This document shows, piece after piece, positions 1-64,000 of a stretch of DNA of 64,000 nucleotides (positions are counted from its first letter, which is position 1; each line of letters opens with the position of its first letter). The notes under the pieces are model-generated. The model had not been told where the DNA came from and searched no databases. It was given only the letters and a program-made list of their open reading frames with translations. The position numbers were made by a program, and so were the translations under genes. This DNA is from a virus. The stretch spans positions 1-64,000 of IMG/VR virus record IMGVR_UViG_3300027782_000047. The stretch is one strand, 5' to 3'.

Positions 1-30
1 TCATCCGTGAGAGAGTAATCTCCTATATCA

Positions 31-290
31 AGTGTGTTTCTATATGGTTAATGTTATCTGCAGGTAACATCCATGCTGGGGAGTAATTAACCTCAGGAAC
101 TCGTAGTCTTCTAATGGTTAAGAAAGCCCCGCTATAAGGGGCGAATGCAAGTTTCGAAATCTTGCCTACAATGAGTTTGTCATATAAAAACATTCTTGAC
201 GGACAGTAACCGCAAAGGCGCGGCCAATGTTCGGTCTCCTGACAGAGGCGAAAGATTCTTTGTGTCAGCATTGAATTAATATTGAGAGTG
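31..290 (+). other. Structured non-coding DNA upstream of the tRNA cluster
   Basis: No convincing protein gene is visible before the first tRNA. The stretch holds several potential stem-loops. GGTTAAT (46-52) can pair with ATTAACC (86-92) like an acceptor stem enclosing a smaller GTTA/TAAC hairpin (53-68). CTGACA near 239 can pair with TGTCAG near 268. The 13-mer GTGTTTCTATATG occurs at 34-46 and again at 288-300, the second time ending on the first base of tRNA-Gly. This looks like the remains of decayed or recombined tRNA genes or a processed leader; no function can be assigned. Confidence 0.35.
101..170 (+). pseudogene. Degenerate tRNA-like sequence (possible former tRNA-Ile)
   Basis: A perfect 5-bp anticodon-type stem GCCCC/GGGGC (126-142) encloses the seven-base loop GCTATAA, which would read UAU but has C instead of the universal U at position 33. 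A D-arm-like TTCT/AGAA hairpin precedes it, and a T-arm-like element with a TTCGAAA loop follows. The acceptor stem is interrupted (GTAG/CTAC, then a bulge before ACTC/GAGT) and no CCA follows. I read it as a decayed tRNA; a structured non-tRNA element is possible. Confidence 0.35.
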
Positions 291-299
291 TTTCTATAT

Positions 300-374
300 G
301 CGGGTATGGTGCTAGTGGTAACACAAGACCTTGCCAAGGTTTAGTTGTGGGTTCGATTCCCACTACCCGCTCCA
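300..374 (+). tRNA. tRNA-Gly (GCC)
   Basis: A full cloverleaf is visible. Acceptor GCGGGTA pairs with TACCCGC (364-370), followed by discriminator U and encoded CCA. The anticodon loop is TTGCCAA, giving GCC. The T-arm loop is TTCGATT. It is the first gene of an eight-gene cluster on the same strand with spacers of about 1 to 21 nt. Confidence 0.95.
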
Positions 375-382
375 GATTTTAT

Positions 383-457
383 GTGGTTGTTAGTTTAGTG
401 GTAAAACCGCGGGTTGTGATTCCGCTATCACGGGTTCGATTCCCGTACATCCACCCA
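383..457 (+). tRNA. tRNA-His (GTG)
   Basis: The anticodon loop TTGTGAT gives GTG. The acceptor stem has the histidine hallmark: an extra 5' G (383) opposite discriminator C454, followed by encoded CCA. There is one U-U mismatch in the acceptor stem (387/450). The T-arm is ACGGG/CCCGT with loop TTCGATT. Confidence 0.93.
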
Positions 458-463
458 ACATAT

Positions 464-538
464 GCCTCGTTAACTCAGCGGTAGAGTAACTCCTTTACAC
501 GGAGAAGGTCGGCAGTTCGATCCTGTCACGAGGTACCA
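464..538 (+). tRNA. tRNA-Val (TAC)
   Basis: Acceptor GCCTCGT pairs with ACGAGGT, followed by discriminator A and CCA. The anticodon loop TTTACAC gives TAC (valine). The anticodon stem CTCC/GGAG and the T-arm GGCAG/CTGTC with loop TTCGATC are intact. Confidence 0.93.
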
Positions 539-544
539 AATTAT

Positions 545-621
545 GCCCAAGTGACGAAATTGGCAAACGTGTCTCTCTCAAAAGGAGAATTTTGTGGGTT
601 CGAATCCCATCTTGGGTACCA
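545..621 (+). tRNA. tRNA-Leu (CAA) with short variable region
   Basis: Acceptor GCCCAAG pairs with CTTGGGT, followed by A and CCA. The anticodon loop CTCAAAA sits on the TCTCT/GGAGA stem and gives CAA (leucine). The D-arm has the three-base-pair stem and long loop usual for bacterial tRNA-Leu. The variable region is only five bases (ATTTT) instead of the long class II arm. The rest of the fold is sound, so I call it a gene with an unusual shape, not a pseudogene. Confidence 0.88.
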
Positions 622-622
622 T

Positions 623-696
623 GCTCTCATAGTATAATGGCATTACACATCCTTGGTAAGGATGAAAACCAAGTTCAATTCTTGGTGGGAGCACCA
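623..696 (+). tRNA. tRNA-Thr (GGT)
   Basis: Acceptor GCTCTCA pairs with TGGGAGC, followed by ACCA. The anticodon loop TTGGTAA on stem CATCC/GGATG gives GGT. The T-arm is CCAAG/CTTGG with loop TTCAATT. It begins one base after the CCA of tRNA-Leu, so processing of the two must be closely linked. Confidence 0.94.
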
Positions 697-700
697 ATAA

Positions 701-776
701 GCCTCTTAAGCTAATCTGGTGAAAGCACTGGACTGAAAATCCAGGGAGTCTGGTTCGAAACCAGAAAGAGGCACCA
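701..776 (+). tRNA. tRNA-Phe (GAA)
   Basis: Acceptor GCCTCTT pairs with AAGAGGC, followed by ACCA. The anticodon loop CTGAAAA on the CTGGA/TCCAG stem gives GAA. The T-arm TCTGG/CCAGA has loop TTCGAAA. Confidence 0.95.
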
Positions 777-781
777 AACAT

Positions 782-858
782 GCGGATGTGATGGAATAGG
801 TATACATATCAGACTTAAAATCTGAGTTCTGTGGGTTCAAGTCCCACCATCCGTACCA
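782..858 (+). tRNA. tRNA-Leu (TAA) with short variable region
   Basis: Acceptor GCGGATG pairs with CATCCGT (G-U first pair), followed by ACCA. The anticodon loop CTTAAAA on stem TCAGA/TCTGA gives TAA. The D-arm is of tRNA-Leu type (ATG/CAT stem, 11-base loop). As in the CAA gene, the long variable arm expected for class II tRNA-Leu is replaced by five bases (GTTCT). Confidence 0.88.
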
Positions 859-879
859 ATATAAACTCTACAAATTTAT

Positions 880-954
880 CTGGCGTTCGTTCAATGGACA
901 GGACAGCATTCTTCTAAAGTGCGAATGGGGGTTCGATTCCCTCACGCCAGGCCA
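880..954 (+). tRNA. tRNA-Arg (TCT)
   Basis: Acceptor CTGGCGT pairs with ACGCCAG, followed by discriminator G and CCA. The anticodon loop CTTCTAA gives TCT, which reads AGA/AGG codons. The T-arm is GGGGG/CCCTC with loop TTCGATT. It is the last gene of the cluster, and its CCA ends next to the stop codon of the antisense gene at 955. Confidence 0.93.
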
Positions 955-1269
955 TCAATTTTTATTCTCTTTAATTTGCTCTTTTATCACCTTAGAGCAA
1001 TTTGCACCTTTATGGAAGTGCGTATGAAATATTCTCTGTTTGCTTGCATTGTTGCAAGTGTATTCGCAAACCTTTATTTCATTTTCGATTTTCTGATTCG
1101 TTAAATTACAAGTAGCCGTTATCACTTGATACGGCTTTTCTTTTTTGGCCATCTGTGATTGAATGGTTATTGGTACATTCAAATTAATATTCACGGTGTC
1201 AGGAATCATAGGCGCAAGTATAGTGACTGCTGTACCAACTGCTATCAAAACTTTTTGATATTTGTTCAT
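955..1269 (-). CDS. Small protein with N-terminal membrane segment, unknown
   Basis: The 104-residue product has an N-terminal hydrophobic segment (about residues 7-23) that could be a signal peptide or membrane anchor. The polar remainder has four cysteines (two in a CEYTCNN-type cluster) and a basic C-terminus. Its ATG overlaps the stop of the upstream 48-residue gene as ATGA, so translation is probably coupled. The three-gene minus-strand set looks like an envelope cassette (lysis or superinfection exclusion are possible roles). A plus-strand terminator lies inside this gene. I do not recognise the family. Confidence 0.6.
   Translation of the reverse strand: MNKYQKVLIAVGTAVTILAPMIPDTVNINLNVPITIQSQMAKKEKPYQVITATCNLTNQKIENEIKVCEYTCNNASKQRIFHTHFHKGANCSKVIKEQIKENKN
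1114..1146 (+). terminator. Rho-independent terminator of the tRNA cluster
   Basis: AGCCGT (1114-1119) pairs with ACGGCT (1131-1136). ATC/GAT extends the stem beyond one bulged T around an ACTT loop, and the run TTTTCTTTTTT follows. It points in the tRNA direction and lies inside the antisense gene at 955-1269. Confidence 0.8.
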
Positions 1270-1412
1270 CTATAGTCTTTGGTATACCACCAAACAACCG
1301 CCAATACGCCAGCGGCTAGTATGATATAAAATAGATAGAGAACTAAAATAAATTTTCCAAAACCTACATTGTCAAATACCCATTCTAAAAATGTGTACTT
1401 ATTTTTCTTCAT
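1266..1412 (-). CDS. 48-residue single-span membrane protein
   Basis: The ATG at 1412 lies inside the end of the upstream 275-residue gene, and the TGA at 1268-1266 overlaps the next ATG, so the frame is coupled at both ends. The product has a polar, aromatic N-terminus, one hydrophobic stretch (about residues 19-43, rich in L, I, V, Y) and a short charged tail. This overlap arrangement is the main argument that it is real. The size and topology would suit a small holin, antiholin or membrane adaptor, but nothing in the sequence proves it. Confidence 0.65.
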   Translation of the reverse strand: MKKNKYTFLEWVFDNVGFGKFILVLYLFYIILAAGVLAVVWWYTKDYR

Positions 1413-2226
1413 TTGGTGTTATTAGTTTTTTGTTTTGTTCGTAATTTTTTTCATCAAGATATTTGATTGCTTCTAATATTTTTTCGGTTCTTAATTGCTT
1501 TTCTCTTTCCAACTCTTGTTGATATGTTTTTCGTTCCAATTCTGGCCATCTTTTCTTTTTATCAAAATGTATCCAAGTGAACAAAATGCCCATTACAACG
1601 AATACTAGTAATATTGAAGCAAATAAAGCAATTTCAAAACTTAATGTTTCCATTCTTTTTTTTCGTTTTGCGGCCTTGATTGCGTCTTCTTTTTCTTTTA
1701 CCAATCTAGCAACTTTTTGTTCCTGGATAATTTGTCCACGCATTTCTTGAAATCGTGTCCACAAATCTTTTAGGTCTGCTGGTACGTGGTAAATCATTTG
1801 CTCACGCAATTCAACTTCCATCTGTTCAAGTCTGGAACGAATCAATACACGTTGCAATGCTCTACGGCTTAGTGATACATCACCAGTGTAAACTTCTTTG
1901 GACTTCTTTTCTTCTTCATAAAACAATTCTTCAATCTTGTCCATAGCATCAAAGAATGTTCCCAACTGGTCTCCAATGATGGATATAACATCATTAGGAT
2001 CCTTCTCAATATTTGCTCTTACTTCTTTTTTCTTTTGTTCAAACTGCTGACGTTGTTCTTTGGTAGCCGGTTTGTTTTCGTGTTGCTTGTTGAATTGTTT
2101 GTCCAAATCATCAAGCACCCCTTTTACGTCACCGGCGGCACTTTTGATATCCTTGTATAGTTGACATCCTTTCTTTATGGCGGCAACTGCGCCATTGGCA
2201 AGGGCAAGGAGTGTTAGGGGATCCAT
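1399..2226 (-). CDS. Coiled-coil membrane-anchored phage protein, unknown
   Basis: This 275-residue protein begins MDPLTLLALANGAV with a hydrophobic N-terminal helix. A long charged region (about 35-190) rich in E, K and Q and likely coiled coil follows. A clear membrane span lies near residues 195-219, and the charged C-terminus is again probably helical. I recall similar MDP-LALANGAV proteins in T4-like aquatic phages, where they are hypothetical. It is the first gene of a minus-strand operon. A late-promoter-like box (CGATAAATA read on the minus strand, 2283-2291) stands about 57 bases upstream. Two membrane-active ends plus coiled coil would fit an envelope-spanning or lysis-related role (inference). 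Confidence 0.75.
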   Translation of the reverse strand: MDPLTLLALANGAVAAIKKGCQLYKDIKSAAGDVKGVLDDLDKQFNKQHENKPATKEQRQQFEQKKKEVRANIEKDPNDVISIIGDQLGTFFDAMDKIEELFYEEEKKSKEVYTGDVSLSRRALQRVLIRSRLEQMEVELREQMIYHVPADLKDLWTRFQEMRGQIIQEQKVARLVKEKEDAIKAAKRKKRMETLSFEIALFASILLVFVVMGILFTWIHFDKKKRWPELERKTYQQELEREKQLRTEKILEAIKYLDEKNYEQNKKLITPNEEK

Positions 2227-2268
2227 TTTTTGTTATTGTTGTTTTTTTACTACATAACAAAAAAAGAC

Positions 2269-2297
2269 TTGACATTATTACCTATTTATCGTATACT
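2269..2297 (+). promoter_or_regulatory. Sigma70-type early promoter
   Basis: TTGACA (2269-2274) and TATACT (2292-2297) are separated by 17 bases. Predicted +1 is near 2304, where the transcript would begin AUAGAUUGA, a start shared with two other promoters in the window. It drives the 65-residue gene at 2326. Confidence 0.85.
2283..2290 (-). promoter_or_regulatory. Late-promoter-like box inside the early promoter spacer
   Basis: On the minus strand this reads GATAAATA, one base from the T4 late consensus TATAAATA. It lies between the -35 and -10 of the plus-strand early promoter and faces the minus-strand membrane-protein operon starting at 2226. Confidence 0.5.
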
Positions 2298-2325
2298 CTA
2301 TCCATAGATTGAAAAAGGAACGAAA

Positions 2326-2523
2326 ATGTCTTGGATTCTAGAAGGTCAAAAAGTTGCTGGTGAGTACCTCGGTACTCATTCTTTCTCCGGTGTTGTTGTT
2401 GAGAGCCGCGTTAAGTATGGCGGTAAAGTTTCTAATACTATTGTGTTAGATACACCAATTGTGGTGTTTGGCGATATCCGTGAGCGTGTCCTCATGGACA
2501 CGGAAGACTTAATACTTTTGTGA
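2326..2523 (+). CDS. 65-residue early protein, unknown
   Basis: The start at 2326 follows an AGGAACG ribosome-binding region. The product is a small beta-rich protein with no cysteine and no membrane segment, ending in acidic and hydrophobic residues. A strong promoter precedes it and another follows its stop within four bases, so it is an independently transcribed early gene. Such short genes behind strong promoters are typical host-takeover candidates in T4-like phages. No family is recognised. Confidence 0.75.
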   Translation: MSWILEGQKVAGEYLGTHSFSGVVVESRVKYGGKVSNTIVLDTPIVVFGDIRERVLMDTEDLILL

Positions 2524-2526
2524 TAC

Positions 2527-2554
2527 TTGACATTCCTGCCCATTGTGCTATACT
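2527..2554 (+). promoter_or_regulatory. Sigma70-type promoter with extended -10
   Basis: TTGACA (2527-2532), a 16-base spacer, then TGC-TATACT (-10 at 2549-2554). Predicted +1 at about 2561 again begins AUAGAUUGA. Confidence 0.87.
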
Positions 2555-2585
2555 GTACCCATAGATTGATTGAAAGAGTTAAGAA

Positions 2586-2858
2586 ATGTCCAAAATGATT
2601 GAATACACCCTCGAAATTTACAAGACTGACAAGCGTACCAAAGAGGGTGTCCGCTTGGTTGAAAAACGTGACTTTGCACCTGTGACCAAAGATTACATTA
2701 ATTCAGTTGCAAACCAATGGTCCGAACTCGGATTCATTGTTAAAGTTTTTGAAACCTATGTCACCCGCAAAAACCTGATGGCTGGTAAAGAATTCCAGGA
2801 ACGATACGACACACCGTATTTTTGTTCTCCCTCCAGTGAATCTTACTGGTCAATGTAA
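2586..2858 (+). CDS. 90-residue early protein, unknown
   Basis: The product is a soluble, mixed alpha/beta, basic protein with no obvious motif. It is the first gene of a run (2586-3412) behind the promoter at 2527. The leader holds a GAAAGAG-type ribosome-binding site. The conserved start of its transcript (AUAGAUUGA) is shared with the genes at 2326 and 10520, which suggests co-regulation. Function unknown. Confidence 0.75.
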   Translation: MSKMIEYTLEIYKTDKRTKEGVRLVEKRDFAPVTKDYINSVANQWSELGFIVKVFETYVTRKNLMAGKEFQERYDTPYFCSPSSESYWSM

Positions 2859-2882
2859 AAATTTTATCAAAGGAGTTTCCAA

Positions 2883-3293
2883 ATGGCTTATATGAACCAA
2901 GAACGTAAGGCAAAAATCAAAGCAAACCTTGATGCCGCATTGAAAGGCACTGGTGTTAAATTTTCGCTGAAATGTTCCAGTCTTTCCATTACTTGCACAA
3001 TCAAGTCCGCACCGATTGACTTTATCGCAAATTCCAACGAGACCTGCGGCAAAGATTTTTATCAAGTGTCCAAAGGTTTCAAACCCAATACGACTGGCTA
3101 CGAACAGGTTAATCCTTATTGGTACCAGGATCATTACTCCGGCAAAGCCAAAGAGTTGATGACCAAAATCGTGAAGGCTATGTACTCTGCCGATTACTAC
3201 GACCGTTCGGATGCCCAAACTGATTATTTTGATACCGCATACTATGCACATGTCAACGTTGGTAGCTGGAACAAACCTTTTATCGTAAAATGA
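2883..3293 (+). CDS. 136-residue phage protein, LPD29-like
   Basis: A strong AAAGGAG site precedes the ATG. The N-terminal 60 residues (an ERKAKIKANL-type helix, then short strands and an IKSAP-IDFI segment) resemble the small 'large polyvalent protein-associated domain 29' found in many phage and mobile-element proteins. This is from memory and needs a profile search. The C-terminal half is rich in Tyr and Asp. Its TGA overlaps the ATG of the next gene. Confidence 0.75.
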   Translation: MAYMNQERKAKIKANLDAALKGTGVKFSLKCSSLSITCTIKSAPIDFIANSNETCGKDFYQVSKGFKPNTTGYEQVNPYWYQDHYSGKAKELMTKIVKAMYSADYYDRSDAQTDYFDTAYYAHVNVGSWNKPFIVK

Positions 3294-3412
3294 AAAAGTA
3301 CGCCATAGTTCACGAAGGCAAGATTGTTGGAATTTTTAATATTCTTGCCTGTGCAAAAATTTATGCCGCTGGGTTAAAAAATGCTTGCATTCAACAGCTG
3401 GATCTGTTATAA
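3290..3412 (+). CDS. 40-residue phage protein, unknown
   Basis: The ATG overlaps the preceding stop (ATGA) and the frame runs 40 codons to TAA. The product begins MKKYAIVHEGKIVG and has two cysteines. The end of this frame contains the promoter for the next gene (TATAAT at 3408-3413 overlaps the stop). The coupling is the evidence that it is translated. Function unknown. Confidence 0.6.
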   Translation: MKKYAIVHEGKIVGIFNILACAKIYAAGLKNACIQQLDLL

Positions 3413-3413
3413 T
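3385..3413 (+). promoter_or_regulatory. Sigma70-type promoter with extended -10
   Basis: TTGCAT (3385-3390), 17-base spacer, TGT-TATAAT (3408-3413). It serves the genes from 3433. Confidence 0.75.
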
Positions 3414-3432
3414 TGTTTTTTAGGAATTTATT

Positions 3433-3564
3433 ATGTTTGAAAAAAATGAATTTGAATCTTTGATGCTTGATTCTCCCGAAAGTCCTCCTGTAACCGATGA
3501 GGAAATTAATCGCATGGCCGAGTACTTTGGTTACGGTCTGGATCCAGGAAGTGAGTTTGATTAA
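3433..3564 (+). CDS. 43-residue acidic protein, unknown
   Basis: The frame starts at an ATG 9 bases after a TTAGGAA site and runs to TAA, one base before the next ATG. The product is very acidic (about a quarter Asp/Glu) and begins MFEKNEFESLMLDSP. A small acidic early protein could act as a host-protein inhibitor or DNA mimic, but this is only a guess from charge. Confidence 0.6.
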   Translation: MFEKNEFESLMLDSPESPPVTDEEINRMAEYFGYGLDPGSEFD

Positions 3565-3565
3565 A

Positions 3566-3868
3566 ATGCCACAAGGTACTTACATACTAATAACAAGCGA
3601 TGGTTACCGTGTAACGCCATTGAATGACTATGGCAGTTTATTTGACGGCTATATGCCAGACATGTCTAGATATTTAAATACTGATAAAGTAGTTGAAGCC
3701 TTTGGTGAATGTCATGTTTTTAAAACACAATCCGAAGCCATAGAAGTTGCACAATCGTTATCAAAAGCATTCCGAGAAACCGAAGATGGTATTCTTGTGA
3801 TGACAGATTATAGAAAATATTCTTTTCAGGAGTTAAAAGATGGTAAAGCCAGCAAGAGTTCGGATTGA
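3566..3868 (+). CDS. 100-residue early protein, unknown
   Basis: The likely start is ATG 3566 (MPQGTYI), two bases after the previous stop; the longer open frame upstream overlaps the 43-residue gene and is not needed. The product has alternating beta segments, a conserved-looking TSDGYRV-TPL segment and a charged C-terminal helix. Its end overlaps the next gene by 29 bases. Function unknown. Confidence 0.7.
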   Translation: MPQGTYILITSDGYRVTPLNDYGSLFDGYMPDMSRYLNTDKVVEAFGECHVFKTQSEAIEVAQSLSKAFRETEDGILVMTDYRKYSFQELKDGKASKSSD

Positions 3869-4883
3869 TGATGAACCACGATTCTCTGAACCAATGTCTA
3901 AACTGGAATTGGTTCATACACTAAATTGGTATCATCAAAATAAAGAATCCAAGGACGCATTAAATTATATAAATTTATACACTAAGAAAAATAAAATTCA
4001 AGGTAAGATTGATACATCCAATGGTATTTTGACCGTTGGATGGTTGTGTCGTTTGGTGCTGAACGGGAATGATATCGGTGATACTGGTCGTGCTTATATC
4101 AAAAAGAATTTATTTTTTGTTGATGATACACCAGCGCCAGTTGTTGTCGTTGATAAAGGTCCGTCTATTCAAGACCGACTAAATGAAAAGATATCGGAGA
4201 TTGCAGGCGACCTTGAAGCGGCAATTGATGAAGTTGTTACCAGTAAATTTAATACCATGCCATCGCCGTTTGCAATTATGCAAGACCGAGCAAAAGGAAT
4301 GCATGCCAATAAATTGGTTGATATTTTCAAAAAACGCCGAAGTGAATTTGATGATGTTCTAAACACAAAAGACGCGGACGTGCGTGAGGGTTATTCCAAC
4401 TTTACAAAGCCGCAGTTGAAAAAGATGGTTGCATATTGCGATACAATTATTACCGATGCGATGAAGATTGCTGGTGAGGCTAAAATAAATCGTAAGCCAC
4501 GAAAACGCAAAGCAAAAACACCGGATCAACTTGTATCCAAAGTCCAGTATTGTGAAAAATTTGATGACTTGAAATTGGTATCAATCAAGCCGAAAGATAT
4601 CATTGGTGCAATGCAGTTATGGGTGTTCAATACCAAAACAAGAAAACTTGGTGTATATCATGCCGATGATGCTGGTGGTTTTGGTGTTAAAGGCACATGC
4701 GTTACAAATTATACGGAATCCAAATCTATAAGTAAGACAGTACGAAAGCCAGGCGAAATGTTGCCAGAAGTATTGAAAGCTGGTAAAATAGCCTTGCGTA
4801 ATGTATTGACTGGTATTGCAACAAAAGAATCTCCGTTAAATGGTAGAATCAATAAAGATATTGTCCTGTTGCGTGTCCTATGA
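3840..4883 (+). CDS. 347-residue conserved T4-like phage protein, unknown
   Basis: The product begins MVKPARVRIDDEP. It has a helical N-terminal region and a central helical region (about 110-215). A very basic linker (RKPRKRKAK, near 218-226) joins a C-terminal domain with alternating strands (VFNTKTRKLGVYH). I recall proteins of this layout in T4-like cyanophages and related aquatic phages, where they lack a known role. The basic linker would fit a nucleic-acid-associated protein (inference). It is upstream of RNase H, but that gene has its own promoter. Confidence 0.75.
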   Translation: MVKPARVRIDDEPRFSEPMSKLELVHTLNWYHQNKESKDALNYINLYTKKNKIQGKIDTSNGILTVGWLCRLVLNGNDIGDTGRAYIKKNLFFVDDTPAPVVVVDKGPSIQDRLNEKISEIAGDLEAAIDEVVTSKFNTMPSPFAIMQDRAKGMHANKLVDIFKKRRSEFDDVLNTKDADVREGYSNFTKPQLKKMVAYCDTIITDAMKIAGEAKINRKPRKRKAKTPDQLVSKVQYCEKFDDLKLVSIKPKDIIGAMQLWVFNTKTRKLGVYHADDAGGFGVKGTCVTNYTESKSISKTVRKPGEMLPEVLKAGKIALRNVLTGIATKESPLNGRINKDIVLLRVL

Positions 4884-4910
4884 TTACCTACCTTTTCTAA
4901 AAACTTATGC

Positions 4911-4916
4911 TATAAT
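4911..4916 (+). promoter_or_regulatory. Extended -10 promoter; leaderless start
   Basis: TGC-TATAAT (4911-4916) lies exactly seven bases before the ATG of the RNase H gene (4923), so predicted +1 is the A of AUG. No good -35 is present. Confidence 0.65.
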
Positions 4917-4922
4917 GACCAT

Positions 4923-5762
4923 ATGATTATATTTGACTACAACCAAGTTGTTATTGCTAACTTGATGGAACAAATTGGTTCCTCAAAAACACCTGTTGAA
5001 GAATCTTTGGTTCGCCATATGGTTCTTAATACTATCCGTGCTAACGTGAAGAAATTCCGTGAGTATGGTGAAGTGATTATTGCTTGCGATAATCGCCATT
5101 ACTGGCGCAGAGAAATATTTCCGCCATACAAAGGTCACCGAAAGAAAAATCGTGATGCATCTGGGCATGACTGGACTGCAATTTTTGATTGTATGTCAAA
5201 GATTCGCCAAGAGTTGAAAGACCATTCTCCGTACAAGGTGATTGACATTCATGGCGCCGAAGCTGATGATATTATTGGTGTATTGACACAGGCATATTCT
5301 AAGAATGAAGCCGTATTGATTTTATCATCCGATAAAGACTTTGTTCAATTGCAAATTTATCCGAATGTTAAACAATATTCACCAACAATGAAAAAGTTTA
5401 TTCAAACGAATGATCCAATCAAACAATTGAATGAGTTGATTGTTACTGGCGATAAGGGTGATGGAATTCCAAACATCTTGTCACCTGATACTTGTATCAT
5501 TGATGGCGTTCGGCAAAAATCTGTGACTAAGAAGTTTCTGGAAGAAGTTGCGGAAACTGGCACAAGTAAATTTAATGAAACGCAAATGCGGAATTGGTCG
5601 CGGAACAAACAGTTGATTGATTTGACTATGATTCCTGGACCAATCTCAAAAAACATTATAGATACATACATAGAAACAAAACCAGCAACCCGCCAGCAAT
5701 TTATGAATTACATGATTGCGAATCGACTAAAGAATTTGCTGGAAGTAATTGATGAATTTTAA
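4923..5762 (+). CDS. rnh: RNase H-like 5'-3' exonuclease (FEN family)
   Basis: This 279-residue protein matches T4 RNase H (305 residues), which removes RNA primers and flaps during lagging-strand synthesis. Visible signatures are the N-terminal FDYNQ with the first metal-binding Asp, the CDNRHYWRRE and YKGHRKK arch region, the acidic cluster GAEADDIIG, SSDKDF, and TGDKGDGIPNI, which is the helix-hairpin/metal motif of FEN nucleases. Its promoter places the transcription start on the AUG, so the mRNA is probably leaderless. It works with gp32 and gp59, encoded at 23-25 kb. Confidence 0.92.
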   Translation: MIIFDYNQVVIANLMEQIGSSKTPVEESLVRHMVLNTIRANVKKFREYGEVIIACDNRHYWRREIFPPYKGHRKKNRDASGHDWTAIFDCMSKIRQELKDHSPYKVIDIHGAEADDIIGVLTQAYSKNEAVLILSSDKDFVQLQIYPNVKQYSPTMKKFIQTNDPIKQLNELIVTGDKGDGIPNILSPDTCIIDGVRQKSVTKKFLEEVAETGTSKFNETQMRNWSRNKQLIDLTMIPGPISKNIIDTYIETKPATRQQFMNYMIANRLKNLLEVIDEF

Positions 5763-5771
5763 GGAAAATAA

Positions 5772-6203
5772 ATGAACGATTTGATGTATCACGAAATCTT
5801 TGCTTTGTTTGAAAAAACAGAAAAGAGAGCGGATAAAATTAATGTTTTGCGACAACATGGCGATAAAAATCTCAAAGAGTTTTTGATTGCAGTTTTTAAT
5901 CCGAATGTAATTTTTGATGTAGAGATTCCAGAATATAAACCAGCAAAAGAGCCAGAGGGACTAAACATTCTCTATCTCCACAATGAGATACCTAGATTGT
6001 ACCGATTTATTGCTGGTCATCCACGTAGGGCACAAGGATTGACACCACAAAAACAAATGAGTTTGTTGATTCCTCTATTGGAAGCACTTCACAAAGATGA
6101 GGCTGATTTGCTTGTTAGGGCTATGAAGAAAGATTTGCGTATTCCTTTCCTTACCCCAAAACTAGTCAAAGAGGCTTTTCCAGATATTGATTTAGGAGAT
6201 TGA
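5772..6203 (+). CDS. DUF6433-like phage protein
   Basis: This is a 143-residue, mostly helical protein. An N-terminal helix pair, an ILYLHNEIPRLYRFI segment and a PEG/PP-rich loop (about 50-62) resemble DUF6433 proteins, found in many T4-like phages and of unknown function (recalled, not searched). A GGAAA site precedes the ATG. It follows RNase H by nine bases and is followed after one base by the next gene, so it belongs to the same transcript. Confidence 0.75.
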   Translation: MNDLMYHEIFALFEKTEKRADKINVLRQHGDKNLKEFLIAVFNPNVIFDVEIPEYKPAKEPEGLNILYLHNEIPRLYRFIAGHPRRAQGLTPQKQMSLLIPLLEALHKDEADLLVRAMKKDLRIPFLTPKLVKEAFPDIDLGD

Positions 6204-6204
6204 A

Positions 6205-6420
6205 ATGTCTGATGGTGGTAAAGGTAGTAGACCAAGACCATTTAGCGTTACCCAACAAGAATATGATACTCGGTGGGATGCAATTTTTGGTCGTGACTTA
6301 AAAAATGATGAACGTTTGATGGAAATGCCTGGTACGATTGGTGGTGCCAAGCTGATTTTTAAGGATGAAAATGAAAGTAGCGGTAATAACACCGACAATC
6401 GGAACCAAGTATCTCAGTAA
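6205..6420 (+). CDS. 71-residue conserved small phage protein (GGKGSRPRPF type)
   Basis: The start is preceded by TTAGGAG. It begins MSDGGKGSRPRPFSV and has a W-DAIFG-RD segment. Small proteins with a GKGS-RP N-terminus and a W-D-IFGK segment occur widely in unrelated tailed phages (recalled) but have no known function. The last 50 bases overlap the glycosyltransferase gene. Confidence 0.7.
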   Translation: MSDGGKGSRPRPFSVTQQEYDTRWDAIFGRDLKNDERLMEMPGTIGGAKLIFKDENESSGNNTDNRNQVSQ

Positions 6421-7135
6421 GTGTATTGAATCCGTTGACCGTCAAACATATGATGATTTGACGCATTACGTTTTCATGGATGGTATTCAGTATTGGAAAG
6501 AAATTGATGATATCATTGAAGGTTCTGAAAAAGTCCGTGTAATAAAAATTGAAGAAAATGTAGGCAAAGGATGGTACGGCCATCGTGTTTACTCGGCGTG
6601 TTCATTTTTGGTAAATGCTGATGTAATCATTTACCTTGATGAAGATAATTGGATTGATCCGTGTCACGTTGAAAAACTTGTTAAGGTGATACAAAAAGGA
6701 AATGATTGGGCATATAGCCTTAGAAAGATTTATGATAAAGATGAAAATTTACTATGTGAAGACAATTGCGAAAGTCTTGGAAAGTGGCCTGTTTTCTTTG
6801 ACGAGAAAGTTAACCATATTGATACTTCCAGCTTTGCTATTAAGCGTGATATTGCTGTTCGCATCGGTCATGCATGGTATGGGCAGTGGGGTGCTGATAG
6901 ACAATTTTATCAAGCACTATCAACCCATTTTCCCAATTACGATTGCTCCAATGCACACACTCTATGCTATCGTTTAGATGGCAATCCGAATTCTGTAAAA
7001 GCAGATTTCTTTGAAAGCGGCAACGCTATCAATGCGACAAAATATAATGGAAGTTTCCCATGGAAAAAGAACAAGTTAATGCAAATAGAACCGCGCTCAT
7101 TACCGGTGGGTCAGGTTATCTCGGTTCGCACTTAA
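6371..7135 (+). CDS. Family 2-type glycosyltransferase
   Basis: This GT-A fold enzyme transfers a sugar from a nucleotide donor. The N-terminal segment MKVAVITPTIGTKYL is typical of the family, a D-G segment follows the second strand, and LDEDNW (near residue 86) is the expected metal-binding DXD region. ATG 6371 is preferred over ATG 6365 because AAGG at 6361-6364 is then correctly spaced. The gene overlaps the genes on both sides, by 50 bases upstream and 76 downstream (GalE). With GalE it probably supplies glycosylation of phage DNA, virion or host envelope; the acceptor cannot be told. Confidence 0.85.
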   Translation: MKVAVITPTIGTKYLSKCIESVDRQTYDDLTHYVFMDGIQYWKEIDDIIEGSEKVRVIKIEENVGKGWYGHRVYSACSFLVNADVIIYLDEDNWIDPCHVEKLVKVIQKGNDWAYSLRKIYDKDENLLCEDNCESLGKWPVFFDEKVNHIDTSSFAIKRDIAVRIGHAWYGQWGADRQFYQALSTHFPNYDCSNAHTLCYRLDGNPNSVKADFFESGNAINATKYNGSFPWKKNKLMQIEPRSLPVGQVISVRT

Positions 7136-8025
7136 GCAAAAAACTAAAGCAACAAGGATGGAAAGTCATCATCCTTGACATAAAAGAACCCACACATTCT
7201 TATGTGGATTCATTTTATTGTGGTGACATTCGGCGAAAGTATTTCCTAGAAAGTATTTTTCAAAATCATTTTGTGGATGTTGTATTCCATCTCGCTGGTC
7301 GGATTGAAGTTGGTGAATCAGTAAAAGATCCTACCGAATTTTGGGAAGTCAATGTTGGCGGAACAGTCTCAGTTTTAAATGCGATGAAAAGAAATGGCGT
7401 GAATACAATCATCTTTTCTTCAACTGCGGGTGTCTATTGGTCAGGTGCAATACAAATACCAGAAGATGAATGCACCACAAGCAACAATCCATACAGTAAT
7501 AGTAAAATGTCCTGTGAATATGCTATTGAAGATTCTGGTATGAATTATGTAATTTTTAGGTATTTCAATCTGGCTGGTGCTGATCCTGACGGAGAAATGG
7601 GTGAAAGCCATGAGCCAGAAACGCATCTAATTCCCAGAATTCTACAAAATCTAAATACGGTTGAAGTGTATGGAAATGACTATGACACACCAGATGGAAC
7701 ATGCGTTAGAGATTATGTCCACGTTTGTGATGTTGTTGATGCACACTTAGAAGCGGTAAAATATCTAGACAATTATGGCGAATCTGGAGTTTTTAATCTA
7801 GGTTCAGGAGTTGGTTATAGTGTTCTTGATGTTATAAAAACAGTTGAAAAAGTAAGCAGTAAAAAAGTAAAATATAACATAGTGCCAAGGAGAGAAGGCG
7901 ATCCAAGTCATTTGGTCGCTGATATCACCAAAGCAAAAACCATTTTGAATTTTAATCCAAAACATGATATATCATCCATCATCAAGTCGGCCTATGAGTG
8001 GGAAGAGATTAGGTCAAACACCTGA
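7060..8025 (+). CDS. galE: UDP-glucose 4-epimerase-like NAD-dependent epimerase
   Basis: This is an extended short-chain dehydrogenase/reductase. The Rossmann motif GGSGYLG is near residues 16-22, the catalytic Ser/Thr are in SSTAGVY (120-126), and the YSNSK active-site pair is Tyr145/Lys149. The GalE-type segments VYGNDYDTPDGT and RDYVHV are clear. The length (321) is close to the family norm of about 335. It would interconvert UDP-glucose and UDP-galactose or the N-acetyl forms, feeding the adjacent glycosyltransferase. The 76-base overlap with that gene shows tight coupling. Confidence 0.9.
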   Translation: MEKEQVNANRTALITGGSGYLGSHLSKKLKQQGWKVIILDIKEPTHSYVDSFYCGDIRRKYFLESIFQNHFVDVVFHLAGRIEVGESVKDPTEFWEVNVGGTVSVLNAMKRNGVNTIIFSSTAGVYWSGAIQIPEDECTTSNNPYSNSKMSCEYAIEDSGMNYVIFRYFNLAGADPDGEMGESHEPETHLIPRILQNLNTVEVYGNDYDTPDGTCVRDYVHVCDVVDAHLEAVKYLDNYGESGVFNLGSGVGYSVLDVIKTVEKVSSKKVKYNIVPRREGDPSHLVADITKAKTILNFNPKHDISSIIKSAYEWEEIRSNT

Positions 8026-8578
8026 AGACATACCATTCAACGTTCAAGATAAGTTTGACAATGTATTCCTTGACAATCATATCTTTTTCTTAAGTGGTGA
8101 AATAAATGAAGAAAACATTCTCAAAGCAACACAATGGTTAGTCTATGAGAATGCATACAATGATCCAGAAAAACTTTTACAGTTGTATATCAATTCTACC
8201 GGCGGTGATTTGTATCAAGCACTTGGTTTAATTGATATGATGCGTATTAGTAAAAACAGAATCCGAACAATCGGCGTTGGTGCTGTTATGTCGGCTGCTT
8301 TTCTAATATTTGCATCTGGCGAAAAAGGCGAAAGATTAATTTCCAAAAATTGTAGTTTGATGTGTCACCAGTATTCTGACACCTACGAAGGAAAGCACCA
8401 CGATTTAAAGTCATTCACAAAAGAGGCTGAATTGACTAATCAAAGAATGTTGAATATACTTCAAGAGGCTACGGGCATGAGCGCACGTAATGTTAAGTCC
8501 AAACTTTTATCACCTAGCGATGTTTGGTTGACAGCCGATGAAGTTATTAAACTGGGTGTAGCAGACCGCATTCTTTAA
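7994..8578 (+). CDS. clpP: ClpP-like serine protease
   Basis: This 194-residue ClpP/crotonase-fold protease has the oxyanion-type NSTGGD (67-72), nucleophile Ser100 in GVGAVMSAAF, and His125 in the SLMCHQ segment. These correspond to ClpP's GxASM and MIHQP regions, but both are altered. The C-terminal GVADRIL also matches ClpP. ATG 7994 gives a 32-base overlap with galE; an in-frame ATG at 7964 is possible. It could associate with host ClpX/ClpA or act alone in prohead or host-protein turnover (inference). A tmRNA that tags proteins for ClpXP is encoded further on. Confidence 0.85.
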   Translation: MSGKRLGQTPEDIPFNVQDKFDNVFLDNHIFFLSGEINEENILKATQWLVYENAYNDPEKLLQLYINSTGGDLYQALGLIDMMRISKNRIRTIGVGAVMSAAFLIFASGEKGERLISKNCSLMCHQYSDTYEGKHHDLKSFTKEAELTNQRMLNILQEATGMSARNVKSKLLSPSDVWLTADEVIKLGVADRIL

Positions 8579-8600
8579 CGGAGGTTAATCAAAAGAAAAA

Positions 8601-8780
8601 ATGATTGGTGGCACTAAGGTAGAAAAAGTCTACAAAACTAAATTTCGGAAAAAAGATGATCCAGTATCCGACTGGAAACAACCCAAGCAAAAACACCACG
8701 ATAAATCTTTTTATCGTTTGGCAAAGGAAGAAAGCAATGAGTATCACTCAAGTTATCCAAAAGCAAATAAAAGAAATTGA
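8601..8780 (+). CDS. 59-residue basic protein, unknown
   Basis: The frame opens with MIGGTKVEKVYKTKF and is rich in Lys, His and Arg with no hydrophobic core. A GGAGG lies 16 bases upstream, farther than ideal. It overlaps the next gene by 44 bases. The composition suggests a nucleic-acid-binding or disordered protein. It is supported only by frame length and position. Confidence 0.5.
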   Translation: MIGGTKVEKVYKTKFRKKDDPVSDWKQPKQKHHDKSFYRLAKEESNEYHSSYPKANKRN

Positions 8781-8904
8781 AGCTAGAATCAAAACAGATT
8801 CTGGCGATGTTGAGGAACTCAAGAGGGTATTATCTCGCTTGAAAATGCAGGAATTTGAGGAAGATATAAAAGAGTCCGACAACAGGCAACTATTACAAGG
8901 TTGA
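8737..8904 (+). CDS. 55-residue coiled-coil protein, unknown
   Basis: ATG 8737 (MSITQVIQKQIKEIEARI) follows an AAGGAAG site, while the longer frame upstream has no site. The whole product is a charged heptad-like helix rich in E, K and L. It lies between the ClpP-like gene and the next promoter. Function unknown. Confidence 0.65.
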   Translation: MSITQVIQKQIKEIEARIKTDSGDVEELKRVLSRLKMQEFEEDIKESDNRQLLQG

Positions 8905-8928
8905 TGTTGTAGGAAAACAACGAGCCAC

Positions 8929-8956
8929 TTGACAAGATTATCCATTGTGCTATACT
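8929..8956 (+). promoter_or_regulatory. Sigma70-type extended -10 promoter; leaderless start
   Basis: TTGACA (8929-8934), 16-base spacer, TGC-TATACT (8951-8956). Predicted +1 is 8963-8964 and the next ATG is at 8964, so the mRNA has essentially no leader. Confidence 0.85.
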
Positions 8957-8963
8957 AAGCATT

Positions 8964-9335
8964 ATGAATATTCCAACAGTCGGTTCAAAAGTTTCCATTA
9001 CTGTCCGTTTTAAAACTAATTACTTATACGCTCCAGAGCCGTATGAGGATGTTGAATTAACGGGCACAGTTGTTAAAAGTCAACGATGGGTTGATGCGGA
9101 TAGTTTTTCACTTGAAACTACCGACAAAGAATACCCGGTCAAAATAATTCCGTCCTCATGGTTACGGAATGTCAAAGTAATTTCTGGCTCGGTTCAGAGT
9201 ACCAGAAAATTCAAGGTCGCAGGTAGCAAAGGCGAGTATACCGTAACGCAAAACGGCAAGCATTACTCCTGCACATGCATTGGTTTCAAGTATCATGGAA
9301 AATGCAAGCATATTACCGCTGTTGCAAAAATGTGA
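8964..9335 (+). CDS. SWIM zinc-finger protein
   Basis: This is a 123-residue protein. The N-terminal part is beta-rich (about 5-75), and the C-terminus has the SWIM pattern CxC...CxH: Cys103, Cys105, Cys114, His116 in the CTCIGFKYHGKCKH segment. SWIM fingers bind DNA or proteins, often in recombination or transposition proteins. The protein is short, so it is probably an adaptor and not an enzyme. It has its own strong promoter and a predicted leaderless mRNA. Confidence 0.8.
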   Translation: MNIPTVGSKVSITVRFKTNYLYAPEPYEDVELTGTVVKSQRWVDADSFSLETTDKEYPVKIIPSSWLRNVKVISGSVQSTRKFKVAGSKGEYTVTQNGKHYSCTCIGFKYHGKCKHITAVAKM

Positions 9336-9343
9336 CACTATGC

Positions 9344-9372
9344 TTGCAAAATAACCTTGCCTGTGTTATACT
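9344..9372 (+). promoter_or_regulatory. Sigma70-type extended -10 promoter
   Basis: TTGCAA (9344-9349), 17-base spacer, TGT-TATACT (9367-9372). It drives the run of small genes from 9401. Confidence 0.75.
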
Positions 9373-9400
9373 GACTTATGTTTGTTAATTAGGAGTGTAT

Positions 9401-9622
9401 ATGAACGAATGGGACCGTGATAATCTAAATTTTTTAATGAATTGTCCTCGTGTGACATTAAGTCAAATGGCCAAAGAAATGGACATTGAAGACTTAAATT
9501 ATGCAATAAAATTACTTCGGATTGGTCGTTCCGAATTGATGGTTCAAGAAATGGAACAATGCTTGGACTATGTTGAAGACCTGACGGTAGCTAAAAATTT
9601 GTTGAATAAAATTAAGGGATAA
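9401..9622 (+). CDS. 73-residue protein, unknown
   Basis: AGGAG at 9391-9395 fixes the ATG at 9401. The product begins MNEWDRDNLNFLM and is a helical acidic protein with a TLSQMAKEMD-type segment that could be a small helix-turn-helix, though this is weak. It heads a compact run of five tiny genes (9401-10428) with overlaps or gaps of one or two bases. Unknown role. Confidence 0.7.
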   Translation: MNEWDRDNLNFLMNCPRVTLSQMAKEMDIEDLNYAIKLLRIGRSELMVQEMEQCLDYVEDLTVAKNLLNKIKG

Positions 9623-9623
9623 T

Positions 9624-9827
9624 ATGGATCAGTTTACACTAATGGCAGAAACACTCACAAATTATAATTGTAAGTTTGTCCGAAATTACATTCTGGAAGA
9701 TGAAGAAGCCACCAATGAATCGTTAGCATTGGTTGAGAGTATCTTACTTCACGGTTATACAATCACCGATTGTACCGAATATAAAACCACAATGAAGCGA
9801 GTGACCGAAAGGAAAAGTAATGCGTGA
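9624..9827 (+). CDS. 67-residue protein, unknown
   Basis: It starts one base after the preceding stop and ends with an eight-base overlap with the next frame. It is a mostly helical protein with two cysteines and a basic C-terminus (KRVTERKSNA). No motif is recognised. Confidence 0.65.
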   Translation: MDQFTLMAETLTNYNCKFVRNYILEDEEATNESLALVESILLHGYTITDCTEYKTTMKRVTERKSNA

Positions 9828-9951
9828 ATTTTCTTTTTTCCTTGAAGCCTGGAAATTCTGTATTCAGAATAAAATTCCTACAACGACAATCCAAAGAAAA
9901 AGCTGGAAGACTTGGACAGTTAACGTAAATTCAGGATTTGAATTAGCATGA
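9820..9951 (+). CDS. 43-residue protein, unknown
   Basis: The ATG at 9820 lies just after an AAAGGAAAAG site at the end of the previous gene, and its TGA overlaps the next ATG. The product is rich in aromatic residues (MREFSFFLEAWKFC) and Thr/Lys. The tight packing supports translation. Function unknown. Confidence 0.55.
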   Translation: MREFSFFLEAWKFCIQNKIPTTTIQRKSWKTWTVNVNSGFELA

Positions 9952-10298
9952 TGTTCTATGTTAACTTGGGCAAGAGCAAGCGCAAAAACAAAACCAAAAA
10001 AGAATTGGCCGAGTATGATGCTTGGCTAAAAAGTGTCAACAGCATGACTACCAATTTTTCATCTAAGAAAGCAAAAGTGATACAAGAAAATAAATTTCCC
10101 AAGTTGGCTATTCCTGCGGATCGTGATTCTAAAAAGTATCCCAGCAAAGTGACTCCCGGCGGTTCTGCAACAAAGCCAATTCATGGTAAAGTTTACACTG
10201 GTACCGAAATGAAAGGTATCGGCACTTTACATAAGAGTAATGCGGTGCCAATTTTCTCAGCCGAGGAAGCAATTGACCAAGCAAACATGAGGCGATAA
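9948..10298 (+). CDS. 116-residue basic protein, unknown
   Basis: It starts at one of two adjacent ATGs (9948 or 9951) overlapping the previous stop. The product is highly basic, with a KSKRKNKTKKEL cluster near the N-terminus and a KYPSKVTPGGSATKP stretch in the middle. I recall phage proteins with this KYPS-VTPGGS-TK segment, of unknown role. DNA or RNA binding is plausible from charge. Confidence 0.7.
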   Translation: MMFYVNLGKSKRKNKTKKELAEYDAWLKSVNSMTTNFSSKKAKVIQENKFPKLAIPADRDSKKYPSKVTPGGSATKPIHGKVYTGTEMKGIGTLHKSNAVPIFSAEEAIDQANMRR

Positions 10299-10299
10299 G

Positions 10300-10428
10300 A
10301 TGGAAGTATTCATTTCCACAAGTAGTATATTTGTTTTAGGATTATTCTTCGGCGCACTATTAGGCCGACTTGTAACCTTTAGTATTCTAGCCGCTGGCTG
10401 TGTGGTAATGTTAATACTTAGGTACTAA
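10300..10428 (+). CDS. 42-residue membrane protein
   Basis: The ATG is one base after the preceding stop. Almost the whole product is hydrophobic: MEVFISTSSIFVLGLFFGALLG, one Arg, then a second hydrophobic stretch ending LILRY. It is probably a hairpin of two membrane helices. Function unknown; a small membrane modulator is likely. Confidence 0.6.
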   Translation: MEVFISTSSIFVLGLFFGALLGRLVTFSILAAGCVVMLILRY

Positions 10429-10460
10429 TGTTGTATTTCTGCGACAACCCCAAAAAATGC

Positions 10461-10488
10461 TTGACAATCTTTACCATCCTGTTATACT
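10461..10488 (+). promoter_or_regulatory. Sigma70-type extended -10 promoter
   Basis: TTGACA (10461-10466), 16-base spacer, TGT-TATACT (10483-10488). Predicted +1 at 10495 begins AUAGAUUGA, the same start as at 2304 and 2561. Confidence 0.87.
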
Positions 10489-10519
10489 ATATTCATAGAT
10501 TGATAGAAAGAGGTTGAAA

Positions 10520-11272
10520 ATGAAATTGCTCTCCACCGGTAATCCAAAAGTACTCAAAGGTATGTCTCAAGGATATAACACTTATATCTTACACTTGGCG
10601 CCTGCTGATTTGTCGGGTTATGAAACATGTGCAAAGCGCACCGCTGGTTGTACCGCGGCTTGTCTCAATACCGCTGGTCGTGGTGGCATGTTCAAGCGTG
10701 GCGAGAATACCAACGTTATTCAACAAGCCCGCATCCGCAAAACAAAAATGTTTTTTGAGAACCGTGTAGAATTTATGGCTACACTGGTTAAAGATATTGA
10801 GTTGGCTATCAAGCAAAGCAAAAAAATGGAATTGGTGCCTGTGTTCCGCTTGAATGGCACTTCCGACTTAGCGTGGGAAAAATACGAAGTTGTTCGCAAC
10901 GGTCAATTATTCCGTAACATCTTCACCGCTTTTCCAGAAGTCCAATTTTACGACTACACCAAAATCCTTGGTCGTAAAATCAAAGAGTATTCAAATTATC
11001 AATTGACGTTTTCAGCCGCGGACGGTAATGATTCCGATGTGTTGAAAGCCTTGAATGAGGGTTTGAATGTTGCGGTAGTCTTCGGTATCAAAAAAACATT
11101 GCCGATGCCTGTTGATTACCTCTCTCGCCCAGTCTTTAACGGCGATGAATCCGACTTGCGTTTCCTTGACCCAAAGGGTGTGATTGTCGGTCTCTATGCT
11201 AAAGGCAAAGCAAAAAAAGATACTACCGGGTTCGTTAAGTATCCTACCATCATGTTGCAAAAAGCCGCATGA
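10520..11272 (+). CDS. GP88-family phage protein
   Basis: ATG 10520 is set by GAGG six bases upstream. The 250-residue product starts MKLLSTGNPKVLKG and has a cysteine cluster Cys37/Cys44/Cys48 in the TCAKRTAGCTAAC segment. It also has RLNGTSDL, YDYTK and SAADGND segments typical of the GP88 ('gene product 88') family, which is common in phages. The family is of unknown function; the three-cysteine cluster recalls metal or Fe-S binding (inference). A terminator follows directly. Its promoter and mRNA start belong to the AUAGAUUGA set. Confidence 0.8.
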   Translation: MKLLSTGNPKVLKGMSQGYNTYILHLAPADLSGYETCAKRTAGCTAACLNTAGRGGMFKRGENTNVIQQARIRKTKMFFENRVEFMATLVKDIELAIKQSKKMELVPVFRLNGTSDLAWEKYEVVRNGQLFRNIFTAFPEVQFYDYTKILGRKIKEYSNYQLTFSAADGNDSDVLKALNEGLNVAVVFGIKKTLPMPVDYLSRPVFNGDESDLRFLDPKGVIVGLYAKGKAKKDTTGFVKYPTIMLQKAA

Positions 11273-11278
11273 TTACCA

Positions 11279-11308
11279 GCCATCTGGTTGACAGATGGCA
11301 ATTTTTAT
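11279..11308 (+). terminator. Terminator overlapping the next promoter
   Basis: GCCATCTG (11279-11286) pairs with CAGATGGC (11292-11299) around GTTGA, followed by AATTTTTATT. The hairpin contains the -35 TTGACA of the next promoter. Confidence 0.75.
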
Positions 11309-11316
11309 TGTATAAT
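11288..11316 (+). promoter_or_regulatory. Sigma70-type promoter nested in terminator
   Basis: TTGACA (11288-11293), 17-base spacer, TATAAT (11311-11316). The -35 lies in the loop and 3' arm of the upstream terminator. It drives the gene at 11346. Confidence 0.85.
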
Positions 11317-11345
11317 GTATTTTCTTAAATTAAATGGAGTTTATT

Positions 11346-11732
11346 ATGACTAAAGCTAAAAATGTTAAACCAGCTAAAGCCGTTCGTTTAAAGGCATGGG
11401 AGCCAATCTTCCAATTGCTTATGACTGGTAATGCGGTTAAAAAAGATGTGTTTGAGAATTTGCTTGGCGATGCCTTGAAATACAAATTGTCGGCTCACAT
11501 TCTTGAAATTAAAATTCGGAGTGAAGCCGTTATCCGTGTTGTGAAAGATGGTCGTAAAGTTGTATCATACCAACTTATGAATCCAACATCCGACGGTGTT
11601 GTTAAATATTGGCGTGACCGCGGTATCGTTCTTGATACTGTGAAGAACCTTAAAGATTTGCAAGCAAAGCCTGCAAAAGAAACCGAAGTCCTTACTGTGA
11701 CTGAGGTTACCGAGCCAACCGCTACGGCTTAA
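11346..11732 (+). CDS. 128-residue early protein, unknown
   Basis: The start is ATG 11346, because GGAG seven bases upstream is itself inside an in-frame ATG (11334) that would lack a site. The N-terminus is basic (MTKAKNVKPAKAVRLKA), the middle is helical (LLMTGNAVKKDVFENLL, a possible winged-helix-like core), and the Thr/Glu-rich tail is disordered. It stands alone between its own promoter and a terminator. Function unknown; DNA binding is possible. Confidence 0.7.
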   Translation: MTKAKNVKPAKAVRLKAWEPIFQLLMTGNAVKKDVFENLLGDALKYKLSAHILEIKIRSEAVIRVVKDGRKVVSYQLMNPTSDGVVKYWRDRGIVLDTVKNLKDLQAKPAKETEVLTVTEVTEPTATA

Positions 11733-11754
11733 GTTAAAAACTTTTAGAGTTTAG

Positions 11755-11780
11755 CCTGGGTGCAATGCCCAGGTTTTTTT
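11755..11780 (+). terminator. Rho-independent terminator
   Basis: CCTGGG (11755-11760) pairs with CCCAGG (11768-11773) around a seven-base loop, followed by seven T residues. It ends the 11346 transcript. Confidence 0.85.
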
Positions 11781-11795
11781 CTATGGAGAATCGGA

Positions 11796-11945
11796 ATGTG
11801 GAAATTATGGGCTAAAGCATTAGGTGAAAAAGCTGGAGAGAATGATAAAGAGGCTGATAAAGTTGCTTGCATTCGGACGGCGATTGTGTTATCATACATC
11901 ATCACTAACCTTTTTATTGTTGCTGGCGTAATTCGCCATTGGTAA
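11796..11945 (+). CDS. 49-residue single-span membrane protein
   Basis: ATG 11796 follows a GGAGAATCGGA site; the frame upstream of it overlaps the terminator. The N-terminal half is amphipathic and charged, and residues about 28-46 (TAIVLSYIITNLFIVAGVI) form one membrane helix. Function unknown. Confidence 0.65.
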   Translation: MWKLWAKALGEKAGENDKEADKVACIRTAIVLSYIITNLFIVAGVIRHW

Positions 11946-11948
11946 ACT

Positions 11949-12194
11949 ATGCAGACATTCTTAACTACTCACACATATAATACGGTGCCTGTTGTGCAGG
12001 TAAATACTGCTGGTCCTACAATGACTTTTCCTGAACCAATCAGTTATGAATTTCAAGTTGTTGAATATATTGATGATGATGAAAAAATAACTAGAGTTGC
12101 TTTGCAAGTGAAAAAAAATGTCCATGACCAATTTGGAAATATTAAACTAGCTGGCTATTGGGAAGAAGTACCACGAATAAAGATGAAACTATGA
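11949..12194 (+). CDS. 81-residue protein, unknown
   Basis: It starts three bases after the preceding stop and overlaps the next gene at ATGA. The product is beta-rich and acidic in the middle (EYIDDDEK), with a single Trp near the end. No family is recognised. Confidence 0.65.
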   Translation: MQTFLTTHTYNTVPVVQVNTAGPTMTFPEPISYEFQVVEYIDDDEKITRVALQVKKNVHDQFGNIKLAGYWEEVPRIKMKL

Positions 12195-12730
12195 ATATTT
12201 TTTACCTTGACCACGATGTTTCTAATTGTGCTATGATGCACAACGACAAGCATTGTGTTAAAATGATCCTTGAATATGCTCAATTACTTTCTACTGCCCA
12301 TCGTTATCTTGATGGCGCTGTCTTTGTTGGCCTCTCTAAAACTGGTCGCAAACAAACTAGATATGTTCTTCCTGACGGGCGTGAATCTGTGTTGTATTCT
12401 GCTACTCATATCAATCATCCTTCAGCCGTATGGGTAAGACAATCTGATGCCAACTATGCTTGGTTGTACAGACTGTTTGGCGCACTGATGGACGAATATA
12501 CGCATCGTTATGGTAAAATTCATTCATGTGAACGACTTTCACAAGCACTGAGTTATAGACCCAAAAATATTCCCGTTGGTCCATTTACTGAACCAACTCC
12601 TGCTATGCCTGATGAAGTGAAAATTCCCGGTGATTCTATTGCATCATACAGAAATTACTACATAAACAACAAAAATCATCTTGCAAACTGGAAGAAAAGA
12701 AATATTCCTTCCTGGTTCTGTGCTATATAA
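12191..12730 (+). CDS. 179-residue phage protein, possibly pyrimidine-dimer-glycosylase-like
   Basis: The ATG overlaps the previous stop (ATGA). The N-terminus MNIFYLDHDVSNCAMMH, the DKHCVKMILEYAQLL helix and later HPSAVWVRQS/NYAWLYRL segments mark a phage family that I recall being only loosely linked to pyrimidine dimer glycosylases (PF03013-like). The D-KH-VKM-LE helix is strongly patterned. If the link holds, it is a base-excision repair enzyme. The assignment is weak. Confidence 0.7.
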   Translation: MNIFYLDHDVSNCAMMHNDKHCVKMILEYAQLLSTAHRYLDGAVFVGLSKTGRKQTRYVLPDGRESVLYSATHINHPSAVWVRQSDANYAWLYRLFGALMDEYTHRYGKIHSCERLSQALSYRPKNIPVGPFTEPTPAMPDEVKIPGDSIASYRNYYINNKNHLANWKKRNIPSWFCAI

Positions 12731-12739
12731 GAGTGTAAC

Positions 12740-13039
12740 ATGCCTACATATAACTTCCTGAATATTGAAACTGGTGAAGAATTTGAAGCGTTTATGAAAT
12801 TTTCTGAACGTGAAGAATATCTAAAAACCAATCCACAGATTCAAACTGTGATGACTGCACCTGCGATTGTGTCGGGCGTGTCTACATCAAAACAAAACCG
12901 TGTTCCCGATGGGTTCAAAGAGGTTCTTTCAAAAATCTCTGAGGCTCATCCTGCTAGTGCAGTTGCGGATAAGCACGGAAGAAAATCAATCAAACAAGCC
13001 AGAACCGAACAGGTGATTAAAAAACACACAAAGGGATAA
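12740..13039 (+). CDS. FmdB-type N-terminus without zinc ligands
   Basis: This 99-residue protein begins MPTYNFLNIETGEEFE, which follows the pattern of FmdB-type zinc ribbons (MPTY-F-C--CG--FE), but both cysteine positions are occupied by other residues. A TAPAIVSGVS segment and a basic C-terminal tail follow. I recall cysteine-less relatives in T4-like phages. It precedes phoH by 24 bases. Function unknown. Confidence 0.7.
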   Translation: MPTYNFLNIETGEEFEAFMKFSEREEYLKTNPQIQTVMTAPAIVSGVSTSKQNRVPDGFKEVLSKISEAHPASAVADKHGRKSIKQARTEQVIKKHTKG

Positions 13040-13063
13040 TGGCATTACCAATAGAGGGTCTTC

Positions 13064-13816
13064 ATGGCAAGAAAAGCAAATACAAAAATTAGACTTGTTG
13101 ATGAATCTGATGTGCAAACAAAACCAACGAATGCACTAAAAATCAGAATAGATGATTTAAAGACTTTTGACCCACTAACAAACAATCAAAAATTATTTTT
13201 TGATGCATATAAGAGAGGCGATTATTTTGTAGCATTACACGGTGTAGCAGGAACAGGTAAAACATTTTGTGCGTTATACAAAGCACTAGAAGAAGTTTTA
13301 GATAAGAGTAATCCATTTCATAAAATTATTATTGTGCGTTCGGCGGTACAATCAAGAGAGATGGGTCATTTGCCTGGTGACGTTGCAGAGAAGATGGAAA
13401 TCTATCAGCAACCATATCAACAAATTTGCCACACTTTGTTTGGTCGCAAAGATGCGTATCAAAGACTTGAAGAACAAGGATACATTGAATTTATTTCAAC
13501 ATCATTCATCCGTGGTATGTCATTTGATGATGCAATTATTATCGTTGATGAAATGCAAAATTTGACGTTTGAAGAAATTGATACCGTTATGACCCGTGTT
13601 GGTTATCGCTCAAAAATTGTATGGTGTGGTGATTATCGCCAAACAGACTTGAACAAAAAGAAAAATGATATGAGTGGTATTTTAAAATTCTTTGATATTG
13701 CAATGCACATGAATGCATTCACTAGAATTGAATTTACCGCAGATGACATTGTTCGGTCATCACTTGTGAAAGATTACATCCTTGCTAAAATGCAACATGA
13801 GGATTCAACAAATTAA
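13064..13816 (+). CDS. phoH: PhoH-like ATPase
   Basis: This 250-residue P-loop ATPase has Walker A GVAGTGKT (60-67). IIVRSAVQSREMGHLPGD is the PhoH signature region, IIIVDEMQN is Walker B, and WCGDYRQTD is the sensor-like segment. PhoH is very common in aquatic tailed phages and is related to helicase superfamily 1 cores and RNA metabolism; its role in phages is not settled. It lies in the early block next to the PD-(D/E)XK nuclease, four bases away, and both would be cotranscribed. Confidence 0.92.
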   Translation: MARKANTKIRLVDESDVQTKPTNALKIRIDDLKTFDPLTNNQKLFFDAYKRGDYFVALHGVAGTGKTFCALYKALEEVLDKSNPFHKIIIVRSAVQSREMGHLPGDVAEKMEIYQQPYQQICHTLFGRKDAYQRLEEQGYIEFISTSFIRGMSFDDAIIIVDEMQNLTFEEIDTVMTRVGYRSKIVWCGDYRQTDLNKKKNDMSGILKFFDIAMHMNAFTRIEFTADDIVRSSLVKDYILAKMQHEDSTN

Positions 13817-13819
13817 ATT

Positions 13820-14488
13820 ATGTTTACGTATTGCCCACCCAAGAAACTAGAAGACTTAAAATCAGAAACACTAGAGAATGGAAGATTTTATGTAACGCCA
13901 GATGGTAAAAGATTACCATCGGTAACAACCGTCTTGGGTGCAATGGGCAAGAAAGCTATCTATGAATGGCGACAACGTGTTGGTGCAGAGGAAGCAAATC
14001 GTATTTCACGGATTGCTTCTGGTCGTGGTACACGTATGCATACGCTATGCGAAAAGTATTTGAACAATCAAGAGTTGGGCAAACCAATGCCTGATGCGCT
14101 GGAATTATTTAAAAAGGTACAACCATATCTAAATAAAATCAACAACATTCAGTATCAAGAATGTGCATTGTGGTCAACAAAACTTGGCATGGCTGGGCGT
14201 GTAGATTGTATTGCGGAATATGATGGTGTTCTTTCTGTCATTGATTTTAAAACATCCAGCAGAGTGAAAACTGCGGAAGATATTCCTGCATATTTTGCTC
14301 AATGTACCGCTTATGCATTGATGTATGAAGAATTGATTGGTGTAAGAATTGACCAAATAGTTGTTATCATGGCTGTACAGGAAGATAACCCAATCATCTT
14401 TATTGAACCAATGAGAAAACATATAAATACTTTACTAGAGTACATTAGTTTTTATCGTGAAAAAAACAATTATTACCTGACAAACTAG
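13820..14488 (+). CDS. PD-(D/E)XK exonuclease
   Basis: This 222-residue protein has a RecB/Cas4-type nuclease core. SVTTVLGAM is near the start, followed by the SGRGTRMHTLCEKYL helix, then the acidic GRVDCIAEYDG and the catalytic VIDFKTS (D-x-K). A Q-TAYALMYEEL helix (QxxxY-like) completes it. There is no cysteine cluster for an Fe-S site. It probably acts in recombination-dependent replication or host DNA degradation. The stop is followed by the tmRNA promoter. Confidence 0.87.
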   Translation: MFTYCPPKKLEDLKSETLENGRFYVTPDGKRLPSVTTVLGAMGKKAIYEWRQRVGAEEANRISRIASGRGTRMHTLCEKYLNNQELGKPMPDALELFKKVQPYLNKINNIQYQECALWSTKLGMAGRVDCIAEYDGVLSVIDFKTSSRVKTAEDIPAYFAQCTAYALMYEELIGVRIDQIVVIMAVQEDNPIIFIEPMRKHINTLLEYISFYREKNNYYLTN

Positions 14489-14505
14489 TTTTGTTGTGTT
14501 ATAAT
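14477..14505 (+). promoter_or_regulatory. Promoter of the tmRNA gene
   Basis: CTGACA (14477-14482), 17-base spacer, TGT-TATAAT (14500-14505). The -35 overlaps the end of the nuclease gene. Predicted +1 is about 14512, at the start of the tmRNA acceptor piece. Confidence 0.8.
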
Positions 14506-14511
14506 TAGTGT

Positions 14512-14806
14512 TATTGCTGTATGAAGCAAAGAGAAAAGTGTTCTGGACGGGGGTGCGAATCCCCCCACCTCCACCAGAAGTGCATGTATTAGATGAAAGA
14601 AACCATTTTATGGGCTCTAATGGGTGTGCTTCTGATGGGGGTGACCTAGATTCGACAGGGCAACAAGTACATGCGTGGACAGCACGGTAGGCGATGACCG
14701 TAAATCAAGCAAAAAAGTAAACGCAAACGACTCACGTTTCGAATTGGCAGCCTAAACGCTGACTAGGGTTTCGGTAGGTTTCCTCGTAACAGAATAACCT
14801 ACCAAT
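14512..14806 (+). ncRNA. ssrA: Circularly permuted (two-piece) tmRNA
   Basis: The tRNA-like 3' part comes first. T-arm GGGGG/CCCCC with loop TGCGAAT (14549-14565) is followed by CACCTCC, A and encoded CCA (14566-14576). The 5' end GGGGGTG (14637-14643) lies downstream and pairs perfectly with CACCTCC. The third pair is G-U, the alanine identity element. The bases between (14577-14636) fold into a long hairpin (AGAAGTGCA/TGTGCTTCT, ATTAGA/TCTAAT, CCAT/ATGG) suited to excision. The tag frame starts at resume codon GCA 14723 and reads ANDSRFELAA then TAA (14753-14755). A GGTAGGTT/AACCTACC hairpin (14773-14803) closes the coding piece. It rescues stalled ribosomes and tags nascent chains for proteolysis. 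Exact 5' and 3' ends are estimates. Confidence 0.93.
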
Positions 14807-14827
14807 TTATTAACAAGGAGTTTTATT

Positions 14828-15364
14828 TTGAAGAAAATAGCAATCGCAAGTTTAATTGCAATCGCAACTGCCGCGCAAGCCGGTGGTTTTGTTTCGTATG
14901 GTGTTGACCAAGTTACTGACCGTGTAAGTAACAAACAGAGTATCGCACAGTATGTCCGTGCTGGTACTTCATTAGGTGGTTTGAATCTTGGATTACAAAA
15001 TCGTAATGCTCGTACCAATGACAACCAATCTATGTTCAATAGTTTGGAACTTACCGCAGGTAAAACAGTTTTTGGTATCAACCCATTCGTTGGCGTTGGT
15101 TTTGATAATGGCGGTGATGGCGCAAAGCCATATGAGTATGGTCTAGTTGGCGCAAACGCTGGTGTTAAAGTAGGTCCTGGTTATGCCATGGCTGGTGTTA
15201 AGACCCGTGTAAATTGGAACAGCGCAAATCCAAAACAATCTGTAGCCTTTGTTAGCTATGACATGCCAGTCATCAGCAAAGTATCTGTTGGTTTGGGTGT
15301 TAGCCAAAGCTATCAAGACATTCAGGATCGTGCAGTTGGACTTACAGTTTCTGTAGGATTCTAA
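14828..15364 (+). CDS. Secreted outer-membrane beta-barrel-like protein
   Basis: The start is TTG 14828, set by AAGGAG at 14815-14820. A signal peptide (MKKIAIASLIAIATAAQA, cleavage after residue 18) precedes about 160 residues of short alternating strands rich in Gly, Val, Tyr and Asn. The protein ends in a strand with terminal Phe (LTVSVGF), the usual BAM-recognition signature of outer-membrane proteins. Its size fits an eight-stranded barrel. In a phage it may block the receptor (superinfection exclusion) or change host envelope permeability (inference). It sits directly behind the tmRNA hairpin, and no separate promoter is evident. Confidence 0.8.
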   Translation: MKKIAIASLIAIATAAQAGGFVSYGVDQVTDRVSNKQSIAQYVRAGTSLGGLNLGLQNRNARTNDNQSMFNSLELTAGKTVFGINPFVGVGFDNGGDGAKPYEYGLVGANAGVKVGPGYAMAGVKTRVNWNSANPKQSVAFVSYDMPVISKVSVGLGVSQSYQDIQDRAVGLTVSVGF

Positions 15365-15388
15365 TATTGGAGTTTGTTAGTTCTCAAT

Positions 15389-15436
15389 AAAAACTAACTA
15401 AATATTCCATAAATTACTTAAAGAATAAAACATGGC
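15389..15436 (+). repeat. 48-bp direct repeat, copy 1 (late-promoter region)
   Basis: It is identical to 18191-18238 at 46 of 48 positions (both differences are C versus T). It runs from an A-rich stretch through the box CATAAATT (15408-15415) into the first codons of the adhesin gene. The box resembles a late promoter. Confidence 0.85.
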
Positions 15437-15992
15437 ATTACAAAGCTCCGGTGCAATATCATTTAACAACATTAACGTTGAACTTGGTGTAGCTGGAACT
15501 ACACAAGCAAGTTTGAACCAGTCATCATATAGAACATTGGCTGGTGTGGCGAGTGGTGCAATCTCTATGTCTAATTTCTACGGTAAGAGTGCTGGCACTC
15601 CCGTCAGTATTACTTATACTAGTATGTATTATTCTGACAGAGAAGGAGGTTCAACGCAATTCCTCGTATTTGACAATTTGAATGAAGCAGTATCACGACC
15701 TCTGTTCGGTGCAAATATTATATATGTACAACTCACATGGGATAACCCCCGTCAAGAAATAAGCCATTTTGAATTCGGTGTAAGAGGAGTCCGTGCTCAA
15801 AACTTCTTTAATTCAGTCAGCGGAAATGGTAGGACTCTTTATACAAATTCGCTATCTTATTTCAACTCCCAAGCCTCAGGATATTATGGTGCTTTAAGTG
15901 CTTGGGTTTGGAATTACTATGTTGGTCCAAGTCCATTGCCATTTACACTCACTGTAAATGAGACACTAACTAATACCTTAACATTTGCATAA
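15432..15992 (+). CDS. Adhesin-like virion protein, short form
   Basis: This is a 186-residue protein. Residues 1-55 (MALQSSGAISFNNI...LAGVASGAISMSNFYGKS) are clearly related to the N-terminus of the glycine-rich protein at 18234 and look like a docking module. The rest is a beta-rich domain with many aromatic residues (15650-15990) and no glycine repeats. N-terminal modules of this SSG-I...SNFYG type occur on phage tail tip or fibre proteins (recalled). It is probably a receptor-binding or fibre-tip protein. It is preceded by the 48-bp repeat. Confidence 0.75.
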   Translation: MALQSSGAISFNNINVELGVAGTTQASLNQSSYRTLAGVASGAISMSNFYGKSAGTPVSITYTSMYYSDREGGSTQFLVFDNLNEAVSRPLFGANIIYVQLTWDNPRQEISHFEFGVRGVRAQNFFNSVSGNGRTLYTNSLSYFNSQASGYYGALSAWVWNYYVGPSPLPFTLTVNETLTNTLTFA

Positions 15993-15997
15993 AAATT

Positions 15998-17245
15998 ATG
16001 AATACAGTTTTAGAAAATCTTAGACAGCAATTGTCTTTACTTGATGATATTAATAATTACAAAGTCAAATTTTGTCTTAATAATCAATGGACTCGTCTTC
16101 CAGCCTCAAGAATACTTTCCAATTCTGAATGGGCAAATCAATTATCCTCCCTCAATGAATTACTAATTCAAATTGTAGATGTTCGAGATATTGATGATGA
16201 AGAACAATTATGTGGTCTGAGTGCAGAAGCGAAAAGTATTGATAGCGATACTGATCTTAATCAAATTTTTAGGTCATTGGTAATGCTATCTTGTCGCGGC
16301 ACCTTGATCCCAGAATTGATAGATCGTTCTGGTATATTTTTAACTGGTTCAACCATCACCATCCCACAGAACATTCATACTGCTAAAACTTATAACACAA
16401 TTATGGATGAAACAGCACTGTCTTACGCTAATTTGAATCCTGTTGTTATGTGGAGTGGTGGCGTGGATTCGACAGCAATTTTAGCAGCCTTTGTTAAAAA
16501 CAATATTAGTTTTAGCGTAGCATTAGATAGTAATACACAATCTGAATCTCCTATCATGTATGATTACGTCCGAGCAAATTTTGATTGTTTACCACTTAAT
16601 AACTATGATATTGGTTATTCCACCCATCTTAGTATGTTGAAACAGCAGGTAACTGATAGAACGATTGTGACTGGTGACTGCAACGATCAAATATTTCCAG
16701 TACTACAGCATCATTTAGCTATTGGCAAAAAGTTTTTTAAGTTTCATGTTAGAGATGTTGGTACTGAAGCAATTAATAGTTTTTATAAATTGCCCGTAGA
16801 AGACAGCGTTAAATATATGTCTGCTAGGGACTACTTTGTGAATAATCATTCCAGGATACATGGTTGTGAAACTTCTCAAAGTGGTGCTTTATACGATTCT
16901 GTAATTGCACCTAAACTAAGTCAGTTTCCTATATCTACAGAATATGCATATCAGTTAGTTAGTTACTTTAGATTTATATTTAAGTATCAAATGCATCTGA
17001 ATAAAATTCAAAGATTAAATACAACAAACACATTAAATAACACATACAAAGCATTTTACCACACTGATGACTTTCAAAGATGGTCAATAACAAATTTTGA
17101 AAATAATTATGAAACGCAATCTACAACATACTTAACTATGAAGTCTATGGTTAAACAGTATAGTTATGACGTTTTTGGAATAAACGAAATTCTTGAACAA
17201 CATAAACGTGCATCCGATCTTGCCACAATGAGTATGCCTGATTAA
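15998..17245 (+). CDS. PP-loop ATPase, asparagine-synthase-like
   Basis: This is a 415-residue protein. The PP-loop SGGVDST (153-159) binds ATP and adenylates a substrate in asparagine synthases, QueC and related enzymes. TGDCNDQIF (near 226) is like the TGDGGDE-type segment of the asparagine synthase C-terminal domain. There is no N-terminal glutaminase Cys2, so an external ammonia or amine donor is expected. The N-terminal 140 residues are unfamiliar. It sits between the two adhesin genes and four bases before the Bug protein gene. Possible roles are modification of a small molecule, a tRNA, or the adhesin itself. Confidence 0.78.
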   Translation: MNTVLENLRQQLSLLDDINNYKVKFCLNNQWTRLPASRILSNSEWANQLSSLNELLIQIVDVRDIDDEEQLCGLSAEAKSIDSDTDLNQIFRSLVMLSCRGTLIPELIDRSGIFLTGSTITIPQNIHTAKTYNTIMDETALSYANLNPVVMWSGGVDSTAILAAFVKNNISFSVALDSNTQSESPIMYDYVRANFDCLPLNNYDIGYSTHLSMLKQQVTDRTIVTGDCNDQIFPVLQHHLAIGKKFFKFHVRDVGTEAINSFYKLPVEDSVKYMSARDYFVNNHSRIHGCETSQSGALYDSVIAPKLSQFPISTEYAYQLVSYFRFIFKYQMHLNKIQRLNTTNTLNNTYKAFYHTDDFQRWSITNFENNYETQSTTYLTMKSMVKQYSYDVFGINEILEQHKRASDLATMSMPD

Positions 17246-17248
17246 AAT

Positions 17249-18199
17249 ATGATGAAAAAACTTTTAGTAACCTTATTAACTGCAACTGCTATGGCTGTTC
17301 AAGCCTGGACTCCCACGAAGCCTATTGTAGTTGTTTTGCCTAATTCACCTGGTGCAGGTAATGAAATTGCATTTAGAATTTTGGCTAAACAAGTGGAAGA
17401 AAAAACTGGCGCAAACTTTGTTTTTGATTATCGCCCAGGTGCTGATGGTACAGTGGCTATGAATCACTTTAATACACTACAAGCGGATGGTCACCACGTG
17501 GCTGTTCCTGGTTGTCAAAGTACATATGTAACGTCTGAGATATGGTATGCACACAATACAAAATTCAATGCTATGGATTTTGTACCAGTCACTAACATAG
17601 GCAAAAGTCCTTTAGGTTTTTATGCAAGAGCATCATCTAATATTGATACACCAGAAAAACTAATTGCTGAAATTAAGTCTGGACAAAAACAAATGAACTT
17701 TGCTGTAGGCGGCGCAGGGCACAAATTAGCTGTGGAGTATATGATATCTACAATTCAACCTGCAATCAATAATGTGCAATCTATAATGTATAAAGGTCCA
17801 GCGCAAGCTATGAATGATGTTGTGTCTGGGCATGTTGAGTTTGGCGTATTTCCTATAGCTGTGGGTGCGCCATTGATAAAGTCTGGCAAAATCAAATTGA
17901 TTGGAATTGCTGGAGAACAATCTATGCCCGGTCTAGAAAAAGCCAAGCTGATGAAAGATTATGTTCGTAATTTAAATGTGTATGCTTGTTGGAACTTAAT
18001 TTTGCCAAAAAACACTCCACAAGATATTCAAGACTGGTATCGTAATGCATTTATTCCTGCTTTAAATTCAAAAGAAACAAAATCATCCTATGATGAACAA
18101 TTTATCTTCATCAGTAAAAATGAACAAACTCCACAAGGAGTACATGCGACTATGCATAGACTGCGTGAACAATGGCAACCATTCGCAAGAAAAAACTAA
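17249..18199 (+). CDS. Bug/TctC-family periplasmic solute-binding protein
   Basis: This 316-residue protein begins with a signal peptide (cleavage after AVQA, residue 19). The mature protein has the Bug/TctC landmarks: WTPTKPIVVVLPNSPGAGNE (substrate-loop region), then a YRPGADGTVA segment corresponding to the family N-RPGA-G. GHKLAVEYM, YKGPAQAMNDVVSGHVEFGVF and IKSGKIKLIGIAGE follow. The length fits the family (about 320). These proteins bind carboxylates for the tripartite tricarboxylate transporter or work as orphan sensors, and are hugely expanded in betaproteobacteria. It was probably acquired from a host. It may capture a nutrient for the infected cell or have been recruited for another periplasmic role. 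Confidence 0.9.
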   Translation: MMKKLLVTLLTATAMAVQAWTPTKPIVVVLPNSPGAGNEIAFRILAKQVEEKTGANFVFDYRPGADGTVAMNHFNTLQADGHHVAVPGCQSTYVTSEIWYAHNTKFNAMDFVPVTNIGKSPLGFYARASSNIDTPEKLIAEIKSGQKQMNFAVGGAGHKLAVEYMISTIQPAINNVQSIMYKGPAQAMNDVVSGHVEFGVFPIAVGAPLIKSGKIKLIGIAGEQSMPGLEKAKLMKDYVRNLNVYACWNLILPKNTPQDIQDWYRNAFIPALNSKETKSSYDEQFIFISKNEQTPQGVHATMHRLREQWQPFARKN

Positions 18200-18238
18200 C
18201 TAAATATTTCATAAATTATTTAAAGAATAAAACATGGC
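18191..18238 (+). repeat. 48-bp direct repeat, copy 2 (late-promoter region)
   Basis: It matches 15389-15436 at 46 of 48 positions, including the CATAAATT box (18210-18217) and the ATGGC start. It overlaps the last codons of the Bug gene. Confidence 0.85.
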
Positions 18239-19277
18239 TTTAGTATCTTCTGGTGAAATTGCGCTTGCTGGTAGCACATCTGGACGTTCCGTTGCGTTGG
18301 AACTTGGAAGAAGTGCGACAGCAACAACAAGTCTTAATGAAACACCCGTTCGTTCTCTTGCTGGTGTAGCTAGTGGTACTATTGCACTATCAAATTTCTA
18401 TGGAAGATCAAATAGAGCATCGCTCTCATACACTTACTCAACAAATCAAACTTCAGCCGTAGCTTTTCAGGCTTCTGGGTTAGCAGGTTATGTTGCTGGA
18501 GGTACGGATATTACAATTACAGTCAATTCTGGCGTTTATTTATCATCAGACAGTATTGTTGATCCCGCTATACGCATATATGGCGCAACATCTGGAGATA
18601 CTATTACTCTAGTTAATAACGGCTACATCATGGGTCGTGGAGGAAATGGAGCAACACATCCAAGCCGAGGTCAAGATGGCGGTCCAGCTATATCTATTGA
18701 ATTCCCCATTACTATTAATAATACTAATGGCAGCGCATACATTGGTGGCGGCGGCGGCGGTGGCGGGGCAGGTGGCGGTGGTACAACCGGCGGTGGTGGA
18801 GGTGCAGGAGGAGGAGCTGGCGGAAACAATAATGCAGGACTTTCGGGAGGCGGTGGAGGATCAATCGGTAATCCAGGCAGTAATGGAACAAACGCGGGCA
18901 TTCCTGTTTTATATTACGGCTTTGGCGGTGGTGCTGGTGGTGCTGGTGGCTCTTATCAGTCACCAGCTAAAGGACCTGCCCTTGCTGGCACTGGCGGCGG
19001 TGGCGGAAGAATATTTCCAGGCACGGGCGGTGAAGTATACACACCAGTTACTAATGCCGGGGGAGTTGGAGGAGGAGGCAACTCCGCAGGCTCCAGCTCT
19101 GGCGGTGGGCTTAGCGCAGGAGGCGGTGGCGGTTGGGGAGCAACCGGTGGGCGCGGCGGTGGTGGTGGGTACGATTCGCTTGATTCAGGCGTAGGCGGTA
19201 AAGCTGTAGCTTTAAATGGCTATTCAGTAACATGGGTAAGTGGTGATACAACAAGAGTTTACGGGAGCGTTTCATGA
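18234..19277 (+). CDS. Glycine-rich phage adhesin
   Basis: This is a 347-residue protein. The N-terminal module (1-60) is shared with the protein at 15432, and a beta domain follows to about residue 160. Then come about 150 residues of poly-glycine blocks (GGGGGGGG, GGGGAGGG and similar) separated by variable loops, and a short C-terminal strand (VTWVSGDTTRVYGSVS) seen at the end of many glycine-rich tail adhesins. The layout resembles gp38-type adhesins, where packed polyglycine helices display receptor-binding loops (recalled). It is the likely tip adhesin. Its DNA is markedly more GC-rich than the surroundings because of GGN codons. Confidence 0.82.
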   Translation: MALVSSGEIALAGSTSGRSVALELGRSATATTSLNETPVRSLAGVASGTIALSNFYGRSNRASLSYTYSTNQTSAVAFQASGLAGYVAGGTDITITVNSGVYLSSDSIVDPAIRIYGATSGDTITLVNNGYIMGRGGNGATHPSRGQDGGPAISIEFPITINNTNGSAYIGGGGGGGGAGGGGTTGGGGGAGGGAGGNNNAGLSGGGGGSIGNPGSNGTNAGIPVLYYGFGGGAGGAGGSYQSPAKGPALAGTGGGGGRIFPGTGGEVYTPVTNAGGVGGGGNSAGSSSGGGLSAGGGGGWGATGGRGGGGGYDSLDSGVGGKAVALNGYSVTWVSGDTTRVYGSVS

Positions 19278-19777
19278 ATACAAAAGTAAATGAGCATGGT
19301 GAAGTTTTAATGACCAAAGAATTGTGTTTGCATCTTGGTTCTTGCGGATTAAGTTTAGATAGACCTGAATTAGAGCCTTTTTCTTTAGAACATGATAATG
19401 ACAATCATTATTATACTGTAGGTCAAATGTGGGGAAAAACAGAGGCAGAGTGTGTGACTTTTTGCTTTAGAAATAAAATTTTTAAAGATATGTACTGGTA
19501 TATCGCTCAAAGAGAGACAGAAAAATTCGTTCGTTATATAGGAGAAACAATTACAATGACTAATAAATATCAAGTTTTTAATCCAATCAGTGGATCGCAT
19601 ATTTCTTGTGAGTCTGAAGCCGAGGCAAAACAAAAAATTGCCGAGATTTCACTACAAATTCTTTCACATAACAAAATAACAGTGTGTAGAGAAATGTCTA
19701 ATGAGTTTGGCCATACTACTTGGGTTGCCGAAGAAATAGAAAATCCTATTACTCTAACAGCAAACGTACCAAGCTAA
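19274..19777 (+). CDS. 167-residue protein, unknown
   Basis: It overlaps the adhesin stop (ATGA). The N-terminal half has three cysteines and beta-like segments. The C-terminal half includes a YQVFNPISGSHISCESEAEA segment with a following helix. It has no signal peptide. Its position directly after the adhesin suggests an adhesin chaperone or an accessory factor, but no motif supports this. Confidence 0.7.
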   Translation: MNTKVNEHGEVLMTKELCLHLGSCGLSLDRPELEPFSLEHDNDNHYYTVGQMWGKTEAECVTFCFRNKIFKDMYWYIAQRETEKFVRYIGETITMTNKYQVFNPISGSHISCESEAEAKQKIAEISLQILSHNKITVCREMSNEFGHTTWVAEEIENPITLTANVPS

Positions 19778-19780
19778 ACA

Positions 19781-20551
19781 ATGAGAGATTCTTCTTTTCT
19801 TTATAATAAAGGAAAACCAATAGAGTGGCAAAAATCCACATCTTTTGGAACAGCTTTCATGGATGCACTTTCTATGAGTTTTCCAGCAGGCGAAAAGTTT
19901 TTTATTGATTCTGTGGAAGCTGGCTACAAAGCCTTGCCGGAAAACAAAAAACAAAAATTTTTAGCCGATGTGGAAAATTTTTGCAGAGAAGAAGAAAATC
20001 ACAGTAAAGCACACATTGCATACAATAATAAAATTATCAATAAATTTAATATTGTGAATCATTGGAAATCACGGTCACTTAAACGCATTGAAGCAATGTC
20101 GAAATATAATGTTAGGCATCATTTAGCATCTACGGCAGCAGTTGAGCATATAACAACTGTTATGGGTTGTTGGTTACTACTCAATAAACATATTCTAGAC
20201 ACCGCTTCACCAGATTTTAAAACTATGTGGATTTGGCATGTTAAAGAAGAATTACTTCATAGAAAAGTTGCAATAGATTTGTATCGTGAATTGGGCGGCT
20301 CAGAAAAAGTTAGACTTTGGTGGATGAAAACCATGTATATTTTAACTTTGACTGATATAGTCCGACAAACTATACATCACATTTGGAAAATGGGTGGTTT
20401 TTTTAAATTCATGACTTGGTACAATGCATATCATTTTTTATTTTCAAAAAACGGTCTTTTTCGCTGGACATATCCTCTTTTCAAAGCCTATGGACAATTA
20501 AACTATCATCCTTCACAAGATGATGATTTAGTTAATTTAGCATTAAAATAA
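19781..20551 (+). CDS. PF10118-like metal-dependent hydrolase (ferritin-like fold)
   Basis: This 256-residue helical protein has SMSFPAGEKFFIDSV (near 30-44), CREEENHSKAH (near 69-79), TAAVEHITTVMG and WHVKEELLHRKVAIDLY. These E/H pairs on four helices match the 'predicted metal-dependent hydrolase' family PF10118 (COG3687), which I recall also occurs in marine T4-like phages. The substrate is unknown. It is the last gene of the adhesin/Bug block and is followed by a strong terminator. Confidence 0.82.
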   Translation: MRDSSFLYNKGKPIEWQKSTSFGTAFMDALSMSFPAGEKFFIDSVEAGYKALPENKKQKFLADVENFCREEENHSKAHIAYNNKIINKFNIVNHWKSRSLKRIEAMSKYNVRHHLASTAAVEHITTVMGCWLLLNKHILDTASPDFKTMWIWHVKEELLHRKVAIDLYRELGGSEKVRLWWMKTMYILTLTDIVRQTIHHIWKMGGFFKFMTWYNAYHFLFSKNGLFRWTYPLFKAYGQLNYHPSQDDDLVNLALK

Positions 20552-20581
20552 ATTAACAAATATTCTTAGTTTGTTAATGTG

Positions 20582-20604
20582 AACGGATTACTATCCGTTT
20601 TTTC
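20582..20604 (+). terminator. Rho-independent terminator
   Basis: AACGGAT (20582-20588) pairs with ATCCGTT (20593-20599) around TACT, with a run of T to 20603. It ends the accessory block. Confidence 0.85.
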
Positions 20605-20629
20605 TAAAATCCTAATTGAAAGGAAATAG

Positions 20630-21187
20630 ATGCGAAGTAAACCTATACTTCTAAGCATATTCTTCTCGGCAATAATTTTGTTATTATCATTTGTGAATGT
20701 TGACACACATAACATTCTACCAATGAAGTCAACATTCAATGCACTCACTATGGATGCAAAGAAACAGGTAACTTGCCTAGCTGAAAATATTTATTTTGAA
20801 GCCGCGCATGAACCAGAAGAAGGTAAAAAAGCGGTAGCATTCGTAACCTTTAACAGAGTGCAGTCCGGATATGCAACTGACATATGCGGAGTTGTAAAGC
20901 AAAAGACTGGTAAAACTTGCCAATTTTCTTGGTATTGTGACACAACATTTACCAGCAAACTCTTGACAATCAAGAACACTCTGTTGTATAATGAGATTTT
21001 AGAGTTATCAACGAATCTATTTTTGAACTTTGAAAGAATGACCGATGTAACAAACGGTGCAACTTATTACCATGCTGATTATGTGAATCCAGGTTGGACA
21101 AAACTAAAAAGGGAGAAACAAATTGGCAGGCATATTTTCTACAAGAGTAAAGGCGACAAAATTGACAGAAACAAAGGAATCATTTAA
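20630..21187 (+). CDS. SleB-type cell-wall hydrolase (putative endolysin)
   Basis: This 185-residue protein has an N-terminal signal-anchor (about 6-23). The PF07486-like domain follows: CLAENIYFEAAHEPEEGK (49-66, with the presumed catalytic Glu), AFVTFNRV, and CQFSWYCD (97-104). It would cleave peptidoglycan at lysis, and the anchor suggests Sec export (signal-arrest-release style). An AAAGGAAA site precedes the ATG. No holin is certain nearby; the following 72-residue membrane protein is a candidate partner. Confidence 0.87.
   Translation: MRSKPILLSIFFSAIILLLSFVNVDTHNILPMKSTFNALTMDAKKQVTCLAENIYFEAAHEPEEGKKAVAFVTFNRVQSGYATDICGVVKQKTGKTCQFSWYCDTTFTSKLLTIKNTLLYNEILELSTNLFLNFERMTDVTNGATYYHADYVNPGWTKLKREKQIGRHIFYKSKGDKIDRNKGII
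20963..20992 (+). promoter_or_regulatory. Possible internal sigma70 promoter
   Basis: TTGACA (20963-20968) and TATAAT (20987-20992) with an 18-base spacer lie inside the lysin gene. It could allow separate expression of the membrane protein, AAA+ ATPase, DsbA and gp33 genes. Confidence 0.45.
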
Positions 21188-21188
21188 A

Positions 21189-21407
21189 ATGAACAATAAC
21201 TTAATTACGGTATGCATCTCAGCAACAATAGTTTGTTGTACGTTTATTGTAAGTATTTTCATGTATAATATAAACGATAGAAACAATATGGCAAAAAACA
21301 TTGAAGCGGCTATTGCCAAAGGTGTTGATCCAGTTTCTGTTAAGTGTGCATATGAAACAAATATGAATGCAATCTGTATAACTTACGCAGCCACAACTAA
21401 AAAATGA
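21189..21407 (+). CDS. 72-residue single-span membrane protein
   Basis: ATG 21189 is preceded by AAAGGAATC; a longer frame upstream overlaps the lysin and is rejected. Residues about 5-27 form a membrane helix, followed by a charged helix (NDRNNMAKNIEAAIAKGVDP) and two cysteines. Similar small proteins with an A-KGVDP segment occur in T4-like aquatic phages (recalled). Its place between lysin and ATPase makes it a holin or spanin-like candidate (inference). Confidence 0.7.
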   Translation: MNNNLITVCISATIVCCTFIVSIFMYNINDRNNMAKNIEAAIAKGVDPVSVKCAYETNMNAICITYAATTKK

Positions 21408-22567
21408 CAAGTGAAGTAGATAGAATTTTTAGAGAATTGAAACAATCCGCATCGCAAATTGGTGGTGATGCCCCAGTAAAATACCGTGTTTCACGGAGAC
21501 GCGGTAGAAAGAAACGCAGTTTAAACTCTTGGACTTATGACGCAATGGATATGAATATGAATGAAATGAAAAGCGGTGCGAACGATAAATTTTTTGTCGG
21601 AGCATCAGATTACGCTGACTGGTTGCACTTGCAATTACTTGATTCGCGGACAGAAAAGAAAATGTCCACTTTCAATTCTGATTTGAAGATGCACGGCAAT
21701 CGTAAAAAATGGCAAGACTTTATCAATGAAGAATTTGATGGTGACTACATCATTCAATATACAGATTCTTCTGGACTTATTGTTACAGAAGGTTTGAATT
21801 TCATTCGTTATGATGTGAATTCCAATTCTGTCTCAACACATACCTATGGTGATAAAATCTTTATTGAAAATGTTGAAGATATTTTTCTAAAGCATTTTGA
21901 TGAAGTTACCTCATACATTGAGTGGGTGTACGGTGCAAATGGTGATAGCGTGAATGTTCCTTTGAATGCCGAGCGTTTGCCTGTTGATGAAATGTATCCG
22001 TTCCTCAAAGAACCATTGACTGACTATTATGACCGTTATCTGGAATCTAACGCAAACATTCTTTTGTTGATTGGACCACCAGGCACTGGCAAGACTACTT
22101 TCATTCGTGGTCTCCTTGCACACAGTAACTCCTCAGCGATTGTGACATATGATGCCGCAATTTTGGAGAAAGACTATTTGTTTGCACGTTTCATTGAAGA
22201 TGAAACTGGCGTGATGGTACTTGAAGATTCCGACAACTTCCTGAAAGCACGGAGTGATGGTAACACCATGATGCATCGTTTTCTAAACGTTGGCGATGGT
22301 CTTGTTACCACAAAAGGTAAGAAGTTGATTTTCTCAACTAACTTGCCAAGTATCCGCGACATTGATCCTGCGTTGATTCGCCCAGGTCGTTGTTTTGATA
22401 TTGTTTCTTTTGATACATTGAAACAAAAAGAAGCCGAAGCATTGGCTAAGAAAATCGGTGTTAAGTTGGATGGTAAGCGTGAAAGCTGGACTATCGCAGA
22501 AGTGTTCAACAAACAAATTGAAGAAAAGAATACCCGCTCTGTGGGTAGCAAAATGGGTTTCGTTTAA
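21404..22567 (+). CDS. AAA+ ATPase
   Basis: This is a 387-residue protein. The N-terminal region (1-190) is specific and has a basic cluster (RRRGRKKR, 31-38). The AAA+ module has Walker A GPPGTGK (224-230), Walker B VMVLEDSD, sensor 1 FSTN and a DPALIRPGR box carrying the arginine-finger region. The arrangement resembles BCS1-like or clamp-loader-like AAA proteins. Related ATPases sit next to late-transcription genes in T4-like aquatic phages (recalled). Role unknown; remodelling of a phage or host complex is likely. Its ATG overlaps the preceding stop. Confidence 0.85.
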   Translation: MTSEVDRIFRELKQSASQIGGDAPVKYRVSRRRGRKKRSLNSWTYDAMDMNMNEMKSGANDKFFVGASDYADWLHLQLLDSRTEKKMSTFNSDLKMHGNRKKWQDFINEEFDGDYIIQYTDSSGLIVTEGLNFIRYDVNSNSVSTHTYGDKIFIENVEDIFLKHFDEVTSYIEWVYGANGDSVNVPLNAERLPVDEMYPFLKEPLTDYYDRYLESNANILLLIGPPGTGKTTFIRGLLAHSNSSAIVTYDAAILEKDYLFARFIEDETGVMVLEDSDNFLKARSDGNTMMHRFLNVGDGLVTTKGKKLIFSTNLPSIRDIDPALIRPGRCFDIVSFDTLKQKEAEALAKKIGVKLDGKRESWTIAEVFNKQIEEKNTRSVGSKMGFV

Positions 22568-22577
22568 GGAGTATATT

Positions 22578-22850
22578 ATGGCTGTAAAACAATTTAGTAT
22601 TAATCAAATCTCTAGTGAAGCTGACCGCAAGAAATTGCTTGATGTTATGCGAGAGTGTTCCAATTCTATGATTCGCATGGAAGGCGAAAAAGACTTTATC
22701 AAAGAGGCCGTAAAGGATATTTGTGAAGACTTGAAGTTGCCAAAGCGAATTGTGAATCGTCTAGTTAAAGTTTATCATAAACAAAACTATGATGAAGAAG
22801 TTGCTGTGCATGAACAATTTGAACAATTGTACGAAACGATTGTAAAATAA
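22578..22850 (+). CDS. dsbA: DsbA-like dsDNA-binding protein (late transcription)
   Basis: ATG 22578 follows AAGGAG. The 90-residue protein has the size and helix pattern of T4 DsbA, including a C-terminal segment NRLVKVYHKQNYDEE similar to T4 NRLLALYHKDN. T4 DsbA binds DNA near late promoters and aids late transcription. The following gene is gp33, as expected from T4, where dsbA and 33 are neighbours. Confidence 0.8.
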   Translation: MAVKQFSINQISSEADRKKLLDVMRECSNSMIRMEGEKDFIKEAVKDICEDLKLPKRIVNRLVKVYHKQNYDEEVAVHEQFEQLYETIVK

Positions 22851-23071
22851 TGCCGACAAAAGATGAAATGTTTAAGTTCCAGGAAGAGATTGAAAAACTC
22901 GTAGCTGGAACCGACTACAACTACATGGAAGCAATCATTGAGTATTGTAATCAAACTGGTATGGAGATTGAATTAGCATCCAGTTTGGTAAACAAAGACT
23001 TGAAGTCAAAAGTGGAAATTGATGCACAAGAACTCAATATGTTACCGAAAACACGTAGACTTCCTATTTGA
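22850..23071 (+). CDS. 33: gp33-like late transcription coactivator
   Basis: The 73-residue protein overlaps the DsbA stop by one base. The Y-EAIIEYCNQTGMEIE helix and the C-terminal LNMLPKTRRLPI match short gp33 proteins of T4-like aquatic phages. gp33 bridges the sliding clamp and RNA polymerase carrying the late sigma factor gp55. gp55 itself is not in this window. TATAAATA-type boxes before structural genes support its use. Confidence 0.78.
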   Translation: MPTKDEMFKFQEEIEKLVAGTDYNYMEAIIEYCNQTGMEIELASSLVNKDLKSKVEIDAQELNMLPKTRRLPI

Positions 23072-23078
23072 TTTGTGA

Positions 23079-23084
23079 TATAAT
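23079..23084 (+). promoter_or_regulatory. Extended -10 promoter; leaderless start
   Basis: TGA-TATAAT (23079-23084), with a poor -35 (TAGACT at 23056). The ATG at 23091 is exactly seven bases after the -10, so predicted +1 is the A of AUG. Confidence 0.65.
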
Positions 23085-23090
23085 TATAGC

Positions 23091-23678
23091 ATGACTGGTT
23101 ATGAAGCATTCACTCTCTATCACGTACTAAAATTGCATTTCACCTCTGAATATGACTTTTTTAAGTACAGGGGTAAAACAAATATCACCATAGAGACATT
23201 TGAGAAAAGAAAAGACAAGTACCATTTCTACAAGTTATCCCGCAAGTTTAACAATCGTAAAAATGACTACGTTGATTTTGTTATCTCAAATTTTCTACAC
23301 AATGATAATTGTTGGGCAGGCACTTTGCTTGAAGATGGATCCGATGAAGTCAATATAAAGAGACTTGCAATCATTCAAGCATTGAGTTATAACTTTCAAA
23401 ATGATTGTTCGGTGATTGGCGAGAGTGGTAGCATAAACGATTTATTAAAAACTGATGGTGAGTATCCAGAGTTATTGACGATGACTTTACAAAAAGTTAT
23501 TCAGACTGAAACTTTGTGCATACTGAATTCAATGATGAATTTTCTTCCTATGTGGCAAAGAAAAATCTCAGATGACATTCGCTGGCCATCACTACATAGA
23601 AAATGGATAAAATATTCTCCGTTTTTGAGTTTTGATAAAAACAAGTTTCGTGAAATAGCATTGAAAGAATTGAAATGA
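23091..23678 (+). CDS. 59: gp59-like helicase loader
   Basis: This 195-residue protein has an N-terminal YEAFTLYHVLKLHF and KYRGKT segment, KRKDKYHFYKLSRKF, and FVISNFLHND-CWAG. These line up with T4 gp59 (217 residues): YKLYLMIKQH, RRDKYFFQKLSEKY, FISNLVANQDAW. gp59 loads the gp41 helicase onto gp32-coated fork DNA. The neighbourhood (33, dsbA, 32) is the T4 one. Translation appears to start on a leaderless transcript. Confidence 0.82.
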   Translation: MTGYEAFTLYHVLKLHFTSEYDFFKYRGKTNITIETFEKRKDKYHFYKLSRKFNNRKNDYVDFVISNFLHNDNCWAGTLLEDGSDEVNIKRLAIIQALSYNFQNDCSVIGESGSINDLLKTDGEYPELLTMTLQKVIQTETLCILNSMMNFLPMWQRKISDDIRWPSLHRKWIKYSPFLSFDKNKFREIALKELK

Positions 23679-24175
23679 TTGAGAAAATTTATTTGGATAT
23701 GGATGGTGTTCTTTGTAACTTTGAGCGCCGATACTTTGAGTTATACAAAGAACTACCTGGTTCAATGCGTGACCGAAAAGAATTTAATGTACACTGGCAT
23801 GACTTCATAGCAACAAAGCAATTTGAAACGCTAGATTGGTATCCTGGTGGTAAAGAATTGGTTGCATTTTGCTTTGAAGCTGATGTACCGATTGAGTTGT
23901 TGACTTCTTCTGGTGGTAACAAATACTATGATGAAGTTGCACGACAAAAAATTGTTTGGTTAGCGAACAATGGTCTTGGCAAACTAAAGGCGAACGTTGT
24001 TCCCGGTCGTAAGCACAAGGCTGAGTATGCTACACCAAACACTATTCTTATTGATGATACACAAGATATTATCCAGTCGTTTAACGCCGCTGGTGGTATT
24101 GGTATTCTTCATAAAGAAATTGGTAATACTTTAATGATGCTTGAAAAGCTACTTGAAGTTGAACTAAATACATGA
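23675..24175 (+). CDS. HAD-superfamily phosphatase, 5'(3')-deoxyribonucleotidase-like
   Basis: This 166-residue HAD protein has the catalytic loop DMDGVLCNF (Asp8 nucleophile, Asp10 acid/base), motif II ELLTSSG, Lys in PGRKHKAEYA, and the motif III region ILIDDT. The layout fits mitochondrial-type 5'(3')-deoxyribonucleotidases often carried by phages to adjust nucleotide pools. The ATG overlaps the gp59 stop. Confidence 0.82.
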   Translation: MIEKIYLDMDGVLCNFERRYFELYKELPGSMRDRKEFNVHWHDFIATKQFETLDWYPGGKELVAFCFEADVPIELLTSSGGNKYYDEVARQKIVWLANNGLGKLKANVVPGRKHKAEYATPNTILIDDTQDIIQSFNAAGGIGILHKEIGNTLMMLEKLLEVELNT

Positions 24176-24190
24176 TACAATGAATCATGT
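24170..24190 (+). promoter_or_regulatory. Hairpin in the gp32 leader
   Basis: ACATGAT (24170-24176) pairs with ATCATGT (24184-24190) around a seven-base loop. It is about 46 bases before the gp32 ATG, so it could act as an mRNA stability or translational control element. Confidence 0.4.
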
Positions 24191-24235
24191 GGATAATTTT
24201 ATACAACGCATACAATTTATACAAAGGAAAATAAT

Positions 24236-25114
24236 ATGTCTTTCGCTAATCTAAAACGCAACCGCGACAGCCTTGATAAACTCACTAAGGCTATTGAGAT
24301 CACCACACAAACTGCTGAGGCTGGCTCAAAAGATGACACCCGATTCTGGGCTCCAACTGTAGATAAATCTGGTAACGGCATGGCTGTTATTCGTTTTCTA
24401 CCAGCACCTTCTATTGATGGTGATGATGGACTTCCATGGGTACGCCGTTTTGACCACGGCTTTCAAGGACCAGGCGGTTGGTTCATTGATAACTGTTTGA
24501 CTACAGTTGGTGATAAGTGTCCCGTTTGTGAACACAACTCTACATTGTGGAATTCTGGTGTTGAAGCAAACAAAGAAATCGTTCGTAAACAAAAGCGCCG
24601 CTTGAGTTACGTTGCGAATATCTATGTTATTTCTGATCCAAGCAATCCCGAAAATGAAGGTACTGTTCGCTTATATAAATTCGGAAAGAAAATCTTTGAT
24701 AAGATTTCCGAAGTGATGAATCCTGAGTTTCCCGATGAAACGCCTTTGAACCCATTTGACCTATGGGAAGGTGCTAACTTCAAATTGAAGATTCGTAATG
24801 TTGAGGGATATCGCAACTACGACAAATCAGAATTTGCTGATAAGTCTGCATTGCTTGATGGTGATGATGATAAATTGGAAGCAATTTATACCAAAGAACA
24901 TTCTTTGAAAGATTTTACGGACAAGAAACATTTCAAACCATATGAACAACTTAAGGCTCGCCTTGACAAAGTTCTTGGTTTTGAAGGTGACGCTGTTCCT
25001 AATATTCGTGCAGAAGATGTTGAATTGCCAGCAACAGTTACAAGAGCAAAAGCTCCTGTGTTTACTACTGTAGATGATGATTTGGATTACTTCAAGTCGT
25101 TAGCTGAACAATAA
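24236..25114 (+). CDS. 32: gp32-like single-stranded DNA-binding protein
   Basis: This 292-residue protein has T4 gp32 layout. The basic N-terminal LAST-like segment (MSFANLKRNRDSLDKL) supports cooperative binding, and an OB-fold core follows. Zn ligands His74, Cys87, Cys95 and Cys98 are in the DHGFQGPGGWFIDNC and KCPVCEH segments. The acidic C-terminus (DDDLDYF) contacts gp59 and other partners. An AAAGGAAAATAAT site precedes the ATG, and a hairpin in the leader may control translation as in T4. A terminator follows. Confidence 0.92.
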   Translation: MSFANLKRNRDSLDKLTKAIEITTQTAEAGSKDDTRFWAPTVDKSGNGMAVIRFLPAPSIDGDDGLPWVRRFDHGFQGPGGWFIDNCLTTVGDKCPVCEHNSTLWNSGVEANKEIVRKQKRRLSYVANIYVISDPSNPENEGTVRLYKFGKKIFDKISEVMNPEFPDETPLNPFDLWEGANFKLKIRNVEGYRNYDKSEFADKSALLDGDDDKLEAIYTKEHSLKDFTDKKHFKPYEQLKARLDKVLGFEGDAVPNIRAEDVELPATVTRAKAPVFTTVDDDLDYFKSLAEQ

Positions 25115-25144
25115 ACTAAAGCTCCTTTCTCAGAACTTAGTTTG

Positions 25145-25166
25145 CCCCGCCTAGTGCGGGGTTTTT
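25145..25166 (+). terminator. Rho-independent terminator after gp32
   Basis: CCCCGC (25145-25150) pairs with GCGGGG (25156-25161) around CTAGT, then five T residues. It separates the gp32 operon from the convergent minus-strand tail genes. Confidence 0.9.
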
Positions 25167-27312
25167 ATATTGATCTTACGCCTGCGGCTGCTTGAAAGAA
25201 CAATTCTAAGGCATCAATATTTGTAGCAGCCGCAACTGTTTGTGGTGCCGCACTTGATCCGCTATTATTGATTGTTTGTGGCGCACTAAATGCAATAACA
25301 GGAGGCTGTGAAGACGATTCTCTCATTGCGGAAGCCATTGCTGTACTTGCTTGTTCCAATGCACTACCAGGTAATGCTGGTTGTATTTGCGCTGTTGAAA
25401 TAGATGCTTTATTATCTCCTACTCCAGCATAATAAGATTTTCCCGTGTAAGGATTAGCAATAGATGCGAATTCTTGTGATAGCGCATATTGTTGTTTTAT
25501 AGGATCTAATCCGCCTTGCTTCAATCTTTTATCAATCAATGTTTGAGCCAATTTATCTTGTGCAGTTTTATCAAACACATCATTCAAAGTAAGTCCAGTA
25601 TTTCCATATGCGCCACTCATTAAACCAGCAAGTGTCTTTGGAATTATTTGATATCTTCCTGCGGCAAAAAGTTTTCTTTCACCTTGCAATTGCATAACTT
25701 CACCAATTTTCATGTTAGATAGACCGGGCATTCCTTCTGGTGTATCTCCCGCCTTTCCTTTATTGGCGGCATCATAACCCATTTTTCCGGCTTCACCGCC
25801 GGCAATAATATCCAATAGATTTGCTTTAGATGGAGAACTGCTTGAATTGCCACTTGCTTGTGCCGCATCTGCCATCATACTTAATCTCACTTGTTCATCA
25901 CTCTTAACTGGAGTTGGAGATTTTGATTCAGTAACATCTTCTCTCATTACTTCATCATAAAGACCACCTTCGCCAAAAATAAGTTGATATATTTCAACTA
26001 AATCTTTTATAGCCCATATTGCACCACCCACGGCAAATATTAGACTAAGACCGAAAGTCATCGGTGCGGCTGCAATCGATGTTCCTATTGCAACTATTCT
26101 TAGCATAGCCGCTTCACCAACTCTCTTTAATAATTTTGATTTGAATACATTCATCAATTTTGGGTTGTTGGCAAGTTTTGTGAAAAATGATTTAACCTTT
26201 TCATACATGGTTTTATTTTTTACCATTTCTCTTTTTTCACCAACGCTTCCAAAAGATGTTAATGGTTTACCTTCAGGAATTTTTGTCATAGGAGAAGGTG
26301 CTGTTGGCACAGGCGCTTTATACATTCCTGCAATTCCCTTAGCACCACGATATGCGACAGCCGCGGCGGCTGCGCCTGTAACTGCTGTTGCTCCTACTTT
26401 GTTGCCAATATCAATACCTCCTGCTCTAGGAGCATCTGGATCAACATTACTTCCAGAAGGATTTGGAACCCCAGCATTTTTTAATTGTTCATTAATAAAT
26501 GCTCCTATTTCATCTTTGAAGTAATATGCTAAACCTAAAAGTCCGGCTGCGCCACCCATCATCAATAAGTTTTTTCCTTTTGGACTTGGTGGTTTAATAC
26601 CTCCAGAAGGACCACCGCCACCTCCTCCGAGCAAACCTTTTCCTAGCAAAGCGCCTTTCAATACATTACCTAAAGTTTCAAGGGCTGATCTAATTACTGC
26701 ACCAAGTTCCGTTACCAGTTTTGTTCCTAGTGTCAGTATTGCTACAGATATTGCTCCGACAGCCTTTACCAACGTGGACAATAATCCGCCACTGTCTTCT
26801 TTCTTTGGGACAGCACTTATTGCAACAGGAGAAACGCTTTTACTACCACCACTTTTTCCAAATTGACTTTCATATGCAGATTCTCTTGCGGCGGCATCTT
26901 TGAAGAACATATCTGCTCCTCTTGATGCTTTTCCACCACTTATCGTTACCAGCTTCATAATGTTTTGGCGCATAACATTCATATCTCTGGCCATTGCATT
27001 ACTATTCATTGTATTTTTTGCAATGATAGAAAGTTGTGCTTCTTGATTTTTGCTGGAAATAATTAGCGCATTTAATGCCTGTGATTGCATTCCGCTATCA
27101 CCAAGCAATTTGCCGGAAGATGATTTATTTAATGCGGAATATCCTTTACCGAATATTTTTTGACCAATAGCAGAAGTTATGCCTGAGCCGCCAAATAGAA
27201 TGTTTCTCGGATCAAGACGTTCCTTTGACCGCTTAAACATGGTAGAACCTAAAGAAGATAAAACTCCTTTGCTTTTTAGTTCTTGTTTATAAACATCCGT
27301 AAAAGTTGCCAT
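25165..27312 (-). CDS. Tape-measure/hub protein with lysozyme-like domain (gp29 position)
   Basis: This is a 715-residue protein. Hydrophobic and Gly/Ala-rich helices (about 180-270 and 400-440) are typical of tail tape measures or hub lumen proteins. Near residues 499-640 lies a peptidoglycan-hydrolase-like domain: LLDIIAGGEAGKMGYDA with a candidate catalytic Glu, then FAAGRYQIIPKTL, the GRYQ segment seen in many phage lysozyme/transglycosylase domains. Its place after gp26 and a small assembly gene matches T4 gp29, but T4 keeps lysozyme in gp5. The domain probably opens the host wall during injection. Confidence 0.75.
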   Translation of the reverse strand: MATFTDVYKQELKSKGVLSSLGSTMFKRSKERLDPRNILFGGSGITSAIGQKIFGKGYSALNKSSSGKLLGDSGMQSQALNALIISSKNQEAQLSIIAKNTMNSNAMARDMNVMRQNIMKLVTISGGKASRGADMFFKDAAARESAYESQFGKSGGSKSVSPVAISAVPKKEDSGGLLSTLVKAVGAISVAILTLGTKLVTELGAVIRSALETLGNVLKGALLGKGLLGGGGGGPSGGIKPPSPKGKNLLMMGGAAGLLGLAYYFKDEIGAFINEQLKNAGVPNPSGSNVDPDAPRAGGIDIGNKVGATAVTGAAAAAVAYRGAKGIAGMYKAPVPTAPSPMTKIPEGKPLTSFGSVGEKREMVKNKTMYEKVKSFFTKLANNPKLMNVFKSKLLKRVGEAAMLRIVAIGTSIAAAPMTFGLSLIFAVGGAIWAIKDLVEIYQLIFGEGGLYDEVMREDVTESKSPTPVKSDEQVRLSMMADAAQASGNSSSSPSKANLLDIIAGGEAGKMGYDAANKGKAGDTPEGMPGLSNMKIGEVMQLQGERKLFAAGRYQIIPKTLAGLMSGAYGNTGLTLNDVFDKTAQDKLAQTLIDKRLKQGGLDPIKQQYALSQEFASIANPYTGKSYYAGVGDNKASISTAQIQPALPGSALEQASTAMASAMRESSSQPPVIAFSAPQTINNSGSSAAPQTVAAATNIDALELFFQAAAGVRSI

Positions 27313-27315
27313 TTT

Positions 27316-27510
27316 TTATCTTTTCTTATTCTGCATTTGCTGTTTTATTTTTTCATTTTCTTCTTCAATGTATCGCATCAACATAGTAACATATAAACTC
27401 TTTTCCCAAGGCATCAAAGATTCTATGTCACTTAAGGAATATTTATGATGTTGCATCAAAGCAAAGTTTGTCTGGTAATGATTGGATAGACTATCATGCC
27501 TAAATGTCAC
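27316..27510 (-). CDS. 64-residue baseplate-hub assembly protein (gp51-like position)
   Basis: The ATG overlaps the gp26 stop (ATGA). The product has a SDIESLMPWEKSLYVTMLMRYIEEE segment, similar in style to small tail-assembly chaperones that follow gp26 in T4-like aquatic phages (recalled). T4 has gp51 next to gp26. The assignment rests on position and this helix. Confidence 0.65.
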   Translation of the reverse strand: MTFRHDSLSNHYQTNFALMQHHKYSLSDIESLMPWEKSLYVTMLMRYIEEENEKIKQQMQNKKR

Positions 27511-28238
27511 ACGAAAAAACTTTGTACTCCCTCCAACACCACTTCTTCCTGATACTCACACTTATTGCATTTGAAGTTGAGTGTCTTTTTCATTTTAGGA
27601 ATAGTTTCAAAGAAATCTTGTATTTTTTGGAATTGGTCTCTAGTCAAACTATCCACAAAATCTATTAATTCTGTTTCGGAAACATCTTTAGCATAATATA
27701 AAGTTTCTTCATCGTAGATGTAATCTATACAGTTGGTGACCATTTTTTGTATGGCTTCTGTTTCAGACTGCGTATCCATTTTTTCCATGGTTTTGAAATC
27801 TGGATATTTCATAACAACACCAAGTTTTGAAGTTAGTTGAATTTTTTGTGAATGATTTTCATTCTCTTCCGGTTCAACTTCTAGTGCATTGAAACTCAAT
27901 TTAATGATGTTGTTGCACTTCTTTTCGTTTCCTTCATTATCTTTAACATCGTTATTGCATTTGTATTGCAAATCAATTATCTCACCAATAGACCTTGCTC
28001 TCAATTGCAAGAACATATATTCCAAGTCTAGTATGGGCAAATCATCAACGTTGATATTTTCCACACAGCAGTTTGTCACAATCTGCTTAATCGCTAAAAG
28101 AATGGATTTTTCATCCTCAGATTCCATAGCCATCAAAAGAATTTTTTCTTCTTTAACTAAGAATGGTCTAATCTTTACTTTCTTTTTTAATAATGGCAAA
28201 GTAATTTCATATAAAGGCACATCAATTTTAGGTAACAT
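27507..28238 (-). CDS. 26: gp26-like baseplate hub protein
   Basis: This 243-residue protein matches the T4 baseplate protein family PF12322: LPKIDVPLYEITLP, then KIRPFLVKEEKILLMAMESEDEK and DLPILDLEYMFLQLRARSIGE. A KYPDFKTMEKM segment and a C-terminal zinc-ribbon-like CNKCEYQEEV with upstream Cys follow. T4 gp26 takes part in hub assembly and is now thought to be chaperone-like. It is 16 bases downstream of gp54 on the minus strand. Confidence 0.88.
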   Translation of the reverse strand: MLPKIDVPLYEITLPLLKKKVKIRPFLVKEEKILLMAMESEDEKSILLAIKQIVTNCCVENINVDDLPILDLEYMFLQLRARSIGEIIDLQYKCNNDVKDNEGNEKKCNNIIKLSFNALEVEPEENENHSQKIQLTSKLGVVMKYPDFKTMEKMDTQSETEAIQKMVTNCIDYIYDEETLYYAKDVSETELIDFVDSLTRDQFQKIQDFFETIPKMKKTLNFKCNKCEYQEEVVLEGVQSFFV

Positions 28239-28253
28239 ATAATCTCCAAATAA

Positions 28254-29024
28254 TTAAAATATTCTTCTCACAGCTTCGGCCGTTCCTCTAATTTGTGATT
28301 GTAGGATTTGAGAGACTGGTACTCCTGCAACAGAAGAACCAAGAAGTGCGGCTGCGGTTGCACCAAGGTCATAGTCGCCTTCATAAATTGTTTTAAATTT
28401 TTGATAAGCAAAATTGACAGTCAATCTATGAAAGCCGTCATCTGACCAAGCTAATGGTTGCGCTGAGATTCCAATGGGAAAAGCATCAAATAATTCTACT
28501 GCATAAATCTGTTTGATAAAGTCATCGTACTGAACAATCTTAATGTTTGTCATGTAGTATGTTTCTTTGCCCTTAGGAAATCTAGCATTGTTTGTGTCGT
28601 TAGGTACGATTGCTTCTAGCCAACGGTCAAATAGCTTTCTCTCATAGAATTCGTTTGTGCAAATCCAAGTCAATTGTATTCCGTCATCATATTGTGCTTT
28701 ATATGGAACTTTGAAACTTGGACCATAAATTTCAACGTCATTGGTGTTTAATGTTTTTCCAGGCAATGACGCACTTTCACATTGAAGTGCTAGATATCTG
28801 GAAATAGATGAATTGTATGATTGAGTTTGTTCACCGCCAAGCACTCTTGCGGTAACATCAGAGAAAATTGAGTTTGGCAGATTTAAGATTTGCTCAAGCA
28901 AACCATTCTCAACAAACTTGCCAATGTATTGTGGTATCGGTAATATAACTTGAAAACGACTTGGACGGGCTAAGCCTTCTTTAGCTTTTATGTTAGCTAA
29001 AAATAATTGGGGTAAAAATGACAT
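28254..29024 (-). CDS. 54: gp54-like baseplate tail-tube initiator
   Basis: This 256-residue protein has the tail-tube (gp19/gp48/gp54) fold signs: RPSRFQVILPIP near the start, LALQCESASLPGKTL, a VPYKAQYDDGIQLTWICTNEFYERKLFDRW core, and FPIGISAQPLAWSDDGFHRLTVNFAY near the end. Such proteins nucleate tube polymerisation on the baseplate. gp48 is encoded divergently at 30098. Its ATG overlaps the next minus-strand gene's stop by one base. Confidence 0.82.
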   Translation of the reverse strand: MSFLPQLFLANIKAKEGLARPSRFQVILPIPQYIGKFVENGLLEQILNLPNSIFSDVTARVLGGEQTQSYNSSISRYLALQCESASLPGKTLNTNDVEIYGPSFKVPYKAQYDDGIQLTWICTNEFYERKLFDRWLEAIVPNDTNNARFPKGKETYYMTNIKIVQYDDFIKQIYAVELFDAFPIGISAQPLAWSDDGFHRLTVNFAYQKFKTIYEGDYDLGATAAALLGSSVAGVPVSQILQSQIRGTAEAVRRIF

Positions 29025-29602
29025 TAGAATTTTTTCCTAGAATCGGCCCAGACTTTGTGTTTTGTTGCCTTTTCAAATTGTTCAACCGGCAATAGGGCGG
29101 CAATGTCCCATTCATCAGCTGGAATTTCAACAAATCTAGATTGCACATGAGAACCTAGATATCGCTTAATACAAGGTGTTGCTTCATACGCTTTTGAGAA
29201 TGCCGCCAGCATTTGATAGTTTAATCTTAGCTTAGTTTGTGCATCAAAGCGATTATCGGTGGCATGTTCGCTCAATTTATCCAAAAGAATGATACGTTGC
29301 TTTGGGTGAATGTAATGTAAATTCAGCCCTAGAAAACCGTCTGGGTATAGTTGTATTGGTAGAACCAATGGGAACTTGTCGTAATATGGCAACTTATCCT
29401 TCGTTTTTGGGTCATAATAAAAATAGTACATGTGACCGATAAAATGTGAAGTTGTCTGTCTCTCACGGTCCTGCATTAATTTTTGGGGCGTTGGTTTTAA
29501 ATCGCCAATCTTTGAACGCAACCAATCACGGGCTTGTCTGCTACGAGCCGTATAACCAGTCTTTTGCAACTGCTGATTGATTCTATCCATTAAGTAAGCC
29601 AT
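29024..29602 (-). CDS. T4-like structural/assembly protein, unknown
   Basis: This 192-residue basic protein has HFIGHMYYFYYDPKTKDKLPYYDKFPLVLP and FLGLNLHYIHPKQRIILLDKL segments, which I recall in T4-like aquatic phages beside gp4. The T4 counterpart is unclear: gp2 (DNA end protector) lies near gp4 in T4 and is one possibility, but I see no decisive motif. It lies between gp4 and gp54. An ATAAATA box on the minus strand (29608-29614) is just before its ATG. Confidence 0.7.
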   Translation of the reverse strand: MAYLMDRINQQLQKTGYTARSRQARDWLRSKIGDLKPTPQKLMQDRERQTTSHFIGHMYYFYYDPKTKDKLPYYDKFPLVLPIQLYPDGFLGLNLHYIHPKQRIILLDKLSEHATDNRFDAQTKLRLNYQMLAAFSKAYEATPCIKRYLGSHVQSRFVEIPADEWDIAALLPVEQFEKATKHKVWADSRKKF

Positions 29603-29620
29603 AATTGTATTTATTACGAA

Positions 29621-30067
29621 TTAAATGCCTAAATCTTTTTCCGTAATTATTTTGAACTCCCAGCCGTGTGTGTGACAGAACTCATCGGCTGCTTTCCACT
29701 TCATTTGATTGACAACATAAGTAATGGATTCTTTTATGTACTGCTTTGTCTTACGCTTTTGTGTTGGTTTTTTGGTCTGTGCTTCTGGTTTCACCTCAAC
29801 TACATAAGTCATAATGGTATCATCTTTTCGTTTGACTTTGATGATGAAATCTGGAAAGTAACGATGCATTCGCTTGTCAACTGGACTGTAGTAAGGAATA
29901 GCCAATTCTTCCGATGACCACCAGATGATGTTCGGATTATCGTCAAACCACTTCATACAACGCAATTCCCAAGATGACCTATAGATTATGTTATCTGGAT
30001 TGCCGTTATATTTTTGGGGGTTTTGTGGGGTAAACTTACCTTTGTAAGAATTAGTTCCATAAGACAT
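29621..30067 (-). CDS. 4: gp4-like head completion protein
   Basis: This 148-residue protein matches T4 gp4: KGKFTPQNPQKYNGNPDNIIYRSSWELR at the start, then WWSSEELAIPYYSPVDKRMHRYFPDF and YVVEVKPEAQ. The E...D...EVK pattern is that of a TnsA/PD-(D/E)XK-like fold, in line with proposals that gp4 is a nuclease trimming DNA at head completion. It is the first gene of the minus-strand morphogenesis operon, divergent from gp48. Confidence 0.9.
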   Translation of the reverse strand: MSYGTNSYKGKFTPQNPQKYNGNPDNIIYRSSWELRCMKWFDDNPNIIWWSSEELAIPYYSPVDKRMHRYFPDFIIKVKRKDDTIMTYVVEVKPEAQTKKPTQKRKTKQYIKESITYVVNQMKWKAADEFCHTHGWEFKIITEKDLGI

Positions 30068-30074
30068 ATAAATA
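30067..30074 (+). promoter_or_regulatory. T4-type late promoter
   Basis: Exact TATAAATA, 23 bases before the gp48 ATG. It is the only perfect match to the T4 late consensus that I found in the window. Confidence 0.75.
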
Positions 30075-30097
30075 TGTAGTAAAACTTCAGGATCAAC

Positions 30098-31372
30098 ATG
30101 GCACTTTTCACCTTATCCGACATAACTTATAAAGAGCAAGCCGCTAGAACAATCGGACCTTTGCCTAGAGAAGCATTTGGTCAAAATATATTGAGATATC
30201 CTATTGATATTGGATCGGTAGATAAAGGGCATTATATGGTTATTCATATCAATGTTCAGGATAAAACTGAGTATCCAGCAAATTTTGCTAGTGATCCTCG
30301 TTCAAATATACAACGCAATAGAGAAGGTCTTTTTGGCCAAACAAATTCAACGAATGCTGGTGGTACACTTAATTCTGTTGTTGGTGCAGTAAAAACAATT
30401 GGAGAAGAAGCCGGCAAACTCGTACAAGATGCGTTGGGTGGTGAAGTGGCCAATAAAGTAAATGTTGTTACGACTGCTGCCAACGAAACATTGACTTTTG
30501 TACAACGAGGTCTTTCTTCATTTGGTGTTAATGTTTCGGATGGTGTTAACATTCTTAAAGGCGCAACTCAAGGCGCCGGCGAAAGTTTGGGCTCTCTAAA
30601 TGCGGTTAATTTTTTGAGAACAACAAAAAGGACTACCGATAGTATCGCATTGTATATGCCGAATACTTTAAATTTTACTCACACTCAAGGATATTCTGAT
30701 TTAGATTTGGGTTCAGAAACGGCAGCTTTGTTAGGAGCTGTTGGAAAAGTTGGCTTAGAGGGCGGTGTAGATCCAACACAGAAAGGAAGAAATTTATCTC
30801 CTTTCGTTCTGCAAAAACTTGCATCAGGACTTTTAGCTAATAGATTAATAGATTCACCAAAAGCGGCTACAGCCGCATTTGTTGGTGCTACAGGACTAAC
30901 GCAAAATCCACAATTAGAATTAATTTATACAACTCCAAGTTTTAGAGATTTTAGATTTTCTTTTATGTTTTATCCAAGAAGTGAGCAAGAAGCACTTGAG
31001 ATACAAAAATTAATTAAACGATTAAAATTTCATCAAGCCCCGGAAGTTAAAACGGGAACTGCTGGTTATTTTTTGGTTCCGCCATCAGAATTTGACATTG
31101 AATTTTATTACAACGGCCAAATCAATCCAAATATACCAACAATTTCAACTTGCGTTTTAATGTCAATAGATATGGATTATGCACCAAATGGATTTCATAC
31201 TTTTGAAACACCAGGAGACAACTCTCCTCAACTCGGTGCCACTGGTATGCCAACAGCAATTAGAATGGATTTAACATTCAAAGAAACTGAAATTATGACA
31301 AAATTTAATTTTCAAGACGAAGCTGGCTTAATCACAAAACAAAGACAATTTGAAAAAGATAGATCCTTCTAA
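30098..31372 (+). CDS. 48: gp48-like baseplate tail-tube cap
   Basis: This 424-residue protein begins MALFTLSDITYKEQA. After an RYPIDIGSVDKGHYMVIHINVQ strand pair there is an alanine/serine-rich insertion (about 85-190). The C-terminal tube-like domain follows: LELIYTTPSFRDFRFSFMFYPRSEQEA and STCVLMSIDMDYAPNGF. The tube fold and the exact late promoter upstream support gp48, which caps the baseplate hub and starts the tube with gp54. It is the first gene of the large plus-strand baseplate operon. Confidence 0.85.
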   Translation: MALFTLSDITYKEQAARTIGPLPREAFGQNILRYPIDIGSVDKGHYMVIHINVQDKTEYPANFASDPRSNIQRNREGLFGQTNSTNAGGTLNSVVGAVKTIGEEAGKLVQDALGGEVANKVNVVTTAANETLTFVQRGLSSFGVNVSDGVNILKGATQGAGESLGSLNAVNFLRTTKRTTDSIALYMPNTLNFTHTQGYSDLDLGSETAALLGAVGKVGLEGGVDPTQKGRNLSPFVLQKLASGLLANRLIDSPKAATAAFVGATGLTQNPQLELIYTTPSFRDFRFSFMFYPRSEQEALEIQKLIKRLKFHQAPEVKTGTAGYFLVPPSEFDIEFYYNGQINPNIPTISTCVLMSIDMDYAPNGFHTFETPGDNSPQLGATGMPTAIRMDLTFKETEIMTKFNFQDEAGLITKQRQFEKDRSF

Positions 31373-32359
31373 ATGGCAAAATACTTTAGATACTTTCCCA
31401 AAACCGTCTATAATTTAGAGGGTTCAAATTCTCTTGACACAGTTACAAATTTAACTGCTAGTTTTTCGTTTGATGAAAGTCTTACGGAAAATTCTATCGC
31501 ATACTATCAGTACACCGTACCTGATGGCGAAACACCAGAAATTGTAGCCAATAAATTTTATGGTGGACCAGAAAAACACTGGATCATTTTGAAGATGAAT
31601 AACATTTTTGATGTTAAGACAGATTGGCCAGTTGAACAAAGAGTTTTGGATGAAGTTGTTCGGTCAAAATATGCAGACAGTTGGATAACAGAAACTTTTG
31701 AAATGGCTGATGAAGAAGGCAATCTTTTTGTTACTGAAGCAATTTCTACAATTACATCATTGAATGTTGTTAACGATGGTTCAGGATATGCTAACGGAAA
31801 CATTATTCAAGTTCAAGGCGGAACAGTATTTGGTACCAAAGCAAATGCAACAGTAACCACCGATGGAAAAGGTAATGTTGTTTCATTGAGTATCGCCACA
31901 GCAAATGTTGGTTCTTATTTAATTCTACCATCTGGTACAGTTGCTACATCAAATATCACTGGAGCAGGCACAGGATTGACAGTTTCCGTCAACGCATCGG
32001 TAACTAATGATGAGCAATTAATTTTTGAAACGGGCAAAGAGAGGGATGGATTACAATGGGCTATAATTAACAATCATTCCTTTTATAAAATTGAGACAAG
32101 ATTATTTCCCGTTACTGGAGAAAAAACGGTAGACAAGATACAAATAACAGAAGAAGACTACAATAATCTTGTGGAAGAAAGTGCAAACTATACTTTATCG
32201 GATGGAAATACTTTAACTATATCAATTACAAAAACCAGAATGTCTTTCTACGATTATGAAGTTGAGCAAAATGACGCTAAAAGAGATATAAAAATTCTTA
32301 AGAGTGAATATGTTGCTGTAGTGGATCAAGAATTTGTTGGGGTAATTAGTAATGTCTGA
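31373..32359 (+). CDS. 53: gp53-like baseplate wedge protein with inserted beta module
   Basis: This 328-residue protein is T4 gp53-type at both ends: YFRYFPKTVYNLEG and a LysM-like region (TVPDGETPEIVANKFYGGPEKHWIILKMN, about 48-77), then FYDYEVEQNDAKRDIKIL near the C-terminus. Residues about 124-210 are an extra beta domain (NDGSGYANGNIIQVQGG...) of a type that recurs in gp6, gp7, gp8 and the gp10-like protein here. T4 gp53 joins neighbouring wedges. It starts at the base after the gp48 stop and overlaps gp27 by eight bases. Confidence 0.85.
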   Translation: MAKYFRYFPKTVYNLEGSNSLDTVTNLTASFSFDESLTENSIAYYQYTVPDGETPEIVANKFYGGPEKHWIILKMNNIFDVKTDWPVEQRVLDEVVRSKYADSWITETFEMADEEGNLFVTEAISTITSLNVVNDGSGYANGNIIQVQGGTVFGTKANATVTTDGKGNVVSLSIATANVGSYLILPSGTVATSNITGAGTGLTVSVNASVTNDEQLIFETGKERDGLQWAIINNHSFYKIETRLFPVTGEKTVDKIQITEEDYNNLVEESANYTLSDGNTLTISITKTRMSFYDYEVEQNDAKRDIKILKSEYVAVVDQEFVGVISNV

Positions 32360-33698
32360 TGTAAGCATTTTACAATCAACACAATATACTGTTAAAAAAG
32401 ATGGTCTATCATTAGTAACCAAAATTGGTATTATTGATTTGACTGGTATGTTTGAAGAATTGAATATCTTTGATAGTATTTTTAATCCATGCATGACAGG
32501 AACTATTTTAATAAGAGATGCAAAAGGACTGTCAAACAAATTATCTTTTGATGGATCAGAAATTCTTTTGATTGAGATGGGGAAAACGGAAAATCAAGCA
32601 ATAATTAAAAAATCATTTAGAGTTTATAAACAAAGTTCCAGAACAACGGTAAATATAAGCACTGAACTTTATGTTCTTCATTTTGTTTCGGACGAATTTA
32701 TTTTATCCCAACAAAAGAAAATATCAAAGTCATATCGTGATACTTATGATAATATTGTTCGTGATATTCTAAAAAATTATTTGTCTGTAAATTCTCAAGG
32801 AGTAGGTCTTATTGAGACAACAAAAGGAGTAAGAACTGTTGTTTTGCCCAGTAAAACTCCTTTTGAATGTTTAGATTGGTGTTCAAAAAAAGCAGTTAAC
32901 GATGATTTATCACCAACATTTTTATTCTTTGAAAACAAGATAGGATATAACTTTATAACTATCTCAAATATGTTAGGACAAAAAGCGATACATGATATAA
33001 ACTATCAACCAAAAAATTTAGCATTGCCAGATACTGAAAAAAATGAAATGCTGGGGGCTAGATATCTTGAAGTTGTCTCTCAATTTGATTTGAATAAAAA
33101 TATCAAGCATGGAGTTTATGCTGGCACTTTTATTGGATTTGATATTATGTCCAGAAAAGTTGCAATAAGAAATGTAAACTTTGATGACGTTTATTCGACC
33201 GGCAAACACGCAAACAAAACTCCAAATATTGGTGTTGTTAAAAATAAAGATGGTATTAAAAATACGGAGATGTTTGATTCAAGAAAAGTTTTTTTTCCAA
33301 CAGGAATTTTTAAAGCAAAGAATGAGTATGTAAAAGAAAATGATGCGAATTCTATTGATGCGGATGATGATACATATAACTATGTGATACAAAGAGAATC
33401 TTCTATTCGCAATTTGATGAATCAAAGATTAAAAATTGTTATGCCAGGAAACTTTGATTTGATTTCTGGCACAAATGTGAACGTAACAGTTCCAACAATT
33501 AGTGAGCAATCTTCGGAAAAAAATCAAGATAACATGGATAAATCAAAAAGTGGTAAATATTTGATTGTGGCCGCAAGACAGATGATTACTTATGACAAAC
33601 ATGAAACTATTCTGGAAGTGGCCACAGATTCTTCAAACCGGGATAGAGTTTATTTGAGTACACAGCAACAAAATGATTTGGCGGATTTTTATGGATAA
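32352..33698 (+). CDS. 27: gp27-like baseplate hub protein
   Basis: This 448-residue protein fits the hub family (T4 gp27 / Mu gp44): an early LTGMFEELNIFDSIFNPCMTG segment and LYVLHFVSDEFILSQQKK. Then come PSKTPFECLDWCSKKAV and a C-terminal YLIVAARQMITYDKHETILEVATDS strand pair. Hub trimers adapt the six-fold baseplate to the three-fold spike. The next gene is the gp5 OB domain, overlapping by eight bases, as expected for a hub/spike pair. Confidence 0.83.
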   Translation: MSDVSILQSTQYTVKKDGLSLVTKIGIIDLTGMFEELNIFDSIFNPCMTGTILIRDAKGLSNKLSFDGSEILLIEMGKTENQAIIKKSFRVYKQSSRTTVNISTELYVLHFVSDEFILSQQKKISKSYRDTYDNIVRDILKNYLSVNSQGVGLIETTKGVRTVVLPSKTPFECLDWCSKKAVNDDLSPTFLFFENKIGYNFITISNMLGQKAIHDINYQPKNLALPDTEKNEMLGARYLEVVSQFDLNKNIKHGVYAGTFIGFDIMSRKVAIRNVNFDDVYSTGKHANKTPNIGVVKNKDGIKNTEMFDSRKVFFPTGIFKAKNEYVKENDANSIDADDDTYNYVIQRESSIRNLMNQRLKIVMPGNFDLISGTNVNVTVPTISEQSSEKNQDNMDKSKSGKYLIVAARQMITYDKHETILEVATDSSNRDRVYLSTQQQNDLADFYG

Positions 33699-33990
33699 TA
33701 ATTTTTCTGGAAAAAATGGTTTCATTTGGTGGGTCGGCATAGTTGAAAACAGACTAGATCCATTGGCAATGGGAAGGTGTCAAGTTAGAATATTAGGTTG
33801 GCATAATACAGATAAAGCGCAACTTCCAACTGAAGGCTTGCCTTGGGCGCATCCAATGTATGCAATCAACACTTCAAAAATGTTTTCTTCTCCCAAATTA
33901 AATGATTGGATTGTTGGATTCTTCTTAGATGGTGAAACTGCACAACAACCAGTGATGATTGGTTTCTTGCCTGGAATGATATCAAAATGA
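33691..33990 (+). CDS. 5: gp5 N-terminal OB-fold domain as separate protein
   Basis: ATG 33691 overlaps the hub stop; the frame could start earlier, but this start fits. The 99-residue product (FIWWVGIVENRLDPLAMGRCQVRILGWH, then LPWAHPM and VGFFLDGETAQQPVMIGFLPG) is the OB-fold that in T4 forms the start of gp5, which binds the hub. The lysozyme and beta-helix parts of gp5 are missing from this protein. Confidence 0.85.
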   Translation: MDNNFSGKNGFIWWVGIVENRLDPLAMGRCQVRILGWHNTDKAQLPTEGLPWAHPMYAINTSKMFSSPKLNDWIVGFFLDGETAQQPVMIGFLPGMISK

Positions 33991-34220
33991 GTCAAAGTTT
34001 AATTGATTTACATATTTTGACAGCGAAGGCAGCCATATCGCATGAGAAATATATTGCTGGAATAATTACGACTGAAGAATTCTTAAAAGAAATAGAATCT
34101 ATAGATTGTCATTGTCATACTGATATTAAACTAGAAGAAGCCCATTCGGAACTTGATTGTTGCTATAGAGACATAATGGATGGAATTCTGCGACTATATC
34201 ACCAAGAGAATAAAAAATGA
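33987..34220 (+). CDS. 77-residue helical protein, unknown
   Basis: It overlaps both neighbours at ATGA-type junctions. The product is acidic and helical with a CHCHTDIKLEEAHSELDCC cluster holding four cysteines and two histidines, which could bind a metal. It lies inside the hub/spike operon, so a structural or assembly role is likely. I do not recognise a family. Confidence 0.65.
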   Translation: MSQSLIDLHILTAKAAISHEKYIAGIITTEEFLKEIESIDCHCHTDIKLEEAHSELDCCYRDIMDGILRLYHQENKK

Positions 34221-35182
34221 GCGCACAAACATTTAAACCAATCTTAGCAACCACTGTTGAAGAAGCATCGTTATCCAATTACACATTACTGTATAACACA
34301 GGAGATTTTGGAGAAGAAGGCACACCAACAACATCAATTTGGGCTATGGGAAAAATTGCAGGAACAAGCATTGATGTAACAAATAATAAGTTGGTGCATA
34401 GTTGTGATTTCTCAAATGACTTGAAAAAAAATATTGGGTTAAAGAAATTCTTAAAAGGAATTGCAAAATGGATTAGAGAAGGAATTAGATCCATTATGAG
34501 ATTGCTAGGTTTTAGTGATCCATCTGGTTCTTTTTCATCAGTTATCAATATGCTAAAGTCTGTGGCTGAGTATATTAATTATATCAATCGGGAATATATT
34601 CAACCAATTATAGAATTTGAAAAATATGTTCTTGCTGTATTGGTTAAGATCCGAGCAATCATTCAATGGATTCTTAGTTTGCCAAAAAAATATTTAGAAA
34701 TGTTGAGAGACTGTCTAAATAAATTATTATCATCTTTAGGAAGTATTTTTAGTGAAGTATGGACTGAATCTGCACCAACTAGTCCAACATGGACAGTAGG
34801 AACACAAGAATTTGAGGATGGGTCTTCTATACAAACATTTGAAGATGGTTCCCAATTAATTACCGATACTGATGGAAATGTATCTTCAATTGATGCACCA
34901 GAAGATACATATATTTCTCCATCGGATACCGGAAAAAGTTATACAGAATTGGCAGGAGCAATAAAAGACGTTGCCTCAGCGACTAAAGATGCGCTAAAAG
35001 CATCTGCTACCGTTGCAGGTTTAGCCGTAGGAATTGCAGCCTCATCAACAGTTGGTTTATTTGTACCAACCACTCAAGATGAAGTTACCAAAGCTAATGC
35101 GACAATCACATCATACACTGGCTCTGTGCCACCTGGATTACAAGTTCCAACTGCACCAAGTCAAAAATCAAAAACACCTTAA
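34217..35182 (+). CDS. 321-residue virion-region protein, unknown
   Basis: The N-terminal beta-rich region (MSAQTFKPILATTVEEASLSNY) is followed by amphipathic and hydrophobic helices (about 75-180). A repeat of F-EDGS-IQTFEDGSQL and an Ala/Thr-rich, membrane-like segment near residues 255-290 come next. It lies between the two separated parts of gp5. Proteins of this kind occur at the same place in T4-like aquatic phages (recalled). It may be part of the hub lumen or be ejected; this is inference. Confidence 0.68.
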   Translation: MSAQTFKPILATTVEEASLSNYTLLYNTGDFGEEGTPTTSIWAMGKIAGTSIDVTNNKLVHSCDFSNDLKKNIGLKKFLKGIAKWIREGIRSIMRLLGFSDPSGSFSSVINMLKSVAEYINYINREYIQPIIEFEKYVLAVLVKIRAIIQWILSLPKKYLEMLRDCLNKLLSSLGSIFSEVWTESAPTSPTWTVGTQEFEDGSSIQTFEDGSQLITDTDGNVSSIDAPEDTYISPSDTGKSYTELAGAIKDVASATKDALKASATVAGLAVGIAASSTVGLFVPTTQDEVTKANATITSYTGSVPPGLQVPTAPSQKSKTP

Positions 35183-35188
35183 AAAATT

Positions 35189-36097
35189 ATGGCAACAAAT
35201 AGCGACTATACTAAATCATATGAACAGGTGGTTGGAGCACTTAGTTCCAATCCATCAAATAATTTATTTCAAGAACCGCCATCTCCAGCATCGGTTGACA
35301 ATCCACCATTATATCCATATAATCAAACGTGGGATAGTGAGGGAGCACATTCAATCCAATTAGATGATACTCCAGGAAGAGAGCGGGTACGCATACAACA
35401 TGGAAAATCTAGAAACTTTATTGAAATGCATCCAAACGGAAATCAAGTTATAAAAGTTTTTGGTGAAGGATTTGATATTACAATCGGTAAGAAAAACATT
35501 TATGTTAGCGGTGCATGTAACATCGTTGTTAAAGGCGATTGTAATATGCAAGTGGATGGAGATTTAAATCAAGAAGTTGGCGGAGATTATAATCTTGCAG
35601 TAAAAGGAAAAATGAATGTCCTGAGTGCTGGAAATCTTTCACTTTCTGGTAATAAAGATGTTAGCATTAGTGCAAGTGAAAAATTTGGTGGTTCTTTGAG
35701 TTTGTCATCAGCACAAAGTTTGAATTTAGGATCAGATTTGTTTATTCATGGTTCAATTACTTGCGACACACTTACTGCGGAATCAAGAGTGAATGCAAAA
35801 ATGGGTGTTTTTGCTGGTCCATATGGATTCACATCTTCTCTCGGGGGATTATCATTAGGCTTGCCAACTCCATTAACACCAGTTGCAACTCCAGGATCCA
35901 TTACTACCGTTGGACCAATCACATCATTAGTGTCCGTAAATGCTCCAATAGGAAATTTCTTTGTCGGTAATATTGGATATGCAAGTATTGGTATTTCATC
36001 AGCAGTTTTCATGTTTGACACAATCAATTCTTTGATTTATAATACACACAGTCATCCAAAAGCTGGACCCGTAATAGGTAAATTTTTAAGTGCTTGA
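35189..36097 (+). CDS. gp5 C-terminal spike (beta-helix) protein
   Basis: This is a 302-residue protein. After a short N-terminal region, repeated short strands (NIYVSGACNIVVKGDCNMQV, DLNQEVGGDYNLAVKGKMNV) show the eight-residue period of the VgrG/gp5 triple-stranded beta-helix. A HSHPKAGPV segment near the end suggests metal-binding tip histidines. It probably forms the membrane-piercing spike on the OB protein encoded at 33691. No lysozyme domain is present. Confidence 0.8.
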   Translation: MATNSDYTKSYEQVVGALSSNPSNNLFQEPPSPASVDNPPLYPYNQTWDSEGAHSIQLDDTPGRERVRIQHGKSRNFIEMHPNGNQVIKVFGEGFDITIGKKNIYVSGACNIVVKGDCNMQVDGDLNQEVGGDYNLAVKGKMNVLSAGNLSLSGNKDVSISASEKFGGSLSLSSAQSLNLGSDLFIHGSITCDTLTAESRVNAKMGVFAGPYGFTSSLGGLSLGLPTPLTPVATPGSITTVGPITSLVSVNAPIGNFFVGNIGYASIGISSAVFMFDTINSLIYNTHSHPKAGPVIGKFLSA

Positions 36098-36113
36098 TAA
36101 GGAAAAAAATACT

Positions 36114-36956
36114 ATGGCTAAATTATTTCAAAAATTAGGATACAATTATACAGACACCAGAGGTGATATACCAGATTTGTCTGTGGAAGCAAAAGAACAT
36201 TTGAATAGTGTTCCAACCATAATTACTGATTGGCAATCGGGGGATATTGCGAATAGTTCTGTTAGTGGTTACTTTAAAAATCCAACTTCGGTTTCGGTAG
36301 CTAACATTTTAAATTCTGCAAATACATTACGAGATACAATACTTACAATTACAAGTTGCACAAATGTGGGTGTACAAGATAAATTAAACATGACAGTTAA
36401 CATTCTTGAATCTAATGTATCTTCAAATTTATACAGCAATTCTGCCAATTTTGTGGCACACACAAATAGAATTTCCGGCGTTACAAATTATATAACTGAT
36501 GCTACAAATAATCCAGATGTTGCTCAAGCAAAACCGTATTACGATAATGCAATGGCTGTAGCAAAAGGATTAATGTATATAATTTATCAGACTGATGGAA
36601 TTCAAAATACTGCTCCAATTTTTGGCAGTTTTACTAGCGTTTTTATTGATCCAGAATTGTCTCAAGCAAACACAAACATCATTGCAAATACGGTAATACT
36701 ATCAACTAGCATTTCTGGCGGAGGATCTTGCAGTTTGACATTACCACAAGCTAATACAATTTATAATAATTTAGCAAATGTTATAAGTCTCATGGACACA
36801 AGAAAATTGCATGATGAAAATTTTTATACAAACAGTAGGACATTGATGGATGATTTTGCAAAAGTTCGGCAATTTTCTTCAATGGGTCAGTCTCAAACTG
36901 CTTTAATAGAAAATTATATAGGAACAGATAAACTTATTACTAGAATTACTTCATAA
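36114..36956 (+). CDS. 280-residue virion-region protein, unknown
   Basis: ATG 36114 is preferred, with AAGGAAA 16 to 10 bases upstream; an in-frame GTG at 36090 overlaps the spike gene. The product starts MAKLFQKLGYNYTDTR and is mainly helical with many Asn, Ser and Thr. It lies between spike and gp25 genes, at the site where T4-like aquatic phages keep an unassigned structural protein. Confidence 0.68.
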   Translation: MAKLFQKLGYNYTDTRGDIPDLSVEAKEHLNSVPTIITDWQSGDIANSSVSGYFKNPTSVSVANILNSANTLRDTILTITSCTNVGVQDKLNMTVNILESNVSSNLYSNSANFVAHTNRISGVTNYITDATNNPDVAQAKPYYDNAMAVAKGLMYIIYQTDGIQNTAPIFGSFTSVFIDPELSQANTNIIANTVILSTSISGGGSCSLTLPQANTIYNNLANVISLMDTRKLHDENFYTNSRTLMDDFAKVRQFSSMGQSQTALIENYIGTDKLITRITS

Positions 36957-36959
36957 ATA
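36952..36959 (+). promoter_or_regulatory. Late-promoter-like box
   Basis: CATAAATA at the end of the preceding gene, directly before the gp25 start at 36964. It is close to the T4 late consensus. The predicted +1 would leave almost no leader, so it may serve genes further down or be chance. Confidence 0.4.
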
Positions 36960-36963
36960 AAAG

Positions 36964-37368
36964 ATGGCCACAGTAGTAAGCGCAACAACTAGAAAATACA
37001 AAGACTTGGACTTGTCTTTCACAGCCCATCCTATAAAGAAGGATGTGAATAAGCACGTTGACGAGATGGCGGTAATCAATTCCGTTAAGAATTTGATCTC
37101 AACTTCTCGGTACGAAAGACCTTTTCAGCCTCAGTTGGGCTCCGGTGTACGCAACTTGTTATTTGAAAACATGGATTCCATTACATCTTCCGCACTAAAG
37201 CGTGAGATTATACAGACGTTGGAAAACTTTGAGCCAAGAGTTATCGTAAAAAGCGTTGCTGTTTCGCCAAATTATGAAGGCAATTCTTACAGTATCGGCA
37301 TGACATTTTTGATAGTCAATAGAACAGACCCAATAACAATAAACTTCTTCTTACAACGAGACAGATAA
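36964..37368 (+). CDS. 25: gp25-like baseplate wedge protein
   Basis: This 134-residue protein (T4 gp25: 132) has DLDLSFTAHPIKKDV, AVINSVKNLISTSRYERPFQPQLGSGVRNLLFE and the core EPR in LENFEPRVIV, conserved through phage tails and type VI secretion. gp25 starts sheath assembly and ties gp6 to the hub. gp6 follows after one base. Confidence 0.93.
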   Translation: MATVVSATTRKYKDLDLSFTAHPIKKDVNKHVDEMAVINSVKNLISTSRYERPFQPQLGSGVRNLLFENMDSITSSALKREIIQTLENFEPRVIVKSVAVSPNYEGNSYSIGMTFLIVNRTDPITINFFLQRDR

Positions 37369-37369
37369 G

Positions 37370-39442
37370 ATGGCGGACCGTTTAAATGTAACCGAATTAG
37401 ATTTTGATTCAATCAAAACTAATCTTAGAAATTTCCTAAGACAACAAACCGAATTTCAAGACTATGATTTTGAAGGTTCTGGCTTAAGTGTTCTATTGGA
37501 CATTCTAGCATACAATACACATTACAATGCATATTACTTAAATATGATTGCCAACGAAGCATTCTTAGATAGTGCTTCTCTTAGAAACTCAGTTGTTTCA
37601 CATGCGAAACGAGTTGGTTATACACCACGTTCAGCTAGAGCGCCAAGAGCAATTGTTAATGTAACAATTCAAACAACAAATGCTACACCAGGTTCATTAA
37701 CTCTGCCTAGAGGTTATGCATTTTCATCTTCACAATTAGATGGCGTATCATACAAGTTTGTTACCGTAGAATCTACAACAGTTTCTAAAACAGCAAACAA
37801 TTTTGTTTTCACAAACGTGCCAATCTATCAGGGACAACTAGTTTCATACTCTTATACCAACAGCTTCTTTTCTAATCCAAAACAACTGTTTACAATACCA
37901 GATGCAAACATTGATACGACAACTTTGAGAGTTTCGGTCAAACAGTCTGCTTCAAATACAGAAACTGTGGTTTATGATTTATCTACGAATGCACTTACTG
38001 TAAATTCAACATCGGAAGTTTATTATCTACAAGAAGGTAAAAATGGTCAGTATGAAGTTTATTTCGGCGATAACATCCTAGGGAAAAAGATACCGGATGG
38101 TGGTGTAATCACTCTAGAATATTTGATTACCAGTGCGGATGCATCAAACAAAGCAAACAGTTTTGTTTCTTCCTCAACAGTTGGTGGATTTAGTTTAATT
38201 TCCGTAAATTCAATTTCTGCGGCTGCTGGTGGTGTCACCAGAGAATCAGTAGATTCAATTAAGTTTGCGGCACCTCTTGCTTTGCTATCACAAAATCGTG
38301 CTGTAACAAAGAACGACTACATCAAGTTAATTCAACAAAACTATCCAGCTTTTGAAGCAGTCAACGTATGGGGTGGAGAAGAAAATGATCCACCAGTTTT
38401 TGGTAAAGTATTCGTGTCAGCAAAGCCAAAATTGGGTTTTGAAGTTTCGGATACGGAAAAAGATTTTGTAAAAAATACCATATTGAAGCCAATCAGTATG
38501 TTGACAATTACACCAGAAATTGTTGATATTGATTACAATTATCTAAAAGTTCAATCAAACGTTTTCTATGATAAATCAAAATTGTTGTTAAATGATTCCG
38601 AATTGAAAAGTGCAATAACAAATTTAATTAAAAATTATGCTTCTACGAATTTGAATCAATTTAATACTTATTTTAGATTTTCGGGTCTTGAAACTGCGAT
38701 TGATAATTTTGATAGATCAATTGTTTCTAATGAAATAAATTTGTTTGTTGCTAAAAAATTCAGACCAGATTTAATTAATGCGGATAATTATATTTTGGAT
38801 TTTGGTTTTGAATTGGGCAGAGGAACAACAAACGATAACTTCTACTCAACACCAGATTTCACAATGACAGATGAAATTGGTGTTTCTCGTCAGTGTTTCT
38901 TTGAAGAAGTTCCATCATCGTTTTCTGGACTAGAATCAGTAACGGTAAGTAATCCAGGTTTCAATTACACATCAACACCAAAAGTTACCATTGTCGGTGA
39001 CGGTGAAGGTGCATTAGCAGTTGCTGAAATAGTGAATGGAAAATTGAACAAAATTACTGTCACAAATCCAGGCATTGGATATACCACAGCAGCCGTTCAA
39101 ATCACTGGCGGCGGTGGATCTTTAGGTGCTGGATTGGCGGTGCTTGAAGGTCGGTATGGACAAATCAGAATTTCATACTTTAAGCCAGATGAAATTAGCA
39201 GTCAAAGCACTAAAGTAATTTTAAACAAAAGCAAAAACAATGGTGTAACTGGTGTCATTGATTACACATTAGGTAAAATAACGATCAGTAATTTTAATCC
39301 AACAGCAGTTAACAACGACTTTGGCGATATCATGGTTCATATTAAGCCAAAGATTAATATCATTCAATCAAAATTAAATAAGATGCTTGTTCTGGATGCA
39401 GATGATCCTACCAGCGTTACTGTTAAGACTACTACAATTTAA
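37370..39442 (+). CDS. 6: gp6-like baseplate wedge protein
   Basis: This 690-residue protein (T4 gp6: 660) is clear from NLRNFLRQQTEFQDYDFEGS, LLDILAYNTHYNAYYLNMIANEAFLDSA and RNSVVSHAKRVGYTPRSARAP. The GKKIPDGG strand and the V-K-DYIKLIQQNYPAFE region also match. gp6 dimers form the inner ring of the baseplate. Residues about 522-593 (VSNPGFNYTSTPKVTIVGDGEG) are the beta module also inserted in gp53, gp7, gp8 and the gp10-like protein. Confidence 0.93.
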   Translation: MADRLNVTELDFDSIKTNLRNFLRQQTEFQDYDFEGSGLSVLLDILAYNTHYNAYYLNMIANEAFLDSASLRNSVVSHAKRVGYTPRSARAPRAIVNVTIQTTNATPGSLTLPRGYAFSSSQLDGVSYKFVTVESTTVSKTANNFVFTNVPIYQGQLVSYSYTNSFFSNPKQLFTIPDANIDTTTLRVSVKQSASNTETVVYDLSTNALTVNSTSEVYYLQEGKNGQYEVYFGDNILGKKIPDGGVITLEYLITSADASNKANSFVSSSTVGGFSLISVNSISAAAGGVTRESVDSIKFAAPLALLSQNRAVTKNDYIKLIQQNYPAFEAVNVWGGEENDPPVFGKVFVSAKPKLGFEVSDTEKDFVKNTILKPISMLTITPEIVDIDYNYLKVQSNVFYDKSKLLLNDSELKSAITNLIKNYASTNLNQFNTYFRFSGLETAIDNFDRSIVSNEINLFVAKKFRPDLINADNYILDFGFELGRGTTNDNFYSTPDFTMTDEIGVSRQCFFEEVPSSFSGLESVTVSNPGFNYTSTPKVTIVGDGEGALAVAEIVNGKLNKITVTNPGIGYTTAAVQITGGGGSLGAGLAVLEGRYGQIRISYFKPDEISSQSTKVILNKSKNNGVTGVIDYTLGKITISNFNPTAVNNDFGDIMVHIKPKINIIQSKLNKMLVLDADDPTSVTVKTTTI

Positions 39443-42400
39443 TGGAAAATGTTCGCACATCAAACCTGGTATCTTCACAATTACCAGATTTCGTAAGAAG
39501 TGACTATCCAAAGTTTGTTACTTTCTTAGAAAAATACTATGAGTGGCTGGAAACTACAAATAGCGTTTCCTATGAAATTGATGCATTACGTAATGCAAAT
39601 GATATTGATAATTCAGATGATTATTATATTCAGCAATTAAAGAAGGACTTGGCTCCTTATTTTCCTCAAGAAATAGTAACAGACAAAAGATTGTTTCTAA
39701 AACTAGTCACCCAATTTTATAGATCAAGTGGCACACAAGAATCTGTTAAGTTCCTTTTCAGAGCATTGTACAATGAAAATATTGAAATCTATTATCCAAA
39801 AGAAGATATTCTAAAAGCGTCTGATGGTAAATGGGTATTGCCTTTAGCACTTAGAGTTGATACTGATGACAACAATATTTTCAACATTGCAAAAACTTTA
39901 ATTACCGGCGAAACCTCAAAAGCTACAGCACTTGTTGAAAAAGTAATTCAATCAGTTGACCGACAACTCGGCATTACGTACACCGAAATTTATGTTTCAA
40001 ATGTTCAAAGATTGTTTACAACGGGCGAAAGAATAACAGCCACTTATGTTGATGAAGCTACTGATCTAAATGTTACTGTTAGTGGTCGTTTGATTGGCGC
40101 ACTATCCGAAATAAAAATTAATCCGCTAAACAGAGGTCTTTTTTATAATGGATACGATCTTGATGCCATCCCCTCTTATCCTGGAGATCCAGTCAGTATT
40201 GTTGGTGGTTTAAATCCTATTGCTAACACGCCAATTGGTGCGGTTGCTTATGTTGGAGTAACTACAAAAGGCGGCATCACGGATATCATTGTTGAAAAAG
40301 GTGGTTTTGGTTTCAGAGATCCAGCAATAAATTTAAATTCATCAATTATTGATTTTAAAGGTGGATTTGATGGTGTAGCATTTGGTACTGAAGCTAAAGC
40401 AACCATCAATTTGTTGGATACTTCAATATCAAGAAAAATAAATGTATCCAATATGGCTGTTGATACTTTAGATGGTTATTTTTCTAAAATTTCAAGAGTA
40501 CTAACTAGCGTTTCTATTGTGGGATCAAATGGTTATTTCTCAACAACAACTTCATACTCGGGAAATCTTACGGTTGGAAATGCAGTAACTTCTTATGGAA
40601 CATTGACAGGAACTGGAACAATTACCGACTATTCATCAACAACTTTAACTGGTGTTGTAATTGAAGGATCAAATGGTTATTTTTCAACCACATCATCGCC
40701 ATCAACAATTACCGTTGGTGATCCAGTTAGCATCTCAGGAACTTTAACTGGAACCGGAACAATTTATAATTATTCATCGGGAACAACATATTACATTAAG
40801 ACAAAAAATTCTAATTATTTTTCCTTATCCGAATCTATTGGTGGGGCTGCAATCACATCACTCAATGGAACAACAACAGGTTTAACTTTTCAAACAGGAA
40901 AATTATATTACGTAAAAACGCAAGCCGGTGGTCCAGGAGCAAATTTCTTTTCTTTATCAGCAACTGTTGGTGGGGCTGCAATCAGTACCACATCAGGTAC
41001 AACTACTGGTCTCACTATTACGGCAAATAAAGAAACACAAACAATTTCAAGTTTATCTACATTTGATGAATTTCCAGTTTTTCCAATTTCATTTGTTGCT
41101 GTTGATGGTTCAGGTGGTGGATATCGCCAAAAGCCATCCGTAGAAACTTATAGTTTTTATAATGAAGATTATCCTGATAGTGAGGTATGTACTGCACGAA
41201 CAATCGTAAAAGGAACATCATTAATAAACGATAGTTCGCAAAATTTAACAAATTCTTTTGAACCCGGAGATTATGTTAGACTATTCATTAAAAATAAATT
41301 TGAAGCCATTCGTGAAGTGTTGTATGTTGACACAAATAATTTATATTTTGCCGAAGCATTTCGGAATGATTTAACAAACGTATCGGTTTATAAAATTCTA
41401 AGAAACGATTTGTATAAAATTGGATCACTTGGTAGAATAACAGTTAACAATGGTGGCACTGGTTATGCTAATGGCGATATTCTAATTTTTACTGGTGGTT
41501 CTGGATATGGTGCAAATGGATATGTAAATGTTTCTTCTGGTGTAATTACTTCAGTCACCATTAACAATCATTCTTCAAATGCTTTTGTTATTGGCGGAGA
41601 AGGATATACAAGAGATTCATTGCCATCAATTAATGTTCAATCAGTTTCTGGTACAAGTGCTAATTTGACGGTTGCACAAATAACGGGTGATGGTGAACAA
41701 TACGGATTAACAACCTCGAGAATTGGTGCCATAACATCATTAAGAATTGAAAGTTTTGGTTATGATTATGTTGAGGCTCCAACAGTATCTTTAAGAAATG
41801 CAGATATAGTTTTAAGAGATGTAACCCTTGGACAATTATTTGTAGCAAATACATCAGTGTATCAAGGCACATCAAATAGTAGTTCAACATTTAGTGCAAC
41901 AGTAGATTCTTATAATCCTGGAACTACAACGCTTAGAATATTTAATTATCGTGGCGTTTTTGATGAAACTAAAACTATCAAGTCGGATGATGGAACAGTT
42001 ACTGCAAATGTAACATCATTCTTGTTCTATGGTGATGGTAACGCCAAAGCTACAGCAAAATTTGAAAACGGTTTGATTCGTTATCCTGGAATTTATTTAA
42101 ATACTGATGGACAAATTAGCGCAGACAAGAAATTACAGGACGGTGAAAAGTATCACAACTTCTCATATATTATTAAATCTCAAACGGACTATTCTAAGTT
42201 TAAGAAGCCACTAAACGATATTGTTCATCCAATTGGAACAAAAACTTTCATTACAAAAATTGATGACAATGATGAAATGATAACTGATGTTAATACGTCA
42301 ACATTTATAACGATTACTTCTCTTGCGGATACATACAATATTGCCAATGGTTCTAATAAAATTATTACTACAAACGCCAGCGCAAACCTCCAATCTACTG

Positions 42401-42765
42401 TTAATGTTGGTGATTTAATTCTTCTATCAAATGTTCATAGAAGATTACAGAACACGGTTAATGTTGTTACAGGATCAAATGTTTTGTTTGGATCATCTAA
42501 TAGCGTCAACTTCATAAATGACTTACAGGACGGAGATACAATATATCTTTCTACCGGAAATACAGTAATAATTAAAGAAGTTACCAATTCGTCTTTTGCT
42601 ATTCTTGATACCATAATTAATGTGACCTCAACTTCGGCGACTGTTAACTTGGTTTATACTGCTACTGTCAGGGCTAATTCCAGAAATGCAAATACTATTT
42701 TTGCGAGTAGCATATTTACATCAAACGGCAGCAATTTGAGCGCAACCATTCAAAAAGTTAGATAA
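39442..42765 (+). CDS. 7: gp7-like baseplate wedge protein
   Basis: This is a 1107-residue protein (T4 gp7: 1032). The N-terminal LPDFVRSDYPKFVTFLEKYYEWLE and FYRSSGTQESVKFLFRALYNE segments are typical of aquatic T4-like gp7. The middle (about 340-540) holds internal repeats with SNGYFSTT and TTTGLT motifs. The GTGYANGDILIF-type beta module spans about 663-793. gp7 is the wedge backbone binding gp6, gp8, gp10 and gp53. Its ATG is the last base of gp6. Confidence 0.82.
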   Translation: MENVRTSNLVSSQLPDFVRSDYPKFVTFLEKYYEWLETTNSVSYEIDALRNANDIDNSDDYYIQQLKKDLAPYFPQEIVTDKRLFLKLVTQFYRSSGTQESVKFLFRALYNENIEIYYPKEDILKASDGKWVLPLALRVDTDDNNIFNIAKTLITGETSKATALVEKVIQSVDRQLGITYTEIYVSNVQRLFTTGERITATYVDEATDLNVTVSGRLIGALSEIKINPLNRGLFYNGYDLDAIPSYPGDPVSIVGGLNPIANTPIGAVAYVGVTTKGGITDIIVEKGGFGFRDPAINLNSSIIDFKGGFDGVAFGTEAKATINLLDTSISRKINVSNMAVDTLDGYFSKISRVLTSVSIVGSNGYFSTTTSYSGNLTVGNAVTSYGTLTGTGTITDYSSTTLTGVVIEGSNGYFSTTSSPSTITVGDPVSISGTLTGTGTIYNYSSGTTYYIKTKNSNYFSLSESIGGAAITSLNGTTTGLTFQTGKLYYVKTQAGGPGANFFSLSATVGGAAISTTSGTTTGLTITANKETQTISSLSTFDEFPVFPISFVAVDGSGGGYRQKPSVETYSFYNEDYPDSEVCTARTIVKGTSLINDSSQNLTNSFEPGDYVRLFIKNKFEAIREVLYVDTNNLYFAEAFRNDLTNVSVYKILRNDLYKIGSLGRITVNNGGTGYANGDILIFTGGSGYGANGYVNVSSGVITSVTINNHSSNAFVIGGEGYTRDSLPSINVQSVSGTSANLTVAQITGDGEQYGLTTSRIGAITSLRIESFGYDYVEAPTVSLRNADIVLRDVTLGQLFVANTSVYQGTSNSSSTFSATVDSYNPGTTTLRIFNYRGVFDETKTIKSDDGTVTANVTSFLFYGDGNAKATAKFENGLIRYPGIYLNTDGQISADKKLQDGEKYHNFSYIIKSQTDYSKFKKPLNDIVHPIGTKTFITKIDDNDEMITDVNTSTFITITSLADTYNIANGSNKIITTNASANLQSTVNVGDLILLSNVHRRLQNTVNVVTGSNVLFGSSNSVNFINDLQDGDTIYLSTGNTVIIKEVTNSSFAILDTIINVTSTSATVNLVYTATVRANSRNANTIFASSIFTSNGSNLSATIQKVR

Positions 42766-42768
42766 ATA
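42761..42768 (+). promoter_or_regulatory. Late-promoter-like box
   Basis: GATAAATA at the gp7 stop, just before the gp8 ATG at 42774. One mismatch to TATAAATA. It is very close to the start codon. Confidence 0.35.
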
Positions 42769-42773
42769 GAAAC

Positions 42774-44102
42774 ATGTCAGCACTCTTAACTAAAAATTTC
42801 AAAATATTGATGGCCCAGCAAGTTTATAACTTGTTGGACTTGGGCGCAAACGCATATTTGCCAGCCGAAAGAAAATCATATCTGTATGCATTTTTCGGTA
42901 GACACTTACCTTGGAATTCTGGTGTAGAAGTGGAGGGAACTCCATCTGAAACCGAAGAAGCTATAAACAACTACTATAAACGTGGTGTTTTAGCTAAACA
43001 ATTATCATATGATAACGCATCTCTTGTTGTTCCTAGAATTAACTGGACTGCCGGAACAGTATACAACACGTATGATGCAAATGCAAATTTTTATATTTTA
43101 AATTCAAAAGATCAAGTTTTTAAGTGTTTATCAAATGTGTCAACTGGCACAGTATCCACACAAGAACCAGAGTTGACACTTTCTACAACATCCTTAGAAG
43201 AGCCATATGTAGAGACTTCCGACTTTTACAAGTGGAAATATATGTATACACTAACATCTTTACAAAAACAAAAGTTTTTGACTGATGATTGGATGCCAGT
43301 TTCTACAAACAAATTTGTACGAGCAGCCGCTGAACCCGGCTCAATTGATATTGTGACAGTAACTAATACGGGTAATAATTACACCAGCGGTCCCGTGCAG
43401 AATATTATTACAATTGAAGGAAATGGAACTGGCGCAATATTAAAAGCAAATGTGTCTGATGGAAAAGTAAGAAATGTAATTATACAAAATCGTGGAAATT
43501 ATTACACTTACGCCAATTTAACTTTTACTGATGTTAGTGGCGGCATAGGAACTTTGGCGACTGCTACAGTTTCAATTGCTCCACACGATGGTCATGGATA
43601 TTCACCAGTTCATGAATTAGGCGCATCTACTATTTTATTTAATGTAGAATTTGAACAAACCGAAGGTGGAGCATTACCAGTCGATAATGATTTCCGAGAA
43701 GTAGTGTTATTAAGAAATCCATATGTATACAACACTACAACATTAGCAACCGCAAAAACTTATACCTTATACACTCTCGTTAAAGTTTCACCGGGTGTTG
43801 GTGACTTCAATAACGATGAAGTTGTTTATCAAGGAGCAACATACGGCGATGCAACATTTACCGCTGATGTTATTTCTTTTGGTGAAACATCAAACTTATT
43901 ATACCTAAATAATGTTCGCGGAACATTACAAACAAATCAGGCGATTAGAGGCTTACAAACAGGCGCTATTCGTATCGTAAATTCCATAACAAATCCAACT
44001 CTTGATTTGTACTCTGGAAAGATATTATACATATCAGATAAACTGCCAATTACAAGAGACCCAGCCCAAACCGAACGAATTCGTTTCATTTTGAGTTTCT
44101 AA
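42774..44102 (+). CDS. 8: gp8-like baseplate wedge protein
   Basis: This 442-residue protein (T4 gp8: 334) has the gp8 N-terminal segment SYLYAFFGRHLPWNSG with paired strands and YKWKYMYTLTSLQKQKFLTDDWMPV. The extra length comes partly from the NTGNNYTSGPVQNIITIEGNGTG module (about 189-275). gp8 forms dimers in the wedge with gp7 and gp10. Confidence 0.88.
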   Translation: MSALLTKNFKILMAQQVYNLLDLGANAYLPAERKSYLYAFFGRHLPWNSGVEVEGTPSETEEAINNYYKRGVLAKQLSYDNASLVVPRINWTAGTVYNTYDANANFYILNSKDQVFKCLSNVSTGTVSTQEPELTLSTTSLEEPYVETSDFYKWKYMYTLTSLQKQKFLTDDWMPVSTNKFVRAAAEPGSIDIVTVTNTGNNYTSGPVQNIITIEGNGTGAILKANVSDGKVRNVIIQNRGNYYTYANLTFTDVSGGIGTLATATVSIAPHDGHGYSPVHELGASTILFNVEFEQTEGGALPVDNDFREVVLLRNPYVYNTTTLATAKTYTLYTLVKVSPGVGDFNNDEVVYQGATYGDATFTADVISFGETSNLLYLNNVRGTLQTNQAIRGLQTGAIRIVNSITNPTLDLYSGKILYISDKLPITRDPAQTERIRFILSF

Positions 44103-44113
44103 ACGAGGAATAA

Positions 44114-47100
44114 ATGACTGCTACTTTTAACTACGATCCATACTATGATGATTTTGATGAAGATAAAAACTTCATGCGTGTTTTGTTTCGTCCTGGATAT
44201 TCGGTTCAAGCCCGTGAATTGACGCAATTACAAACTATATTAGCAAATCAAATTGAAAAATTTGGCAACCACATTTTTAAGAGTGGTAGTCCAATTGTCG
44301 GTGGTAAAGTTTCATTAGACAACAAAGCAAATTATATTGTTTTATCGGCTCAATATAATAGCTTAGACGTTGATGCTACACAATTTTTAAACAAGACTGT
44401 TGTTTCATATAACTCATCAAAAATAATTAGAGCAAGAGTTATTGCAATTGACACATCAACAGCAAATCCCATTCTTATTCTAAAGTATCTAAGCGGCGAA
44501 AGATTTTCGGAATCAGATGAAATTCGTGTTTATGGCCAAGAAATTTATGCACAATTAAGATCCACCGCGGCTGTTGGTGGTTCTTTCGTTGCTAAATTAC
44601 AAGAAGGTATATACTACTTTAAAGGACAATTTGTAAAAGTAGTTCCTCAATATTTGGTTATTGAAATTTTTTATCGCATAGGATATAATACAACAACAAT
44701 TAATGCAAATCCATCATATAAAATTGGTATTGAATTTACAGAAACTATTGTTGATGAAGTTGACGATACTTCTTTATTGGATCCAGCTCAAGGCGCATTT
44801 AACTATCAAGCACCAGGAGCCGAGCGTTTTGCAATTCAAACTTCACTGTCAAAGAGAACATTAGATTCTGCTGATATTTCAACATTCTTTGAAATTGTTC
44901 GTCTTGTTAATGGTATAAAAACAAAAGAAATTGAATATCCAATTTATAGCGAAATTGAAAAAACTTTAGCTCGCCGAACACATGATGAATCTGGAAACTA
45001 TACCGTAGATCCATTTGTTATTTCTCTTGAAGAAGGAGATACAGCTAATGGTAAGTTTAGCGTAGTCTTGGATCCGGGTAAAGCATATGTAAGTGGATAC
45101 GAATTTGAAACTATTGCTCCAACAATTATTTCAGTTGATAGAGCAAGAGATGTTTCAAATGTTTCAAGTTTTGATTTACCAACAAACTATGAAAGTAGTT
45201 TGGTTCTAGCAAACGTTCGTGGCACACTTGATATTACATCATTCCCATCTTTGGATATTCATTCCGTTCCACTGACAAACATAAGTTTGTCCACAACCGC
45301 AACATATAATTCTACCAAAATTGGTACCATTTATGCAAACATGATTCGCTACAATGATTCAACACTTTCATCAAATGGAAATAGTCACAGTCATATAGTG
45401 AATACGTTTGGAGCAAACACTACTCCCATCACAGGAACATTGGCCGCATCAGGTTCATCTGCTACTACAATTGCAATTCCTGCCGCATTCAATGCTGGTT
45501 TGCCATTGAATGCTTATGCAAACATGTATTTTCAAATTACCAATGGTGCTGGCGCTTCATTGTCGCCAATTCTAATTACTAGTTCAAATACCGTAACTCT
45601 CAATTTAGCATCATCATTGAATTTTATTCCAGGTTCAAACACATTCACTATTCAGTCCGATATTAAAAATGCAGAATCGTTAGTTCAAAATGGTGGATCA
45701 TATATTCAATTTGGTGGTAATATTGATGTAGATTCAAAAAATCCAACTACAGGATTTGTATCTATCAGTGAACCAGCAAGAACAAGTCTTGTTTTTGAAA
45801 CTCCATATGAAGCTATTAAAGCTAATACAATTAGCAATATGGACTTTCAAGTTAGAAAACTATATCAGGGAACAACGGTAGGCTCTAGCGGTGTATTTAC
45901 TGTGACCGCTTCTGGCACAGATACGTTCTCGTTCTCATCTGGAGTAGATCCACTTAGCAATTCGCAGATTCAAGACAATATAATTTGTTTTGTTCGTTCT
46001 GATAGTGCAAGTAATACTCAGTATGGTATTCAACCTAATACAGTTATTAGTTTATCACAATCTGGTTTTGCTGTTACTCCGATATCAGCATCTCAGTTTT
46101 CAATTAATTTGAAAGCTACTCAAACAATCAAAGTTGATTTGCTTATAAAAACAAAAATTAATAACGCCGAAGATGGTACAAACGGTGTTACCAAGCGTAA
46201 ACAATTAATACCAATTACGGGCGGAACAGATTTACACTCATTGATTCCTTATGAAATGAATACTGCTGGAACTCAAGGAACAACTGTTCTATATTCAGCA
46301 AGTACATCTGGCGAAGTAACATATTTTGCTGGTGGTGCGGTATTCAAAAGTATCGGCGCAACCAACTTTGATAACGGTACAGTATTAACAGATTTGAGGA
46401 CACCAGGAAAAGCAGTTAGCTTGCAAGTTCCGGATGTATATGAAATCATTGGCATTTATGATTCTAAAAATACAGGATCAAACGTTACCTCTGCTATGTT
46501 GACAACCGCAACGAATGATATTACATCATACTATGAGTTTGACAATGGTCAACGCAAAACACATTATGACCATGCAACAATTAAATTGAAACGTGGTTAT
46601 TCTGCACCAGTTGGAAAAGTATTTGTGCAATATAGGTACTTCAAAAGTTTGTCTGGATTTGCCGGACTATTTGATGTTGATTCATACTCAAAAGGCTCAA
46701 ACATCTCTTATGATGAAATATCTAAGTTTGATAATAAAGAAGATAAAAAACTTATTCCTCTAAGAGGCGCATTTGACTTTAGACCTTACAGAGCAATTGG
46801 TGGAACATCATTATCTGGAGCATTGAATCCAGAACCACTAGAAAACATCACGATGAATTATGATTACTACTTGCCAAGAATTGACCAAGTGGTAGTTAAA
46901 TCTTCTAGAGAAATTGGAGTGTTGAAGGGACAATCAGCCGTTGTTCCAGTTCCACCTCCAGTTGATAAAAAAGATATGTTGATTTATACTTTGTATATTC
47001 CAGCATATACCGAAAGTGTTAAAGATATCCGCGCAGACTTTAAGAATCATCGCAGATATACGATGAGTGACATTCAGGCGTTTGAGGATAGAATTCGTGG

Positions 47101-50100
47101 ACTAGAGTACTATGTTGCATTGACAACATTGGAAAAGGATGCAGCCTCAACAAAAATTCTGGACAACAATGGTCTTGAACGCTCAAAATATGGTATTCTT
47201 GTTGATAACTTCACATCAAAAGATTCACAAGCAACATTCTCAGATGCAGATTATGATAACAGAAACTTGATTGATGCTGGAAGATTGTATCCAGCTTCTC
47301 TAATGAGAACTGTTGCATTGGAAGCAAATACATCATTAAGCACCGGTGCAACAAAAGTTGTTGGAACTGGTACCAAAAAAGCATTGATGCTTTCATACAC
47401 AACTTCTGAATTTGCAAAGCAACCTTATGCAACAAAATCTTTAGCGATTGCTGATGCAACATTTGCTAACTTTAAAGGTAAAACAAAACTGTTCCCAGAA
47501 TTTACTGGAGATGTTGATACTGGTTCTACAGCGAGAGTTACACTAAATTCAACTCAGGGCATTGATAATGCTTTCAACTTTATCAATGATGCATTTAAGT
47601 ATGTTGCTGACAATAATAAACAATGGGCTGATGATAGAAATAGTCCCTTTGCTCAAATTGCTGATAGTAAATGGTATAAAACTTTAAGAGAAACAGATTA
47701 TACTAAACAAACAACCATACATTTAGGCGGAAGAACTTTCGGTCAATATGCAGCCGTTAATGACAACACTTATTTGACTAAGGGCGCAGAACTAAATCAG
47801 AAACAAATTTCCACATCAACTTCACAAGTGGACGTTGGAACTTTTGTTACAGATTTGGCTATTCAACCATACATGAAGTCAAAGCAAATTCTTTTTGCTA
47901 CCGAAGGCATGAGACCTTCAACAGTAATGTATTCTTTCTTTGACGAAACTGATGTTAACAAATATATTGTAGTGCCAAACAAAGTTACTTTGAATGCTAA
48001 TACAACTTTGATTTCTGGCGAATCAGTTCTTACAGCAAACACTATTGCAGACTTGACCGCAAACTTAGTAAGTCTATTATCTGGTGGAAATTCTTTTGAT
48101 GCTGGATTTGTTGTTGTAAGTGAGATTGGATCTGCTAATGTCTCTATTATTAATGAAACAGGTAAACCTCTTTCAGGTAAATATGTTTATGGACTAGACA
48201 GCGGTAAATATTACACAGTAAGTTCCGTAAATGACCATCGTTCCGGTGTAACAAGAGGCGTTAGTGCTTCAACGATTACTCTTGCTTCCGATGCGCCAGC
48301 TTACAGCATAGTTGGAAACACGATTACTCTTATTCGTTCAACTTCATCGTTTGAAGGAGTGGGAGCACAATTTACAGTAACATCGTATGATACTAGCACA
48401 AAGGTTGCTACCGTAAGTGGAGCAAGTGCATATGCTGGTGGAACATATGTCTATAGTTTTGGAACAAATAGAACGAACACTTTGGGACAAGTTGGCGGTG
48501 CATTCTATATGCCAAAAGCAACGTTTCGTTCGGGTGAAAGAAACTTCCGCGTTACTGAATCTTTTAATAATACATATGACGCAGATTCAATTTCGTTCTC
48601 AGATAAAACATACAACGCAACTGGTCTAACAGTAAGCAAAACAACTCTTGTTGATACTGTATTGAATGTTGATGTTGATAGAAAAATTGTTGGCACACAA
48701 ACTTCCGACAGATTGATTGGTTCTGTAGCATCTGGCCAAGAATTTTTATATGCGTGGTCTACTACCGATCCACTTGCACAAACATTCTTTGTTGATCCTG
48801 TAGTATATCCACAAGGTTTGTTCTTAAGTAGTGTTGATTTATTCTTTAAAGCAAAAGATGATGGCAATTTGCCAGTGACAATGCAAATTCGTCCAACGGT
48901 AAATGGATTCCCATCTTCTGATTACTGGTATCCAGAATCTGTTGTCACCAAGTATCCTTCTCAAATCAATGTTTCTGAAACGCCGAGTGTTGCTGATTCA
49001 AGCACATCTACTAATTTTGAATTTAGTTTCCCTGTCTATTTAAAGCCGGGTCTATACGCATTAATTGTTTTGGCTGATACTCAAGATTATATTGTTTGGG
49101 AAGCTGAAAAGGGTAGTTCAACTACCAACAATGAATATGTGGATAAACAACCATATATGGGAACTTTATATAAATCACAAAATACCGCTGAATGGACTCC
49201 TTTTATTAATGAAGATTTGATGTTTAGGTTAAATCGTTGCGTTTTTACAACGAACACTAATGCAACATATTACCTAAGAAATCAAGCACTACCTACTAGC
49301 ACAAACTATGACAAAATAAGATTGATTACAAATTCAATTGTACCAGATGCAAAGGTTACATCGTTGACGCATAGCATCGCAACGACTACGATTTCGGGCG
49401 CAAAAGAATCTTCATTTAGAACATTGTCTCCAGGACAAACATATGATTTTTCCGCTGATGATTTGTATCAAGTTGGTTATCGCAGAAAGAAAATGTTCAA
49501 TGCAAATGATTTTACATTGAAACTTGATATGACAACAACAAGTGATGCTGTGTCGCCAATCTTCTCATTAGAATCTGCTTATGTTAACATGTGGGAAAAC
49601 TATATTGACAATGCAGAAATTAATTCTGAAGACTTCACTATCACTGCTCCCGGCAGAGGATACAATAACGCAAACTCAATTATTATCACAAGTTCATCTG
49701 GTACAGGAGCAAATGCAAACGTAACTGTTGATGGTAATGGTAATGTTATTGCAATTTATGTTACATCGCCAGGATCAGGCTATTTGGATGACTTTACTAT
49801 TTCATATCCAGATACCGGCAATTCAACCACAGTTACATCTAATGCAGTTATTGAATTGAATAGTGAATATGATTCTTCGGGTGGTCCATGTCTAGCACGG
49901 TACATCACTAAGCCAGTTAAGTTAGCTGATGGATATGATGCTGGTGATTTGCGTGTATTCCTTGGCGCAAACAAACCCGGATCTTCGGAAGTTTCTGTAT
50001 TCTACAAAGTATTGTCCGACAGCGATGCAACACCATTTAAAGATAGACCATATCAAAAAATGGTTTGTATTAATCCTACTGTAACATCATCGCCCGATAA

Positions 50101-50287
50101 TGAAACCTTCCGCGATTATGAGTTTCGCCCATCGGCTACAACAAATGCAATCACATACGCTGGAACAAATGGAGTAACATATAATTCATTTAAAACTTTT
50201 GCTATTAAAATTGTATTGACTTCTAGTGATCCAGCGATTGTTCCAAGTGTTAAAGACTTGCGTATCATCGCAACTCCAGCCGAGTAA
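44114..50287 (+). CDS. Giant gp10-position baseplate/virion protein (DUF4815-like)
   Basis: This is a 2057-residue protein. The N-terminus (YDDFDEDKNFMRVLFRPGYSVQARELTQLQTILANQIEKFGNHIFKSGSPIVGG) is the DUF4815-type region found in giant virion proteins of T4-like aquatic phages. The middle is long and beta-rich with repeated Asn/Thr/Ser. Around 1836-1907 it carries the GRGYNNANSI...GSGYLDDF module. The C-terminal part (YITKPVKLADGYDAGDLRVFLGANKPGSSEV) looks like a closing beta domain. Position after gp8 corresponds to T4 gp9-gp10, so it probably supplies the peripheral wedge and fibre attachment. Confidence 0.8.
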   Translation: MTATFNYDPYYDDFDEDKNFMRVLFRPGYSVQARELTQLQTILANQIEKFGNHIFKSGSPIVGGKVSLDNKANYIVLSAQYNSLDVDATQFLNKTVVSYNSSKIIRARVIAIDTSTANPILILKYLSGERFSESDEIRVYGQEIYAQLRSTAAVGGSFVAKLQEGIYYFKGQFVKVVPQYLVIEIFYRIGYNTTTINANPSYKIGIEFTETIVDEVDDTSLLDPAQGAFNYQAPGAERFAIQTSLSKRTLDSADISTFFEIVRLVNGIKTKEIEYPIYSEIEKTLARRTHDESGNYTVDPFVISLEEGDTANGKFSVVLDPGKAYVSGYEFETIAPTIISVDRARDVSNVSSFDLPTNYESSLVLANVRGTLDITSFPSLDIHSVPLTNISLSTTATYNSTKIGTIYANMIRYNDSTLSSNGNSHSHIVNTFGANTTPITGTLAASGSSATTIAIPAAFNAGLPLNAYANMYFQITNGAGASLSPILITSSNTVTLNLASSLNFIPGSNTFTIQSDIKNAESLVQNGGSYIQFGGNIDVDSKNPTTGFVSISEPARTSLVFETPYEAIKANTISNMDFQVRKLYQGTTVGSSGVFTVTASGTDTFSFSSGVDPLSNSQIQDNIICFVRSDSASNTQYGIQPNTVISLSQSGFAVTPISASQFSINLKATQTIKVDLLIKTKINNAEDGTNGVTKRKQLIPITGGTDLHSLIPYEMNTAGTQGTTVLYSASTSGEVTYFAGGAVFKSIGATNFDNGTVLTDLRTPGKAVSLQVPDVYEIIGIYDSKNTGSNVTSAMLTTATNDITSYYEFDNGQRKTHYDHATIKLKRGYSAPVGKVFVQYRYFKSLSGFAGLFDVDSYSKGSNISYDEISKFDNKEDKKLIPLRGAFDFRPYRAIGGTSLSGALNPEPLENITMNYDYYLPRIDQVVVKSSREIGVLKGQSAVVPVPPPVDKKDMLIYTLYIPAYTESVKDIRADFKNHRRYTMSDIQAFEDRIRGLEYYVALTTLEKDAASTKILDNNGLERSKYGILVDNFTSKDSQATFSDADYDNRNLIDAGRLYPASLMRTVALEANTSLSTGATKVVGTGTKKALMLSYTTSEFAKQPYATKSLAIADATFANFKGKTKLFPEFTGDVDTGSTARVTLNSTQGIDNAFNFINDAFKYVADNNKQWADDRNSPFAQIADSKWYKTLRETDYTKQTTIHLGGRTFGQYAAVNDNTYLTKGAELNQKQISTSTSQVDVGTFVTDLAIQPYMKSKQILFATEGMRPSTVMYSFFDETDVNKYIVVPNKVTLNANTTLISGESVLTANTIADLTANLVSLLSGGNSFDAGFVVVSEIGSANVSIINETGKPLSGKYVYGLDSGKYYTVSSVNDHRSGVTRGVSASTITLASDAPAYSIVGNTITLIRSTSSFEGVGAQFTVTSYDTSTKVATVSGASAYAGGTYVYSFGTNRTNTLGQVGGAFYMPKATFRSGERNFRVTESFNNTYDADSISFSDKTYNATGLTVSKTTLVDTVLNVDVDRKIVGTQTSDRLIGSVASGQEFLYAWSTTDPLAQTFFVDPVVYPQGLFLSSVDLFFKAKDDGNLPVTMQIRPTVNGFPSSDYWYPESVVTKYPSQINVSETPSVADSSTSTNFEFSFPVYLKPGLYALIVLADTQDYIVWEAEKGSSTTNNEYVDKQPYMGTLYKSQNTAEWTPFINEDLMFRLNRCVFTTNTNATYYLRNQALPTSTNYDKIRLITNSIVPDAKVTSLTHSIATTTISGAKESSFRTLSPGQTYDFSADDLYQVGYRRKKMFNANDFTLKLDMTTTSDAVSPIFSLESAYVNMWENYIDNAEINSEDFTITAPGRGYNNANSIIITSSSGTGANANVTVDGNGNVIAIYVTSPGSGYLDDFTISYPDTGNSTTVTSNAVIELNSEYDSSGGPCLARYITKPVKLADGYDAGDLRVFLGANKPGSSEVSVFYKVLSDSDATPFKDRPYQKMVCINPTVTSSPDNETFRDYEFRPSATTNAITYAGTNGVTYNSFKTFAIKIVLTSSDPAIVPSVKDLRIIATPAE

Positions 50288-50289
50288 TC

Positions 50290-50523
50290 ATGTTTGTGAA
50301 AGTTGAAGGTACCAATTTTATTAAAGATACTGGCACAAACGCCCTGTTGATGACTGGGCGGAATGCCTTGGCTGAAAATGAAGCGAGGAAAAAACTTGCT
50401 GATAGGATGAATGGCAAAAATAATGAGATAAATAACTTGAAGAATCAGGTAGAAGAACTATCTTCTGATATGAAGGAAATCAAGTCCCTACTAAACGCAT
50501 TGCTGAAACAGAGTAAAGAATAA
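50290..50523 (+). CDS. 77-residue coiled-coil protein
   Basis: It starts three bases after the giant gene and overlaps the fibre gene start by one base. The N-terminal 25 residues are short strands ([20 protein letters not shown]). The rest is a heptad-patterned helix ([29 protein letters not shown]). Such small proteins sit at the same place in related phages (recalled) and could link fibre and baseplate. Confidence 0.75.
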
Positions 50524-53500
50524 TGGCACTCAATAACATTACAAGAACAAATACAATTGATGAATGGCGCATTCAGACTAATTTGGCAGCCAATGCGCTT
50601 AATCAAATTGAGACTGGTAATTACAATAAAACTAACGGAACATTCACCATTTCTTCAAATGGTGCATTGTCTATTATCGCACAAGGAACTGCATTATCTG
50701 TTGCCAACGGTGCATTGTTTCAGAGTAATGTTTCTATTGGTAAAGAAATTGTTTTGGGTTCTGAAGTATCACAAACCGGCAATTTATTGGTTGGTAATGC
50801 AGTTTACATTTATGGTCAAGCAACCGCTCTTTATGTTGCGAATAATATAATTTCTAATGGTAGTATTGTTGTTCAAAATACAATTAAAACAAACAATATA
50901 ACAGCAAATTCAAATGTAGTTGTTGTTGGTACAGCAAACGTAGGATATCTAGGTGTAGCAAATAGTGGTTATGTTGGCACAACTTTAACTGTTGTTGGTA
51001 ACACAGCAGTGGGTAATTTGACAACAGCAAATTCTGTCTTTGCTGATAATGCTAGAATTACAACAAACATTGCTTTTGGTAGTTTACTACAGTCATATGC
51101 TAACGCTAATGCCTATGTGTCAAACACAGGTTCCGTTGTTGCTAACAATGCTAGATTCATTGCTAACACTTCTATTGGAGAAGAATTAACAACCATTACG
51201 GTGAATGCAACAAATGTTAGGGTAACAGCAAATGCTAATGCCGCACATTTCACAGCTTCACAATCGGTTGTTGCAGACACTGCTAGATTTGCAACGAATG
51301 TTGCTTTTGGTAGTTCGCTACAATCATATGCTAATGGAACTTCTTTTGTCGCAAATGGTGGATCTGTTGTTGCCAACACCGCTACAATTAATGCCAACAC
51401 TTCCGTCGGTGGGCATATTGTTGTAACAAACTCGGTTGTTTCGGACACTGCTAGATTTATAACTAATGTTGCTTTTGGCAGTTCACTAGAATCATATGCT
51501 AATGGAACTTCTTTTGTCGCAAATGGTGGATCTGTTGTTGCCAACACCGCTACAATTAATGCCAACACCAGTGTTGGTGGACATATTGTTGTAACAAACT
51601 CGGTTGTTTCGGACACTGCTAGATTTGCAACGAATGTTGCTTTTGGCAGTTCTTTACAATCATATGCTAATGGAACTTCTTTTGTCGCAAATGGTGGATC
51701 TGTTGTTGCTAATAATGCTAGAATTAACGTCAACACTTCTGTTGGTCAAGAATTAACTACAGTTACGGTTAACGCAACAAACTCAAGAGTTTCTGGAAAT
51801 GCTAATGCCGCACATTTTACTACTAGTGCTGGTGGTTCTGTTGTTGCAGATAGTTTAAGAATAACAAGCGCAACTCAATCTGCCAATATCAGCGGTAATG
51901 TTATTGCCGGAAATGTAAATACGCAGGGTATGGTATACGCTGGATCTATAGTATCCACTGGTATGTTAAAATCCTTTGATATGGAAGTAGATCAGGATCT
52001 TACTGTTAATCGTAATCTAACCGTAGATGGAAATTTTGTTCTGTCTGGTGATATTGTTTATGATACAGATAATTTTACCATTAGCACAGTAACTCCAGTA
52101 ACAACTACAGGTGCTGGTTATTTTGGTGTTTTTAGGGGAAATACAATTGGTGGTGTTTTTGGTCATAACGGCCTGGTAAATACTGACGCTAATGCATATA
52201 TTCGTTGGAGTGCATCTGCTAACAACTGGCAAATTCGTGATGTATTCAACCCTAGTATATCAACGTCATATTCTAAAATACTTACTGCAAATTTAATTAC
52301 TGTAAGCACTTCATCCGTAAGTAATAATGATTTTGCATCTTCATGGTTAATGAAAAACTATGTTGATAATGCAAATACAAATTTACAGAATTATATTGAT
52401 GTTGCTAACACCAGCATGAAAAGTTATGTTGACACAGCAAATACCAATTTAAAGAGTTATGTTGATACTGCAAATACAAATGTTGTTAGATATGTTAATA
52501 CACAAGTTACATCCAATGTTCTGAATTCTGGTGCCGCAGTTGTTGTCGCACAAAACTTTGCTACTGCGGTTGATGATTCTGATCCGGGCAATGGTAACTT
52601 TAAATTTAATAATGCAACGATTGCATCAGCAACTTTTGCATACATGGACAACTTGGACACATATGCACAAACAATTACTGGAATATTGTCCACATATGGC
52701 GATTCAACCAATGCAGTAAAAGGACATTTGAGATTCTCTGTCTTTGGTTCATCAACTACAAAATTTGCAGTTTTTGCTATTACATCATCAACAGCAGCCT
52801 CTGGTTACTATAAAGTTGGTCTGACTTATGTTTCTGGCGCAGGAACATTTAGCGGTGGCGATCTCGTTATGGTTCAATATTCTAGAGCGGGCAATTTGGG
52901 CGCACAGGGACCAACAGGAGCACAGGGACCAACAGGAGCACAAGGACCACAGGGACCTCAAGGACCACAGGGACCTCAAGGAACAAATGGTACAATAGGT
53001 GTTAATGGTGCACCGGGCGGACCTGGACCAACAGGACCGCAAGGACCAACAGGAGCGCAAGGTGCTCAAGGTGCTCAAGGCGCTCAAGGACCAACAGGAC
53101 CTCAAGGACCAACAGGAGCGCAAGGGCCACTTGGACCAACAGGACCTACAGGACCACTTGGACCAACAGGACCGCAAGGACCACTTGGACCTACAGGACC
53201 AACAGGACCACTTGGACCTACAGGACCACTTGGACCGACAGGACCAACAGGACCAACAGGACCACAAGGTCCAACTGGTGCCCAAGGTCCGACTGGTGCC
53301 CAAGGAGCCCAAGGCGCACAGGGACCATCAGGAACAATTACTAATACATCTTATCAAATGACTTCTCTTGGTGTTGGTACAGCAGCCTCGGGAACAACTG
53401 GTGAAATTCGTGCTACTGGTGCTATAACTGCTGGTTATTCTGACGATAGATTGAAAACAAGACTGGGTAATATTGAAAATTCTCTTATTAAAATTGCAGC

Positions 53501-53753
53501 CATTTCTGGATTCTATTATGAGCCTAATGAAATAGCTCAAGATTTAGGATATGAATTAAAAAGAGAAATTGGTGTATCCGCTCAAGAAATTCAAGCAGTT
53601 CTTCCAGAAGTTGTCGTTTCTGCTCCAGTAGACGATCAATATTTAACTGTTCATTATGAAAAACTTGTTCCTTTATTAATTGAAGCTATTAAAGAATTGA
53701 TTAAAGGATTCAAAGATTTGAAAGATGAAGTTGACGAATTAAAGAAGAAATAA
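50523..53753 (+). CDS. Tail fibre with collagen-like shaft and S74 chaperone
   Basis: This is a 1076-residue protein. An N-terminal attachment region is followed by a repeat-rich shaft (about 150-450) with [11 protein letters not shown] and [17 protein letters not shown] units, tandem at 56 residues. A coiled region (about 600-660) comes next, then about 145 residues of GPQGPTGAQ collagen-like triplets (DNA 52898-53337). The C-terminal S74-type intramolecular chaperone has [17 protein letters not shown] with its cleavage Ser, [16 protein letters not shown], then a heptad tail. The chaperone trimerises the fibre and then cuts itself off. It is probably a receptor-binding fibre. Confidence 0.88.
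51245..51750 (+). repeat. 168-bp tandem repeat in fibre gene
   Basis: TTGCTTTTGG recurs at 51301, 51469 and 51637, and the flanking bases repeat almost unchanged with a 168-bp (56-codon) period. An older, diverged copy begins near 51070. Confidence 0.9.
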
Positions 53754-53754
53754 G

Positions 53755-54087
53755 ATGGCCGCATTTTCAGAAATCGTTATAGAGCAAGGCGCAACATTCA
53801 ACACTACAATTAATGTTGAAGATACCGCTGGTGCCGCAATTAACCTTTTTGGTTATACAGCAAACTCCATGATGCGTAAATCATACTATTCATCAAGTGC
53901 AACAACAATTACATCTACAGTAACAGGTACAGCAAATGGTGAAGTAACCCTTCGTGTAACTGCGGCTAATACTGCGGCATTAACACCAGGAAGATATGTG
54001 TATGATGTTATTATTACATCTCCAACATCTGTGGTAACAAGAGTTGTTGAAGGGATTGTTACCGTCTTACCTTCAGTTACGAGGTAA
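53755..54087 (+). CDS. 110-residue beta-sandwich virion protein
   Basis: It starts one base after the fibre stop. The product is an all-beta protein (IVIEQGATFNTTINVEDTAGAAINLFGYTANSMMRKS, later GRYVYDVIITSPTS) of the kind found as small immunoglobulin-like domains beside tail fibres and BppU-type baseplate upper proteins (recalled). It may decorate the fibre base. Fold recognition would settle this. Confidence 0.7.
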   Translation: MAAFSEIVIEQGATFNTTINVEDTAGAAINLFGYTANSMMRKSYYSSSATTITSTVTGTANGEVTLRVTAANTAALTPGRYVYDVIITSPTSVVTRVVEGIVTVLPSVTR

Positions 54088-54089
54088 TT

Positions 54090-54344
54090 ATGGTTACAGC
54101 TAGAATCAATACTCCAGGAGTGATTGGTAAAGTTGCTGTTCGCCCAAATCAAAGAACAACAATCGCAGATCCAAAGTTTACTCCTAAACCTAATGTTGGT
54201 TTAGTTGAATTGTTTGATACCGCTATTGACCAAGCAGAGGAAGGCGACATTATTACATATGTCGCCAGCTCAGGAAAGTTTGAGAATCAGCAACTTGGAA
54301 ATGTAAGTGTACAAGTTCCCAGAATAAATGGTGGGTTTTTTTGA
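54090..54344 (+). CDS. 84-residue virion-region protein ending in GGFF
   Basis: It starts two bases after the preceding stop. The protein is short and beta-rich (FDTAIDQAEEGDIITYVASSGKFENQQLG) and ends RINGGFF. The terminal G-G-x-F is shared with the products at 54399 and 56077, which suggests a common docking or assembly signal. Confidence 0.68.
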   Translation: MVTARINTPGVIGKVAVRPNQRTTIADPKFTPKPNVGLVELFDTAIDQAEEGDIITYVASSGKFENQQLGNVSVQVPRINGGFF

Positions 54345-54355
54345 TTTACCAAATT

Positions 54356-54363
54356 CATAAATA
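54356..54363 (+). promoter_or_regulatory. Late-promoter-like box
   Basis: CATAAATA, 35 bases before the ATG at 54399, followed by an AAGGAA ribosome-binding site near 54389. Spacing is ideal for a late promoter. Confidence 0.65.
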
Positions 54364-54398
54364 GAATAATAAGAAGATTCCACAACTAAGGAACCATA

Positions 54399-56054
54399 AT
54401 GGCAAATACAGTAATTCAGTTAAAATATTCTACCGCAACCAATAAACCGCCTACACTTAACGTAGCGGAACCAGCATATTCTAACGTATCAAGTACTCTT
54501 TGGATTGATGATGGAACGGGTGTTGTAGCAATTGGTGGTAAAGCATATACCGATAAAATTGATGCCGCTGCCTCAGCCGCGACTGCTAACGTTCTTGTTA
54601 AGAGAGATACCACAGGTAACGCATCGTTCAATTACATTACTGCTAACATTGTTGGTAGTATTTTCGGTAACGCTACAAGCGCAGATAAGTGGTTTACTCC
54701 TAGAAACATTGGTGTTTCTGGTGATGCAACAGGTATTATTTCCGTTGATGGTACAGCAAACGCTAACATTCCATTAGTTCTTTCCAACTCTGGCGTGGCT
54801 GCTGGAAATTATGGCGGTGCAACAAATGCCGCAGTAATTTCTGTAGATACAAAGGGTCGTGTAACATACGCGGCTAACGTTCCTATTTCTTCTACACTAA
54901 ACTTCTCGGGTGATGTTGGTGCGGCTCCAGGAACATTATCTCTAATCTCTGATACCCTAACAATCAAGGGTAGTTTAAACGGAGGTATTAGCACCAATGC
55001 TGTTGATGCAAACAATACGGTACTTGTTAATGTTGATAATACAGTTCTTAGAAATTCTGGAAATCAATTTATTACAGGCGACTTGTCACTAACAGGAAGT
55101 TTGTTTATTGCTGGTAATACCACAACAGTAGATACTACAACAATATCAACCTCAGACTCTTTAATTAGACTAGCCGCAAACAACAATAGTGATCTTTTAG
55201 ATATCGGTTTCTATGGCGTAGCTAATTCGAATACAAATGTAACAGGTAGCACAGTATATCACGGTCTTGTTCGTAGAGCCCAAGCCAATGAGTTCTTCTT
55301 GTTCAAAGGACTAACGACAGATCCAACCTCAAATGTTTTACCAACGGGTTCAATAAGAGGATCTAATACAGCAACACTGATTGCGAACTTAACTGCCGGT
55401 ATGATTTCTGGTCTTGCTAACACTATTGGTGTTGTTGACGGCGGTACTGGAGTAGGCACATTTGCAGTTGGTAGCATTCTAGTTGGCGATGGAACAAATT
55501 CATTAAAAATACTCGCTAATACAGGTACTGCAGGAGCATATGGTTCAGCATCTAATACATTAATTGTCACTACGGATACTTATGGTCGTGTATCAGCTAT
55601 TACAAATAGTGCAATTCAAATTAATGCATCTAATATTGTATCTGGCAACTTAGCAATTAATAGAGGCGGTACAAACAACGATTCTTACACAACTGGTGCC
55701 GCAGTATTCTATGATGGTACTGCAATCAAGACATTAGCAAATACTGGTACAGCGAACACTTATGGTTCAGCATCTTATGTTCCTGTTATTACAACTGATG
55801 CATTAGGTCGTGTTTCTGGTGTAAGCAACACCGCAATCAATATTGATACAAGCGCAGTCGTTTCCGGCACACTAGGTATCGCAAGAGGCGGTTCAGGAGC
55901 ATCTTCATTCTCAATTAAGGGTGTTATTGTTTCTGATGCGGCATCAACAACTGGTGCATTGTCTGCATTGACTTCACCAACCGAAGGTCATCTATTACAA
56001 ATTAACTCATCTGGAGCACCAACTTTTGCACACCTAAATGGTGGAACATTCTAA
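54399..56054 (+). CDS. Tail fibre-like protein, repeat shaft
   Basis: This is a 551-residue protein. It begins MANTVIQLKYSTATNKPPTL, which is nearly the same as the start of the protein at 56651, so this is an attachment module. Repeats of GGTG-, TLANTGTA-TYGSAS-VPVITTDALGRVSGVSNTAI follow (three units, about 350-520). A segment ISTSDSLIRLAANNNSDLLDIGFYG resembles part of the 57840 protein. It ends LNGGTF. It is probably a long or side tail fibre. Confidence 0.8.
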   Translation: MANTVIQLKYSTATNKPPTLNVAEPAYSNVSSTLWIDDGTGVVAIGGKAYTDKIDAAASAATANVLVKRDTTGNASFNYITANIVGSIFGNATSADKWFTPRNIGVSGDATGIISVDGTANANIPLVLSNSGVAAGNYGGATNAAVISVDTKGRVTYAANVPISSTLNFSGDVGAAPGTLSLISDTLTIKGSLNGGISTNAVDANNTVLVNVDNTVLRNSGNQFITGDLSLTGSLFIAGNTTTVDTTTISTSDSLIRLAANNNSDLLDIGFYGVANSNTNVTGSTVYHGLVRRAQANEFFLFKGLTTDPTSNVLPTGSIRGSNTATLIANLTAGMISGLANTIGVVDGGTGVGTFAVGSILVGDGTNSLKILANTGTAGAYGSASNTLIVTTDTYGRVSAITNSAIQINASNIVSGNLAINRGGTNNDSYTTGAAVFYDGTAIKTLANTGTANTYGSASYVPVITTDALGRVSGVSNTAINIDTSAVVSGTLGIARGGSGASSFSIKGVIVSDAASTTGALSALTSPTEGHLLQINSSGAPTFAHLNGGTF

Positions 56055-56076
56055 ATTATAATGAAAGGATTTTATT

Positions 56077-56640
56077 ATGGATGTGAGATTACAAAATGCT
56101 TATGTAGAGGTTTTGCTTGGCAATTTTATGGAAGTTGTCAAGCAGAATTTAATGTTTCAAGCACAAATTGAAGTAAATAAGAATAGTTTACAAGAAGCAG
56201 AAGATTCAGTAAGAAGATTAAAAGAAGTTTCGGACGCAAATATTAATTATCAAACTCAACTTGTTGAAAAAGATAAACTCATAAACGAGTTAACAACAGA
56301 AAGAAATAATTTAAAAAGCTCTTCAGGAAATAATGATTCTTTGAAACAAGAAAAAGATAGATTGCAAAGTGCAGTTAATGACTACATGAGGCAATTAAAA
56401 TCTGCACAACAAGATGTGTTGACCGCTAAGAGTGAATCCCAAAATGTTTTAATGCAAAACAATAATCGGATTGAAGAACTCACTAAATATGTTGCAAGAT
56501 TGGAAACTGTAGTTCCAGCAAACAAACTTAAAAAAGTTAAACTTGGTGAAGTTGTTCAACCTGATGCTCCAGAAATTACAGTTGAAGAACCTGTTCTTCC
56601 AATTGATGATGATACTGTAAAATCTGGCGGAACATTCTAA
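56077..56640 (+). CDS. 187-residue coiled-coil protein ending in GGTF
   Basis: A GAAAGGA site precedes the ATG. Residues about 25-150 are one long heptad-rich helix (E, K, Q, N, L). An acidic, Pro-rich tail then ends KSGGTF. The shared terminal motif and its place between two MANTVIQLK proteins suggest a fibre linker or fibre chaperone like T4 gp57A in role (inference only). Confidence 0.72.
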   Translation: MDVRLQNAYVEVLLGNFMEVVKQNLMFQAQIEVNKNSLQEAEDSVRRLKEVSDANINYQTQLVEKDKLINELTTERNNLKSSSGNNDSLKQEKDRLQSAVNDYMRQLKSAQQDVLTAKSESQNVLMQNNNRIEELTKYVARLETVVPANKLKKVKLGEVVQPDAPEITVEEPVLPIDDDTVKSGGTF

Positions 56641-56650
56641 GATTCGGTAA

Positions 56651-57808
56651 ATGGCAAATACAGTAATTCAATTAAAAAATTCGGGCGCATCAGGTAATAC
56701 ACCAGGTACTTTGCAACCGGGTGAATTGGCTATTAACTATGCCGATGGTAAACTGTATTATGGAAATCAAGCAAATACGCCAGTTTTATTTGATGTTATA
56801 ACTGAGCCTGGCGGTCTAAATCAAGAAATTCAATTTAATGATTCTGGTGCATTTGGCGCATCAGCAAATCTAAAATTTGACAAGACAACAAAAACATTAA
56901 CTACGAATAAAATTGTTTCGGCTAATATTGAAGTTTCATCAAACTTAGTCGCAGAAAATGTAATCGCACATACAGCATTGTATGTTGGCATTGCAGACAT
57001 TTCTCATACACCTCTAGCGAACTCATTAGGTTACTTTACAGGAAATTCTTCTCCATACGTTCAAGTAAACCTTGAAAATATTAATCCTAATGGTTCGGCT
57101 GATTGGGTTGCTACTGCTGACGTTGGTAGTGATTCAACATTCTACACTGACTTAGGTATTCAAAACTCTGCACACACTGATGGAACAATTAAACCACTAG
57201 ATGGTTATTTGTTAGTGCAAGGTAACACAGGTCAAATTGGTGGTAATCTAATAATTGGTACCATTTCTGGAACACCAGGGCAAGAAATCCGTGTAGTTGT
57301 TGATGGCAATCAAGATGCGAATGTAGTCTTAAAAATTAATTCTTCTGGTTTGCAGATGGTCAGAGGTGATATCACAAGTAATATCACTACAAGAATTAGT
57401 AACGTTTCAAACTCAGCATTTGCACAAGCTAACTTAGCATACAACGCAGCCAATTCCGCGGTAACATCAGGACAAGCTAACGTTGGTGCAGGTTTAATTG
57501 TTGTTACGGGAAGAACAAATTCAGCATTTGGACAAGCTAATTTGGCTTTTGATAAAGCAAACTCAGCTAGTGGTTTAGCACAAGCCGCATATGATTATGC
57601 TAATACCGTTTCTGTTGGAGGAGGAACTTCTTCATCAGATTATTTTCCAACTGCGCCTTATGGTTTTGTTACTGAAAGTTTGGTTGCTCTCGTTTCAGAT
57701 AATACATTCATACAAGGAGAACTGGCTGGACCAGTTTATGATTGTTCAGATAATCCAATAACACCCGAAGGCTTTTATTTGGAAAAAGACCTTGGCTATT
57801 TAACCTAA
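56651..57808 (+). CDS. Tail fibre-like protein with MANTVIQLK attachment module
   Basis: This is a 385-residue protein. The N-terminus MANTVIQLKNSGASGNTPGTL-PGELAINYADGKLYYG is a widespread phage fibre start. A beta domain follows, then repeats AFAQANLAYNAANSAV and ANVGAGLIVVTG (about 255-320) that match the repeats of the 57840 protein. The C-terminus (ENDYFPTAPYGFVTESLV-like, ending GYLT) differs from the neighbours. It is probably part of the same fibre. Confidence 0.78.
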   Translation: MANTVIQLKNSGASGNTPGTLQPGELAINYADGKLYYGNQANTPVLFDVITEPGGLNQEIQFNDSGAFGASANLKFDKTTKTLTTNKIVSANIEVSSNLVAENVIAHTALYVGIADISHTPLANSLGYFTGNSSPYVQVNLENINPNGSADWVATADVGSDSTFYTDLGIQNSAHTDGTIKPLDGYLLVQGNTGQIGGNLIIGTISGTPGQEIRVVVDGNQDANVVLKINSSGLQMVRGDITSNITTRISNVSNSAFAQANLAYNAANSAVTSGQANVGAGLIVVTGRTNSAFGQANLAFDKANSASGLAQAAYDYANTVSVGGGTSSSDYFPTAPYGFVTESLVALVSDNTFIQGELAGPVYDCSDNPITPEGFYLEKDLGYLT

Positions 57809-57816
57809 CATAAATA
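57809..57816 (+). promoter_or_regulatory. Late-promoter-like box
   Basis: CATAAATA, 23 bases before the ATG at 57840, with AAGGATATT as ribosome-binding region. The distance matches that of the gp48 late promoter. Confidence 0.6.
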
Positions 57817-57839
57817 GATTGATAATTTAAGGATATTAA

Positions 57840-60770
57840 ATGCCAACGCAATTACAGTTAAGAAGAGGAAATACAGCCCAAACTGCAACATTTACTGGAG
57901 CAGTGGCTGAGATTACCGTTGACACAGATAAGAAAACAGTTGTTGTCCACGATGGCACAACAGCTGGTGGTTTCGCTCTCGCTTTAGAATCAGCGCAGTT
58001 AGACCAATTTGCATTCACAAAAGCAAACTTAGCGTTTGATAGAGCAAACTCGGCATTCGCTCAAGCAAATGCAGCCTATAGTACAGCTAATACAAAATTC
58101 AATTCTGCTGGTGGTACAATTTCTGGTAATGTAATTGTAACTGGTAATGTAACTCCAACAACGGATAATATTTATAGTTTAGGTTCGTCATCTAATCGTT
58201 GGAAAGATTTGTTTGTTGGACCAGGTTCAATTAACATTGATGGCATTGTTATTGGAAATAATGGTGGGCAGATTGTAATCTCTGGCGCATCTGATTTTGT
58301 TTTTCAATCAACAACTGGTGCACCTTCCGTATCATCATCGGCTAGTGCTAACATTGCGCTTAATGCTTTCAATCAAGCCAATCTAGCATTCAATCAAGCA
58401 AATACTTCTTACGGTTCTTTTGCACAAGCTAACTTAGCATACACACAAGCAAACTCTGGTGTTGGTATTGCTGTTTCTGCATTTGCTCAAGCCAACTTAG
58501 CGTTTACGGCTGCAAATAATGCCGTATCTACAGGACAAGCAAACGTTGGTGCTGGATTAATTACAGTTACTAGTGCTTATCAAGTAAACGTTGGTGCTGG
58601 CTTAATTGGCGTTACCTCGGCGTATGGAGCAAACGTTGGAGCGGCTAGAATTGCAGATGTTGCTTCTGGTCAGGCTAATGTTGGCGCAAGTGTAATTACA
58701 TTAAACAATAATATTGGCAATGCATTCAATCAAGCAAATTTAGCATTTACGGCTGCAAATAATGCAGTTGACACTTGGGTTAGAAATCAAGCTAATGCCG
58801 CATATAATGCCGCAAACACAGCAGTAACAACTGGTCAAGCAAACGTAGGTGCTGGACTTATTAGTGTAACATCAGCATATCAAGCAAACGTTGGTGCTGG
58901 ATTAATTAGTACCAAATCTGCATATGAAGCCAATGTAGGCGTTGCTATTGCATCAGGACAAGCAAACGTAGGTAATGCAATTACTACTGTAACATCTGCT
59001 TATCAAGCAAACGTTGGTGCAAGTATAATTACAACTACTAATGCATACCAAGCAAACGCTGGTGCTGGTTTAATTACTGAAGTAGCCGCACGGCAAGCAA
59101 ACGTTGGTGCAAGTGTTATTACTTTGTCTAATAACATAACTAATGTATTTAATCAGGCTAATCTAGCATTTACGGCTGCAAACAATGCTGTAGATACTTG
59201 GGTTAGAAATCAAGCTAACTCCGCGTATGATAGAGCAAATTCATCATTTGCACAGGCTAACTTAGCATACACCACAGCAAATGCCGCATTACCTAAAACT
59301 GGTGGTACAATTACTGGCGACTTGACAGTTTCGGGTAACTTATTTATTTCTGGTAATACAACAACACTTAACGTTACCTCATTGAGTGTCTCGGATACTC
59401 TTATTCATTTAGGTAATGAAAATGAATCAGATTCGTTGGATATTGGTTTTATTGGTCACTATGCTAATACGCCAAACAATCACACAGGTTTGATTCGTAA
59501 ATTTACCGATGGTAGATATTACTTGTTTGATAACCTACTAACAAATGTTGAACCAACTAATATTGTTGATATTGCAAACACAAGAGTTGCAACATTAAGC
59601 GCAAATCTAATCACGAATGTAATCACATTGCGCGGACTTGATCCATTAGATTACTCAAATACAATTTACAGTAATGCACAAGCAAATACTGGTGCCGCAG
59701 TTATTTCATTAACTTCTGCATATCAAGCAAATACTGGTGCAGCCGCTTTAGCTGGTCAAGCAAACGTAGGTGCAGGATTAATATCTGTAACATCAGCATA
59801 TCAAGCAAATGTGGGTGCCGCTAGAATTGATGCGAATACGGCTAATACAACTTTAGCGGCTAGTATTGCTTCGGGTAGACTTGCGGATAACGCTAACGTT
59901 GGTGCAAGTATAATTACAGTTACAAATGCATATCAAGCAAACGTTGGTGCTGGTAGAATTGCTGATGTTGCGTCAGGACAAGCAAACGTAGGTGCTGGTT
60001 TAATTGCTGTAACATCTGCTTATCAAGCTAACGTTGGTTCAGCTAGAATTGATGCGAATACGGCTAATACAACTTTAGCCGCTAGTATTGTTTCTGGTAG
60101 ACAAGCTGATAATGCTAATCTTGGTGCTACTATAATTACAGTTACTTCTGCATATCAATCAAACGTTGGCGCAGGTTTAATTACAGTTACTTCTGCGTAT
60201 CAATCGAATGTTGGTTCTGCAATCGCTCAAGGTCAAGCTAATACAGGTGCCGCAGTTATTTCATTAACATCTGCATATCAAGCTAACGCTGGCGCTGGTG
60301 ATATTACTGTTACCAATAACTATCAAGCAAATGTCGGTGCAGTAAACATTGCTAAAGTTGCAAAAGCTGGTGATGTAATGACTGGTGCTTTGTCTACCAG
60401 CGGTGCATTGATTGGTGCAAGTTTAACATCAAACACAATAGCAACAATTAACACAAATGCAGTTTATGAATCTACTGCTGTAACAACTGCGGCGGCTACT
60501 CAATTTACATTAGATTCATTCTCAACAACTGCATATCGTTCAGCTAAATATCTCGTTCAGATTTCTAGCGGTTCATCATATGAATTACTAGAGATGACTT
60601 TGATTCATGATGGAACGACTGTGTATTTGTCTCAGTATGGTAACATTAAAACTGGTGCAACATTGGGTGTATTTGACGCTACAATTTCAACTGGCACTTT
60701 AAGTTTGTTAGCTACACCAAACAATGCAGTAACTACATTTAAGACAGCCATAACTCTGATACCGGCATAA
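57840..60770 (+). CDS. Long repetitive tail fibre protein
   Basis: This is a 976-residue protein. The N-terminal MPTQLQLRRGNTAQTATFTGAVAEITVDTDKKTVVVHDG is a common fibre/virion attachment module. The bulk (about 60-840) consists of short repeats of two types, FNQANLAFTAANNAV and QANVGAGLITVTSAY, with few charged residues, fitting an extended fibrous shaft. A SGNTTTLNVTSLSVSDTLIHLGNENESDSLDIGF insert lies near 505-545. The C-terminal domain (YLVQISSGSSYELLEMTLIHDGTTVYLSQYG) is seen at the ends of other fibre proteins. It is probably a long tail fibre shaft. Confidence 0.83.
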   Translation: MPTQLQLRRGNTAQTATFTGAVAEITVDTDKKTVVVHDGTTAGGFALALESAQLDQFAFTKANLAFDRANSAFAQANAAYSTANTKFNSAGGTISGNVIVTGNVTPTTDNIYSLGSSSNRWKDLFVGPGSINIDGIVIGNNGGQIVISGASDFVFQSTTGAPSVSSSASANIALNAFNQANLAFNQANTSYGSFAQANLAYTQANSGVGIAVSAFAQANLAFTAANNAVSTGQANVGAGLITVTSAYQVNVGAGLIGVTSAYGANVGAARIADVASGQANVGASVITLNNNIGNAFNQANLAFTAANNAVDTWVRNQANAAYNAANTAVTTGQANVGAGLISVTSAYQANVGAGLISTKSAYEANVGVAIASGQANVGNAITTVTSAYQANVGASIITTTNAYQANAGAGLITEVAARQANVGASVITLSNNITNVFNQANLAFTAANNAVDTWVRNQANSAYDRANSSFAQANLAYTTANAALPKTGGTITGDLTVSGNLFISGNTTTLNVTSLSVSDTLIHLGNENESDSLDIGFIGHYANTPNNHTGLIRKFTDGRYYLFDNLLTNVEPTNIVDIANTRVATLSANLITNVITLRGLDPLDYSNTIYSNAQANTGAAVISLTSAYQANTGAAALAGQANVGAGLISVTSAYQANVGAARIDANTANTTLAASIASGRLADNANVGASIITVTNAYQANVGAGRIADVASGQANVGAGLIAVTSAYQANVGSARIDANTANTTLAASIVSGRQADNANLGATIITVTSAYQSNVGAGLITVTSAYQSNVGSAIAQGQANTGAAVISLTSAYQANAGAGDITVTNNYQANVGAVNIAKVAKAGDVMTGALSTSGALIGASLTSNTIATINTNAVYESTAVTTAAATQFTLDSFSTTAYRSAKYLVQISSGSSYELLEMTLIHDGTTVYLSQYGNIKTGATLGVFDATISTGTLSLLATPNNAVTTFKTAITLIPA

Positions 60771-60800
60771 TAAAATTTATCAACAAAGGGATAGTGAACT

Positions 60801-62294
60801 TTGGCATCTAATCAAGACTTCATAGTAAAGAATGGGCTAACTGTTGGCTCATCGCAAGTGATTGCCGCCAATGGTCGTTGGGTTGGTGTCAGCACTGGTT
60901 TAATAGGACCTCAAGGCGCACAGGGTGCTCAAGGTCCAACAGGAGGCACTGGACCTCAAGGTGCTCAAGGGCCTGCTGGTCCTACTGGACCTCAAGGTGC
61001 TCAGGGAGCAACAGGCGGTACTGGTCCTACTGGTCCTCAAGGAGCCCAAGGCGCACAAGGAAATTCTGGCGGTACAGGACCAACAGGACCCCAAGGCGCA
61101 CAGGGACCAGCAGGACCAACTGGACCTCAAGGAGCACAGGGAACACAAGGACCAACTGGACCACCAGGAGGAACTGGCGCTCAAGGCGCACAGGGTCCAG
61201 CTGGACCAACAGGACCAACAGGACCACAGGGCGCACAAGGAGCCCAAGGCGCACAGGGAGTTGCAGGACCAACTGGTCCATTGGGACCAACAGGTCCGAC
61301 TGGCGCACAAGGCGCACAAGGCGCACAGGGACCAACAGGACCAACAGGACCTTCGGGAGCAACTATTGATAATACAAACAGAACATTAAACAGTTTGACG
61401 TTCACTGGCCAAGGTGGAAATTCTGGTAATGCACCATCAAGTTATTATTACTCATTACATCAAAAAACTGGTCCATGGACAGGCCCATATCCAGATTTAT
61501 CAATCAATTATCATACTGGCATTTCGTTTGGCGCTCTTGCAGGTTATGAAGGTTATTCTTTTTGGGATGATGCTCCCCAAAGCACATTAGTTTTTAGAAT
61601 TAATGGCTCCAGCAATTATTCATACAAATATTACTGGCAATATACAAACACAACTGGTTATTACTCAGATACAAATAGTTGGCACTTGATACCAAATACT
61701 GGTAGTTCATATGGTTCAATGCAATTACAAGGCTCAAGAAATAGCTGGCGTGGTATTCATTTTTATGATGGCGGAAATATTCCTCATTTGATGTTTGATG
61801 GTGGCGCAAACGGTGGAATTTATTTTGAATCTGGCCGATGGGCGATGTATTATAGTTACGGAAATGCTAGTTGGGGAATTAATACATCAACAACTTCCTC
61901 TGGTGTTGCATTGTATGCATCTGGAGACATATACTCAACGGGTAACATCACAGCATATTCTGACGGAAGAAAAAAAGATAATGTAGTTGCTATAAAGAAT
62001 GCATTAGATGGAGTATTAAAATTAAGAGGTGTAACATATACCTGGAATGACAAAAAAGAATCTGATATCGGTTATGGTAAAACAGAGATTGGTGTTATTG
62101 CTCAAGAGGTTGAAAAAGTATTTCCAGAAGTTGTTAAATACATGGAAGACGTTGATGTGTATTCAGTTGCTTATGGTAACATCACAGCAATATTGATTGA
62201 AGCTATAAAAGAACAACATTCTATTATAACTAGTCAAAATGATAGATTAGAGAGAATAGAAAACTTTATTAATAATTACTTGGAGAAAAAATAA
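60801..62294 (+). CDS. Collagen-like tail fibre with S74 chaperone, copy A
   Basis: The start is TTG 60801, chosen because the next residues ([15 protein letters not shown]) match the ATG-started paralog at 62733. The 497-residue protein has a 35-residue attachment module, about 155 residues of collagen-like GxQ/GPT triplets (60906-61365), a Tyr/Ser/Asn-rich beta tip domain (about 205-375), and a C-terminal S74-type chaperone ([28 protein letters not shown], coiled tail). The tip domain is probably the receptor-binding part. Confidence 0.85.
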
Positions 62295-62725
62295 TGGCGC
62301 TAATCAGAGATTATGAATTACCAGGAACTGGTGTAACTGTTGCTAATGCATATCATGTAGTAACAAAAGTTGATGTGGATAAAAGAACACAAGATATTTC
62401 TGCACCTCCAGATCCATCAAGACCCGGTGGCTTTACTGCTGGTCATCAAGAAGTTGGAAAAGAATTATTTTGGAAAGCTGGTTATATTGGAACTATTTCC
62501 ATCACAATATGGAAAGATGCACAAGCAAGAAATGATGGATTACAGCCTTTAGGATTTTTGGGAATGCATCCATCAGATAATAAGTATGGTGCAAGTCTAT
62601 CACAAGATGTAAAGAATTATCAACCTAGATTTTTCATTGATGTAGACTCACAAGACAATTATGTAACTCAAGCATATGCTTATCTAAAAACAACACCGTA
62701 CTATTTGAACTCAACAGAAGTTTAA
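62294..62725 (+). CDS. 143-residue virion-region protein
   Basis: The ATG overlaps the preceding stop by one base. The compact protein starts [31 protein letters not shown]. It lies between two collagen-like fibre genes, and proteins with this start occur in fibre regions of T4-like aquatic phages (recalled). A fibre accessory or capping role is likely but unproven. Confidence 0.7.
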   Translation: MALIRDYELPGTGVTVANAYHVVTKVDVDKRTQDISAPPDPSRPGGFTAGHQEVGKELFWKAGYIGTISITIWKDAQARNDGLQPLGFLGMHPSDNKYGASLSQDVKNYQPRFFIDVDSQDNYVTQAYAYLKTTPYYLNSTEV

Positions 62726-62732
62726 TTCTTAA

Positions 62733-64000
62733 ATGGCATCTAATCAAGACTTCATCGTAAAGAACGGCTTAACAATAGGCGGTTCGCAAGTAATTGCTGC
62801 CAATGGTCGTTGGGTTGGGGTCACCACTGGTCTTATCGGTGCCACTGGTCTTCAAGGACCCGCAGGACCGCAAGGCGCAACAGGACCGACCGGACCTCAG
62901 GGCGCACAAGGAACTCAAGGCGCACAGGGAGTTGCAGGACCTCAAGGCGCACAAGGACCAGCCGGCGGCACTGGACCAACTGGACCACAAGGCGCTCAAG
63001 GTCCTGCTGGCGGTACAGGACCAACGGGTCCTCAAGGAGCCCAAGGTGCTCAAGGTTCTGCTGGACCTCCGGGACCGACTGGCGCTCAAGGTCCTACAGG
63101 CGCTCAAGGTCCTACTGGCGCTCAAGGGCCAACCGGTGCTACAGGACCTACTGGACCAACAGGCGGCAATTCAGGAAATGATACTTACGTTGCTTGGGGT
63201 CAATTAGAAGCACATAGCACTTATACGAATTTTAATTCATCAGTAAATTATTGGGGCTTCACTTATGTTCAAGGAAGCACTAATGCTCCAAATTCAACAT
63301 CATCTCAATGGTACCGAGGAAGATTTTCCCTAGGAAATGCATATGGTAAAAATTATGGTGGTAGCGATTATTGGTTAGAACTAGCTTGGCCAAGAGAAAA
63401 TCCAACCACAGCAGGACATATGTGGAGAAGAAATGGAGAAGCTGGTGGCGTTGGCTCTTGGACACAAGTTGGTGCAAACATTATTGGTACAGGATCTGCT
63501 ACATCAGATTATAGAGCACCAATCTTCTACGATTCTAATGATACCGGATATTATGTAAATCCTAATAGTGGTACAAATTTAAAGTTTCTTCAAGTTTCTG
63601 GTGCATGGGCCAGTTCGCCTTTTGGATCAGCTCATGAACAATTTACAATTCGTACAAACTATCCATCATACACACTTCGTAATACCGATACTGGATATTA
63701 TTGGTTAGTACATCACGCTGCTGATTACACTATTAATTGGTACGGTGGTGGAGGTGGCGTAGATGGATCTTCATGGAATAGAAACTTCTACGTTGATATG
63801 AGTGGTAACATAACAGCAAGAGGAAACGTTACAGCATATTCTGATGTTAGATTAAAAATCAATATTGTGACCATCAACAATGCAATAGATAAAGTAAAAC
63901 GACTAAGAGGTGTTTATTTTGATTGGATTGATTCTGGTGAGCATTCCCTAGGAATGATTGCACAGGAAGTTGAAGAAGTTCTTCCAGAATTGGTTATGAC
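62733..64000 (+). CDS. Collagen-like tail fibre with S74 chaperone, copy B (partial)
   Basis: The frame is open from ATG 62733 to the window end (422 codons). Its first 33 residues are nearly identical to copy A. The collagen-like triplets (62838-63170) are shorter, and the tip domain (about 150-365) is different. The frame then enters an S74-type domain ([32 protein letters not shown]), so only the last part of the chaperone should be missing. Same architecture but different tip suggests an alternative receptor specificity. Confidence 0.85.

Follow-up and report, generated by a model that had tools for sequence, protein, structure and literature searches.

Two-piece tmRNA genes carried by phages have been known since 2022, when Buchholz et al. 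(PMC9004378) reported 402 phages with tmRNA among 18,146 genomes. Of the 133 unique structures, 53 were two-piece tmRNAs of isolate phages, with the Methylophilales phage Melnitz and the Pelagibacter phage Mosig as examples. We find such genes to be common in IMG/VR as well. A further kind of phage molecule, the tRNA-like-only (TLD-only) tmRNA, is encoded by mycobacteriophage DS6A, and molecules of this kind inhibit tmRNA (PMC4131195, PMC11915505). As for the sequence that lies between the two pieces, a tmRNA database paper from 2025 described permuted tmRNAs with extra sequence there, one record having a tRNA gene and a second one a repeat (PMC11915505). Our literature search of open-licence papers found no report of protein genes inside this segment.

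Here we analyze a stretch of 64,000 nucleotides, termed the window, which is part of a 108,667-base IMG/VR virus record (IMGVR_UViG_3300027782_000047) and belongs to the contig of a T4-like aquatic phage. The close relatives of its permuted tmRNA show a freely exchanged middle piece that frequently contains the gene of a small protein, which appears to be new.

A Permuted tmRNA Gene of the Betaproteobacterial Type

An initial annotation made from the letters alone had proposed that the phage encodes a permuted tmRNA with a tag of its own, and this was confirmed. ARAGORN reported window 14484-14846 as a permuted tmRNA with the tag ANDSRFELAA, and both Rfam covariance models tmRNA_permuted (RF04321; 142.8 bits against a cut-off of 47, E 4e-28) and beta_tmRNA (RF01850; 135.5 bits against a cut-off of 84, E 3e-41) matched over their full length, these models carrying no pseudoknots. 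RF01850 was the match kept for the clan among the alpha, beta and cyano tmRNA models, bearing out the betaproteobacterial-type architecture that had been suspected. The order of the parts is permuted according to ARAGORN and RF04321, with the CCA-end piece encoded 5′ of the mRNA-like piece.

All parts lie on the plus strand. The strong promoter claimed for the gene is a near-consensus sigma-70-type element, CTGACA-17-TATAAT with an extended −10 (TG), at 14477-14505 (11 of 12 positions matching). In the Rfam alignments, the acceptor or 3′ piece (14515-14576) is made up of a P2 strand, the T-arm (14549-14565), the acceptor strand CACCTCC (14566-14572), A73 and the CCA end (14574-14576). It is followed by an intervening sequence of 60 nt without an ORF (14577-14636), which is presumably cut out, and by the mRNA-like or 5′ piece (14637-14806), assigned by ARAGORN, Rfam and covariation and containing a TTCGAC motif, the partner strand of P2, the tag and a 3′ domain. 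This piece opens with the acceptor strand GGGGGTG (14637-14643), which pairs fully with CACCTCC and includes the G3-U70 pair; the positions first given for the acceptor halves and the tag all check in the sequence. The tag frame runs from GCA to the TAA stop at 14723-14755 (ARAGORN), and the 3′ domain contains a covarying hairpin at 14773-14803 (GGTAGGTT/AACCTACC) with no T run after it. The acceptor stem and the intervening segment fold together into one hairpin of −38 kcal/mol (z = −6.95 against shuffles), in agreement with the single long hairpin that had been described.

Genome Setting

The contig carries T4-type genes for a gp32-like single-strand DNA-binding protein, a gp33-like late-promoter regulator, a baseplate wedge subunit and a T4-type RNase H, and eight tRNA genes are clustered at the start of the window (300-954). 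Directly upstream of the tmRNA lies a PD-(D/E)XK exonuclease gene (13820-14488, plus strand; PF12705, phrog_298), whose 3′ end overlaps the tmRNA promoter and which occupies the same side in most relatives and in Mosig; a PhoH gene is also among the upstream neighbours. Downstream, a gene at 14828-15364 (plus strand) is predicted to encode a 10-strand outer-membrane beta-barrel with a signal peptide (AlphaFold2 pLDDT 82; Foldseek matches to transmembrane barrels). It starts 24 nt past the last tmRNA hairpin behind a Shine-Dalgarno sequence, AAGGAG (14815-14820), and read-through from the tmRNA is likely, because no terminator-like site was found between the two. Many IMG/VR loci repeat the order exonuclease, tmRNA, (barrel), gp33, gp32, and in most loci found with the barrel gene it is linked to a permuted tmRNA, usually standing directly downstream. 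The barrel gene is 93-97% identical between phages whose exonucleases are only about 60% identical, as if barrel gene and permuted tmRNA moved together.

As for the host, a gene for a TctC/Bug-type tricarboxylate-binding receptor with a signal-like start (17249-18199; PF03401) has relatives in one other record only of the isolate phage collection, and shares about 27% identity with Cupriavidus, Comamonas and Rhizobium plasmid genes, which hints faintly at a betaproteobacterial host. Pattern scans of bacterial genomes gave no match to an ANDSRF-type tag, nor to a beta-type permuted gene under a pattern whose required CCA and spacing are possibly unfit for bacterial genes.

Relatives and Selection on the RNA

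Searching IMG/VR with a T-arm and acceptor pattern yielded at least 119 loci, and among those listed ARAGORN assigned about 90 as permuted and about 16 as standard tmRNAs, so that IMG/VR holds at least about 90 related permuted copies; further loci were gathered through gp32, ClpP and barrel-gene searches. The acceptor strands pair at 7 of 7 positions in all 89 copies examined (57 distinct intervening segments), in six covarying forms and with G3-U70 in every one, which exceeds the requirement of the search filter for at least five of seven pairs. In 60 distinct mature sequences, compensatory changes are numerous in the P2 pairs between the two pieces and unpaired positions are rare there, and the hairpin 3′ of the tag covaries with synonymous alanine codons (GCA/TGC, GCG/CGC, GCC/GGC). 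Among 54 distinct copies with a 10-residue tag the AN start and the AA end are invariant, position 8 is L or I, and positions 4 and 5 vary freely; the (L/I)AA end is kept in all 54 while synonymous codons differ at positions 8-10. The E that replaces A at position 7 of the window tag occurs in only a few copies. A promoter with at least 10 of 12 matches is present in 45% of 60 distinct upstream regions compared with 3% of shuffles, mostly at one fixed distance, and the window promoter is 97-100% conserved in most close relatives. The covariation, combined with an (L/I)AA tag end whose synonymous codons are free, argues that the window-type tmRNA is under functional selection, and on these comparisons the pattern fits a functional RNA whose tag is translated and not a passenger.

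Individual loci depart from this picture in different ways. One relative (L148) shows a double compensatory change in the acceptor stem, from CACCTCC/GGGGGTG to CAGGTCC/GGGCCTG, while the rest of both pieces is about 97% identical to the window type; here the tmRNA (near 3614) lies elsewhere in the genome behind another promoter region (CATAAATAA) that resembles a T4 late promoter. At L107 (near 1363-1714) the acceptor halves are mismatched (CACCTCC with GGGCCTG) and the intervening ORF extends into the 5′ piece, which suggests either recombination between two alleles or a chimeric assembly. At L251 (contig IMGVR_UViG_3300008120_002492, near 6900-7070) promoter and acceptor piece have been lost through a deletion that begins at the end of the exonuclease gene and extends into the intervening segment, while the mRNA-like piece is still there. 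Given these last two loci, the tmRNA gene would not be indispensable to the phages, unless both are assembly errors.

The Intervening Segment as an Exchangeable Slot

We compared 14 relatives, most of which show 90-100% identity in the exonuclease and barrel flanks. Identity is 97-100% for the acceptor piece of all 14 and for the 5′ piece of 13, the exception being L256 with 82%, whereas the segment from CCA to G1 is unrelated in most of them, with 45-54% identity and a different length. Across the family, the ends of a segment are complementary to each other, with a mean of −10.3 kcal/mol for own ends versus −4.0 for mixed ends. As judged from these comparisons, the intervening segment is a disposable slot that is swapped wholesale between close relatives.

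In many segments an ORF starts 10-22 nt past the CCA, often behind an AAGGA-like sequence, and stops at most one base from the segment end. Such filling ORFs encode 52 aa (11 loci), 41 aa (five), 26 aa (four), 62 aa, 42 aa or 32 aa; ORFs of 73 and 35 aa stop 12 nt before the end, and others of 50 and 47 aa are present as well. Shuffled segments seldom hold a filling ORF (a fraction of 0 to 0.03), and some long segments have none (L072, L101, L194, L043). The 73-aa ORF has matches among phage protein families (phrog_419, E 1e-11), and two of the 26-aa ORFs (L054 and L092) lack a clear coding signature on pairwise comparison. Besides the 52-aa gene, small ORFs of unrelated kinds fill the segments of further loci, several having one membrane-like stretch (L025, L032, L070, L084, L102; L054, L091, L121, L092; L113; L206; L281; L290; L078; L083, L119; L053), and one 71-nt segment (L263 type) is tRNA-like in look.

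The 52-aa protein has 34 related loci in IMG/VR and its gene is found in three positions: inside the intervening segment (L298-L307, L310, L315, L316, L325), just upstream of a permuted tmRNA (L313, L314, L326, L329) and free-standing (L320-L324, L327). Nested copies lie at 1501-1656 or 1501-1644 of their loci (129-284 in L300), and the tmRNAs that enclose them score 91-139 bits. Two nested copies, L298 and L310, differ by 15 synonymous and four non-synonymous changes (dN/dS 0.04), with the opposite seen in the other two frames, and dN/dS over the family ranges from 0.04 to 0.2, a codon pattern that indicates purifying selection. In the predicted fold, the ribosome-binding site of the nested gene sits in the stem joining the segment ends, and for this reason folding of the precursor could limit translation of the nested gene. 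A separate arrangement is seen at L311 (1480-2037), where a 52-aa-type ORF stands between ACCATAAGGA and a degenerate 5′ end, and a permuted tmRNA is matched just downstream; this may be a duplicated tmRNA.

Taken together, the slot of these phage two-piece tmRNAs probably carries cargo. Close relatives have it replaced as a whole, and many phages would have a small protein gene there that extends from a Shine-Dalgarno-like site just past the CCA to a stop close to the start of the mRNA-like piece; the Shine-Dalgarno would lie in the end-joining stem, and the 52-aa gene occurs outside tmRNAs too. The precursor would then serve in two ways, as an RNA gene and as mRNA for a small phage protein.

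Proposed Working and Alternative Explanations

The window gene is probably a working phage copy of a betaproteobacterial-type two-piece tmRNA. Judging from its promoter, host RNA polymerase would transcribe a single precursor, from which host tRNA-processing enzymes would free the 60-nt hairpin between CCA and G1. The acceptor piece and the mRNA-like piece would stay joined by the acceptor and P2 helices, whose pairing is documented by covariation. Host alanyl-tRNA synthetase, EF-Tu and SmpB would load the two-piece RNA onto stalled ribosomes, and the ribosome would append ANDSRFELAA, whose LAA end would direct the product to ClpXP, perhaps with the phage ClpP helping. The likely benefit is that ribosomes stay available as the mRNAs of host and phage are degraded in the course of lytic growth, and the slot between CCA and G1 would be disposable, small protein genes standing there in many close relatives. 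On this proposal the phage would take over ribosome rescue and the turnover of tagged proteins.

As for the protein partners, SmpB was found neither in the phage record of the window nor in any of 34 related records, which are possibly incomplete, while control genomes were matched by the same search; host SmpB would be needed, since the phage record lacks it. A ClpP-like protease had been noted near the tmRNA by the initial annotation, and the gene is real (7964-8578, plus strand; PF00574, 115 bits), with the catalytic Ser, His and Asp kept in alignment with solved ClpP structures (PDB), but it lies about 5.9 kb upstream. ClpP was found in 24 of the 34 tmRNA-type records, again possibly incomplete and partly picked by ClpP or gp32, and, within that set, in nine of the 16 permuted-tmRNA records picked by the tmRNA pattern alone, three of the nine being weak; in relatives the gene is often 2-6 kb from the tmRNA. 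Among isolate phages, the window ClpP finds 387 records, mostly actinophage and other head proteases, and gp32 finds 2,419 T4-like records, and on this rough baseline ClpP looks rare in isolate T4-like phages. A role for ClpP as head protease of the window phage was rejected, as a separate gp21-type prohead protease (Peptidase_S77) is encoded at 80807-81256 of the record.

The phage ClpP suggests another course for the tagged products, which we regard as rather unlikely: phage tag and phage ClpP could form a separate turnover route to a phage-modified Clp protease, with tag changes such as the E at position 7 altering the adaptor or the choice between ClpA and ClpX. The intact catalytic residues of an enzyme distinct from the head protease, its frequency and its closeness to the tmRNA in relatives would suit such a route, as would the tag differences at positions 4, 5 and 7 among phages whose flanks are nearly identical, but the tag ends remain (L/I)AA as in bacteria, and ten of the 34 records, a set picked partly by ClpP or gp32, are without ClpP. 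It is improbable that the RNA serves as a decoy, one that would block trans-translation in the host by binding its SmpB or alanyl-tRNA synthetase and would not itself carry out the process. The inhibitory DS6A type is a precedent for such a role, but a decoy would need none of the intact tag frame, resume codon and stop of the window gene, and it would not need a tag end conserved as amino acids despite synonymous codon drift. Least credible of all is a functionless passenger, either a host tmRNA gained by recombination or the remnant of an attachment site, for which one could cite the mosaic exchange of tmRNA parts and adjacent genes and their occasional loss, but which is contradicted by the covariation, the tag conservation, the gene's own promoter, the recurrence of its position across a large T4-like phage clade and the lack of any integrase family match in the whole phage record, a lack on which the tmRNA as an attachment site was also rejected.

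The comparisons show that a complete and selected ribosome-rescue RNA is retained by a large group of aquatic T4-like phages, often alongside a ClpP. These phages apparently depend on the host for SmpB, and the part played by trans-translation in phages can now be tested. The exchangeable segment and the genes nested in it amount to a natural experiment on how much a two-piece tmRNA can accommodate between its CCA and 5′ ends, and the nested genes suggest a way for one precursor to yield an RNA gene and a protein gene.

Comparison with Known Systems

DS6A and the window phage both encode a tmRNA-like RNA, but the DS6A tmRNA has no tag, whereas in the window gene the tRNA-like domain is accompanied by a complete tag frame. 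Compared with the betaproteobacterial permuted tmRNAs of RF01850, the order of parts, acceptor sequence, tag length and 3′ domain are the same, and the window copy differs in being phage-borne; in the permuted tmRNAs of Cupriavidus and Pandoraea plasmids the intervening segments measure 31-32 nt, against 60 nt in the window and up to 248 nt in phages. Melnitz, Mosig and the window phage share a permuted tmRNA in a lytic T4-like myophage, and Mosig also has a homologous PD-(D/E)XK exonuclease 5′ of its tmRNA, with 43% identity to that of the window. The tmRNAs of Melnitz and Mosig are of the alphaproteobacterial type, and their 3′ part has been reported to contain a glutamine riboswitch (PMC9004378), whereas the tmRNA of the window is of the beta type; the Mosig tag is GEDNFALAA as opposed to ANDSRFELAA, and the window genome differs from both phages in having ClpP and the linked outer-membrane barrel gene. 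Finally, the cases in the 2025 database paper (PMC11915505), like the phage family, show that the intervening sequence can house extra sequence, but in place of a tRNA gene or a repeat the phage family has protein ORFs, of many unrelated kinds and with precise boundaries.
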